A stretch of DNA of 64,000 bases, taken from Diprion similis. Lineage: Eukaryota; Arthropoda; Insecta; Hymenoptera; Diprionidae. Location of the stretch: positions 5,146,001-5,210,000 of the forward strand of contig NC_060105.1 of the NCBI RefSeq assembly GCF_021155765.1, read 5' to 3'. A program made the position numbers and the translations under genes. Every line of letters starts with the position of its first letter. Position 1 is the first letter of the stretch. The notes beneath the pieces were generated by a model. The model was not told the DNA's origin. It saw only the letters and a program-made list of their open reading frames with translations, and searched no databases. This document shows positions 1 to 64,000 of this stretch, one piece after another.

Positions 1-3000
1 GCGTACGCAGAAAATAGTTGTCCGTGCAAATGTTCATATCCATTAGGACCGGTTATACATACGGTGTCTCTTGTCTCGTGTAGTATACTCGAAAACTGTC
101 GGTCTGTAAACATTTTACTGACAAATTAGGCAATCTGCATGTTTCGTTTAGCTTCAATTCAGGATACCGTCGATTCAGTGTGCTTAATTCCGAAATAGGA
201 ATTTCACAAAAGAGACTATTGAAAAATTGTAGAACGTATAATATATACGTAAATAATCTATAACGGGATTATTTTCAATTTTTCACAATATTTTTCACCG
301 TGTCGGTATCGAGAAGCGATTTGCGTACTTGTTCGACGTTAATAATAAAGTGAACAAATATATTATCAAAATAAATTTTGTTTACGGAGCAGTGAAGCGA
401 TTTTTTCTGTGATTCGTAGCTGCAGTTCGTTTTTCACTTTATCCATCCATATCTTTTATAAACGCATCATAACTGCGCGTCTTTTTTCCTCTTCCTTCCG
501 CGCTAATCGAGATACGTGCCTTTATTACCCGTGCTTACTTATATCTGGCTTTTACAACCCCTGCGATGTAATCTTACTTAATACGGAACGTGTAAAACTG
601 CTGTCCCATAAATCATTCGTACGATCGTAATTGCACGATCAGCATCGTGTACGTGTAAATTGCACGAGAACGAATCCTTATTTTAACAAATGCAAAACAT
701 CAAAACGAAGTTCAATGTTACCCCAATATGTATATAAATGTTTATATTCATAAACCGAAGTGCCTCTTCGTGAAAAATCGTCGAGAAATCGCTTTTATCG
801 GCCTCCTGACTGCGTCTGACCCCTCAAGTATGAGAAAAGGAAGCGTGACGCGCAAGTCGCTCAATCCTATCGCATGCAGCGTCAGATCCGCGGTTTGTCA
901 CCCCATCGGTCCACATATTGGCGCAACGCGACTTGCCTGAATGGAGTCTGATTGAATCAGCAAACCCGCTTTAAATATAGACACGGGATGCCCGGCTGCC
1001 CTCCTTGCACGCATCATCGGCTCGAATATCCCTTTTCCCTTTTTTCCACAACGGTGTTCGCACTTCGGACGTATCGCTGATTTCACGCGAAGCAGATATC
1101 ACCGGCTGCCGTTGAATTTCATCCGCACCCTCACAGCCCGATTATAAATGTACCTATACTATATAGATTGTGAGATATAAAATAAACGAAAAACGGGTAA
1201 AATTTGCGATTTTTACTCCAGTCTTGATCCTTCGTTTTTATTTTCTTTCCTACATGCACTATACGTAGGTATAATGAAGAAGAAATAGGAAATTTGTTAC
1301 AAGAATAACTTACCGATTCATGCACCGTGATCTTCAGAATTTTTCAACGATGAATTTACCGTCATTTTTCATCGCTTTATTGTTAGCTACACTTTAAACT
1401 AGCGTAGATGCAGAGATCAGGGATTTTCGCAGAAAGCCGGAGGTGGCAGAGACACGCGGGACCCGTGCAAGGAGCCGTTCGTATCGATTAGTCTGAAGTG
1501 AGGCGACGCCGACGTCACGCGCGGGTAAATTCGAACTTGGAAGATTAGCGGTGGGTACGGCAATTTGCAAGAGTATTCGCGAAGTTCGGGGTTAATTCGC
1601 ACGCGACACTTTAACATCCAACCCGGTCGAATCTTGCTCGTAGGAAGACTAAAGCAGTCGCTGAAGTATCGAGGCAACCCTCGTATCAATTTATGGCTAT
1701 TTCCATCCACGCGACCCATCGGACGATGTATTATTAACTGTGGAATATTTCTAACGGACGGCAGATGTGATTTTGGCCAATTTGCAGATCGCACTCGTAT
1801 AGTGTAGGTAGGTATTATCGTACGCATACAGTATGTACAATCTGTCAATGATATCGATATGATATTGGATACAAGCGAACGAACCATTTAGTCGAGTGGA
1901 TCTCATTGTTGCTAATAAAAGACATGATACGGTGACGATCACTCTAACAAAAATTGAGGAGTCGATTCTTGTCCTGGATACGAGATTCACTTCGATATTC
2001 CATAATTTTCTGCGTTTTTTTTTTTTTTTTTTTTTTTATAGCAAGGAACCTTAAGCGGTTTTACTTTTTTAATACAAGTCAGTCAGGTTTTTGCTAGAAT
2101 CAAAATTTTGAAATTGATGAATAAATATTTTTCTCACAGTCGCTCTCTGTTTTGTTAATAAATTTCCAAAGTGTGAAAAAATCCCAAAGAATTGTTCAGA
2201 TTTTGGATAAAATAACTCGGCTGTTTCTGATAAGCGATTTTTATACTTCGTGCGTGTATGTATAGTTATACATATGCATAGGCATATATACTGGCAAAGT
2301 GCGCGTGATGATTAGAGCGAAGTGGAATGATACACAATACACGATAAATCTTTGACCCTAGAGAAGAAATTGCATGTTATCAGTACTCAGGCTTCCGAGA
2401 GTATGAACTTTTGACATTGCCGAAGATCATTCGATTTCGAAAGGTTGTAAAGATGTTTCGTAGACTAATTATTACTTACGAAAACGACGCCGATATAATT
2501 CTAAATAATTATGTTACATCGATTCTTTTGATTGGTCATTTATTATCGTGATTTCCTCACGATTTCACAGCGTACATGCAGAAAGGTGCAAAAACATTTC
2601 CTCTACAACGGCATGAAAATTATAGATAATAATCATAATCACAAAATCAATGTAAGAGTAAAACGTATATTGGTCTATTTATACTTCTTACAAATACTAT
2701 CGAAAGTCAAAATATTATGCTTGCAGCCTTGTTAAGGGATAACGAAGTCATACGGGAAACGTACGTCTGACATCCCGGCGACAATAAATTTAATCTGATA
2801 TAGACGCGGTCATTATTTATATCGCTTCTGAGATCTGTTTCGCGTTGCCATGCTTCTGCCAGCGGACAGAAATATATTCGATATATTTGAAGTACCCTGA
2901 CTAGTATTTCATCGTTACAAATTACCATTTGTAACATTTAACGCGTAAATCGAACCAATTGTTCTCGTCAAAAATATATCTCACTTTAGAAAGAGAGGAA

Positions 3001-3894
3001 AAAAAATATCAATTTTCGAATTATTTTTTTTTCAACATACCGTGCAAAAGAATCAAAATGCTTTGTACATCGGTTATATCGCACATTAAGAAAAAAAAAC
3101 TTTCGTATGTAGTGTGTTTTTTACCTCCTCCTTCCAACTCAGTACTTGATCAATCCTCTCAAATCCGCGACTCCGAGAAAAGTTTCTGAGAAAAGCCTTC
3201 TTATTGTGAGTCATCATATTCCTTCGACATTCAGATAAACCGTGAAATTATAACGAATAGTCTCGACGGCAACTTTATTAGGCCAATTATTAATATTATC
3301 ACCTTTTTATTCACTTAACCCATTAGATCAAAACTTCAAAACTAATTTCATACAAACAACAATAAACTTCCCACTCAACTGATTGACCATAATGTCTTCT
3401 AGAGAACTTTGCACAGAATGACTGGATCAGCAACGTTTGAAACGCGTCCAACAGTCTTTACAGGCATTCACTCACATTTGAGCAGGGTGTTGACATACTG
3501 ATAGGAAGGACTACAATTTCTTGTTTGTAGGCATGTCAACTTATCTCTCCCAAACTTCTTAAGGTTTACCAATGTTTCCATAATTTTAGAAATCTTTTCA
3601 CAACGCTACACGCTTTTGACATAGAGAAACAACAGAAGGGGTCAAGGAATTTCTTAAAAATTATTACCAGACACAAAATTTACCGAGGTTTGACCTTAGG
3701 CCAGACACAACAGATTCAAGCTATATGTAAGGTATACAGAGCTACAAATTATTACTACTTTTACCAAGTGTTTTAATAACTGATGTAATACCTCTTTTCT
3801 ACAAGGCACCGTGCGGGATGAAGTAAACATAGGTCTATCGAAATTCACCAATGCTCCTTCTCTGAAGCGTTTCAAAATACTGGTATTGCTGTCT
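1..3894. other. Intergenic region without a recognised gene
   Basis: No open frame here has convincing codon structure, splice sites or a known motif. The region holds a T22-class homopolymer near 2016-2037 and a somewhat CpG-richer patch at about 850-1130 and 1420-1760. The part next to 3895 is expected to contain the 3' UTR of the minus-strand IFT88 gene. A TTTATT (AATAAA on the minus strand) lies near 3306, but I could not fix a cleavage site. Confidence 0.5.
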
Positions 3895-6800
3895 TTACTC
3901 GGGTAGAAGATCATCTCCGAGTTCTTCGTCGCCAAAGTCCTCGTCTTTCTTCCCTGCAGAAGTCATGGGGCGCATAGGCAGAGGACCGACAGGATCCGAA
4001 TAAGAAGTATCTGTGAAAATTAGAGCTTGGATTTTGTCGTCTATTTAGGAGAAAGAAAACGAAAAGAACCAGTAAAACGAAGCTAAAAGTGTTTCCAGCG
4101 CGGAAAATTTTCACTTGCGTCGCAAGATTATCACTGCAACAATCAGCAGAGTGTTAAAGAAGACATATGCGAGCCAGGAATAGATTCTGTGGACGAGTTA
4201 GGTACATCTATCATCTAGTCAATCCATTAAGGTAATAATACAGGGCCATCAAACAGCGTGTATACATCATTCTGTTTAATATCAATCGCAACTGAAGCTG
4301 TGCAATGCTGCAATGATAATCATTACTTTGATAATGTTTGCGCGATACTAAGGCTTGCAGAATATTTTTAATATTATGTGTTTGAAAAGAAAATTTCGTA
4401 ACGGAGTGTTTGATATCAAATTTTTTATACTAGTAGATAGAAGTCACGAGACGTGGTTACAGCGGAATATTCCAGAATCAACTATGGAAAGTTTTAGTCT
4501 AGTTTCAACTTGAAGAAATAATTTTGCCCAGACACACTGGAAATCAGTGCAGGATATGTGCTGTAATTAAAGTGGATAATCTGAAATATTTCTAGAGAAT
4601 ATGTTCAACGGATTTTTGCAAATACATAATACCAATTCAGAGGAATTAATACCGTTTTGACAATAGAAATAGATTTATACTGTACCTTTGGAAACAAAGT
4701 CCGATTCATTAGGAAAATGATAAATTGAGTAATGAAAAGACATCTGCATTCGAAGCGACTGCATAAAAATCTAAGCTCTCTATTCCATCAGACAATGATG
4801 ACTAAAAAAGTAGGTTAAAATAGTAAACATCATGCTTGCTTGCTACCTCGAACGATTGTAATTTTTAGTAAATAACGACTAGCAAATGGTAGAATAAGTT
4901 GTGTGTCTTCCTTGAGTAACAAGATAACTTGAATATATTTACGGCCCGATAAATTATGTGTACATAGATATTTGGCTTTTGTACAAATCCCGTTAATCGG
5001 CTTGTTTTCGTATGACGTGAACAAGTATTTGGTTCGCTTGACACCTGTAAGATTAGGTTTAATAATCAAATAAAACAAATTACGTAAGTAATGGTGAGTT
5101 ATAATTAATAAAAATCTTGTGTTTTTCCAGTTCCTCAGCTGTAAATAAATCAAACATATCGTTCAGATACCCCACTTAGGTGATAAATTTCAATGGAAAA
5201 ATTGTATCCATTGAAATCGCAGTGTGTGCAAGAGAAATAGTAGATATAGGTATGCAACTCAATGTACGAGAAATCTAGACACACCAAAAACATTTCTGTA
5301 TAAAATTCCGGAGTATTATAATATAATTTTTGTAATAACTGAAGCACCTAGACCATGTTTGTGCCAAAGTAGGTATATTAAACTTTGGTACGAGTTCTAA
5401 GATCACATTAAAAATTGCTTGAACCAACTTACAATTATCATCAATCAATATGCAATCTTTTTATTGATTGAAAAAGAACCTTTCTGGATTCTTGCTGGTT
5501 GTAGAATCGAAAATATGTTGATAGTTTAATAAGTAACCATCCACGTGAGACAAATGCAATTACATCTCAATAAGAAATTTCACAGTAATCCAGCTTTGCC
5601 GTTAAAAGAAAATATGTAAGCAAAAGATCATTGAGTAACTTACTGATATGCGTATTTGTCTCAGGTGTGAATTCCAGCGGACTTTCAAGCATGGCCAAAC
5701 GATTCGCCCTAACCGCACCTCCGTTGTACAATCCTTGCTGATCGTTCCTCCCTGATGTAGGGCTGGTTTGATGCTCCGACCTGATGCTGAGCCCAGAACC
5801 AGCTCGTGAAGAAGTGCCACTGTTACTTCGCCGTGAGCCTGGATTCGGACAGGACGGTTTAAATTCGACCAATAAATTTAATTGAACATTTTGTTCAATA
5901 TGATTGTTTAGGAATTGAAAAGTGACCGATATTAATAGCTCACCTGTAGTTCCAGGGCGACCTGAACCCTGTCTTTCCTTCAGCTCTTTAGCCTTTTCAG
6001 CTTTTTTAAGCTCAGCCGCATAGAGCTGTGCTTCTTTCAGACCCAAATCACTGCACAGTCGAACTAAGAACTTAAGACACTCGATATTTTCAGGAAATTT
6101 CTTATGGATGTCTTGATATTCTGTAAGAGCTTTGTGAAACTGGCCGGTTCTTCTTAAACATGCCGCAGCAAGTAGCCGCCATCTTGGTTGATCAGGTGCC
6201 AATTCAACGGCTCGTTCGAAGTATATTAGCGCTTTTTCTGCCACCTGAGAATCAACAATTGTCGGTGATGGAAATAAGAAAGTATGGAATAAAATGAAAT
6301 ATAGAAATATATAGGCACCTGCATCGATATAAAGTAGGAACCCAGCCAATCGATCACCTCAAAGTTTGCTGGATAATATCTATAAGACTGGAACAATGTT
6401 TCGGCAATTATTTATTCGCCAGCTTTTTTTTATTAATTGTTTCATTATTTAATCAACAGTGCCACCAAAGTGGACTCGTAATGATGTATAATTAATTCTT
6501 ACATCACTGTAAAACTGATAGGCTTGCTGTTTGTCTCCCAACGTATCATACATCTCCCCTAGCTTTTGTAAAACACCAGGGTCAGATGGGATTATGCCAA
6601 GCAGCTGGTTGTACCTGCCAAAATTAACAAGTAGCGTTAATACAGATATTTCATACAAGCTGTTCCAAAAACCTATTGTGAAATGAAAAAGTACCATTCC
6701 GCCGCTTGATCGGTGTCATTTATGAGCTGATAGAGGTGTCCAAGCTGATATAACGTCTGGGGGTCATACCGAATAATATTCCGCAATTTCCAGAAACACT

Positions 6801-9800
6801 CCACGGCTTCCTCATAGGCGTGAAGCTTTTTATAAACTAATCCTGGATGAAAAGTATTCCGATGATAAGATGTTGCAACTCTGCTTTTTGAAGAATCAAT
6901 AAGACAAGTAGAATTGGGTATAGAACAAACCAAGATTATAAAGAGCTTGAACGTGGCTTGCATCGCTGTCTAAAGCGCACAGTAAATATTCTCTTGCCCT
7001 CTCCAACTCTCCCTTCTTGATCGCACACGCTGATAAATTTACATATGCTGCTGCGTTGTAACTGTCTGCCTGACGAGCAGTTTCTGCACATCTTTCGGCC
7101 TGGTCGTATTCACCTTGCTGTAATGAGAAATGATATTCATGAAAGTAGATTGAACAAGATGCTAAAAAGATCTCAACTGCGTAATCAATGGGCGATATAA
7201 ATGTATCATAATTTAAAATTACCAGAAAGTAAATGAATGATAGCATGGTAGATGCTGCACTGTTTGCACTGGTTTCACGATTCTCAAAGACTTTCAAAGT
7301 GTCTATGGCAAGCTGCGTTTCTCTGTTATGTAGAAATACCATAGCTTTGTTGATTTCAAGATCAGCTGCCAGTGGTCCATATGCAGACGATTTTATCATG
7401 TCAACGCACCTGATGAATTATAAATAAGGAGTAGGACTAGCAGGACATGACTTGAAGAGAGTAAATATTTCCCCTCCAACAATTCCATTTGCATTACATT
7501 TGATTGACACGTGAATCCAAAAGTTTACTCGGACTAAAATTATATACAGGTATAGTTTCTCACCAAGCAAATCCAGCTGACAGAGTATCTTCAATAACAG
7601 GCGCGATTAATTTTGCGGCAGTAAGAATAGTTTTCTCTGCTTCTTGTTTCATCTCTTTTTCCAGCTTTGATAGCTCGTCATTTTTAATCACTTCATTCAA
7701 TATATTTGCCATGACATCTTCCTAAACATTGATTATACGTGTTGAAATAGGATTTCGATAGGAGTAAAAAAAATTCACACTTAATTTCTGCGAGATTATA
7801 TTGTCAAGTGCAGCCGTTCTTGAACAGTACGTGAAGTTAGATCACATCTATTCAAAGATTTGGATAAATTCTACAAATATTGACTTCATCAACTTAATGT
7901 GCTCTAAGTTGTTCTTACACAAAAAATATTTTCTATGAACATTATAAAACATTGCGAAATTTTGATGTGTGACAGTTATCTATGGATCAACATTGACAAA
8001 AATTAAAGTGGTGCAAGAGACAAGCATTAAATATTGTTAGCGACATGAATTACGAGTTTTAATCTTTGCAAACGGGATGGTAAATTTCTATTAGGAGCCT
8101 GAGGGTGCGCGAAGCATGACACGAATTAAACTTGTTCATAGTATGTGCAGTTTATAAGTCAAGTGCAGAAGGAATATTTATAATGTTTATTTTAAGACAT
8201 TTATAAGTATTTTTTGATGTGCAGAGATAGAACAGAGTCTAAGACTTAAGCGATTTTCAAAGTTTCGTTACATACGCTCAACTCACAGTGTTAATGTTAT
8301 ACTTGTCCTCCTGATCAATGTTAAGCTGCACTTCTAACAATTCTAAAAAACCTCGTTTCATTTTGTCTCGATGAGACAATGCAAAATGACAAAGTACGGC
8401 ATGCAACCCTGCTTTGAATTCAGCCCTCTCTCGCATCACCCATTCAAAGCTGTTTGCAGCCTCTTCTAAGCGACCCATTTGCACAAACAGCATTCCTATG
8501 TTATGCATTATTTTTATTCTGCGAATAGTTTTACGTTGTTAGTAGGTAATTACAATTACTAACTGAACAACGAGTTATTAGAAATTAAATCCGTGAAAGT
8601 AATACACTGGAATACATCTGCAATTTAAATAAGTACTGTAATTGAATGTCTCGTGTTCACCTGAGATCCTTCTGAGCTGTAGGAGCTTGATCCAGAGCCA
8701 TACGATACATTTTTATTGCTTGGGGCAGCTGCCCCATCTTGACATGAATGTTGCCCATGTTTACTTTCAATCTCGCACTATTGTTGAACATTCTGTTCCT
8801 AGTAATTGCTTGGTATGTGGCTAAGGCTTCTGTGTACATTTCATTATTAGCATACTGGCTAGCCAAGTTGAAAAGTACCTGCGAATAAAATTGTATTTTT
8901 ACAGAATCACCAATTTCACTAAGAGTTCAGTTTTCTCACTCACTACAGAAAATTCATTCTGTGACTCACAGCGAATGTTAGATCAACGTTATGATTGTCA
9001 CTGAGCCCGGCTTGTTCTTGTAAACGTATAAGAGCTCGTTCCCTAGACGAAGCTTCTCTCGCTCTCTCAAGGGCAACACGAGGGTTATTCTCACAAATGG
9101 CCTGCACAGAAGTCTCTATCAATTCCATTATTCTCTGTTCTGCGATCTTTATCTTTTCTTCAGGTCTAGAAATAGTGATTAATTATTCAAGAGGAATAAT
9201 GCGTCCACTTAAAATAACCCAAAAATCTAGCTAAATCAACCCACTTAATCTCCAAACACAAATCACTTACGTATCCTCTTTACCAGTTTCTAACGGTGGT
9301 GCAGGGCCTCTTGAACTACTGTTCATATTCAATGGATCAAAAGGTTGCCTACTACTGCTGGTATAGCCAGCCCCACGCACCGCAGTCATTGGTCTCGGAC
9401 CTGTACCTGGCCGGCCGATCATTCCAGTTCCATTTCTGTGAAACTAAACCAGGAACAATTGCACATGTTTAGCGTTGAGCTTAGTAGTTGAACAAACCGT
9501 GCTCTTAATGAGCAGGGTAACAAATACTTTGCAGATAGGTTTCATAGAGGATATATCATGGATTGTGCATTGATAATAACGTAGCGAAGTATGACTTACT
9601 CCGCTCGAAGTTCCAAGTCGCATAGCAGTACCAGGTTTTTTTGGTGTCATCTGAAACATGATACGATATCACAGTAGATTTAATGCATCTTTCAAAGTGT
9701 ATCAGATACCATTATTACGGTAAAGTATTACTCAGGTAAGAAAGACTTTGAAATCTTACAATGGGCCGTTTTGCGTAGCTGGCTTTGATCGCTTCTTGAT

Positions 9801-9894
9801 ACAATTCGTCCTGATCCAAATCCTTAGTGCTGAATAACGAGGGATAGTCATTGTATCCAGAATAAATATCATCGTCATGTATAAGTGTCGTCAT
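3895..9894 (-). CDS. IFT88: Intraflagellar transport protein 88 (TPR protein of the IFT-B core)
   Basis: IFT88 is a tetratricopeptide-repeat scaffold of the IFT-B complex that carries cargo along the ciliary axoneme. My model has 15 exons: 9760-9894, 9600-9650, 9271-9443, 8970-9165, 8661-8878, 8287-8518, 7564-7721, 7223-7409, 6931-7117, 6695-6842, 6503-6614, 6319-6387, 5944-6244, 5644-5838 and 3895-4010. They give 2478 nt, or 825 aa, with phase kept at every junction; the human protein is about 833 aa. The N-terminus carries the DDDIYSGYNDY motif, residues from about 186 to 690 are TPR helices, and the C-terminus ends in the diagnostic acidic EELGDDLLPE. The ATG at 9894 is chosen because an in-frame TGA lies upstream and no other Met intervenes. 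Exon 3 must start at 9443 (TTTAG acceptor), because the nearer CACAG acceptor breaks the frame. The last intron is long (4011-5643). An X-box lies upstream. Confidence 0.96.
5187..5217. repeat. Perfect 11-bp inverted repeat in the last IFT88 intron
   Basis: ATTTCAATGGA at 5187-5197 is followed, after a 9-base gap, by its exact reverse complement at 5207-5217. It would fold as a short hairpin in intron 14 of IFT88. No flanking duplication or longer element was seen. Confidence 0.6.
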
Positions 9895-10179
9895 TGCTGC
9901 CCGTTCTTCTTGAACAATCCGAGTATCTCTGTTGCGTATTCACTTGCAATCCGCAGTTTCCACAATTTTAGAGGTTAAGACGTAGCTTCGACTCTGTAAA
10001 ACTGTACAATCGCGTTATTGATTTACGTTGATTAACTGCGTATAACTTTCCAAGATAATCATCCACCTATCAACCCCATAAACAAGGAATTTTTAAACGG
10101 TTGACGTTTTATTATCAATCTTGAAAACAACAATTTTGTCGCAGTGAATTTCTGATTCACACTTGACAACACCGCTCGC

Positions 10180-10192
10180 GTCGCTTGGCAAC
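10180..10192. promoter_or_regulatory. RFX X-box in the IFT88 promoter
   Basis: GTCGCTTGGCAAC fits the X-box consensus RYYNYY-N(1-3)-RRNRAC at every defined position, with a one-base spacer. It lies 286 bases upstream of the IFT88 start codon. RFX factors drive ciliary genes through this element, so its place upstream of an IFT gene makes biological sense. It also sits about 110 bases before the divergent THAP-like exon. Confidence 0.75.
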
Positions 10193-10300
10193 ACGGACTT
10201 AACGCACACGAATGTGTACGACGTGCGTTGACAGAGTTGTGGGTTGTTTGTTATTATTGCATAGGTTAGGTCAGAAGGTGAGAATTCAGAATAATACAAC

Positions 10301-10399
10301 ATGCCTTATTGTGTAGCGCCTAACTGCAAAAACAGATCATTCTCAAAGTCAAAACAACAATGTACGGTCGAAGTAGAGAATAACGGATTATTAATTTGA
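10301..10399 (+). CDS. THAP-type zinc finger N-terminus (first exon or relic)
   Basis: This short frame begins MPYCVAPNCKNRSF. It has the Met-Pro start and the Cys-x4-Cys pair (C4, C9), followed by N-R, that typify the N-terminus of THAP DNA-binding domains. The frame stops after 32 residues, so the second Cys and the His of the C2CH module are missing. Either a weak donor inside it (GTACGG near 10361) leads to an exon I could not identify, or this is a decayed fragment. It is divergent from IFT88 and shares its promoter interval. Only the first dozen residues are informative. Confidence 0.4.
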   Translation: MPYCVAPNCKNRSFSKSKQQCTVEVENNGLLI

Positions 10400-11160
10400 A
10401 GCTTAATCTGCTTTCAAGGGCCGGTTTTACCAACTCTGAATACCGTGATTCTTCGGAAAATTATATTCAACGAACGAAATTAAATAGTTTCCATTCCATC
10501 TAACGACAAATAGCAACAATTCAGGACCTATTCAATTTATAATTAATAATATTTTCATCCAATAAATAAAATTCCTCCGAAAAAAACGATAATATTTATG
10601 GTTGCTAAAACCGACACTTGTTCTATAGGTATACAATAATTTACGAATTATTCAACGCGATGTTTTCTGTCCATTATGTCATTGTATTTATTTATTTATT
10701 TTTTTTGTTTTTTTCTTTTTACATATACATTTATACTTATAGTATTATTCTGGTCGTTGACTTTCTGGTTCTATGTACAGGTGCTTTGCACCTCTGTAGA
10801 ATGTACGCCGGAGTTAAAATTGGATTTAAAAAAAATGTGCATACCTGCACAGTTTCTTATACAAAAGAATTGAAGCTGTGTTCGTACATACCTATGCAAC
10901 TCGAGAAAATAGTTTATGACGTTGAAAAACTAATACTGCCTAAAGTGAATCGTTTAAACGTGGCGCCCGAAAACTTATCTCATCAATATAACCGACGTGC
11001 TACCCCAACTACTCTCCCCAAGGCGCATACCCCTCGCCCCCCTCGCCAACAAGCCTAGCTTATGCCTAGCTTACGCTCCGTCCATAAGTCCTTGGGACGG
11101 GAACTGACCACCCCCCACCACGTTCGTTGCAGGACCTGTATATAATACCGTGGTCAACGT
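10400..11160. other. Stretch without a recognised gene before the KIF4-like fragment
   Basis: The first part is very AT-rich. An open frame of 146 codons (10618-11058, non-ATG start likely) has skewed low-complexity composition and no family signature. A CAG acceptor-like site lies near 10780. I see nothing here that would supply a kinesin motor or coiled coil for the fragment downstream. Confidence 0.4.
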
Positions 11161-11605
11161 ACGTATCCTCAGTCAAGGATTGATGTATAGTATATCATTG
11201 CCATATCTGCCACTGATTATCATTAAAGTCTTGAAGTGTTTCAATTGAATTACAACGCACAGGATGTGAGCACCCAAACTAGTCCGGATAAAACTTCACT
11301 TGAAGTTATACAATTAAAAGAAGAACTCCAATTATTGCAAAAAAGGGTCGACCGTCTGTTGCAAACCCATTTGGAAAAGCAGCCTGATACGGCAACATCG
11401 AGTCCAAAAACAACTAAAAAATCTGGGAAAGGATGTGCTTGCAAAGGGAAATGTATAAACAAACCTTGCGGTTGTGTGAAAAAAGAGATTCCTTGTGGGG
11501 AATTTTGCAAATACAAACTGGCTAAATGCCAGAACAAGGTGAAATTAAATTTTAAAACAAAATCTCAGTTTAAATTTCAATCTTTCTTGGCTATTTTAAC
11601 GCAGA
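11161..11605 (+). repeat. Left arm of an inverted duplication containing a KIF4 cysteine-rich exon
   Basis: This 445-base arm matches the reverse complement of 12507-12953 along its whole length, at about 85-90% identity by eye. A run of roughly 50 bases (around 11306-11355) is identical. The arm covers noncoding sequence before the exon, the exon itself and the start of the following intron past its donor at 11539. The copy was therefore made from genomic DNA, not from spliced RNA. Confidence 0.9.
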
Positions 11606-12516
11606 ATTTTACACAATGCTATGTAAAATATTATTGAAACATTTTACTTGAAGAAAATCGAAACAGTATGAATACAGATACCTTTTCTACTTTTACATGA
11701 TTTTGATAAATTTACAGGAATCGAACAAAGAAAATATCGCGAATCCAAACGTTCAGGCCACGCTGGCTGGGGTGGCAGACCATGTCTCGAGTAATTTGTC
11801 TGTACTTACGCTCAAAGACAATCATCAGACGAGCGTTATGGGTGGTGCTGTGGGTCCGTCTAATGAAAACCTCAAGAATCTTGCAAAGGCAGCAAAGAGT
11901 ATTTTTAGTCCAGATACCTCTACAGCGTATGAAGATGAACTTCCGTCAGACAATGTCAAGTTGAATGCTACGTTTCAGTTTGGTGATTCCAAAAAAAATT
12001 TAAGCTATAGATCGGACTCATCACCAGACGATAGGTTTCACCCCACTCACACCAGAACGAACAACGCAGCGAAGAACCCTGAAAAAATTTTTGGCAAACC
12101 ACCAATTCGAGAAGATTCTGACGACGATGTAAGAAGAAAATTCATGACGACAAAATGATTACTGAAATAGTATATATATTATTAAGCTGCTAATGTTTCA
12201 TTTTTCATCTTTTCTTCGTAGGTAGAACTTTCAATTGATCCAATGAAGCCGACGCGGCAATTACCTCGTACGCCCGTCAGCGGATCACCTCAAAGTTTTC
12301 GACTTGAACTATCTGTTGCATCTATTTCTTGTTTGCAAAACGAGACTAAAGAAGAACCAATACTGCCTCCAGAAGGTAAGCAATAGTTAACTGAAACGAA
12401 TTTATTATATGGTTGTTTGAATTGAAACTGAATTTATTTCAGATTTTAATGCACCGGTGGTGAATTTCGAAAAACTAAAGAAGGCTAAAGAAGAACCAAT
12501 TAAAAGTCTGCGTTAA
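11263..12516 (+). pseudogene. C-terminal fragment of a chromosome kinesin KIF4-like gene (no motor domain)
   Basis: Four spliceable exons keep frame: about 11263-11538, 11718-12128, 12222-12375 and 12443-12516. The first encodes a short leucine-heptad helix and then the cysteine-rich module GCACKGKC-x4-CGC-x6-C-x3-C-x5-C. In spacing this is the C-terminal Fe-S/cysteine-rich domain of KIF4/KLP3A kinesins. The rest is a polar tail of about 213 residues. One module cysteine is Tyr here (CKYK), where the inverted copy keeps Cys (CKCK). No ATG precedes the first exon in frame: a TAA lies upstream and 11236 is GTG. No motor or stalk is found anywhere in the window. The last codons and stop (12514-12516) already lie inside the inverted arm. 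A truncated segmental duplicate is the best reading, though the tail exons look intact enough to be translated. Confidence 0.6.
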
Positions 12517-12953
12517 AATAGCCAAGAAAGATTGAAATTTAAACTGGGATTTTTTTTTTAAATTTAATTTCACCTTGTTCTGGCATTTAGCCAGTTTGCA
12601 TTTGCAAAATTCCCCACAAGGAATCTTTTTTTTTACACAATCGCATGTTTTGTACATGCAGTAATTTCCTTTACATGTACAACCTTTCCGAGATTTTTTA
12701 TCAATTGTTGTGCTCGCTGTTTCCGCATTCGGCTGCTGTTCCAAATGTGTTTGCAACTGACAGTCGACCCTTTTTTGCAATAATTGGAGTTCTTCTTTTA
12801 ATTGTATAACTTCAAGTGAAGTTTTATCAGGGCTAGTTTGCGCGCTAGCATCCTGTGTGCTGTAATTCAATTGAAACATTTCAAGCATTTAATGATAATC
12901 AGTGGTAGATAGGGCAATGATATACCATACATCAATCATTGACTGAGGATATG
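12507..12953 (-). repeat. Right arm of the inverted duplication
   Basis: This is the reverse-complement partner of 11161-11605, with a spacer of 901 bases. It includes the same 5' noncoding stretch, the KIF4-type cysteine-rich exon and the beginning of its intron. The arm starts within the terminal exon of the plus-strand fragment, so the two overlap by about 10 bases. Confidence 0.9.
12517..12888 (-). pseudogene. Second, inverted KIF4-like cysteine-rich exon copy
   Basis: An open frame from about 12882 encodes a near copy of the left-arm exon: heptad helix SLEVIQLKEELQLLQKRVD, then a module GCTCKG-x2-C-x3-C-x-C-x6-C-x3-C-x-C-x3-C. It differs from the left copy by a short insertion and keeps the Cys that the left copy has lost. 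Only this exon was duplicated; the tail exons are absent. Beyond the exon the frame simply reads into copied intron. A functional protein is unlikely, and transcription is unknown. Confidence 0.6.
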
Positions 12954-15236
12954 TAAAGACTTATAACCCTGAGACTTTATTCCGCAACTCTGTTCGCTGC
13001 TGTATAAAGCGTCACTTTACGGAACGAAAACTGCCACAAAAAGTGGACTTTTCAATGCCCATGCCGTAAAAAGTAAGTTATTTGGTATATTATACCAGCC
13101 CGATTCAATTTCTTTTGAACGGAGGCCAAATACCTTATATTTGGATTGATATTCGCCATATTTGCACTCGAGCGCCCTTCCGTTATTCAATCTGAACATA
13201 TCTTCCGAAGGAGACAAGTATTTTACATGCGCAGTGTTTTTCAGTAAAATCGCTATGAACTAAATAGTGTTAATTTTTATTCTATTCTTTCAAATATTCA
13301 GCTTCGTCTGATGGCTTCGTTCGATCGTAAGACCGAACCCCTTTCATTATGAATATTATTTCAACAACGAGTATTTTCTAGAGCAAGCCTCTGATTCTTA
13401 TTTGGGTTTCCATGTATACTCCAACGAGTGGCGACGAAACGAATTGTACTTACTGTAACTGTCTGCAAAATAAAATGATACATTGAAAACCACAATTTCC
13501 AATCTATAGCTGGTGATATGCTAACATCGGAATCTTATCTCATCGTTAGACAAGGTCAATGATTTGTTGGAAGTAGAAGACTCTTGAGGCTTCCGAAAGG
13601 TCTTACGACATTTTCTGTATCCGTTTTTGACAGAGATATCGTAATTCAAAGACTGCACGTGTCCAAACTTTTTGCATCGACCTTTGACGCATTCATTCGA
13701 GCGATAAACTGTTTAGCATGAAACCATCCATATATAATTGGCGATAATTGATAAGAATTCGATTACAAATAATCCGGAAAAATCATGTCTATGTAATATC
13801 AGTCTTTAGTTTTTATGTCCAATTTAAAATTGTCATCAATTTATACGACGTTTCGAAAAAGTTTTACGAGTGAACAGAGGGATTGACGAACATTGAATTA
13901 CGTTCGATTGCTTTACTCTACTTCGGCAAAATCTTATATATTTGTATACTACTTATCATTGTCACCTTTTGTCTGTGCATACTTGGATTGCGTGTTCCAG
14001 CAATTGGATTGATACTGCAATTTCTTTCTTTCAAACTTTCAGCATGTAACTAGCAATTGTCTACTAGTAGTATTTTTGTGTAGAAAGGTCTGCGTTTTCC
14101 GCTGCAAATAAATTATATTTTTTAAAAACCATGTAAATCTAGCGTAAGTTAAAAATTAGTTCAATACGTCAGCTGCATCTTCGTTCGCAATCAAGTTATT
14201 AGCCTTGACTGAAGACAATATCTTCAGTCAACGGTATGGGTTATGTAATAAACATATGTATGTACACAAATTACATAAGATGCATATAGGAACAACCATA
14301 TATTTTTATCCTTTGATTAACTTTATCGACTCATTCTCCCATTATTTGCATCAAGAAAAGTCTTCTAACTCTATTCCTTTTAAACCAAGTGTGTGTCTAT
14401 TGCGCATCTACTTAGATAATATTATTTTTATCGGTCCGATGGAATTGGATTATCATTGCTGAATTTTGCTCAAATGAATTTGCATAGATGAAAAGCATGC
14501 GGCGTCCGCACGAGGTTATATTAAAATTTCAGTCCGTTCTCGTTCGTCATTCCATAGGCATAATAATATTCGACTCTGCATTATCCGGGTACACGCGGTG
14601 AGCGATGGTAACATCGACATCAGTTCTTGTCGCCTCTGCGTACCGACCTGAGTTGCGGGTGCCAGAGTAGACGCAGAGGGCGCCGCTTGACGATGAATTT
14701 TTCTTGTTATAAAGGCATGAATGGGAGAGAGACGCAGTTCGCGTCAGTTCGCATGATTTTTCCACACCGTATTTTTGTAATTGAAAGCAAAAAACGTGAA
14801 TAAATATGAAATAAAACGTAATATGATAATAAAAATGATGACGTTAGTCTATATTTTCACTTATCTTTTTATTTTATATCACTAAAAAAATACTGATAAA
14901 AGAATAAAAACTTGAATGAGTTTCGAATTTCCCTCTCATGTATGAACTAAGTCAAATGACAAGATAATAAACAAATTTCCGATCATGTTTTGAAGACACG
15001 TGAAGCAAGAAAAAAAATTCAATTCATATTTTTGAAATAATTATATGATTAGCATTGGAGAAGTTTATTCACAGATAAAAGGTTGCTATTTCGGACGATA
15101 TTCATAGCTGGTTTGACCACGGAGTAGTCCTCTTTCTTCTGCGGGGTTTGGCATGGTGCTACAGTGCTCTTTTCATTTTCATTAAAGTTGAACATACTTG
15201 TTAATTCGTCATCTAATTGGAGTTAATAACTAAGAA
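12954..15236. other. Intergenic region; eIF1A promoter at its right end
   Basis: No coding gene is recognised. A small frame at 13017-13217 (-) has no family signature. A perfect hairpin sits at 14205-14231. A GC-richer patch (14520-14770) resembles promoter DNA but has no assignable transcript. The final 100-150 bases before 15237 should hold the eIF1A promoter and leader. Confidence 0.4.
14205..14231. repeat. Perfect 11-bp hairpin
   Basis: TTGACTGAAGA and its exact reverse complement TCTTCAGTCAA are separated by only five bases (CAATA). There is no following T-tract on either strand. Function unknown. Confidence 0.7.
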
Positions 15237-17274
15237 ATGCCGAAGAATAAGGGTAAGTCAGAGTATTAGCAAGTTTTTAAAAATCATTTCAAGTCGAGTA
15301 ACCCACAAATTAACCTCCCATCAACATCGAATGACTGGCACGATTTATCGAACAATGTGGTTAAGTTTGGTATAACCTGCCAGTGTCATTCTGGCGTTAA
15401 AAATAGTCGATGCACCTTGATGAAAAAAAAATAATAATTTTCTCTTCATCCAATGCGTCATCGCCAATGATGCTCGTGACGAGTGATATGATCCGTGTTT
15501 TTGTTATTAGGAAAGGGAGGTAAAAACAGGAGAAGAGGTAAGAACGAGAATGAAACTGAAAAGAGAGAGCTGGTATTCAAGGAAGATGGCCAAGGCAAGT
15601 AAAAACACATGTATACACATTCATGTGCATTATCATACAGCCTATTTACTTCTTCGAGTAAGCTAATCTATCCGAGATAATGTTATTCTTCGACTTAAAT
15701 TCTGACAATGTTCAAAACAAATTGATCCTTGACTCGAAGAAATGTTATGATCTTTGCATAATGTTTGTTTTCACGAACAAAGTAGTCGTGAATGAAAAAT
15801 AATGAAATAAAAATGCTCACATATTTTTTATTTTACAGAATACGCGCAAGTAACCAAGATGCTTGGTAACGGAAGGCTGGAAGCGATGTGCTTTGATGGG
15901 GTTAAAAGACTTTGTCACATCAGAGGAAAACTTCGTAAAAAAGTATGGATCAATCAAGGTGACATTATTTTGATCGGCCTTCGTGATTACCAAGATGCCA
16001 AAGCCGACGTCATTCTCAAATATACATCTGACGAAGCTCGTAATCTCAAAACTTATGGAGAATTTCCAGAAACAGGTAAGATTTGGGCTACTCGTTGTTT
16101 GTACGTGGATTATTTTCATTGCGATTGAACTAAAGGGTGGTAAGTGATGGAAATCATTGCAGAACTTGGGACGACTTTTAATTTTAATTCAATTTATAGA
16201 GTAAAAATTGCATTTAGCCATATCTTTAATTACCTAATGATCGTACGTTTCCGTCCGGTGTTCTTAGAATCTGTTTGAATATCATTTTATCATGAACAGA
16301 GAAATGATTGAGTTTGATATAGTATGTGACAAATGTATTTTATCTTTACAGTTCGCATCAACGACACTGTTACATTTGTCGAGGATGGATTCGACGAAGA
16401 TATTGAGTTTGGTGATGAAATTAGCGACGACGATGAGGATGACGTCGATAACGTAAGTTGTTCAATGTTATTTTAAACTAAAAATGATTGAAAGTTTATT
16501 TTCAACATATCAATATTGCCAAACTATAATTTGGTGCTACTAAAATTGCATTTCATCCACTAAAATGGTTCGATGTTTCATGTCACATGACTTACAGACA
16601 GGACTTGTTAAATCGAAAGTACAACTCGGAAAATTTTAAATGTTTATGAAAATGTGTTGGTAAAATTTTTCTATTGCACAGATCTGATGACCCGAAAAAT
16701 AATCAATGGTGGTGAGGGAATGGAGTATAGAAGAATTGAGTGGTGAAAATTGCATCACATGGAGCACAGCCAAGGCATTCTGCTTGCTTCCAATCAATAC
16801 ATAATTGATCAATTGTATCTACAAATAAACAATTGTAACCACTGATTAATGCAGTCATCCTATCGTAACAACTATAATACGCAACCCTTGTATATGTAAA
16901 TTTAATGTAGACCGAAATAGCATAATATGTTACTCGTAATATTATACTATGCACATTATATGCCTATATATATATTGCTATTTCAACAGTCGCAAATTGA
17001 CCGCATCAACAAAAATTATTAGATCAATTTATTACTAAATAAAACTTATGTCGCTAACTCTACGTTAAAGACTATCTTCAAAAAATTCCCTTGAGCGAAT
17101 ACACATTGCAAGTTTTTAATGAAACCGTAGTTTTCATCGGAAAGAGAATTATGATCTACGAAGAAGTCCACTGCCAATATTTATTTGTAAAGTTCGTCGT
17201 TAGTGGTATTGGTTGTAATTTGACATGAATGTTGATAGTATTTTTCCTTTTGTTTCTTTTAGATAAATTATTAG
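15237..17274 (+). CDS. eIF1A: Eukaryotic translation initiation factor 1A
   Basis: eIF1A binds the 40S A-site region and supports scanning and start-codon choice. Five exons, 15237-15252, 15511-15594, 15839-16075, 16352-16452 and 17263-17274, give 149 aa. The N-terminal basic tail [15 protein letters not shown] and the OB-fold segment (about residues 22-95, with [15 protein letters not shown] and [12 protein letters not shown]) match the family almost residue for residue. The C-terminal tail is acidic ([13 protein letters not shown]). The last exon is tiny, adding Ile-Asn-Tyr and TAG, but its acceptor has an excellent pyrimidine tract. Intron 2 begins with GC (CAAG|GCAAGT at 15595), a rare but accepted GC-AG intron; only this junction restores the D-G-Q-E-Y-A reading. 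An AATAAA lies at 17437-17442. Confidence 0.96.
15329..15391 (+). other. Long hairpin in eIF1A intron 1
   Basis: GAATGAC-TGGCA at 15329-15340 pairs with TGCCA-GT-GTCATTC ending at 15391. This gives a 12-pair stem with a two-base bulge and a loop of about 37 bases. A second, weaker helix (CGATG/CATCG enclosing GATGAA/TTCATC) follows at about 15408-15474. There is no ACA box after it, so I do not call an H/ACA snoRNA. A structured intronic RNA is possible. Confidence 0.4.
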
Positions 17275-18772
17275 AGCATCAGTCATTCCTTACGACTTAG
17301 GTGCGATTAAATTAAATTCAGAAATGGCAACTGATTAATTAGTAAAATTCTATTACATTACAGATAAAATTGCATTGTAGTTCTCTCTGTAATTTAATTT
17401 ATATTATTCATTATGTATTTACATTATATTTGTTTCAATAAAATGCAAAGTATAAGTCATTCGTCGACAAATCGAAAGCCCGTGTGTAACTCAAGAATGA
17501 ATCCTGCGCGAAATAACATTAGCAAAATCGCCGAGACTTCAATTGAACCGTGTGTATATTTAACTATCGATAGGAATGATTGAGATCAAGTACTTCGATA
17601 ACGTGGCCAGATGTACCAAATCTAGATGCTTTCAAATCAGGGCAAAAAATCAATGCCAATGTGAAACCAAAAAAATAGCTATTTTCATAATTTTTTTTTT
17701 ATAGTGGACGAATATAATTGGCGCTTTATTCTCATAGAATCTTATTATACACAATTTTTAAATATTGGAACATAAATAATTTACCAGATGACGCCACGAA
17801 CTAGTGTAAAAAGATGCGCCACTCTTTGATAATTAGACAAACTACTTTTTTAACGTATTATGCAAGTAAACTGACGGAAATCTTCACAAATTCCTTCGAA
17901 ACAGAGCATATTTTTGTGTTTATGGAGTTCTTTGGTCAACTTTTTACGTATCGTTGAATAATACGTAAGGCGCTACCCTGCCATTTACTATAAAAATTGA
18001 GAATTTGGAACAGATCGTTAACTAAGCCGTAATTACTGAAGAATGTAGGCAAAACAGTAAGATCATGAATGCAGAATTTATTCATAATCATTTGTTTTAT
18101 CCCGACTGCCGATTTCCCACAGCCAATGTTTATAATTATTTTTGCGAAAAGTAAGCCCGATTTATCATAGAGTAAGAGACACAATTCCTTTGGATATGTA
18201 ACTTTATCGAGCGCAACGAAGTTTGAAGTTTATGATGATTGATGGATGCGACAGCCGTCATAAACTCATCTCGTGCTTAAACGATTGAACGCCAAGGCCG
18301 CCGAAGTTGGAACATTATAGTAGAATGATCCTTCTTCAATACGTAGAAACACAAATCTATTAGGAGGCCACAAATTTTCGGGAAAAAAATTCCGTGACAA
18401 TTCCAGGTGTGTGGCCGGCCCGTCTATTCTGCAGACGTTTACACGAAAATGCAAAGAACTTCAAAAAGAATGCGGCGATAATTATAAACAAAAGATTACA
18501 GAAAAACGGGTGAAAAAATAAAGAAGCGAAACAAATATTCGTCGCAAAAGCCATAATACATCACGATTCGAATGTTTGCTGCATCGATTTGAAATTTGAA
18601 AATGCGTTCAGCTAAAAATGTCGTTGAAATACGATTCGAGGTCTCCAGCCGAGAATCTTGTCGATAGTCAGATGCTGAAATGAATTCTCGGGAAGGTCCG
18701 AATTTTCTTAATACCTGCACCGGCACCGTTCCCCGTGCCGAAGCCCGAGTTTTGGCGTTCAGTACAGGTGGA

Positions 18773-18823
18773 TGACGTCAGGGACAGGCTGCGGATGAGG
18801 TTAGCGCCGACGAGGTTACGTCA
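18773..18823. promoter_or_regulatory. Pair of CRE-like sites in a CpG-rich block
   Basis: A full palindromic TGACGTCA lies at 18773-18780 and a variant TTACGTCA at 18816-18823, inside locally GC-rich DNA. CREB/ATF-type bZIP proteins bind such sites. This would suit a promoter for a plus-strand transcript reaching 27 kb, but no transcription start is proven. Confidence 0.35.
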
Positions 18824-19341
18824 TCGGCGAAGCGGTCGGTTGACATTCCGAAAATAGAGAAACTCTGTGAGCTCGTAGAAGCTGCCCGCAGCCCGACGTC
18901 GAGACGAACCTAGAGGCATCATATCATCCGTCGTGCCTACATACATAATATGTGTATAATACAAAGGAAACCGCGGATTATACACGAGATGATCATTATG
19001 GTGCAGATTTAACCTCTGTAGCTGGCAAGCCGAAGAGTCCCGGCCTCTGTGACTGAGAAATTCATTGATTGGTTAGGAGGGGGGAGGGCAAATAGCAGGC
19101 ATGTGAGAGCTGCTAGAAACGTTACTACACGTAGGTACCTAAGAAGTCATTGTTTATTTCTTTATAATGATAGTTACGTAGAATACGACGAGAATTGCGG
19201 TCTGAAGAATTACGGCAAGGTAGAAATATAGCGACGCTGTCATCGCAGCTGGGGAAGCGTTGCGTCGTATCGAACCGTTTATGGCAATTATAACATAAAG
19301 ATCTGTGTCATATGCACATTAATTGCGATCGAAATGTGGCA

Positions 19342-19356
19342 GGGGGGGGGGGGGGG
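19342..19356. repeat. G15 homopolymer
   Basis: Fifteen consecutive G bases, followed by TGTGTG. Such runs can form G-quadruplexes and are prone to length change. Confidence 0.9.
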
Positions 19357-22300
19357 TGTGTGAGATTTTATGCATTCGCCGTGAATCATTTTACATTTTA
19401 CCCTGTACACTTTGCAAATGCAGAAAGCGGTCAGAGTTTTCTACATGTTGCAAAGGAAACGTGCAACTTTTTAGTCATCGATAGTTACGATGAATAAAAA
19501 CGTTTACTGCAATGTTAGAAAAACCCTTGCTCACGCGGGATTTCAACGCGCATGGCGCGAAATTTGAATATTCAAATTCCGTTCCATTATATTGTCATGC
19601 ATGGCCGTACGTCGCATTATCATATATCCGTACAATACGCGTACATTATGTAGATTAGCATATTTTATCACACAAGCCGAAACTGCACGCTGTAATAGAA
19701 TGTGAACGTAAAATACTTTTTATTGTATTATTGTATTGATCGAATGACGCGATCGTGATCAGTCAACAATTTCAAATGATATCTGCCTTGTGCAGTGTTC
19801 ACGATTGATTGGTCAAGATTAGCTGTACATGTTTATGTACACAGGTTTATCACAGGTCGAGAAAGATAAGCACCTGGCACATGTTGGAATTTCGAATATG
19901 CAACCTGACGATGAACTACGTGTGCACCTCGCCAAACAATTTGACAAGTTTTGCATAAACTTTACGGGGCTGTTTGCATACCTATAGCTGTACAGACAAG
20001 TATTACAAGCATACGTATAGGTGTAAATACTTTGCTGAGCTAACAGTGGATATGATTAATTTACTCAGCTTGGGCTGTAGCTGAAAGAAAAATATAACTT
20101 CTACGAAATATTTACACAAAAAAACGTGCGCTCATAGAGAATTTGCTCAAGTCCGTTGGCACGGCGTTTTAATAATCACGCGGTGAAACTAGATGCTGAA
20201 AATAGATTTTACCGTTCAGACGGAATCGGAGTTGTTGTTGGGTTACAAATTTTCTTGAAAAAAATTTTCAACATTTGAATCTTGGGCAAAAAACACTTGC
20301 GAAAATTCGTTGATTCTTATCGCTGAGAACGTCGTGAAAATGTGTTTGTACAAACAATCTCGCTCAAGAAGAGGAACGTTTTCAAGATATCGATGATGTA
20401 GTAATACAATATTACGATTTGGACGTAATTCTCGAATACGCGCTGAGAGTAAAATTAAATGGAATCAACCGTGCCTCGTTATTTGTATTGATTTCAGAAT
20501 TATTCATTTTTGTATTTTCTGCGGGTTACGATTGAGAAAACAGTGTAAACAGCGAGTAGTTAATGAGATCGAAAGTTTCAAGCGATGATCGAGTCGTTAT
20601 ATCTTCATCGCCGTGAATACAAACGTTGCGTCAACCGAGGTGCTGACCAATAAGTACGATGCTGAGAAAAACCGCGAGGATTGCGAATTGTGAAGCCGTC
20701 GACGATGCTGCGTGTGGGCGCATAACGCATGTAACCTGCATGCGGTCTGACAACGGCTTAAAGCAGTCACTAGTCTCTTGGAGGGCGAGCAGCCTGCCAA
20801 ACGCCAAGTAGAAAGATCCAGTCGTTGGCGGACTGCGGTTCGTGTGACGCGGAATTGTAGCTTAAATTTCGTCGTCGCCGCGCGGCTCTTTTTCATTTTA
20901 AATAAAATCAGAAAACTTTTTATGCAGTAATTAATACTCGGCTTATCACTATCAAATCACCGCATCTCGGTGATTTTCATTCCGTGTCACTTATCAGTGC
21001 CAATATATTAATATTACAAGTGCGGACGTGCATAGCTACGGATTATTTACTTACTTATACGCAACTTGTCACATATTTGACAGAGGTGAGTGTCTGTGTT
21101 GAAGTATCGCGCCGCAGTTTTACACGCGATTTCACATCGTATAATGTATTAAAAAACGACACGTTTCTTTCGCGGTTTTAGAGTACCAATAATGCTGCGG
21201 GTTTTCGAGTACATTTTTCGTAATACACAACAGGAGATAACTTGCGAATATTTTCCTTCCTAAGCAATTTGAGACTCAGACGCGTGTACCCTGTGTTCGT
21301 AAATTACGAATCGCAACGGACTTGCGAAAGATGCTAATATGCGGTGCCAGGTTACCACATGTGGAGGCACGTCTGAGCCGAGGAAACCTGAGATTGCTGT
21401 TGGTGTTCGTACAGTCTGTAACGCACAAGCAGCTACGGGGATCATAAAGTTGAACCACAAAAATTTATGTCGGTTCGAGGAAGAGCTTATTTGAAAGGAG
21501 GAATTTCAACGAGCTTCATATCGGCCGGCTCTTTCACTTTACTGCACTTTTAAACCCCGGGGTTGAAGTTAGTAGTTAGACACTGCGTGGCGCGCGTAGT
21601 TTTTCCACTAAATTTCAGTTCAATCATCTTACGAACCAAGCTAGACGAGGTTACAACGAGGCCGTATAATTTCACCATTAAGACCCAGCATCGTGCGTGT
21701 GCGAGGAGATATCTCGATCGGTTTGTCTCCGATAAAGATAACACCGCGCTGGACAATTTCACGTCTTGACAATTGGCCGGAGATAAGGGGGAAAACTGTG
21801 TGAAAAGGGTTCTTATCCGGTCAGACGAGGGAAAACTCGGAATAGGAATAATTTGAATAGACAGATAGAAGCGGGATAAATAAATAAATAATACAAGGCA
21901 TCCAACGAGAGTCTCGCCGCTGCCTGACGGAGGGCCGGGGATCTCTCTAGTTTGGGGAACGAGCTGCACGATTCTTTCAAGATCATAAAATGAGCTGAAA
22001 ATAATCTCCGAGGCTAACAACTCGGAGGCGCGCGCTGAGACCCGAAAGTGAATGTATCCGGTTTTTATTCGGTCTGTACGGACCTTTAAACACAGCAAAT
22101 AAAGCCCAGTTAGGATATAGGTGAGCTATATTTAACCGACTTGAGGGCGCACCGAGACGAAAAGAGAGATAAGACCATCGAATATATTCCGGCGACGAAA
22201 TCACTCGACTTTGTTATTATTATTATATATTACTATCCAGCATCGGTGTATTGTTCTTAATTTTATCTAATTGTATAAAAGAACATGCCGCGCACGTACG

Positions 22301-24558
22301 ATGGTTTCGATTACACGAGGTTGTCACGAAGCTACATGTAATTCTATTCAATTAGGCTTTCCGTGGCGATATGTTCAGCAATCCAATAACGGTTAGTATA
22401 ATGCGCACTTGTTTTCAATTCGCATATCGTCCATTGCGCGAAGTGCGTCGTAAGTTCAGTTGAAAAATTAAAAAGTAGAGAAACAAGTATTACTCACATT
22501 CGATTCGTGGAGAAAAGTTACGACTAGATATTAGTTTTTTTTTTTTTTTTTTTAAATTATTTTTTCATTTGTAATAATGGATCGATTTCTTCATCGGAGA
22601 TGATCCGTGCTCTGTTGTTTTCTTTTTTAAAACCTATTTTCGATAAGATCAATGGCGCTCGTTTGAAAAACGTTCTTCTTTCTCGAATCCTGATCTACGA
22701 CCATCGAATATCATGCGATATTTTCATCATACGAAGAATCGTAGACGTCTGGCAAATACGTAAAAATAAAAACTTGAATCCAGGCTCCACCTACAATAGC
22801 GAGAAATCTTCTTCACCGCCTACCATAAAATTATACCACTAGCCAGGGTCTCGACATCGCTGTTGCATATTAAATTCTGTTTTTTTTTACTCTAGAGCTT
22901 TTTACTATACGTATTCATACTGTTACTCAAAACACTGAAACGAAATCCGCATCAAACGATTAACGTGCGTAAAATTTGACTAATGACGAAAATTCGACGC
23001 TGTCTGTGATAATTACTGTGTAGAAAAAACTTGTGAATTTTTACAGCAACGAAAGAGTCGGAGGTCGATGATAGATGAATTGAATTTTTTAAACAATTTA
23101 GAAATTTAGAAAATTATTAGAATGAATTTTCTCTCCCAGCACGCGAAGCGGTAATCCTAACTTGCATTTCGCAAGGCGTGTACGTATATCATCATGCATC
23201 ATGGGTGAAAAGAATTTTTGAGTATTCCTGAGCGGTAGAGTTTCGGTATTCGCATTACAAGCTGAGTTGCAAAATCTATTTGACCACTTTCAAACGGGAT
23301 TGAAGGTCAACCGTTCCGGCCGACATTCTTACTACGGATGATAAAACGAAGAGCAGAGAAAATACGCGTTTGAAATGCGTACCGCGCGTATATATCTGTG
23401 TAGACGATATGTGCTGAATTCGGTTCACGTAAATATTAAGATTTCAGTCTGACGCGTTCGCTAATTTTAGAATCAACTGCCCCGACCCTAAAACAAGCCG
23501 ATGGAAATACGGCGAAACCGCGAGTGCGGATTTAAGCTTATGCATTTACAGTCTACACTGAACATAATTTTTAGCGTACATTATGCAGTGCGAGAAGCGT
23601 GTTGCAAATATCTGGAAAAATGATAAATTGTGCAAAATCAATTCTGCGATTTTATAGAGTTCGATTGAAAGTCGAGAACGTAGATTACCGCATCCTCATG
23701 TTCGTAGTTACACAGAACTATTCCATTTCACTGTCGACGATTCTTCGTACACAAACGGGGAATTTATGGCGTAGATTGTATTATTTATTTTATACTTGCT
23801 GGAAAAAATTTATGGCTTCGACGTGGAGAAAACCGCGAAGCAATCTAAAACTGAATTAGGATTCAGAAAAAGAACAAGCACATAATCAACTCTGTACGAT
23901 AACCGATTGACATTCGCGATTTAAATACGTATATGGAAATCAAACGCTGCCTACGTAAGCGTCTTACGTTATATATATCACTTATAGTACGTAGACTAAT
24001 AAAAAAATCTCACTAAAAGGCGAACATTTATTTTTCAATCGCTAACTATATAACCGACTGATATCTATACAGCGCAGGTGATTAAATTGTCAGAAATTCA
24101 TTTGATTCGTCTCTTGCATTAATTTTTTTCACCCCCTTTCACGTGATTCTGCACGTGCTAATGTTGCATCTAAAACAAAGAAAGAAACAAACAAACAAAG
24201 AAAAAAAGAAAAAAAAATCCCGCTGGCAGCGTGTGTGGAAACTGAGAATATTTATGTGTGTAATATACGACAGGAAGTCTTAGGCAATGCGAATTTAATA
24301 CAGTGAACGGCGTAGTTAAATACGTGTATAATGTACGTAGGTTGCACCTTCCGGTTGGTTATACTAGACGTTTGAATTTCGAACGTATTCGCGAAGGTTG
24401 TTGAAATTGGGTCACCAGGATTTGTTCTTCGTGATTTCCAATGCAAAGGAACAGAGACCACGACTCCGAAGGCCAAGGCGAACGTTTCAATGACTAGAGC
24501 AGTCCTTGTAGTGGCTCGAATGAGTAAAATTACACGTAGGTGGTGTTTCTTCATAAAA

Positions 24559-24587
24559 GAGAGAGAGAGAGAGAGATAGAGAGAGAA
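24559..24587. repeat. (GA)n microsatellite
   Basis: About 14 GA units interrupted once by GATA. No gene overlaps it. Confidence 0.9.
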
Positions 24588-27063
24588 GAAAAAAAACTTG
24601 TTCATCTTTGATATTCTCGTAACGTCTGTTTGTCCCTTTTCTTCAACCGGTTTCTCAATGTTTATATAAATATTTTTATTTATTTTTTGTTCTATTATGC
24701 GAATGACAAATTCATCGACCAATTGTCAAATGTATCGTTACGTATGGATATTAGAGATTCGTCAACAGATTTCAGGAATTTGACGATATCGTTAATCTAT
24801 TCTTCTTTTAGTTTATTGTTTACGCGCCTAAACGATTAAGGGATAATCTTCACCTCGTTTTATTTGTCCTTCTTTTACAACCTTTGCAGCCTAGCAGCAG
24901 TTGTTCACGGCGCAAAATAATCCGTGAGTCAGTCCACCGAGTTTAAAAGTAACCTGCAGGCATGACAAAACTGAGCCGACAGCCAAGAGCTAAAATCCAA
25001 AAGTGAACCCGTGCTTTATTTCGTAATAGCCACTGTTCTGCAAAGACTCGTTTCTCCAACCATATAATATTATGCATATTTCAACTCATTATATACCTAT
25101 ACTGTCAGCTCTTACACACAACGGTCAACTGTTGCTTGATACATGCTATAATTATCCGTAATAAATCGAAGGCTTGAAATACCGTGAAAATTCGCATAAC
25201 TATTTGCTCTTGTTACGACCGTGAGAAGATTTTTTTTTTTTTTGAAAAAATTTTTAATTTTTTTTTTTTTTGAATGTTTGAAATCCGTTTAACGCGTCAA
25301 ATCGGTATCCGACAAGTTGTTGACCCGAGCCCCACGTGCTGCGTCGAAAAAGTATTGTTCCACTTTCGGTATATGGTTTTAGACGCAAATTGTACTGCCT
25401 TTTAATTACATCCTGGAAACGTTTGATGAATTCTCATCTAAATTACTATCATATCGAATGTATATCTTCTAATTAGTGTAACACTGAGGCAGAATATACT
25501 CGTCGAGTTAGTGTGCACAATATAGTTAGACACCGTTCACGAGTGGCACAAACAGGGCATTATACTCCTGGTGCGTAGCGCGGTGTCCGATTTATCATTT
25601 GCACTAGAAAAGCTTGAGGATTTTGTTACTCGGTGTAAGATTGAAGCGATGACATGTCCTGACTTAATGAGGGCGGGATGCATGAAGTGTTCATTCAAGT
25701 TTTTACTCGCGAGTAAATCCTCAGATTGTAGGCTTTGTTATTGACTAAAGGTACTTCCCGATATTGGGTTGCAGGTATTGTTTACCCAGTGTAACTAGTG
25801 GAAGTCCTTATCTTTATACTGAAACTTATCGCTAAACACGTTAAATTAGAACGTATTCGGCGTATCGTTAGTATAATGCACTATGTTAATTATCTGCATT
25901 TCGTAAAGAAATGCACTCAAGAAAACCTTGTACTTAGCGTCTATTATTTCAGAGTAAAATTGACTATGTTTAAAGGTATAATTTTTTCGGTGTGTAAAGT
26001 ATTCTTAATAACTTAATAACTAATTAATCCAATTATTGAACACGATAAATCGTCTTGAATAAAAAGGAATTCAATTCCTGACTATTAATCAATGTACCCT
26101 GGCGACGAGATTCGCGATCACCTTTTATTCATGCGTAATTGATCCGTATGAAAATAGCAACAATGAACAACAAATCGATTACACCGCGGTTATTTTTAAG
26201 GATAGATACGTGCTGTTCCATCAGTATTGTTACTATTATAGTATAAACGCACCGCAATGAGGCAGATGACGCACTGAAGTTATTATTGCGTAATTGTAGA
26301 CGGTTACATCTTTACGAAGGACAATTATTATTTCTAGCTAAATGATAGCGTGCCACACGATTGATGCTTTATATGTACGACGGATCATCGCGCATCTCGG
26401 CGATGACGCGGAATGTTCGCTAAAACCGCAGCGTCCACATTGCAGAGAGAAAAAGTTGACGCTGGTCCAGCCAATTAATATCGTGCCAATTACGCACTGT
26501 CCCAACGCTACAGCGTTACCGACGTTTACAAAGGACGGATGGAAACGGCTGCGATAAATTTTTTCAAATGTCCACTCCGAAGTGAACTCGTATCGAAATT
26601 GTTAATTTAAGAAATAATAAACTCATATTTCAAACTCTCGCGACGCTGATTCCGCACCTCCTGTGACGTGTTACGTATGTAAATGTAAACTGAAGGTGCG
26701 AAGCGATTTGGCCGAATAGAAATCGCGAAAGCTGGGCTCTTTTAAAACGGCTTCTTCGAGATGTGCAAATTCCGAATAAACGTAAACGAGCAAAAAGAAA
26801 ATAATTCAACAAGAAGAACCCATTTCGCAAGCGAATACTCTGCACACGGTTCAACCTTCGAAGACTTTCAGAATTCAATGTAACTTCGGTAAAATAAATT
26901 CTCAGTCGATTTACGGACCCAGCTTCATATACTGTCTAAAAACTACACCTTAACGATTTCGGGAGGGTTAAAAAGTAAAAGGGGGGAAAAACTGATGATC
27001 AAATATCAACTATTGTGTCGTAATTGAGAAATCCCTATTTTTGAAAATTGCAGAATCCGCACG

Positions 27064-30000
27064 ATGGCGTCGACGGTCAGAGAAAGTTCGCACGTTAGCC
27101 GGAAAATCGTTAGCCATAGTGGAGGACATGGTCAGATTCACCATAACCACTCGTCAACAACGGCGCATAATCTGGAGAACAATTTGGGTGAGCTGGAAAC
27201 GAAAAATAGTGGAATAAATCTCGATCGACGGAGAATGGCGTCTTTCGTTGCTCGCCAATCGTTATAAGACAGCCTTAACTCACTCGATCGCATCTTTCGC
27301 ACGTAATTCTTTCAGACGCACTTCTCGAAGACCTGCAAACCAGCGTTTCGCGAAGCGCGACTCCGGTTCGCGGAGGGCGAGCCCTTTCCCCGCAGGTTGA
27401 ATACAGAGCACCTGCAAACACTACGAGGATCGTATCCGAGGGTCGGTGAGTACTGCGGCATCTAATCAATTTCAATCAGCAACAACAAACCGGAAACGCA
27501 ATGTGTAAACACCTTTCGCATGTATCTGGATGGAATACCATAGACATCCAGATCGACATCCGGTTTGTTGCATGGTCATGCAGGGTCAGGTAACGAAGTT
27601 GCATCATCGTTTTACCGTATGGGTATGGGTGTAGCTGCGGGTGATTTGTTTTCCGTGAAAATTGATGGAAATGAATTTTTTTTTTATTACTTGTTGTTCT
27701 TTGCAATTACATGGAAATTTAGTGTCGAAACCACTATGAATGATCGCTTTTATTCCTCAATTCGCTCGATTTTTAACGCAGGAATTTCATTCATATCTTT
27801 ACAGTACCATCTCACCAACGAGGTCGACAACAACAACAACAGAAAAGTACGTGACGACTGGAAACAGTGGCGCAGTCAGCGGAATTCCTGGTCTCGAAGT
27901 CCTCGACGCCGAACTGCAGAACGTAAGTGAACGCGTTTTTATTACTAAAGAATTCCGACGACTCCTCCAATTGAATAAACAATTGTTCCCCAAAATACGA
28001 CAATTAACAAATGGATCTCTGTCATTCAAATCCGTTATGCACATAGGGAAATTCGGATTGAATATGAATAAATGAACCAGCTTATACGTTCTATATCACG
28101 AATTCGACCGTGAAAGACGACTGTTTAAACGTGCAATGCCAGAAATGTGACAAAACAACGGATTGCGAAAGATTCGTCGCGCATAGAAATGAGATGACGA
28201 TAATATGAAAACGATTCAAGCACATGGCAAGTCTCTTTTTCACTCAACTTGGCGACCTGCTTCGCCTGCAGGTTTTTCAGAAGAATATAACGTTCAGAGT
28301 TTTAATAATACCTAAACTGCAGTCTGCTGTGGCAAGATAATACGAATCTGCAAATACGCGACCAGCAAAAAGCGACGATGCAAAAACAAAAAGAAAAAAG
28401 AAGAAGAAGAAACACTATTTCATGAAAAAATTTACATCCATCATAGCAAGAATAATATGAAAGTTGAGTGAATTGCAAAACATAGAGTAAAAGCTTACAG
28501 AAGCTTCGGTTAAAGAGGTGAATAATTTTGGAAACAATTCCATGGTGATAAATTTACGAACACGTCGGTCACAGAGTGAAAGAAGTATTTTCGAAGTAAC
28601 CTTGATGCAATCACTGCTCGTAAAAGAGCCATTACTCGGGTTATAAAGCTCCAGAGGCGTTGGCGGTCCTACAACCTTGGTCCAAATGAATAAAACCTCC
28701 TTAAGCCCACTTGCATGTAAATTCAAGAATTGGTCTCGGCCCGTCGTCAACCTTTTTTGGATAATTGGCAGGTTCAAATAAGTCCCAAGCGTAGGTACCA
28801 TCTTGCAAGTAATCTGTAATTACAAGTTGAATCCACAGACCATCGATGATGATTGTTTTCCGGAAATATATAAAATTGGAGAGTACACGTGAAAGCTTTA
28901 AGCTACTTGAAAGTATGAAGAACTAAAGTGAAAGAAAATCGTCCAAATTTCATACACAAATACATGCATGAATTTTATCCATTAAATAACCTCAGGGTAG
29001 CACGCGTGAATCCCTTTGATTGTGAGCCAAAGTTGTGCTGCAGTTGTTCTAGCGTGATTTTAGTTTCTTTCGCGGTTGCCTGAGCGTAGTAAGTAATGGG
29101 AGAGCGTTGTGTGGGTAGATCTGAGTTCTGTGGCGCACCTTATAAGACCAGAGTCAAGTGGTACATATCAGAGGCCCGACTCAACTGGACTCACGACCTC
29201 TTTGCCATACGCTATGCGTTACGTTGATACGTCAGGCTGCGTTGGCGGATCGCTCGCTAACTGATTAAATTCCATTGAATTCCATCGGCAGTATGGAAGC
29301 GGTGAGAAGTAGAAGGGAGAAGAAGAAAAAAAAAAGGAAAAAAAGAAAAAAAAAACGCGACCGTCAAGGCGGCTGTTTTACACCGGAGATTCCGTCCCTG
29401 TCACGTATATCGTAGGAGTTTACCGCGTGTTCAGGGAAAATTTATACCTACCTCGAAATCTCACCTGCCCTTAAAAGGTTCCAACATCCTAGCCGTCAAA
29501 GTTTCACAAACCGTGTTTAACAACTAATTCTGCATAATGCGAAGCACCGGAAACACGACCGTTTCGTTCTTCGCGTGTCCTGATTGTTCTTCAAATTTTC
29601 TTATCTGTCTTGAAATTAGGTATCTGAGGACTAGATTATAGGATCTTTTCGATAATAATGCGTAACATATTGATTAAATTATATGAAATAGAGAATCTCA
29701 AGATTTTTCGTTACTGCAGACTGACACATGGCAACAAGAGACGTTTTCGACTTGATTGACGTCCTGAAAATTTTTCACTCATGCAGTTTGGCTGGGTTTA
29801 GGAGGCCTCTAAAATCGTAATAGAACTCAAGAAACGGAGATAAAAAATTCTTTATACGATTTTGCTTCTTTTATTTTCAAACCGAGGTGTTTGCCGACTG
29901 TTTACTCGATTCATCAGTACACGTGTATCGAATTGTAGATCGTGCCAGGTTTGTACATTTGTGAGAAGAGTTTATGCGCACAAGAGATAGGAAAGATCGT

Positions 30001-33000
30001 TACTTAGCCGCGGGCAATCGTAAAACGCGACTATTTTTGGTTATCGAATCTTCCGAGGCAGCCGGCTGCGCGTCTAATTTTGCTTTCCCATTTTTCTCCT
30101 ACGTTTGTTGAATTTTTCCGACTCTTCGGAAGCCGCGCCTTCGACCTCCGATCGTCGCTAATAATAAAATTTTAGTTATTGCCTGACGAGGTGGTTCCAA
30201 CGGGTGTGCATTTTTTTATGAGACATGCTGTACAGCTTTGCGTAGTTTATTGTACGCGATGAGAGCATCGGACTTGGACAAAGTTTCGATATTTCTCCGC
30301 ATTCTGCAGCAATAATTCTGGCTGTGATCTTAATTAACAACTGACTAATTAACGACTGATTATAAGATCGGCCCGATTGGATTTTTAATCGCGATTTTAT
30401 TGCTGCTTGGAAAGATACGCAGTTGATATTGAGTTATAGTTATCATTCTAATGAAATTAAACTGATTACCAGTCACACTGCTTATTACTGTTTATATTAT
30501 AATGTTATTTTAATTTTATTTGTTTCTCTCGTTACAGGTTCAACCGGGACAGAGCAAGACAGTAGCGTACAAACAGGTGTCTTATCAATACAAGACGAAC
30601 CTCGATGGCAGCCCAAGAGACGGTGGTAAGTTTTTCAAATTCCTTTAAAAATTAAATCGTTAGAAATATATCCGCTGATAGATCTTATCACAAAATCTAT
30701 ATTTTTGTTCTGTGAAAAAAATCTCGTGTCTGCATTGAACGATGAAGGTTTCGTCGGAAGGTTGAAGTTACAGTAACACGCGGTATCGCTTATACGCTAT
30801 CAGAGGGAAGTAAAACTTGACCAAGGATACGCTTTTCGACATAGTATACATATACATATGTTTCTAGAAATAAATTTTATCCGGACTCCACGTTGTATAA
30901 TATATTATATCAGACAAAGTCGAGTGGAAGATTAGATTACAGAGGTTCGTTGTAACATTGTACTAACTTTTCACCGAAACCGCAATGAAAGTTGGCACAA
31001 AACGCAAGAGGATACATAGAAAAAATTTCTTTCCGCATAATCAAGCTGTCGAAATTCTAGACCGAGGATGATCGCCTTTGTTGTATAATCACGCAAATAC
31101 ATTATTGCACGCTGCAAAAAACCGACGAGGATGTGACGTTAGATTATGAAAAATTGCGCGACGCGGAACATAAAACACGACATAACGAAGAATAAATATC
31201 TGCATACGAACACGAAAAGACCGCTGAGTAATTATGTAACGAATTCCATGATTTTCTTCATTTTATGCTGCATGTGAATGAGTCTGTCTCATCAAATGCG
31301 TGCCGTTTATAGTTCCAATGATGAGTAAGCAAAAAGCCTGGATAGCTGCGCAAACGTCATATTTTTGCGAAGAGCAGAACCTGGCTTTAAATTCGGCCGA
31401 CTGCCGATTCTGATACCCCGCGAAATGATTCTCGAGAGTTATCGGCAGGTATCAAAGTATCAACTGTACCGAATAACCGCCGCGGACACAAAGTATTTTC
31501 CGCAGGTATTTAGCATAGGATAGAAGGCAGTTAAGGGTAAGGAAGATCGCAGTCCGATAAACAGGGCCGTGCAATGCCGGTCGTCAAAGAGCCAGCAGCC
31601 AGCGAGTAAGTGGCATTGCCATATTAGGCCCGATTATGGATGACCCGATTTCTCCGTGACCGCTTCAACGAGGTACGAACCGGAGACTGCGAGCTCGCTG
31701 AGAACGGAGATTTGAATCAAGGCTACGCGCGGTTATTCCATCCTCTCAAGGGAAACAGTATAAATAAACGTTTCACGAGATGCGCGGCGTTTTGAGACGA
31801 ATCGAGATTCAAACTTGCCGATAGTCGTAAAATGTTGGCACATTTGTCGTAGGTATAGAAGTGATTGAAGGCTTGTCGGAAAAATGATTCCCTAGTTATG
31901 AGCTCAGATCTCTGCACTTTGTTGTATTACCTACGTCTTGAGATTATTAGCCTATTCAAAAGAACAGCCTAATTGTTTCTGAATATGGTAACCCTGCAAC
32001 CCTAACAACCCCGTATTACGTACACGGAAATCGTTGCAATATCGTTGTTACATCAATGTTTCCATCTTGCAGATTCGTGGGCAATGTCAGAGAACGTTCT
32101 CAACTCAACCGGCTCTCCGATAATGTGAGTATAATTACGCCGAAACGCGTACGAGCACATTTTTCAAATCGTTTGATCTTGAGTGAGAAAAAGAAAACAC
32201 TGAAGAAATTCTAGAGAAGACTTTGCACCAAGAGAAGCAACCACAAATCGATGAAAAACCCTGCCCAGCTATACTTCCAATTAGCTTTGTGGACTAGTGC
32301 CAAATAGTGTCGTTAGTTTACATACAATTAGATCGATGCTCCTCTCATACTGTACTGAATCTAACATATTTTAACCGATATTTCATTCTGCAATCATGTA
32401 ATTGTCATCGTAAATTGTCCAACGAATAATGAAATTTGTCCATTACAGTGAAGAAATTCGCGACAGAAGTTATACCGAAGAATTGCATCCGACTAGACGT
32501 CATCGCAGTCCTGATCCGCCTGGCAAGACTTCGACCGTAAACAGAGAACTGGTAAGTCAGTAAAAACCGCGGGTGACTGAGTACTTGAAAGACAGGATAG
32601 ACTACGAGTGTGAGCAAAAAATTGACCCATTTTTCTCAATCCCACAGTTATTCGACACATCTTCCACCTCCAGGTCGAGGCAAACGTCTCCTCTTCCCGC
32701 TAGTCAGCAACGCGATGCTTCATACGTCCAGGAATCGTCGTCAAGTATGTACTAGTCTCGAATTACTTTAGAGCCATGCCATTCATACTGGCAGGTTGAA
32801 TTCTCCGGAAGGGTTTTTTGTCCGTCCTTCAACACGTGGAACACTCGGCTTCGATTACTTGAGATTCGCTATAAACTCAACACGTTTCAGGCTACCACGT
32901 TGACCCGAGACCCGTACAGAGTACCGTGACGACAATCAGGAAAAACCAGACTCTAAACGCCCCCCAGGAAGTCGAAAACATCGAGTACATCCAGGTACCA

Positions 33001-34830
33001 TCGCCAAACGCAGCGGTACCGATAAATTTGGCACCCGGTCCAAACACCAAAGTAACAACGACCGTGAAAACGTACACCTACGAGCTTCCCGGCTCGCCGG
33101 AAAATTACATACACGGAAGCACGCTGCCGAGGGGAGTTGTGCTTCCCGGTGATCAGACGATAACTTACACTCTGCCACGTGGAGGAACTAACGACAAAAG
33201 CTACACCATTCATACGCAGAAGGTGACGAATTCCACACTTCCGGGACAGACGGTCACTTACCAAGTGCCGTCACCCGATGGACCAGGAACTCAAATTAGG
33301 TAGGTGTTCGGAACCTTGGACTGGATTTGGACATTAGGGAAGTGCGGAGTGGAGTTTGAACGCTATTCGTTGATTCGCAGGTACGCCAGTCCACCGCCAC
33401 CGGAGACGCCGACGACGAAGACGTCCAGCCTGCACAGGGAGGCCAAGTACTATCACGAGGAACAACGTGGGTTCCCGCCTGGTAGTCCGGTCCAGAAACC
33501 GGTTAACAATACCATCGTTTATCACACCGGGCCTCCTCCGAGTAACACCGAAACAGTGACAACTGTTACCAGGAACGAGAAGTACTACCAAGTGAATGGA
33601 ACCTATCCGAACGGGGATGGACCCCGAAGTCCAACCAGCGGTAGGCACGATTTTTCCGGGCAACTTTTTCAGACCGTATAATCGTCGACGGGATGAATTC
33701 CGCGAGTGACTCATCTTCTTGGTCTCCACTTTTTTCAGGTCCACACGGGCCCGGTTATGGTCCAGATACCGACCGCCCGGATCACGGAACCAACACGACG
33801 ACTATCATATACCAAAATCAGCCTGCGCCGAAAACCGAATCTCATACAACAACGACGATAAATCGAAGCCAGGAGTATTACGAGGGGACGCCGTATGCCA
33901 ATGAACCATCGCACAAGTACCCGGGTCCCGACAATCAGAGGCCGGAAGGACCGAGCCACACGACAGTGAATTACTACACAGTTGCACCTCCGCAGACAAA
34001 TCCACCTCAGCCGACAAACACAACGATTTACAAGTACTCCAACACCACGACGACCATACCGCCAAACAAATATCCCGACGATCACGAGGTCCTTTTGCCG
34101 AAACCGTTCCCCACGAGTGGCGTCCAACTTTATCCGGCGAACGCGAAGCCGCAAACGCCCAGCAACGGACATGGACCACCGGACAAGTTGGAGGACCTTA
34201 TGGCTTCCTTCTCGGACACGGAGGTAGGATGGAATCGCTGTAAAAATGGTTGACGAAGCGTCAAAAGTTAAACTGTACGAATGTTTTTGGCGAGTACCTT
34301 TATTTCAATATTAATGACTGACCGTTTCATACGTTTCAGCGGGTCGTACTGGCTGATATTTCTAACAAAGAGAGAGACCAGCAGAAGGTGCAAAAATCTT
34401 CTGACCTTAATAATCCAAAGAAAGATGTTGATTTCGTTCCGCATACGCCACCGAAAGTCCAGAGCAAAAATTACGCCGGACCTCCGGTTTACTATCCGCC
34501 AGGATCTGCCGAGTTTACCAAGAAGGAAGAGTCTGGCGGAGCTATGATGCAGTCTAGCGTGAGTATTTTCCTCTGGGCGTGAAATAAAAATCGGATATTC
34601 AACTATTTACCAAGTAAATTGTCAGCAAGAAATCCAATTACGACCAAGCTGCAGATATTTGATAGAAATTGACATTTTCTTACAATTGATTTTAGGGAGG
34701 ATGGCAGAAGGGTAAAGCTAAATACGAATACGAAGCATCGAGTAAAAGCAAAAGCAAAAGCAGTAGCGGAGGAGCCGTAGTTCCGGTTTGTTTGCCACTG
34801 TGCTGCGCTATGCCTTGCGTAATTATGTAG
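27064..34830 (+). CDS. LD-motif protein with C-terminal CaaX box, family not recognised
   Basis: Twelve exons, 27064-27187, 27316-27445, 27805-27922, 30538-30625, 32073-32124, 32449-32551, 32648-32744, 32891-33299, 33381-33640, 33739-34223, 34340-34558 and 34696-34830, give 2220 nt (739 aa) with phase kept throughout. Exon 1 starts after a CAG acceptor, so a 5' UTR exon lies upstream. Residues 41-48 (LDALLEDL), formed across the first junction, fit the paxillin LD motif LDxLLxxL, which binds FAK or vinculin-type helical domains. Residues about 250-600 are disordered and rich in Pro, Thr, Asn and Tyr, with loosely repeated (T)n-I-x-Y segments. A second LD-like helix, LEDLMASFSD, precedes residue 622. 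The tail has KSKSKSKS, a Cys-rich stretch and ends CVIM, a CaaX box of the farnesylated type. I infer a membrane-tethered adhesion or cytoskeletal scaffold. No LIM, PDZ or SH domain is present. An AATAAA lies at 34854-34859. Confidence 0.85.
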
Positions 34831-34859
34831 GCTTCGCGCGATTATCAAAGTATAATAAA

Positions 34860-37459
34860 TTAATGTAAATTTTACAGCGACGTAAATTCTATACCTCAGT
34901 AAACAATATTATCTTTCGTTATATCTCGCGATAAAGTTCACCCCTTCCCTGGCGCACATTCAAATTTACGCCAATATGTCGTATCGGTCGTAGTAACATA
35001 ATTGCGTGGTGTTTTCTAAAAAAAAAACTTAGTCGTTTAATCTTATTTTGAGTGATTTTGATTCTATAAGTGCATGTTCGTAATTTTATACGACAAGGTT
35101 TCACCATTAAATCAGTCCAGTACCATCAAACGTACAGAAGTTTTCAGCAAAAATTCCGCAGTAATGAATGCATAAGACGAAAAACGGCAAGATGTTGAAA
35201 AATTTTATGCCCGAAAATTCGAAGAAAATATCTGTAAGTCCAGGATCACGTTACTCTTTGACCTTATGTATATAAATAAAAAATTGCACCAATGAGGTCA
35301 TACCGTAGCTGGGGAAAGTTTTTTTGTTCGTAATAACTTCTCGTTTTCTTCGTCGAAAAAATTCATGCAAAGCTCGACGTTAACAAAGTATGAACGTTAA
35401 CCGTTTTTATTTAAGTTTGAGATTACGACAAAAACGTAACACCCTTCTTTTCGTCTTTTTTTCAATTTAATTTTATGAAATATTTTAAGTAATTCACAAT
35501 TGTTTTAAACTTTGTATGTAATATAATATTATTTAAAATACTCATTAATTAGTATCTAAACTGGCAGTTTCGCAAGTAAGATACACGAGTACCCGCTAAA
35601 ATGTCATTTTCTCGAATCGGAAAATCCAAAACCACTTGCACTGTTGCACATAAATATACGTATATACACACACAATAAATAGACACTTGCAGATCTGATC
35701 CAAAGTCCGTAACGAATTGTTTTTACTTTCAAAACCACGCGTTAATCGCGTCTTTTGGAAAATTATACATATAATGGCTATAATTATTGATTCCCAATAT
35801 ATATTTTGTATTATTTTATTTACTAATTAATTAACAACGAGTCTGTAGTTTTTAAGAAAAAGCAAATTGACTATACAAATCATTATTTTATTTACCTTAC
35901 TTAACCGTTTCTCACAAAGATTTTAAAAAAAGATGAAACAATGAGGTAAATATTGCGTAAAAAATCAAAAATAATACACGAATTATCATGGTAATAAAGA
36001 GCCGTGAATTATGGTGCTATAATAATTTTAATGGTTGTAATCGTATATAAGCGAAATAAAAAAAATATTTATATATAGGTATGCACGTATATCCGGAGAT
36101 ATAATTGACAGGCTTAATAGTCGCAGGTATGTTTGTAAAAGGAAACAGAAAAAACAATACCTGTTGCGCGATGCCGTAACTAGCGTGAGAATGTATGTAC
36201 GCTTTAACGTAATATAATGTAATATATATGCATACACACAAACCCACACATGTATCAATAAACTGACTGCTATTTCTAATCCCTACTTATATTTTCGGTT
36301 TTTCGATTTAAATATTCCAAAGTACTTCCTCTATAAACGACCTACCGAGAGGTGAATTTCGTAGAAAATCAACTGAAAAAATCATTAATTATTTCCAAAA
36401 AAAAAAGATATACTCACTTAAATTCTCGATATGGCATTATTCTTAAGAATATCAGCATTCCCAGCATTCCTAACAACGATGCAAATCTTGAATTAAAAAT
36501 ATGTAGCAAAGAAAAGCTTGGACTCTTTCCATTTTTCAGGTCGATAATCATTTTATGATAGAGCTTTGAAAATTCGATATAAATGCTATTTGTACATTCA
36601 TTTTTAGCAATCACAAGTTTGCGGAAATGAAAATAGCACATCCGCGTTTTATAAAACTAAAAAATAATACTGTCCATCAATTAAAACATCTGCATTAATG
36701 TGAAACATTAGCATAATCAAAGGCACTTTGAATAACATCAAAATGTTAGACTTACTCCCGTAGTCTCAGCACAGTAAAATATTAAGTATAAAAACATAAA
36801 TCGTCCACCAAATTCTCACAACTGCAGGTGTTTTATAGATAGGATTTTTCCTCCAGGTACAGTCCAAGTAAAATAAGTGTCGCAGAGGTGAGAAAAAACA
36901 AAAGAGAAAGTCTCAGTTCTTCTTATTCTAAAATCTGAATCAAATCATTCTAAGCTGGCATAATTTTCCCGAGACATATTTAATACATGTTTAATAATAA
37001 TTTAAAATCGACGCACGTCTACGGTTCTGATCATACCCGACGTTTTAGCTTTTTACCCTTTTTTTAATTTGTGACACTTGTCACTAATCAAGTCTTGCAA
37101 ACTAAAACGCTCATTTTCATTATGTGTGATATGTGAGGAAGCTAATTAATGATGAGAAAAATAATGACCGATAGAACCGTTCTAGATAAATAATGTCATT
37201 TATAACGTAAAAATATGCGCAATTTGTACTTTGTGGCTGTTTCATACAGATGTATGATTTAAAATAAACAAGAATAGAAAAGTCCTACAATAAGTAGGTA
37301 TCTTGATATAAAACCGTTAAGATCATGCAGCGTCCATAGTTGTAGAACTTATTACTGACGTACCTCTAGGTATATGCTCAGGGCCTAAGAATTATAGATC
37401 ATCCACAATCACATTCTATCCATATTCGTAACTTCAAGTAAGAACCACTTGCAAAAGCT
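34860..37459. other. AT-rich intergenic region
   Basis: No coding frame of interest is visible. The region follows the poly(A) signal of the LD/CaaX gene and runs to the 3' end of the minus-strand DYNLT2B gene, whose 3' UTR must occupy its right part. Short AT-rich tracts and runs of A are the only visible features. Confidence 0.5.
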
Positions 37460-38334
37460 TCAGTAATAATACACAGCGTAAACTGCTGCGACACAGAATA
37501 TAGACTCCTGAAATGAATAAATTCACATTTCATAAAAACGTATGTTAAATTAGCCCCGTTTTCATGTTTTTGTGGCACAAATGCCATGCCGAAAGAGCTT
37601 TGTATCTAATGTTATATAAAAAATAAACTCTCGACAACTTTCCAATTCTGTCCAATATCAGGTTGGACAAAGTACGTTGTGAATGAAAGCGTGAAAAAAA
37701 TATCTTACATTCAAAAAATTATCGTGAGCATAGCTATCAGCTTCGGCATCCCATATGCACCTGGTGCCCATTTTAACGCCAGCACCACGATGCTCTCCCA
37801 TCACGACATTGACTATATACTTATATCGCTTAAATTTCAAATCTGAAAAATTGTTAGCCACGAAGGAGGTTAAGTTGGCGTCAGAATAAAAACAGCAATT
37901 CTAAACAAACAAGAAAATTTGCAACATACCTTTAACTTTGTCTCTAATGGTATCAGCAATTTCTTTACACCATTTGCGCGCCTCTTTTGGATCATACACT
38001 CTCGTAGAGAGTTGATCGGAAAGTACGTTGTGAATGACTTCCTTTGCACTCATAGGTTTGAATCTGTTAATAAACGTCAGATGCGTGTTAGTTAAGGCAA
38101 AAATTATCAGTCTCTCATCATTTTAATGCACGGTTATTCTTACTTCTCAGAAAGTGGTGGTCGAATTTGATAAGTTGGCTGTGCAGCGGTCTGTGCCTGC
38201 TCCGAACCCTCTAGCCCAACAAGATTTGCGTCGGATTTTCTCTCGTCTTCATACTCTCCATCCTCAGCCTCACCCTCGGACTTATGTTCCGATTGCGAAG
38301 ACGCCCGTGCATTATCCGCATCTTTGCTTTCCAT
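37460..38334 (-). CDS. DYNLT2B: Dynein light chain Tctex-type 2B (IFT dynein-2 light chain)
   Basis: Four exons, 38144-38334, 37930-38063, 37709-37842 and 37460-37507, give 168 aa. After an acidic, Ser/Glu-rich N-terminus of about 45 residues comes the Tctex1 fold: YQIRPPLSEKF, then the VMGEHRGAGVKMGTRCIWD strand region and the closing SIFCVAAVYAVYYY. The best match from memory is the TCTEX1D2/DYNLT2B subfamily (GEQRGEGV, CFWDADTDNY, DSLFCVVAAF). That protein is a light chain of cytoplasmic dynein-2, the retrograde IFT motor. The start at 38334 is the first ATG after an in-frame TAA. An RFX X-box lies about 93 bases upstream. The right-hand neighbour is on the same strand but has its own promoter. 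Confidence 0.92.
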
Positions 38335-38426
38335 TTCTTCGTCTCGCTGGATCAACCGATGTTAGACACTTTGGCAGAACATTTGAGGTTGTGAAATGTG
38401 ACAAGTTGTGAAAACAAACTCAGCTG

Positions 38427-38439
38427 GTTGCCAAGTAAC
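38427..38439. promoter_or_regulatory. RFX X-box in the DYNLT2B promoter
   Basis: GTTGCCAAGTAAC fits RYYNYY-N-RRNRAC at every position and is close to a perfect palindromic X-box. It lies about 93 bases before the start codon, within the usual distance range for ciliary genes. Confidence 0.85.
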
Positions 38440-39204
38440 CATGCGAGTGTTGCGCCATCTCTTGGCAAAACCTGGGACAGGCATAACAAGTCTTCGCGGG
38501 ATTTTCAAACGTTTAGTCGCAAATACTTCATCGTTGGTTCTTTACATTGTTATTATGATTACGGATAAAAAAAACTTGTTTAATATATGATTATAAAAAT
38601 ACATAAAATATATATTCCGTACATGTTAAATGTAGATTGACGAAAATACAGTAAGTACATACACACATTTTACTACTCTTGCGTAATTAGGAATCATCTA
38701 TTATTACTGATTTGCACTATACGAAATACGAATAAGGCACTTTGAAAAGTAAAAAGAAAACTTTTTGTCGTTGCAGTCTCCTGAATTAACCGTAAACCAA
38801 GATGTGAAAAATTCATTTGAATTTCCTACTTCAAGATTCTACACAATTTTATAGGCACATAAACATTCGTTTTAATTTAATTGACGTGGAAATCTCGCTT
38901 ATTTGATTCTTAGCAAATTATCGAAGAGCGAAAATCTAGTCAATGCTTTTCCCTTGCAATTCATTCGAAGCACCAATCTCAATTCTATTGACTGAAGATA
39001 TAATATATTTTCTCAGACAACATCAATTACGACGCTCTAAGATTCTTAGATTAGTGTAGCATTGGTTTAAAATTAAATTCATAAAATTGATATTTAGTGG
39101 ATTTGAACCTTATTATTAGTTGTATGTAGTTAGTAATTTAATCACGTTGTAGTATAAAAGGAAACGCCTCATTTTCATTGGCGTGAAACTGAGTGGAAGC
39201 AAAA
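38440..39204. other. Intergenic spacer
   Basis: AT-rich DNA between the DYNLT2B promoter and the stop codon of the next minus-strand gene. It should contain that gene's 3' UTR. No other feature is visible. Confidence 0.5.
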
Positions 39205-40955
39205 CTATTTGGTAGTTGAAAAATGGAGTTTCAAGTTCTCCATAATCTGTTGGCGTTGATACATAACTTCCTTATGGCACAGGATCGATAAGGCTATTGG
39301 ACATTCATATTGAACAGTTTCAACGCATTTGGTATTCTGTCCATCGCCGAGGAATTTGAATTCCGATATAGAGTCCACTGAAATAAACATAAAGTTCATT
39401 TGAATATAAAAGTGAATATACTCTAAAGGCAATCCAGTTATCCCCTGTACCGCAGAAATGTTTCCACATAATAATCTGACCAATAGTGTTCCAAAATTAA
39501 GTTGCTTACAAATTGCGAATAGAAACTTATAGTAGTACTAAAAACTTACAGCAACCCCAGTTTCCAAGAAAACAAGTGCGATGCTCAGAACTTATGATAA
39601 AATTACCAACGCCTGGTATAACAGCAAAGTGCCCTAGTGCTTGGTTTCGGATCATCGGCAGATGACTTAAATGTTCCATATACTTCGCTGAATACTTCCA
39701 ATGCTCATAATTTCCACTTTCAGCAACAATTACGAAATCTTCTCTGAAATTGAAAAATTAGCATAGTAGTGTAGCTATTGATTAAGTAGCCACAACTCAC
39801 ACATCTCTTTCTCCTTCTCCGTGTAAATTTAAATACACAGGGTCATTTATTCGTTACTGAATGTGAGACCGGGATGACAGAGAGTCGATTATGCGAGTGC
39901 CGGGTAAAATGGCAGCATCAACCGCCGTCAAATAAATGACCCAGTTTGTATCACATCTTGTACTGATGTGCACCCAAGGATATGATCATTTTAGACTATA
40001 TTGTCAACCCTGATCTTAATAACGAAAATTTCGGATAACCAATCAATCTAATTTACAGATCATTCAAAGCTATATGAAAATTCTTAAATACTTACATCGT
40101 AGGATTTAATTTCTGCATATTGCTAAAGTCTGCAACAAATTCCCACACCACATCGGGTTTTGTATCTTTGATAATAGCATCGAAAGATACGTGATGAGTT
40201 TTCTTAAAAATGAATAAAACGTAGATGGTGAAAAGCGTTGCAACTATGGAGGCAAATGTTCGGATCTTCCATTTCATTGGATTAAGGCTACCCATTTCTG
40301 AAACAATTATCACCTATTACATCCTAAACATTCCACAATATCAATTGAAAAAATCAAAGCTTTCGAATAAAAAAGAAAAAACAACCGAACCAGCTGTAAA
40401 ATAATTTTTACAACCCTTTAAACAATATATTACTTTAGTTAATGAATCATCTGAAAATAAACTGTGACACGGAAATTTTTTTTTCAAATTCAAAATATTA
40501 CGCACTGCAGATAGAAAATTCTTTCAACTATATATTTTCAAAGTTCTATCTTTCCTGAATTGAGTTTTTACAAATTCAAATTTCCAGTAAACCAATTGTG
40601 CGAGAGTCAGTGAAACAAATGATCTAGTTAGCATTCTTGTTTTGAAGCGTCAGGGTTTATTATAGTTGATGGAAACACTTTTAGGCTTACCAAGCGTTCC
40701 AAGTTTGTACTTTCCGCAACCCGTCCGAGCCGTAGTCCTCTTTTGATTATTCTGTTGCGATACACGAATCTGATAGTACAGCATCCGCCAGCGATCTTTC
40801 ACTCCGCTCCGCGCTTCCGAATGATTCCCGGATCCTCCCACTCCCGATTCCCCCCCTCCTCCTGCGCCCCCAGCACCGGCGGTTCTTCCAGATGTACCAG
40901 CAGAAGATCCAGGAGTAGAATTTGTAGCAATTGACCTCATACGCATACGCCGCAT
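39205..40955 (-). CDS. Single-pass membrane protein with SRPBCC/START-like domain
   Basis: Four exons, 40691-40955, 40096-40297, 39550-39743 and 39205-39377, give 277 aa with consistent phase. Residues 1-90 are basic and low-complexity (Gly/Ser/Ala-rich around 15-45), ending in a Lys/Arg/Gln-rich part. Residues about 102-119 (TFASIVATLFTIYVLFIF) form one transmembrane helix. The rest resembles a ligand-binding SRPBCC fold: PDVVWEFVADFSNMQKLNPT is the typical first helix, followed by alternating strands and a final long helix before the stop. The bound ligand is unknown. An internal Met at residue 90, just before the membrane segment, could start a shorter form. I do not recognise the specific family, so the domain call is by pattern only. 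Confidence 0.75.
39838..39944. mobile_element. Candidate short inverted-terminal-repeat element (MITE-like)
   Basis: GGGTCATTTATT at 39840-39851 is repeated as its exact reverse complement at 39931-39942, with the match extending imperfectly by two or three bases on each side (ACAGGG and CCCAGT). The enclosed DNA is more GC-rich than the intron around it. It lies inside intron 2 of the SRPBCC-domain gene. I see no clear target-site duplication, and no second copy was found in the window by eye. Confidence 0.45.
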
Positions 40956-42257
40956 TATTTTATGCGAGAAAATATTCGGCTATGATTCTCTGGTGATAAA
41001 TTGAATGAAAATATGAAATACATGATCCATGAAAATTTCGATAATCTTTTAAAAATTAATTCCACTTCTCTTTGTACATCGACTTGACTGCTTAATTGTT
41101 TGAAAAGTTTCAGATCGCTTCGAACCGTTATTAACTAATTGGAAATTGTTATTGCCACAATGTGAAAAACAGCAAATACAATGACATACTTACGTATTTC
41201 TGATTGCTAATATAACACATCATTCAAATCAGACTTGATACTGTAAGGTGCGGCTTAATTGACCGCTTGAAAGAAACTGGCGCTGCCGAAAAAAACGAAC
41301 TTCAGTAACACCGGTATTATACACTCCACTCGAGGAAATAAAATCTCTAAACATTTACATTGAAGTCATAAACGCTATTTTCAATCCCTACCCACTTAGA
41401 ATATAGAATACTCATGAATTTCAGGATCAACCGTGTAGGTATTCGGACTGCATGTAAAAAATAAAATTCTGATAATAACGTCTTCTTGTTTCTGTTTCTG
41501 CTATTGTTCTATTTTGAACTTTTGTTTTCTTTTTTTGTTGTTGTACGCATCTAAACAAATTATAAATGAAAATAATTCAAGGCATGTTTTATAATCATAA
41601 ATATTTAATATAATACGTATACACAATATATTATATTACTATTCATGTGAAAATAAGAAAAGTTCTAGTGATAATATTCCTAATGGACAATGTATAACCA
41701 TTATAAATTTAAATCTTGATCAGAATCGACTGTTTTTATCTTTTACAATTTTTTAAAGACGATAATGTCATGCTGTTAATTTAGTTGTCATTTTATCAAT
41801 TTCAACTGAATGCCTCCACGACCCACATCAAGCTTTGATCTTTTTTCTGCGACACATAAAACTACATTTCACCAAATTACAGGATAGAAGTGTCCCAATA
41901 CATTTTCTGCAACATTTTTAATCAGTCTTCTCAATGAGAATAATTTATTTATTCAGCCACTATCATAATATTCCATAAATAAAATAGTTAATTTCGATTC
42001 AATGCTCTACGATAATGGTAATGCACCCCTATTTGATTATTTCGTGCAACTTGAAGGCTTGCACAGTATTTGCATTACAAAAAGCGTTGTTAATAAACTG
42101 TTTGTAGATGCATAATCAGCGTAAAAGACACAATTACAAAGTCGTTTTTCTTCTCCTAAATCTTATAAAGTTGTACATTAAACTGATAATGTTACCTATG
42201 CAGAGATTTCAGTAATAATAATTTATAGTGTACACTTGAAGTATACCTATGCCCCAG
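40956..42257. other. Intergenic region
   Basis: The left few hundred bases should be the leader and promoter of the SRPBCC-domain gene. The remainder is AT-rich and ends at the 3' side of the GTF3C2-like gene. No additional coding or repeat feature is supported. Confidence 0.5.
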
Positions 42258-45200
42258 TTAGCTTCCTTGCTTTTTATTATTGGAAAACAGATTATCTACA
42301 TATTTTGGTAATAAGGAATTTACAGTTGCGGGAATGTACATAGATTTGAAACAGGAAATCCTAATTATTCCACACTGGTAACCTGTCGCTAGCCACAAGT
42401 AGCTCCATGCATTCGGATTCCATGAGACCTGTAATAATTATTGCATTATAAAATAGTAAATGTTAAATATGCAATTCAAGAACATCTACAACGATAAAAA
42501 TTGCAGATAAGGCTATGACAAATATTCCTCAATCCTCTAGTATGCAACACTTCACCCACCCTATTCACTGAGGTAAAGGGATATGACTCCAAAGGCACCA
42601 TGGATAATTCGTCCGTTTGCAAAGCTCTTCTTTGCATCTCCGTTGGGACGGGTTCCTTCATTTCCTTGAAATATGTACAATAAATTTCATTTTGTCGCAG
42701 TGAATGATAAGCATAGAGCTTTTAAGAAACGTACGAATTTACGAAATAGTGAAATCAGTAAAATAATATAAAACTCACATAGGGCATATCGCAAAATATA
42801 ATGCCAAAGCGATCTTTGGATTCTTTGTAAGTACTTGGCATATACTTGTAATCCGCAGAAGAGTTTTCAAGATCTTGAGCATTACTATTTCCTGGTTTTA
42901 CATTGTCTGACGTATCCGATTCGCACAGATCCACAAATTTAATAAAAGAACTTAACTGAAAAGTAAGACATAACACATTTCATAAACATTACTCTTCACA
43001 CTTTCTTCTACTATTCAATTCTTACATGTCGTTTCTTTGCAACCGATCTATCCGCATCTATTCCGGTTAGTAACTGATGAGGAAATACTGTTTGGACATC
43101 CCCCGCTAAAGACCCATGAGCTATTGCATTGGCATAATCAGACGCTGAAACAGACTATATCAAACATAGCTACACATCTTATCAGATATAAAAGAACATT
43201 GACTGATTTTATAGATTTAAGATGTGAACAACGAGCTAATTTTCATTGCGAGGTAATGTTAAATAATTCTTACGTAAACTGGAGAGTTGGTGGATAATCC
43301 AAGGCATATTTTATAGCCATATTCTCGTAAAGCAATGAAATTCGTGCAGGAATGATTCAGTCTAAAATACAAAATAATTATAATCACAAAAAAATCCAAC
43401 AAGTTTGAATCATGAAATAAGTAATTAAAAATTAAGATTTACCCAAAAACATCGTCGTAACTATTGACAACAGCTGGCCAATGCGTCAGCCAAGTGCCAT
43501 CTACTACCAAACCCCTTTTCCACGTACTTTGTGGGCCACTTGTATTCTCTAAATCCCAAAATTTGCAGTATCTGTCAAATCCAGCTGTTGCCAAAAATCT
43601 CTTGCCTCCATAAGGAACGAGGGATACAGCTACACCATAAAGATGTACTTCGTTAAATTGTATCTCATCGTCATTGAATTTGGATTCTTGATTCTAATTG
43701 TTCTAATGCTGATGAGTTTATGAGGAAAGAAAAACTCTTCGAACTTTCGTATTTGGTGCGAAATCAGCGTTGCACAAAAGGTAAAAATTTGGCAATGGAG
43801 CAATACATACCAGAAATGGCATGACCATGCGCGAAAAAGTGTTGCACAGAATTTATAAATATTGTGTTTTTCTGCTTTTTCAATAACAGTGGTGATGTGG
43901 TCGTGATATTCCATACTGCAATATACCCATTGGAAAATCCCGCAACTATTGTGCTGAAATATTAAGAGTATCTATCCGTTACAGCTGTTTATATCGTTGT
44001 TATTTCAATTCATAATAACAAATTATGAGTTTAAAAAAAATGGACAACAGTTACACTTACTCGTGATCACGTTCTTTGGTCCAATTCAATTTTGTACACT
44101 GCCAATTCTGTTTACCATCGTTATACATTATAGAATTCACGACTAAAGTTATAACAGGGTCAGTCTTGAGAATACGATTTCTAGAATGAAGAATTAATTC
44201 AGTTTAGTGTAAGGCTGAATGTATTTTATTTTCAATTGCAATGTAGTATACCAAGCTTGTGTTATAGGCCATTACTTATGCATAAATGTTTTGTCAAAAT
44301 ATGAATGAAAAATACCTATTGCGATCCAGATATAAAGACTCCAGCTCTTCGGGAAATGGCATAGAGTATATATGAACACATCCATCGGAACACGCGGTGG
44401 CAAGAAGCCCCATTCTTTTCAATGCAGACTGCTGTCCAATTTTTGAACTGTAATTGGAAAGAACTTTGTCTTGGTAGCAGCCAGACGGGCACCATTCCAT
44501 ACACCATATTGTTCCACTTGTGTGTGTAACAGCGTAAGCTAAATTAGGCACACCGTTGATAGATCCATCTCTGGTAGTGAGAAATAAGTATACAAGATTA
44601 ACAAAAAAAAATTGCTTCATGATTCGGAAGTAATTTTCCTCCTTGTATGAAACCGAAAATTCTATAAAACTCACTTGTTGTTTAGCTTGCCGACATTCCA
44701 GATCTGTATAACATTTTTCCCCATATAATGACGACCCAGCGAATATTCACTTTCCATTTCTGGATGCGTACTAACAGCCAAGTATTGATCAACATCCCGT
44801 GAAAACATTGGAGTTGGAATTGGCAACCAAGCCATTGCCCATACGGGACCACCTACAAAAAATGTAGGCATACCTACAAAAAAGGCTGTATTGTTGATCC
44901 TTCTATCTCATCTATGCAGTTCTTAGTTACTGTATTTTGAGAAGTTTTTAGTTGATTGAGAAACAAAATAGAAAGGCCAGAGATACGTAAATTTTAAATT
45001 CCCGTATTGTCATGTTATTATTCGGCATTGTGACATTATGTTTCTGTATTCCATGCATTATAATTCTTATAATTTTTGCAACGCTCGCAATTTCATTACA
45101 GGTTACAGGCAAATTTGAATACAACCTTATTAAGTATGAAATCGCAAAGATACGTAAAAAGAGCCCATTATTATGGTAGCAAAATTACACGTAAAAAATA

Positions 45201-48200
45201 ATTAATCACACATCGTCTGTTTTTGTTAGTATGCGAAGCTTAGTACATCACCTTGCTCAACGGCTCCTTCGAATCTATTCCACCTCTTCCATTCAATGGG
45301 GGAACTTTGGTTTTTATTTTGAATTTGTTTCATTTGCATTGTCTTCATAGCCATCGAAACTTTAAGCTCTGGTAAATAACTATCTGCCTCCTTGTTCTCC
45401 AATAATTCGAATATATTTGGTGGAAGATTGAGGAAAAGGTTGAGTTGGTAATTTTGTAATTCACTAAATAAATGGTTCATCTATTATTTTTTGATACAAT
45501 TCGGTGATTGTTATGATCTAATTAGCCAATAGATTTATGATTTAATCTTCAGTAGTCATAATAAAATTTACAAAATTGGTTTTTATTTAAAAAAAAAAAT
45601 TTCATTTCGTACTTACAATTCCAAGGTCCACTTTATAGCTGGTATATAAGGTTTATTTGCATGGACTACTTCTTCCTTTGCTAAGAACTCGATTTTGTAC
45701 CAACTTTCTGAAAAATATTTACATGAACCATGTGGATTAGAATTATGCAATATATGGCACATAAGAAAATTGAAATTAAAATTATACCCACTAGGTCTTC
45801 TTCTCCAATGGAGAGAGACATGACTCGTAGACTCATACTTCTTTCTGGTTTGGCTATTATTGGACAATTCACCGTCGTCATCATCACTATATTCTTCAGA
45901 GTTCGACTCGTCTCCAGAGAAGACATTGGACATGTGATTCTCTGTTACATGATGCTCTATATCTGCTTCATTCTCGGAAGCAAACTTGCAAATTTTGCAG
46001 CTGAAGTTCTATACAAATACGTACATATTGAACAGGTGGGTTGATTAGAAATGTGACCAGAATCCTCATACGTGAGGAATAATACTAAAGATTTAAATTA
46101 CCTTCCGGGGAGTAAAGTTACAAAAAGAATAATGTTCGTATATGTCATCAATGAGTGAAAAGCTGGCAGTGCAACCGGGTTGTCGACAGTGGGCAGTCCC
46201 CGTAGTTGCGAGTTGTTTTTTCCATATTGATTTAGTGATACCAGGAATTGATTTCTTAAGCTGTGGCTTTTTGATCAATTTTTTCTGTAACAATAGAGAA
46301 TAAAGATAATGTGATTAAAATTATTCCGCACTAACTAGCCCAAGTCAACTCAATTTATCTTACAATTGACGGAGATGTTGGTCGTGACTTTTTGGAAGGT
46401 GGACCATCAGCTTCTCCCACAAGAGTGGTAAACTCGGATATTCTTGTAATCGCCCTACAAATGCAAACATAAATGTTCCATCACCATAATAAAGTGAATA
46501 AGAATAAACTTTTCACAGTTTCATTTATGAGTATTCACCTCTCTGCAGCTTTGCGCTTTGAACCAGATGAAACGGGTTTAGATGAAGAATTTTCTGCAAT
46601 CGTCAAACGTGATGGCTCTAGTGGTTGCTGCCTATGCACTCGGTGGTGGACTTCCAACGACGATGGCATCATAGTTCTGTGGCATATGGGACACGTCATT
46701 AGCAAAGCGTCTTTTTCCTGTAAAATTGTATTAAAATTAAAAAATATTTCCAGAGACTGAACAGTCTGCACAACTAACTTTTTTGATCAATGAAATGGTA
46801 GTATGACAATAAATATTAGCTGTTACTAATTCCATAGATAAATTAGAATACAATTAACTTTGTAGTATTATTTACTGACCGCTATGGTTTTCCCGCAAAA
46901 CTGTATGTGGGATACAAAACCAACAACGCTTCGTTTTTTATTACCACATTTTTCGCATATAAGGGTTCCTTTTTTTCTCTTGTGAGCAGCAACCAGGACT
47001 TTAGTCAACAATTTTTGGTCATTTTCGAAGTCCTGAAAACACGTGAAACATTTTAACCCAACTCGTACATACACATTTCAATGTAAGTGAATTTTTCAAC
47101 TATACTTACTAATATAGGATCACCGTCTCGCCAAGCCATGTTATTATGTGAATTCAGATTGTGCATTGACCATTTATTCTTCGGCATTTCTTTGCTGCAC
47201 TTTGCACACTTTACAGTTTTATCCTCAGCCTAAGAACAAAAGCAGTGAAATGCTTCAACACAATAACGCAGAAATATACATGTGAAAAACTTTGATACTT
47301 ACTTGTGGCTTATCATTGTCAGATTTGTTAGCCACTGCCAACTTATCAACTTTGGGCGATGTATCAGCCATTATCGATGCATCAGATATCACCGATGTAT
47401 GAGCTATTTCCAATTCGTCTGTAGAATTTTCTCTGCTTTCAACATTGCAACTAACACCTGCCCCTCTACCTCTACCTCTGCCTCTGCCTCTACCTCTACC
47501 TCTACCTCTACCTCTGCCCCTGCCTCTTCCTCTTGCTCTACCGCTACTTTCTTCTGTTTTCAATGATGTACCATTATCGAGTGTAGCATCTTGTTTTGGA
47601 ATTTCATCATTATTGACAACGTAATCGTGTAATTCCATATCAGGTGAAAGACTTCTCACAATTTCGACACTTTTCCGTGATCTTCTTCGTGTATTATGTA
47701 CATTTTGAGTGATAGTTGATGCCACTACTGCGTCATCATTTTTAATCATATTTTTCGTCTGCTGATCATCCAATGGTAGCGTCATTCCTGAATTACGCTC
47801 ATGAATCCTTTTTGAATCAGCTGGCACAGTATTTCGTATGATTCTATTTTTTAATTTATCTGTGGATATGCTGACATGACCTTCAATTTGTAGATTCTTA
47901 TTAAATTGACTAGAATTTTGTACTTCAGACGATAAATCCGCCAAATTAATGTCTCTGCGTTTTTCAATGTTCCGAGGAGTACTACATTTTGATGATTTAA
48001 GTATAGAGGATAGGATGGGAGTCACACTTTGGCGGTCACCACTACCATTTTTAAGAGAATTGCTCTTTAGTAAAATTCTATGATTTTCAATCTGCGTATC
48101 AGTGACGGCAAAACGAACTTTGCGAATTTTATCCTCTTCATTTTTGACCACATTTTCAGTCGGCAACACCAGTCCCTCGACTGTTTCTCCTAAGGCTTCA

Positions 48201-48226
48201 ACTTTTGTAGCATCTACTTTCGCCAT
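42258..48226 (-). CDS. GTF3C2: TFIIIC subunit 2-like protein (zinc fingers plus WD40)
   Basis: TFIIIC recruits RNA polymerase III to tRNA genes. Nineteen exons: 47303-48226, 47110-47229, 46880-47032, 46539-46717, 46364-46454, 46102-46284, 45788-46008, 45617-45703, 45252-45463, 44675-44852, 44316-44570, 44061-44180, 43811-43953, 43443-43629, 43274-43361, 43026-43154, 42779-42955, 42560-42664 and 42258-42428. They give 3723 nt (1240 aa). The N-terminal 308 residues are charged and disordered, with about a dozen RG dipeptides near residues 230-258. Residues about 309-575 hold five C2H2/C2HC-type fingers (CAKC, CEKCG, CPICH, CRQPGC, CKIC). From about 725 come WD-type repeats: GGPVWAMAWLPIP, IWCMEWCPSG, LATACSDGCVHIYSM, VAGFSNGYIAVWN and LATAGFDRYCKFWD. 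The WD part fits GTF3C2/TFIIIC110. The finger array is unlike the human protein, so the name is an assignment by architecture. The intron between exons 7 and 8 (84 nt, in frame) may be retained. Confidence 0.82.
47455..47545. repeat. Hexanucleotide-like repeat encoding an RG tract
   Basis: Tandem CCTCTA/CCTCTG units on the plus strand read as Arg-Gly dipeptides in the minus-strand GTF3C2-like exon 1. The alternating synonymous variants show the tract is under protein-level selection or is old enough to have diverged at third positions. Confidence 0.85.
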
Positions 48227-49553
48227 CAGGGATCCTTAATCTTCAATGTTTTACAACACCTTGTCAATAGCTGATAAATAAAAAATGAATCAATTTTTTC
48301 TTTCCTGGCTAGAGTTCAAATTCTTATTTTCAATCAATATTGAATATTATTGAGAAAAATCGACTGTGACAGGTCTCTTCGATTTTTTGTTTTTGGATAA
48401 AAATTTTCGAACTCAAATACTTACATTGTTGTTCGATAATTGCAATTATTGCATACATTTACTATTAAGTAAAAAATTGTGCTCATGATCCAATCGGTGT
48501 CTTCGGGTGGAAGTTTACTACTGCTCATCAGTCTATTCATATAGCTTAATTTATTAAAATTTGGGCCCTATCAAACTTGCCATTAATCTGGTCCATCTGA
48601 ATTAAATAACATAGATATTACAATGCAAGTATTCGAGAATGCACATTATCGACAAATCGAGGTCCAGCATAATTGTTATACGAATAGCATCTGGAGAGGA
48701 GTAAAATACAAAAAATCTATGCAAAATATGCATAAGGGAATTATATAATTGATATGTAATCAAATAAATCAACAAATTTCAGAATAAAATAATACGAAAC
48801 TTGGGGACTTGAACATGAGATCAACGTATGATGAAACAGCTACTGTGCTATATTCACCAAAAACGTATCAGATTAGCTGCTAAATTTGAAGAAAATTTTA
48901 TTGCGAAAACAGATTTTTCAAGATAAATTAACAAGCTCCAGTATGATAATTGAATTATGATTTAATTGCGAACCAGGTAGTATAAGAATTTCGAAGTGAC
49001 AATTACCTTCCACCTCATAGTTTTCAGGTTATGTACTCACTTTAGACAGCACACGTGATTGTGATATTACTCGTCCTATTAGCAAGCTACGACGTGAGAG
49101 AAAAAAAGTAATAACAAATTACTCTTAGAAAATGTTTGCGGATTGATTTGAGCTTGTGAAAAAATTGTCCACATAATATGACCGAAGGTCTCGAACCGCT
49201 GCAAACTTGACTCCCTTGCCTTTCTATTTCATTGCCTACCGCACCATGCCAAACTACGCGCAGATTGAATGGAAATGGCAGCCTCCATTTATTAAATTCT
49301 GTCCATTGACAGTGCGCATGCGCGTATAACGATTTTCCTGGATGGCTAAGATCTTTCCATAGGTATGTTTATTGAAACTTCACGACCCGGTAATTGGCTG
49401 GAAGCATACGACGCAAGTGGCTTTTGAATTGCGAAGTTTGCATCATTCATATTTATATACAAAATTAATGCTAGATGGAGTAAAGTTGAACACAGAACAT
49501 CGGTTTATTTTTTTGTTAGACTTATGGTTTTATTTCACAAGTTCAATATAAAT
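48227..49553. other. Intergenic region
   Basis: It should contain the leader and promoter of the GTF3C2-like gene on the left and the RpL7 3' UTR on the right (AATAAA on the minus strand at 49504-49509). No gene is supported between them. Confidence 0.5.
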
Positions 49554-52094
49554 TTACACCATTCTCCTGAGTAGTTCATTGATTTTGTCCTCACGGTTTC
49601 CAAAGTCACCACCCTCAACGTAATGGTTAGTCTTCTTGCGCCATCCGCCAGTCGGGGTGTTCAGCTAAAAAAAAAGAACATGAGAATTATTATACAATAG
49701 TGAAGCGCCATAGGATCTGATTAAATCAAGCGCCATATCCCTAATTTTATATTAAAAGGGTCTATCATGAATAGGATTACCTCACAACTAGTAATATATT
49801 CGACAATTGTTTGAGATATAATTTACAACTTACAATCACATTCATTGTCAAATTAAAAAAAAATATCTCGTATTAGTTTTTGACATAGTAGGAGACTATA
49901 GAGGACAAGGTCTGCTTTATTGTCATGCCTATGTCACATTATTTGGGAAAAAGTGGATTGGTAAAGAAAATTAGTTATTTTATTGTTTCATACCTTGAAG
50001 GGCCACAAGAAGTTGCTGGCGAATTTGAACTTGGCTCCAACAGTAAAGATTTCATGGATCAAATCCTCAGTACAGATGATATCCGAACGGCCTGTAAGTA
50101 GAAGATATCGTTTATTATTGTTAATACCAAGCAAAATCGTACAACGTTGTTGAATAATTGCTAGGCTCAAAAAAACGCTCAATTATCAAATACAAAACTA
50201 GGATTTTGTGTTTTTTGCTAGACAATAATTCATGATCTAGAATTGAACAAGCTTGTGTGGATCAATTCTAAGCTTGATATTATCATCTAAAGAAAAGCAT
50301 TTTCAAATCGATCCGATTTATTTGCGACAAGATGGAAAGGAGAAGCTTTAGCATTTGTCAACTCCCATGGACTTGTCGCGATGAATAGACTGTAAAATTA
50401 GGAGAGCATTTCCATTGTAGAGACAGTTCCTGAATATAAATCACTTAAAACTAAAGTAAATGAGAAATAATATGTATAAGTCGCCTGAAAAATGACAAAA
50501 TATTCTACACTTACTGAGTTTCTGTTCAATAATGGCGTTGCTCGTGATGGGAATGCGCTGCTTGTTTATCTTTGCAAACCCTCGTTTGTAGATTAATTCA
50601 CGAACAGATTTCAGATTTGGGTACCCCCAAGTGATGTACGGCTCAACAATACGCAGCATATTAATAGTAGCCTTGTTCAGCTTGATGAAGACACCATTGT
50701 TGATTTGTTTAAGGCGGAACAGCTGCAAAACTTTTCGTACTTTTGGAGCAACTTGGTTCACACTGAAAAGCACAAAAATATTTATCAAGCAACAGTATAA
50801 TGTGCCATAATTTTGACACAAATCGTTGAGGAATCATTTGCTGCAAGTAATTAAAGTAGTTCTCTAAACTGACAATAAATCATTTAAAATTTATATTCAA
50901 CACAACATGTTTGAGTTATCTGAACTTGGCAGAGTAATATATTGCCAAGTATTAAGACGAGCTCTTATTACTTTTTGACATAGTAGGAGGTAGTAGAGCC
51001 GAAATAAGACTCTACCACCATGCCTATGTCAAGTATCTGCATATTAAAATAGGGATAGAGTTGTGTGTAAGTAAACATTTTGACAAATGATTTTTGTTCA
51101 AATGTTGGTGAGGATCAATTGATTGGATAAATTTTGTATATGGTCAATATAAAAGATGTATAATAACTATGGTTTAGTGTTGTTGTATCTTATGACTCAC
51201 CCACGAATTCGGATAACAAACGCAAGACGGGCCTCGCCAGGAATGTAATAGTTCCCGCGGTTCTTTGCTTGTCTCATGAGCCTGATCTCATCCCTTTCCT
51301 TTGCTCTATATTCCTTAACATATTGCTCCGCCCTTTTGAAAATTTCTTTCCTTTTTTTGTAGTGATCTGCACGACGCTAAATATGAATAATATTTCAATT
51401 TATTAAAAAACTTTTCTAGTCCAACTCAACATTTAGTGATTAGTGATTGAAGCACCTGAAACATGCTAACACAGTTCGAAATATTTACCTTAATGGACAC
51501 CTGAAGACGAGCAGCCTTGGCGGTGTCACGGCGCTTCCTTCTTTTAAGTACCGATTCTGGTACTGCCGGTAATTTCTTTGCCGGGGCAGCAGGTTTCTTT
51601 TGCCTGTAATAGAATGAATATGTTTAAAGGTTATTAGCAATAATGTTCACCTGATACATAAATACTTCTGACAAGTAATGAGTAGGACGAATCTGAGTTT
51701 AATTTGGAAAAAGGTTAGGATTGTATAACAATGCTTTTGTTTACAATATCAACTACCAGTGAGCTTTGCAACTAAAGTGGAAATTTCTCAGCTCAATCAG
51801 CAGCAAAGCTTTGACAGATTAAGCTCATCATTATAACACTCAACGAAAATAATATTAACCACTGTAACACATGTTTTGTATGTTTCATGTGCTGAACAGA
51901 CCACAACTCGGTCTCTACTTTCCTCAACGAATTGGTACAGTATACTCTCAAAAATGAAAAAAATAAATTATACACAGGGTTAATTACCCATTACAGAAGT
52001 AAACGGTCAATATTTAAGCTTTATTATTGTACACTAAATGTCAGATGGCCAACGATTAAGAATCAAGAATAAACTCTACTTACGCGTCCGCCAT
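49554..52094 (-). CDS. RpL7: Ribosomal protein L7 (uL30), snoRNA host gene
   Basis: Six exons, 52084-52094, 51489-51603, 51201-51376, 50515-50762, 49994-50091 and 49554-49664, give 252 aa. The sequence matches eukaryotic uL30 throughout: basic N-terminus ([18 protein letters not shown]), [20 protein letters not shown], the [12 protein letters not shown] core and the C-terminal [28 protein letters not shown]. The first exon holds only three and two-thirds codons, typical of ribosomal protein genes. The 5' end has a pyrimidine tract (CTTCTTTTCC on the minus strand, 52105-52114) that looks like a TOP start. Introns 3, 4 and 5 each contain an H/ACA-type snoRNA in the sense orientation; introns 1 and 2 do not. 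Confidence 0.97.
49805..49938 (-). ncRNA. H/ACA box snoRNA in RpL7 intron 5
   Basis: On the minus strand, hairpin 1 is closed by TGACATAG/CTATGTCA (49881-49936) with an inner stem GACAA/TTGTC. The hinge AAAACTAATA contains an ANANNA box. Hairpin 2 is closed by GAGATAT/ATATCTC (49863-49869 with 49813-49819) with inner pairs AATTT/AAATT. It is followed by AA-ACA-ATT, placing an ACA box three bases from the 3' end. Total length is about 134 nt. Hairpin 1 has the same closing stem and pocket bases (GCATG on the 5' side, CTCCTA on the 3' side) as the snoRNA in intron 3, so the two are paralogues. The modification target was not determined. Confidence 0.8.
50253..50380 (-). ncRNA. H/ACA box snoRNA in RpL7 intron 4
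   Basis: Hairpin 1 is closed by GCGACAAG/CTTGTCGC (50324-50379), with an inner GGAG/CTCC stem. The hinge AAATAA fits ANANNA. Hairpin 2 is closed by a nine-pair stem, GGATCGATT with AATTGATCC (50306-50314 with 50259-50267, one G-U pair). ACA follows directly, with three bases (CAA) to the predicted end. It is about 128 nt. Its stem sequences differ from the other two snoRNAs of this host gene, so it probably guides a different site. Confidence 0.75.
50905..51033 (-). ncRNA. H/ACA box snoRNA in RpL7 intron 3
   Basis: Hairpin 1 (50975-51032) is closed by TTGACATAG/CTATGTCAA. It has a ten-pair inner stem, GGTGGTAGAG/CTCTACTACC, that is complete only on the minus strand because it uses a G-U pair. 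The hinge AAAGTAATAA holds an ANANNA box. Hairpin 2 has GAG/CTC, GTCT/AGAT and ACTTGGCA/TGCCAAGT helices with a pocket between the last two. Then comes AA-ACA-TGT, the ACA box at the expected distance. Length is about 129 nt. Its first hairpin is clearly related to that of the intron 5 snoRNA. Confidence 0.82.
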
Positions 52095-54185
52095 TATTGC
52101 GGTTGGAAAAGAAGTCTTGAGGCTGCGTTTGCGTTGGTTATGATAGAAGCGTGAACCGACTACAGTTGGTTATTCACACTGTTCTCACACACCGGAAGTA
52201 GCGAGGGGTATCTAGGGTTATTTTTCCTAAGTTGACGTCCCGCTTATTTCTCAGAATTCTGCAGTATTAAGTCCACGGGCAATACACGCGAGTGAAATTA
52301 ATATTGCAGATTTGAATAAATAAGGGATCGGAATACGTCACGACAGATTTAGAATAAACCATCCCTAGCTAAATAATTCTGAAAAATGTGCTTTGAAATG
52401 TCACATATCGAGCCCTAACGAAATTTGACAATTAACCTTGGAGGTAAGATATTAACAACGAGCAATAAGATGATAAAAGTTTTTCCATTGATAATATGAT
52501 ATAATATAATACTGATTAAACATACTGAAAAGATCACGACAAAAAGTAGTCAAACGATCAGTTGTCAGTTCCATAGGCCTCAACTTTTGACCAATCAGAT
52601 CTGTAGTATAATGAGAAAGTGTTCGATAGTTCGCTGGTCGATTATGAAATGGTCACCTGTGACCATTTTGAACTTTCAAATTCTCAGTGATGAAATGTAA
52701 GAATGTTCACTTACATAATCCGTCAAGTTATAAACTGATATTCTTATGTAGTTATAGTAAATTGAGGCCACAAGCATCCTTATCACGTGCAGTTTTATAA
52801 TAATAATGGTAATTATAATAACATTTCACTTAAGGATTGTTAAAAATAAATTAAATGCAATATACACAATCCTCGGAAGAGGCATTAAGCGTTGTCGTGT
52901 AAATTTTTACAGGCAAAACATTTCACGTGATGAGACTGCCCAATTCTATTGAATTATAATACATCTATGAATCCATGGCACGCCATGATCTTATTGTATT
53001 TTAAATTATACAAATCGTTTTTACAAGGTGTCGACCATTCATTTTCCTTACATAATTGTTTGATTGTGAGAAATCTTATTCAAAAATCTTTTTTTTCAGT
53101 GCTGAACAGCTCTTGCAGTTACAATTATGACTGTGATTTTTAATAATTTCACAAATATAACATCTAGAATAATAACTTTTTTTACTGACAATATACAATT
53201 GCACGGAATCATCAATTACATTGACAGTTTTCTCATAATTTTCATTGATTTATTATCAATACCTAATAAATATATATTTTGCAATATTATAATAATTAAT
53301 TATAGTACATGTTCATGTATTTCTTGAAAATCAAAGCTGGAAGTGGCAAGCAGGTGAAGACTGGGAAAGTGCAGCCGAGAATCTTAAATTTCGAGCCTAC
53401 CATTCTTACAAAATTCGTTTTATCTGTTTGATTTGATGCAAGATATGTTGACAGAGAGTTGGTGCACTTAACAGACTCTTGTTACCACGCCAGGCTTAGC
53501 AATGCAAAATTAAAATGGACTCAATTTCTTAAACCTAATGAAACCGAGTTATTCACAAGCTTATGCGTGTATTGACATAAATCATTTCTAATATCAATAT
53601 ATCATTCATTCATTTACATACACAAGCTGTAAGGTCTGCAGGTTACTTATTTTCTGTTGAAATACGGAAAACCAATCTGAACATAGATATTGACTGAACC
53701 CTAAAAACTATTTGGTGTGTAGTTTCAAATGGCATGATTGTAAATCTGTTCGAGTTGATTAGAAACTCACTCCAATAAAATTGAAGTCTGGTAACGGCAT
53801 GATGACTGCATCTGTAGTGGAATATTAAGGCAGTCAATTTTAGTTAGTATACCTATGATACCTTAGATACTCTTTACTGTCATCCTTGAGTAGGGAATCG
53901 AGTTGAATTTATATTAATTTCTGTCTATTAATATGAATAATTCATGCATCGTAATTATTTGAAGTAAAAAAACTTGTGCTTGCAAATCCTGAAATAAAAT
54001 AGTTGGTGTGCAACTATGAGTAAGCAAAAAATAGCTTCTGTATTAGATTAAGTATTGAATTTTACATTTTTTTGTTTAGACTAAGCTTAGAAATGCTATT
54101 CATAAAATGTGTATAAAATTTACTTCATACTCGTTAACATATACTCATTATCATAACATTCATCATATGGAATTCGGGAGTGAAT
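52095..54185. other. Intergenic region; RpL7 promoter at the left
   Basis: The TOP-like start of RpL7 lies at about 52114, and its promoter should occupy the next few hundred bases. From about 52500 the DNA is very AT-rich, with no supported gene. The right end should contain the UBE2J1 3' UTR. Confidence 0.5.
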
Positions 54186-56007
54186 TCAAACCAGAAACAG
54201 TCGTCTTAAAACAAGTAAAATTATTGCAAACAAGAGCGTAGCAATAAGAATACTCCAAAATAAATCATTCGAAGATGACATGGTTTCAACCTGAGGATTA
54301 ACGATTATTTCAACTTCCTGCTGCTCATGAGTTTCTGGTTGCGAATCCATGCGTCGCTGTCTCAATTCACTTTCAGGCACATTTTCTATACCAGATGAAA
54401 ATGAAGGCTCGTTCGTTGAAGCTTCTTCTGCCTGCAGAAGTAACCAGCTTATGAATGATCAATCAATTGGTACTGTATCATGTAAAAACCGATTAATTTA
54501 CCTTCAATGCGATTGTGTCCAACATATGCTGTTCTTCTTCAGTGATCGGTGTTTTAGCTGTATCCTTAGATAATAAATCAGCAATCTTACCACAGCTGTC
54601 GCACTGCCAACTCAAAGATCTGTAATTTACCACAAATAATTCACCCATGTGACTATGTAAGAATTTGTTACTGACTCGTTGTGCACTAATTATGAAAAAA
54701 ATAGTACAGAAGCACGTAAATAATAAAGTTTCAACTGTAATTGACCTGCCAAACGACTTAAAGCAAAAAAGTATCACCCATTCATAATTAAAAAAATTAG
54801 CAAAAAATACTTCTTAGCAAGTTTTTGACGCTCCTCCGTGGTGTAGTCAAGTGATCCTATAGTGCCGTTTCCCGGTGTTGGCATAAATGCAATTAATGCT
54901 AACAGTGCGGTCCTTATACTCCAGGAGGGCTGCCACGTTTCGGGATGATGTCCAGAGATACTCAGACATATTTTTTTGTTTACTTCAAATCGGCCGTTGG
55001 GCTGAAAGTATACCTTTAATTAATTTCTCAGGTTTGACGAACACTTTTCATCATACTCAGATACACATTTGAATGTGGTACAAAGTCTAATTTTGTAGTT
55101 CTTTTAGATGTGGAGTAAATTGACACTATTTTTTTCAAAGGCTAGTCTACCGCGAAGTTTACGAGTAGAACAGATTTTGAACGATTAGATAACATTTTAG
55201 AGGTTCCTCTGACAATTTTTAAACTTTCTATAATCTCAACTTAAATAGGAGAGATTTCGTCGTCACTGTTGATTTGTTTTTTACTTCCTTATGTCCCTAT
55301 GCCGAATTCAATCTAGGACTTACAGTTAGCAATATGATGTTGGGTGGTTTCATAGGATACTCAGGAGGTAGTAAAATTCTACCATGATATACACCACCCT
55401 CAAAATCTGTGGATGGTGGCCCATGCACTGTGAAATGCCATTCGAAGAGGTTGTCATCCAAAGGATGTGCACAGTATTCTTCCGTTGCTTCGTGTAGCTC
55501 TTGCGCTTCGCGCATCAACCTCTTGACAGCTGAAATATGAAAAATTAAAAATAGAAAGATTCAATGTTCAAACTCCAAGTACAGGAATATCAACAAGATG
55601 TAGCCTAATAAAATTGTTAAATTGGCATTACTCGTGGCATAATTTTTTGATAAGGATTTCAACGTCATTTATCGATACACGCAAGGGCCTCGAAACAGAA
55701 TTGTACAATGGAATTGACCCAGAAAAATTTTGATATAAGTGAGTATAATTCAATCAGTCAGAGGGAAGAAAATTAACTCTGACACAAAGACTATCATGAA
55801 TACGATGATCTTGTCAGAGGTGAAAGAAAATGAAAATATCTGCTAAAGCCATTTAAAGGTCAGTAATCATTCTCAATTGAATGATAAACGGCAAAATGAA
55901 GATAAAAAATGCAGAGTAGGAGAAAATTTGAGAATTTTGAAACGTGAAATAAGGAATACTGGAAATTTACCTGGACTCTTGACATTATATTTTCCTTCGA
56001 ATGACAT
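54186..56007 (-). CDS. UBE2J1: Ubiquitin-conjugating enzyme E2 J1 (ERAD, tail-anchored)
   Basis: Five exons, 55971-56007, 55324-55529, 54811-55001, 54502-54619 and 54186-54431, give 265 aa. The UBC domain (about residues 8-165) shows AVKRLMREAQEL, the E2 face EWHFTVHGP, PPEYPMKPPNIILLTPNGRF and the active-site segment ICLSISGHHPETWQPSWSI, with catalytic Cys at 93. The lack of a classical HPN and the SGHHPETWQPSW loop mark the UBE2J/Ubc6 branch. A Ser/Glu-rich linker follows. The last 25 residues are one hydrophobic helix (SILIATLLFAIILLVL) with a short basic tail, the ER tail anchor. The protein supplies ubiquitin for ER-associated degradation. It is shorter than human UBE2J1 (318 aa), mainly in the linker. 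Confidence 0.95.
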
Positions 56008-57365
56008 CTTGAGATATTATTGTAGATTTTATGTCTGTGTACTCGAATGTCGAAAACAGAGATCAGCTGACCGATATGTCAGCACTCAACGTATACATTA
56101 ATCCGACCTCATTGATTAAAAATATTTAAATTCATATCAAGTTATAAGTTTAGGTTGCATTATTTCCTAGCATTATGTTGCGACGATCAATGTCGACGTT
56201 AACTGATCAATTTAATAGGCACAAAATTGATGAGAAATAACCTGAAATTGGTCTCTTTGACGTAACCAACCTCTTTTATCTTTTCTAAGTTGACGTGAAG
56301 TAATCAGTTTTCGTCCTCTTGCCTAATCCATTGATAAATTAACTACTCTGAACTTAGTCGCGGTTTCATTTACGCAAGGTACACGTAGACGAGCTATAAT
56401 TCCAGCGGCCGAACGCTAGATGTCACTAAACCAGAATTTCATCTGCAAATACATAGACGCGGTAAATTCAAGTTACAGTTTGCGTGCCCGCCACTGTACT
56501 CTGTGTCGGACAAATTTTCGTGACGTGTACTCTGCGGGTAAGTGGGCATACGGCCGGGACCCTTATTCCAGATACGTTTACAATCGTTTTGCCAGTGAAA
56601 AAGCCGACTTACGTAGAAGACATAAATGGATTTGCTAGAACACTGATTCTCATTGTAACGCTTATCGCAATGTGGATCGTTGTAACCGTTGACTGAAGGA
56701 CGTATCAATGTCTTGGCGTCAAAGATTTGTGGAATAGAAACTGATAGCAGCAAAGCTTAGATCCACACAACTCTTACACTTCTATAACATTGTAGAGTCG
56801 AGTGCAAAAACAATGGGATGTGAACTAATGCGAAAATAGTCTTCAGTCAACAATCATTTCCTGATTCTGAATGACAAATTAATTTTAATAGATGATCGGA
56901 TGATCAGAGATTGTGGATAGATCCAAAAAGTTAATTCAGTACCTTAGATACATGTTTATAAAATCATTTATAACCATTCTTACCAAATGATTATTTATAG
57001 AAAACATTTTGATTACTGTCAAAGGTAAATACCAAACCTTGCCAGGACATAATCAACTTCCATTCTTTTGAATATTATCAGATTCAACGTGTTGAAGATA
57101 ATCAAAATTTATAACACAGTAAACCACATTCAACGTTTTGTAACGTTCACAGACTAGGGAAAGATTTTTCATAAAATTAGAGAATCACGCATTAAATAGC
57201 TGAAATATAAATCTCAATGTACAGAAGTATGCATGTACTTTGAAAAAAATCGTACACACGTATAAAATAATAATGTGAACAATTTATACACTCCACAGTA
57301 AGGGTTAGCATAAATTTTAAACAAAGTCCAATTTAACGAGGGCATTCGTCTCACGACAAAGATGT
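56008..57365. other. Intergenic region
   Basis: It contains the promoter side of UBE2J1 and a moderately GC-rich patch around 56380-56700 with a GCGG|GTAAGT donor-like site near 56537. No exon partner or protein signature supports a gene there. The right end reaches the distal poly(A) region of the ATP synthase c gene. Confidence 0.45.
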
Positions 57366-57371
57366 TTTATT
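57366..57371 (-). terminator. Poly(A) signal, distal isoform of ATP synthase c
   Basis: TTTATT on the plus strand reads AATAAA on the minus strand, about 515 bases past the distal stop codon. It is followed by T/GT-rich DNA. This is the best candidate for the end of the transcript that uses the distal last exon. Confidence 0.5.
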
Positions 57372-57885
57372 CAATATCACTGTACAGTTTTTCGTTTTTT
57401 TGTTTTTCCCTTTTTCTCGTCAAAGGTAACCTCGGGGATGTAAAATTGCAACAGCACAACAATGATGAATAACATAGATAACAAAAGAATTCAAAACATG
57501 TACTACTTGCAATGATTATATCAGTATAGTATATCAGAGGTTTTTGTAAGCTTTCAGTTGCGCCCTAGTCGTTCATTACACTGAAAATCATTACTTGATA
57601 ATATTGTGAGTTATTCTACATGAGGTGGCAGACCATGAAATAATTACGAGTTTGCGGAACAGTGGGAGCAGACGGTTCAAACACTTTTTTGAGCGTGTAC
57701 AGCCCCCCTCTTATGCATCCTGAATAAACCGCCACTCGCCAAGAGCCCGTAAACAAAAATTTCAGTAATGATTTCACAGGCTCCCGCGTTACCATAGGCA
57801 GCAGCCTTTAGTCTCTGATCTATAAGACGCTGTCTTGGCAGTGACGCACTAAAACTATTGGTATTTGTTTATATGGATTTGTGGC

Positions 57886-59839
57886 TTAGAAGGCGAACAA
57901 CAGAAGGAAGGCCATCATAAGACAGAAAAGACCCATAGCTTCGGACAAGGCGAAACCAAGAATGGCATACGAGAACAGCTGCTGTTTAAGGGAGGGGTTT
58001 CTCGCATAACCAATGATCAGGGAACCGAAGACCGATCCAATTCCAGCACCTAAAAACAAGAAAATAGTTCATTAGGAAAACCAAACCACTGTGCTTCATG
58101 GGTGCAATGCAAAAAAATATCTGATAAACACTGATATAGAGTAAAATTGTACCGCAATACTTTTTTTTCATTACAGTTATAATTGTTTGATACTGTACAG
58201 AGACTATATTAAGAGTTAGTGACACTGGAGATACCTGGGACAACCACCTTTGCAATCAATATTCATATAATTGTCAGATGATGTTTCTCTCTTGCCTATT
58301 CTCAATTGAGTGATGCAGGCAGGTTTGATATTAGATTATCGTTTAGCTACATGAAATATACATCATGACAAATAATAGTATGGAATAAATTTTTGCTAAA
58401 CTATACAATAGCAAAGCATAAGTGAGCTCTGTTATGTTTAATTGTTGCAAATACAAATTCAACCAATGAAAATCACGTCTTGACGTAAATATATTATACA
58501 CATATAGTTCTATTCTATAAAAGTATGTACAAATTTTTATTATACTATGATGAGTTAGACTGCGAGTAACTGTCGCAGAAATTTGATCACACACTGCACA
58601 GTGTAGCTCTGATCACATAGGACATCGAGTTTGACAGGGAAACCATGTCTGGGATAAATGGACCAGGAGGAGGGTAGTCAGAGGGCAAACAGCATTAGGA
58701 ACGCAATCATCAAGCAGAAAAGACCCATCGCCTCAGATAGGGCAAATCCGAGGACTGCGTAGGAGAATACTTGCTGTTTCAGGGAGGGATTTCGGGCATA
58801 ACCAATAATAAGGGAACCAAATACAATCCCAATACCAATTCCTGAAATGTCAGAGGTACAATAGTGTATAAGTCAATCAAGTTGTTAATATTAGGTAGGT
58901 ACTGCGTCATCGTCGATAACGTTCTACGTTGCACACTTTAGTATGTACAAAATACGCCTGAATTAATGACTCTGGTTAAGAACTGGAGTAATATAAATAA
59001 AGAAAATTAACGTAATCATCATCAATTCGATGAGAAAGCTTGACGATGATCAACTAATGTTTCTAGTACACAAATATTGTACCGCCAAGGTTATGTAAGA
59101 CATTGCATAATGATTTGTGTCTAAAAATTTTTATAGCGTAAATGAGAGGGAATAAAGAATATAGGTATTTGCAGGAAGATAACTGAACATGATAGGAGTC
59201 TCGTCACTTCTCATCACAACTTACCGGATCCAGCAACTCCGACAGTTGCAGCGCCAGCGCCAATAAATTTAGCAGCAGAGTCAATGTCACGACTCACTGC
59301 TGAAGTCTGGAAGCTGCGTACGGCAGGCAGCTAGAATGGAAGTAGCACAAATGAGAATTCAAAGTACAGCTGCAGTATCGTACTTGACACTCAAAGTACA
59401 ACAAATGAAAATCACATATCAATTTTTAAGCATAAGGACGCCAAAAGTTGGCAAAGATGTGAAATATGATCAAGATTAAATGTGTTATTGTACTTATTCA
59501 AACTCAGGCGAGCAAAAATTTGAAATATGTTATGTAACCTTCGGATCATTATGCAACGAAAGACTTTGATATTTACCAGGCTGACTGGGGTCTGCCTCTG
59601 ATTTTGTTGCAGGGACTGGCTTTGGTTGACCACAGCACTGCTCAGAGGTCGTAGGTATGACTTGGCTCCAGAAACCAGCTGGATAAAGTCATATGCAAGT
59701 TAAAAGACGAGGATTACATAATGTATGTACGGACGTATCATTCGGACATCTAGATATAGGAGGTGACGGGATGGAACAAACGTATTTTACTTACGGTAGA
59801 CCTGGCAATTGGGGCAACGAATCTGGTGCAGGCGTACAT
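57886..59839 (-). CDS. ATPsynC: Mitochondrial ATP synthase subunit c, distal last-exon isoform
   Basis: Subunit c forms the proton-driven rotor ring of the F1Fo ATP synthase. Coding exons 59795-59839, 59577-59678, 59225-59330 and 57886-58049 give 138 aa. Residues 1-63 are the mitochondrial transit peptide. The mature protein starts at [12 protein letters not shown] (residue 64), as in other animals. The distal exon supplies [15 protein letters not shown] and the second helix, with the proton-carrying Glu at residue 121 (mature 58) in [10 protein letters not shown]. The ATG exon begins after a TTTTTAG acceptor near 59870, so a noncoding first exon lies upstream with its donor at 60351-60355. 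An alternative last exon lies at 58678-58841. The distal form is closest to the conserved animal sequence and is probably the main isoform. Confidence 0.95.
58536..58541 (-). terminator. Poly(A) signal, proximal isoform of ATP synthase c
   Basis: TTTATT on the plus strand reads AATAAA on the minus strand, about 140 bases past the stop of the proximal last exon and before the distal exon. It would let the proximal exon act as a complete alternative 3' end. Confidence 0.5.
58678..58841 (-). CDS. ATPsynC: Alternative (proximal) last exon of ATP synthase subunit c
   Basis: This exon has a good acceptor (ACATTTCAG), enters in the same phase as the distal exon, has the same length (164 nt including stop) and ends in TGA. 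It encodes the same 54-residue segment with seven conservative changes. In full-length numbering these are A86I, S90I, L109V, I114V, M130I, L134M and F138L. The essential Glu121 and the RNPSLKQQ loop are unchanged. Two changes fall in the glycine-rich GxGxG packing motif of helix 1. Many third positions differ from the distal exon, so the duplication is old and both exons look maintained. I infer mutually exclusive 3' terminal exons giving two subunit c isoforms. Confidence 0.85.
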
Positions 59840-60355
59840 GTTGACGGTTGTGTGGTCGGTTCACTCAATTACCTAAAAATACGACAGTTGGATTACCAAA
59901 GTTTCGATCCGAACGGAGTGTTGCCCGGCAGAAAGTTGCGCAGCTTAAAATGTAGAGGTCACTGACTAGATATTAAATTTTCTTTAACGGGTTACGTAAC
60001 GTCACTCCTCGTCAGTTTTCTGTGTGAAAATCAATGACATAAATTGGGAATAAAATCTGCCGATTTTCGGGCTGAATGAATTTTAAAAGAGACACGTTTA
60101 ACCGTGTGAATGCAGTCGGAAACGAAGGCGGATGGTGTTAGACTGAAAATAAGATGGCCGTATCTTCCGGGTGCAAAAATTTGAGGATATGAAATTATGA
60201 TTTAGTACGTCCCGAACGACGTTTCAATATAATAACCAACGACTCGAACGTCGTCGACGATATTTCGGTGTAAATTTATATTTAACGGATGTACTTTTTT
60301 GCCACCGGTAATTATGGATGAATTTTACTCACTCGACAGCAAGCCCCGAACTTAC

Positions 60356-60831
60356 CAAAGAACAGTGTCGAAGTCGAAGAGGAGGCGACCCGGCCTTTGG
60401 AATGTTGAATTGGTGAGTGAGCGATGAACGGAGTGGCGGAGTGAAGTGGGGATCGACTCACGGACAGCCTATCCGCGCAGAGCCTTGAACGAAACGGCGC
60501 AGTTTCCGTGCTGAGGTAGAATCACCGCTTCCTACGCCCGAGCTACCGAGAGCTCCATTTATCGATCACCCGAATTTAGCCGAGGATATTTTTCGTCTGC
60601 AATCTTTAGTCAAGTTGAAAACCGTATATGAAGAAAATGACGATCGACATTCAGCAGCGTCAATTATGGCGCGACGTTAGCGTATATATTATTTGAAAAA
60701 AAATGACAATCATCATCTCTTATCGAAAATAATTTTGTTTCATTTGCTCCTGTACCACTACATCCCGATTAACAGCCCTCTTTTATCAATGCATCATTTG
60801 ACTTTATCACACTGGGATTATTGCAGTTGAA
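60356..60831. promoter_or_regulatory. Divergent promoter of ATP synthase c and JAZF1
   Basis: The noncoding first exon of ATP synthase c ends with a GTAAG donor at 60351-60355 (minus strand) and must start a little to the right, in CpG-containing DNA at 60360-60560. JAZF1 coding starts at 60832 on the plus strand, after a possible TTGCAG acceptor (60821-60826). The start sites therefore lie within a few hundred bases of each other. No TATA box is evident. Confidence 0.45.
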
Positions 60832-63800
60832 ATGGCTGTATTTATGCTAAATATTTGTAAATTCAATGGTTGTGGTCTTACGTTTAAAAGCTTAGGCGAT
60901 CTAATACAACACATCGAGGAAACTCATATTGGTGATTAATTTTGTTGTCTCATATCAACGACTCGGGCTAGTTGAGGTTATGTCGGTTTTGAGGTTATCT
61001 AGGATTCATCAGCAAACGTTAAGTGACTCTTATAATTAATCGTTCTTTTCAATGTAATAACTTCTATGACACCCTACCAGCGCTCATAGATTGTCGAGAT
61101 AATATACTTTACTTCCATTACTGATCGTTTGTTTGTCCCAAAACTAATTTTTAAGTGATAATCAATACATCCAAAAGTCCAAATTTGCCTGCTATCTTTG
61201 GGAAGATTTTGAAAATTGTCAATAAAATAACATCAGTCAACACGAATGTAGCTGTTATTTGACACATGAAAACATGTGACACTGAAACTGTCGACTAAGA
61301 TTTATCGGCATAATTATTAGACTGTAATCTGCTTGGCTTTCATCAAATTTTCGTGTAACGTTATACTACGCGCACATTTCCAGATTATGACCCCCGAGTT
61401 GTTGAGCAAACTGAGCAACAGCAGCCGACTTGCATACCTCTAAGTTATGTATTACGATTCTTGACGGATGCCGCACGAAAAGAGGGCGTCAAGCCCGTCC
61501 ATCAATCCAGGTCAAATCAAACCTGTCTTCCTTCCTCAACGCGCAACAAAAATAATACTCCTACCGGTCAGTTTCTGTTCATGCTATCATACTTCTCTAA
61601 TGTGGTGTTTTTGTCGTCTATCAAATTTATTCAAGATTTCAAATGTTTTGTGTTGAATGATTCTCTCAAGCTTGTATGATGTTTTTTACCACCATACATA
61701 TTTTCAAGCATGATAATGTTGGTAAAATTCGGCATGCATAACACATGTTTTGTAAATAATTTGCATCAGCATGTTTATTTGCCGACCTTTACATTGCCTG
61801 AATAAAAAATTTAAAAATTTTTTAACTTCACCTTGGATGAATCAAGAAGTTCTGCCATGCGCATATTACAAGTACAGTTTTCTTTGAACTATCATTCGAA
61901 GCAGAGTTTATCGTGTAGGGTCATGTTTCATTCCTTGCCTATCTGTGATACACTGTTTGACAGTTATTACCAAGGTGAGTTAATATCTGGGTTGTATAGG
62001 TCTTAGTTCGTTACGCTCACAAAGTTTACTGTACACTTCCATCAAGTTATAAAGCATCGTAAGAATAAATATGTTCTTTGATCTTCTACTTATCGAAATT
62101 AATATTTATTTTTTACTCAACATAATAACAGATTCATGTTGATACCATTTGATATCTATTACCTTCTACTGGATCACTGACCATTTTGCCATGGCTGCGC
62201 AAACAGCGATCAAGTAGTTATTTTTTTAATAAATATACCTCTGCTTATTATGTCGATTGGTTTTTCTTCATCCCTGTAGATAACAACTCATAGGCTTATT
62301 GACCGTACTTCTCATTTGGTAATAGGTACACGAAAACTGAAAGCGATTTTACGTTTTCAAATCATGTTTTCGCAGCTAATTTATTATTCTATTTTGATTT
62401 TGAGTAGATTTTCATTCAATTTAATTAAAAAAAACCTACCAAAGGTATTGATTATATTCCACATGTAATATTAAGGATTCAAAAATTAGGACACACGATC
62501 AACAACACATCACAATAAAGTATTGTTGAGAACTACAGGTCAACAAAAATCTGGAAGAAAACAGTTTCAGATTATTTTTATTTTTCTGAAAATCTAACCA
62601 CATAAAGTGCTATGCTTGTTACAAGTTTGAGTTTAATCACATAATTTTTTACTAGAGTGATGTTTTCAGACGTTTTGAGTAAAATATTACTTTTCAATTT
62701 TTCCTCACAGATAAATAGAGTACATATCTGATTGTCAGTAAGGCAAATTTCCAAAAAATTGGAATATCGTCTTGAAAGCCTCAATACTACTTTTTTTTTA
62801 AAATCTGTTAACAAAATTTTGGAATTACAACAATCAGTTACAAGTGAGTTAATCTATAGAAATATCACGCTAATACTAAAACTGTATTTGTCATCTACTT
62901 TGTTGTTATGACCCGTTTCAATTCGAGAAATGTATGAAAAAATTTGTCAGCAGGACAAGCTCCTATCTCCATTTAGCTATGCAGCCAAACTAGCCATTAT
63001 GGATTATTTTAAAAGCATAGATCAGTTAATTAAGACTGATTTATCAAATTATTTGGTGGCGTTAAAAAACAGAGACTGAGAGAATGTAACAGCTTGCTTA
63101 GAAAACTTGTATGCAAGCCTACATTTGATAGACTTGTATCATAGAGAAAATTGAAAAATAGATAGTCGCTTTTTCTTAATCTGTGTTCTACTCTCATCAC
63201 TTGCTAAGTTGATGGAATTTGTAAAGTTTTCAAGCCACACTATTCAAGATTATTTCCTAAATTATCAATTAATTTGACTCTGTGACTGAACCAGCTGTAA
63301 GTCTCCATTGACTAAATTCCAATTACTAACCATAATGAATAGCTATTCTATATGGATGAATTTTGAATATGATATAAAAACTGACGATGTAGGCAGTGAG
63401 GCAGAGGAGGGAGAGGACTTTGTTAGTGAGCCAGAAGACAGCAATGACTCCTGGACTACTTCCTCGGAGTTCTCCGCTGACTTCATCCTCCGTTATGGCA
63501 GCAGGTACACCCATTACTTTTCCTCATTAATGGAAGTTCTGGTGTAAATATTAACATTACTGTGGCTTCTGTCATACGTCTTATTGCCGACAAATACCTT
63601 GCATACATACATCAAGAGATTTGTCCTGCAGACTGGTGGTGATGAAATATTTTATCATCGAAACTTGTTCAATTTTTCGTAGTAAATTCCTCATAAAAAC
63701 CATTTTTAGGATTAATCATAACTTTTCAAATAAGTTCGTTTACACAGGACTCTTTCCAAAAATGAAAAAAAAGTGCGGCTTAATTGTTCCAAGTGCTGAC

Positions 63801-64000
63801 CCTCTCAGTGAAATACCCGTATAGATTGAAACCGAAGTGAGAGAAATCTGAAATTTGCCTGAGACTGTATTTACTATGAAGAGCCTTAAAACTGTCAGCC
63901 CAGTGTTAGCTGTAAATTTGAAATTTTAAAAAATATTTATTAACAACAAATTCATTCGAACTCTCCCAGGCACAAAAACTACGGTATATAGGGAAAAGCT
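60832..64000 (+). CDS. JAZF1: JAZF1-like zinc finger protein, 5' part (cut by window edge)
   Basis: Three exons are visible: 60832-60931, 61384-61566 and 63393-63504. They encode a first C2H2 finger (CKFNGCGLTFKSLGDLIQHIEETH), then DYDPRVVE, the conserved PLSYVLRFLTDAARKEG segment, a Ser/Asn-rich linker, and an acidic segment ending SNDSWTTSSEFSADFIL. This order and these motifs match JAZF1 (human GGCGLHFPTLADLIEHIEDNH, SYINRFMTDAARRE, SDESWTTES). JAZF1 is a nuclear cofactor linked to the NuA4/TIP60 complex. The C-terminal pair of fingers should lie in exons beyond 64000. The third exon ends in phase 2 at an AG|GTACAC donor. A frame after a CAG at about 63631 does not resemble the family. Confidence 0.88.

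What the first reader, a model, noticed from the sequence alone, without database searches (positions are those of the whole stretch)
57886..58841. Two tandem, equal-length alternative last exons for ATP synthase subunit c
Both exons have good acceptors, the same entry phase, 164 nt and stop codons. Each is followed by its own AATAAA. They encode helix 1 (end), loop and helix 2 of the rotor subunit with seven conservative changes, two of them in the glycine-rich ring-packing motif. A splice-controlled choice of c-ring subunit would be an unusual way to tune ATP synthase. Vertebrates make isoforms from separate genes that differ only in the transit peptide.
Basis: partly seen in the sequence, partly recalled or inferred. 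Interest (0 to 1): 0.75.

Follow-up and report, generated by a model that had tools for sequence, protein, structure and literature searches.

The report
Two alternative ATP-synthase rotor subunit exons
An arthropod's gene for the ATP synthase rotor protein carries two interchangeable final exons, one encoding the standard animal rotor protein and one a variant altered where rotor subunits pack together, so RNA processing could let one animal build two different rotors.

Summary
Three shared exons can run into either of two 164-nt last exons (58841-58678 or 58049-57886), each with the same entry phase, an acceptor, its own stop and its own AATAAA. Each gives a 138-aa precursor; the mature proteins differ at 7 of 75 positions. 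Synonymous sites are saturated (pS 0.75) while dN is 0.09, and the flanks share nothing beyond short chance matches: an old duplication whose copies both stayed under protein-level constraint. No other mitochondrial c-subunit locus was found in the genome. The distal mature product is identical to the brine-shrimp subunit, so the seven changes most simply lie in the proximal copy. Two (Ala23Ile, Ser27Ile, bovine numbering) fall in the glycine motif of the ring-packing helix and give an Ile/Ile pair found in 9 of 25 tabulated solved sequences, none of the 8 animal ones. One c10 ring has Ala23, so the site does not dictate ring size. Best reading: a genuine alternative-last-exon choice between two mature c-subunits, probably tissue- or stage-specific. 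A ring-size change is possible but unproven. No transcript data and no relatives were available.

The parts
59795..59839 (-). Coding exon 1 (start codon at 59839; start of the presequence)
   Evidence: Open frame and donor; joined frame gives a 138-aa precursor
59577..59678 (-). Coding exon 2 (presequence)
   Evidence: Acceptor and donor in frame
59225..59330 (-). Coding exon 3: end of presequence and mature residues 1-21 plus one base of codon 22; donor GTAAGT from 59224
   Evidence: found again in the own-genome search
58678..58841 (-). Proximal alternative last exon, mature residues 22-75 of the variant c-subunit (I23, I27, V46, V51, I67, M71, L75), stop TGA
   Evidence: over the PF00137 cut-off
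58536..58541 (-). AATAAA, 137 nt after the proximal exon
57886..58049 (-). Distal alternative last exon, mature residues 22-75 of the canonical c-subunit, stop TAA
   Evidence: mature product identical to brine-shrimp chain 9b0x_1
57366..57371 (-). AATAAA, 515 nt after the distal exon

Best explanation
The one nuclear gene found for mitochondrial ATP synthase subunit c has an old tandem duplication of its last coding exon. The donor at 59224 is joined either to the proximal exon (cleavage after the signal at 58541) or to the distal exon (cleavage after 57371). The two precursors share presequence and mature residues 1-21 and differ in the part from 22 to 75. Shown from sequence: anatomy, frame, constraint on both copies, one locus found. 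Inferred: both mRNAs are made; the choice is regulated by tissue, sex or stage; the proximal protein enters c-rings, pure or mixed, where Ile23/Ile27 alter helix-1 packing and so ring stability, lumen or possibly size.
For: Exact length, phase and frame match; splice and poly(A) signals; saturated silent sites with low dN, 0 of 20000 neutral trials as clean; if the proximal copy alone drifted with 21 changes, 2 of 20000 trials as clean; no flank similarity beyond short chance matches; no other c-subunit locus in the own-genome protein search; E58, K43, R38 and the motif glycines kept; both products over the PF00137 cut-off. Precedents for regulated variants of ATP synthase rotor parts: PMC4956034 and PMC7969005, passages seen.
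Against: No transcript, protein or relative seen. With only 15 changes on a neutral proximal branch, 403 of 20000 trials would look as clean. Two nearby AGs outscore the proximal acceptor. The own-genome search scores best candidates only.
Confidence: 0.76

Rival explanations
1. The two products are equivalent in the ring; the exon pair exists to give the gene two 3' ends, hence two regulatory 3' UTRs or expression levels.
For: The seven changes are hydrophobic replacements (Ser27Ile the least mild) and active-site residues are kept; the 3' UTRs are unrelated; mammals regulate one mature c-protein from three genes (passages).
Against: The canonical protein is identical in brine shrimp, so seven changes in one copy, two in the packing helix, are unusual for a protein without a distinct role. 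Duplicated coding is not needed to obtain a second 3' UTR.
Confidence: 0.2
2. The proximal exon is a decaying relic or unused duplicate.
For: No expression data; weaker acceptor score than the distal one; the neutral one-branch test is not decisive if few changes (15) fell on that branch.
Against: Open frame without indels, intact acceptor, stop and poly(A) signal, saturated silent divergence with few replacements.
Confidence: 0.05
3. The proximal exon is included without cleavage and spliced on (for example from a donor near 58247) to the distal exon, acting as a coding last exon with a spliced 3' UTR or as a decay switch that lowers c-subunit supply.
For: A donor-like GT at 58247 scores at the 97.3 percentile.
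Against: It lies beyond the AATAAA at 58541; a pure decay switch would not keep the protein sequence.
Confidence: 0.05

Closest known systems
Podospora anserina Atp9-5 / Atp9-7 (PMC4956034, passages seen)
   Same: One organism with two different mature c-subunits, differing at presumed packing positions; there expression and ATP/O differ.
   Different: Two separate genes, 66% identical, in a fungus; here one gene, two last exons, 68 of 75 residues identical, in an animal.
Mammalian ATP5MC1-3 (PMC9006661, passages seen)
   Same: Several sources of the c-subunit in one animal.
   Different: Three genes give one identical mature protein.
Drosophila ATPsynC (PMC6086398, passages seen)
   Same: A single arthropod locus, 138-aa precursor, four exons.
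   Different: Its transcripts are said to encode probably one mature protein.
Tissue-specific exon 9 of the gamma-subunit gene ATP5C1, and OGDH exons 4a/4b (PMC7969005, passages seen)
   Same: Exon choice alters a rotor part, or a duplicated exon pair tunes a mitochondrial enzyme.
   Different: Other subunits or enzymes; the gamma exon changes the C-terminus only, and the OGDH pair is internal.
Drosophila testis-enriched ATP synthase paralogues d, F6, b, g, epsilon, beta (PMC5364652, passages seen)
   Same: Tissue-specific ATP synthase parts in an insect.
   Different: Separate, faster-evolving genes; neither c nor gamma is in that list.

Membership tests
F-type ATP synthase subunit c (PF00137) | Family profile over cut-off in both products | tested here: met
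   51.5 and 48.5 bits against a cut-off of 24
F-type ATP synthase subunit c (PF00137) | Essential acid 58, R38-N-P loop, motif glycines; metazoan K43 | tested here: met
   Kept in both products
Alternative last exons from tandem exon duplication | Homologous last exons, same phase, each with acceptor, stop and poly(A) signal | tested here: met
Alternative last exons from tandem exon duplication | Both transcripts made | not testable with these tools
   No RNA data
Mutually exclusive internal exons | A common exon downstream of the pair | tested here: not met
   Both exons end in stops; no downstream coding exon is needed
Duplicated c-subunit genes (Podospora, mammals) | Separate loci | tested here: not met
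   Only this locus found in the own genome (best candidates only)
Ring-size isoform ('second gear') | Packing-motif residues otherwise seen in larger rings | tested here: inconclusive
   Ile23/Ile27 in 9 of 25 tabulated sequences, none animal, but one ring with 10 chains per entry has Ala23
Ring-size isoform ('second gear') | Ring of a different number of subunits | not testable with these tools
   Needs structure or native mass spectrometry

The most novel reading that the evidence does not exclude
An animal makes two kinds of ATP-synthase rotor ring from one gene. The proximal exon swaps the animal c8-type packing residues for the Ile/Ile pair of fungal and several bacterial rings, giving a ring of different size, or mixed rings, and so a different H+/ATP gear in chosen cells, against the view that ring size is constant in a species.
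Probability: 0.13. Interest if true: 0.95.

Novelty: new variant of a known kind. Interest (0 to 1): 0.62.

Why it matters
A review says ring size appears to be set by the c-sequence and to stay constant in a species (PMC7003800, passage), and another says the metazoan ring has eight subunits (PMC9006661, passage). A natural animal gene offering two mature c-subunits that differ at packing positions would let that be tested in one organism. Even without a size change it would be an animal whose mature c-subunit varies, a protein otherwise identical between brine shrimp and this animal.

Tried and rejected
Relatives. The one scan of prokaryote genomes with the proximal peptide gave 7 loci. The two best (L016, L017) encode a c-subunit in one open frame with S23/S27 and A23/T27; L017 also shows other open frames that look like mitochondrial respiratory genes to me (not searched). 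The other five, 39-43% identical, were not read. Viral-contig scans gave 0 loci (proximal query) and 2 loci (distal query; both with V23/V27). No arthropod relative was found, so conservation of the pair is untested.

A23 as a marker of c8 only: rejected, because 6f36 (10 chains per entry) has A23/V27. I had expected that sequence to be trypanosomal; it was not.

Recent duplication, haplotype or assembly artefact: rejected by saturated silent sites and unrelated flanks.

Organism: 269 Mb in 60 contigs. A COX1 frame reads through under code 5; that and the arthropod-identical distal product point to an arthropod, order not determined. PF12278 (recalled as a Hymenoptera marker) gave no match, and the tool calls that uninformative.

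Literature. Ten searches. Six bear on c-subunit isoforms or splicing: 0 papers each; 20 of 79 listed; 20 of 385; 3 of 3; 12 of 227. Three concern ring size or packing (7, 14, 16) and one testis paralogues (60). None of the listed titles and abstract openings reports an alternative last exon of an animal c-subunit; unlisted papers were not seen and most subscription papers are not held. Watt 2010, Walpole 2015 and Pogoryelov 2012 are not held and were not read.

Rows left out of the table. Displayed but dropped as near-duplicates or a double hairpin: u142745, u143156, u134987, u1931, u10254, u141138, u8235, u73213, u59718. Listed but never displayed, so residues unknown: u138846, u111839, u112092, u165440, u56770, u37376, u37098, u116630, u21437, u128120, u169967. 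Structure prediction was not run: the mature proteins span an intron, so they are not read letter for letter from the DNA as that tool asks.

Full report
Observation. The gene lies on the minus strand. Common coding exons are 59839-59795, 59678-59577 and 59330-59225, with a strong donor (G|GTAAGT) at 59224. Two last exons follow, 58841-58678 and 58049-57886, each 164 nt and entered in the same phase, after introns of 383 nt and 1175 nt. Each gives a 138-residue precursor with a 75-residue mature part. Each ends in its own stop, with AATAAA 137 nt and 515 nt further on. Coordinates, lengths and the seven differences in the finding are correct.

Site quality. On a hand-made matrix the proximal and distal acceptors lie at the 97.2 and 99.4 percentiles of 3162 AGs on that strand of the window. 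Two nearby AGs (58982, 58648) score above the proximal one, and a donor-like GT at 58247 (97.3 percentile) follows it. Site scores therefore do not by themselves prove use.

More than chance. The exons differ at 43 of 164 nt, 10, 3 and 30 by codon position. Of 47 codons that keep the amino acid, 28 differ silently; pS is 0.75 (saturated), dN 0.093. With the 42 coding differences placed at random in 20000 trials, the mean was 26.3 amino-acid changes, none had 7 or fewer, and 14088 had a stop. If only the proximal copy had drifted, the number of trials as clean as the real exon was 403, 2 and 0 of 20000 for 15, 21 and 30 changes. Flanks of the two copies show only short matches (best: 12 nt, E 0.03), while the exons align at 75% over 158 nt. 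The copies are old and both have been kept as protein.

One locus. A protein search of the window's own genome (269 Mb, 60 contigs) returned three matches: the two last exons and the common exon (the tool scores best candidates only). The other four PF00137 hits, on C10 and C11, were not returned by that search; I take them for vacuolar-type proteolipids (inference). The exon choice would then set the c-subunit for the animal's mitochondria.

What differs. The mature distal protein is identical over all 75 residues to chain 9b0x_1 (checked in 67), the Artemia franciscana enzyme (PMC12325954 passages). The distal exon is thus the canonical arthropod form, and the seven changes most simply lie in the proximal copy: A23I, S27I, L46V, I51V, M67I, L71M, F75L in bovine numbering. 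Glutamate 58, lysine 43, arginine 38 and the motif glycines are kept. Residues 23 and 27 are one helical turn apart on one face of helix 1 (inference from helix geometry).

Comparison with solved rings. I tabulated 25 solved c-sequences (from; dropped and unseen rows are in Tried and rejected). Residue 23 is Ala in 9 (8 animal or animal-like and 6f36), Ile in 13, Val in 2, Met in 1; the Ile23/Ile27 pair occurs in 9 (recount): three fungal, three B. pseudofirmus variants, E. coli and two mycobacterial (organism names are recalled except where a paper gives them). Chains per entry are exactly 8 for 5 of the 8 animal rows, 24 for one, and not whole for two. Ile/Ile rows with a whole quotient have 9, 10, 12 or 13. 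The counterexample is 6f36, 10 chains per entry with Ala23/Val27. The site goes with ring size in this sample but does not dictate it, and all c8 rows come from one branch of life. Residues 1-21, also part of the packing helix, are shared by the two isoforms, which argues for an unchanged ring. The proximal product fits the family profile slightly better (51.5 against 48.5 bits).

Mechanism. With a poly(A) signal after each exon, the choice can be made by splicing or by early cleavage. In flies many alternative-last-exon choices are argued to be poly(A) choices (PMC9470587 passages). Tissue, sex or stage specificity is my inference. Precedents: two fungal c-genes with different ATP/O (PMC4956034 passages), an alternative exon of the vertebrate gamma-subunit gene (PMC7969005 passages), and fly testis paralogues of six other subunits (PMC5364652 passages).

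A possible companion. The same genome has two intact gamma-subunit frames in tandem on C8, 44% identical over 275 aligned positions; the second scores 205.8 bits against a PF00231 cut-off of 39.9. The delta/epsilon N-domain family and OSCP gave one hit each; PF00006 gave eight hits at four places, which I did not classify. Gamma and c are both rotor parts, so a second, specialised rotor is worth testing; nothing here shows that the two go together.

What is known. Drosophila's c-gene is reported to give probably one mature polypeptide (PMC6086398 passages) and humans make one mature protein from three genes (PMC9006661 passages). Smaller residues near the glycine motif are said to allow smaller rings, and ring size is said to be set by the c-sequence and constant in a species (PMC7003800 passages). 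Searches listed no animal case like this; the listings were capped, the library omits most subscription papers, and no eukaryote genome annotation could be searched. An unremarked second isoform in a public annotation is quite possible.

Verdict. The feature is real and most likely functional. Shown: a constrained alternative-last-exon pair for subunit c. Open: use in the animal and any effect on the ring.

Noticed in passing
L012 1318-2319 and 2915-3745 (G000:C8, about 14.724-14.727 Mb): Two tandem intact ATP synthase gamma-subunit frames; the second is only 44% identical to the first. A possible specialised rotor companion to the variant c-subunit.
   Followed up: partly
L011 1501-2037 (G000:C7:8182164-8182700): A partial COX1 match with five in-frame TGA on a large contig, perhaps a nuclear copy of mitochondrial DNA.
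   Followed up: no
L010 (G000:C45, 25279-base contig): Mitochondrial COX1 frame under code 5; near its start it seems some residues shorter than the insect form I recall.
   Followed up: no
window 47255-48235, minus strand: A 326-residue open frame with a long arginine-glycine repeat; its only Pfam hit is below cut-off and looks compositional.
   Followed up: partly
window 5567-7417, minus strand: Open frames with tetratricopeptide repeats, likely exons of one gene; from memory the sequence resembles IFT88.
   Followed up: partly
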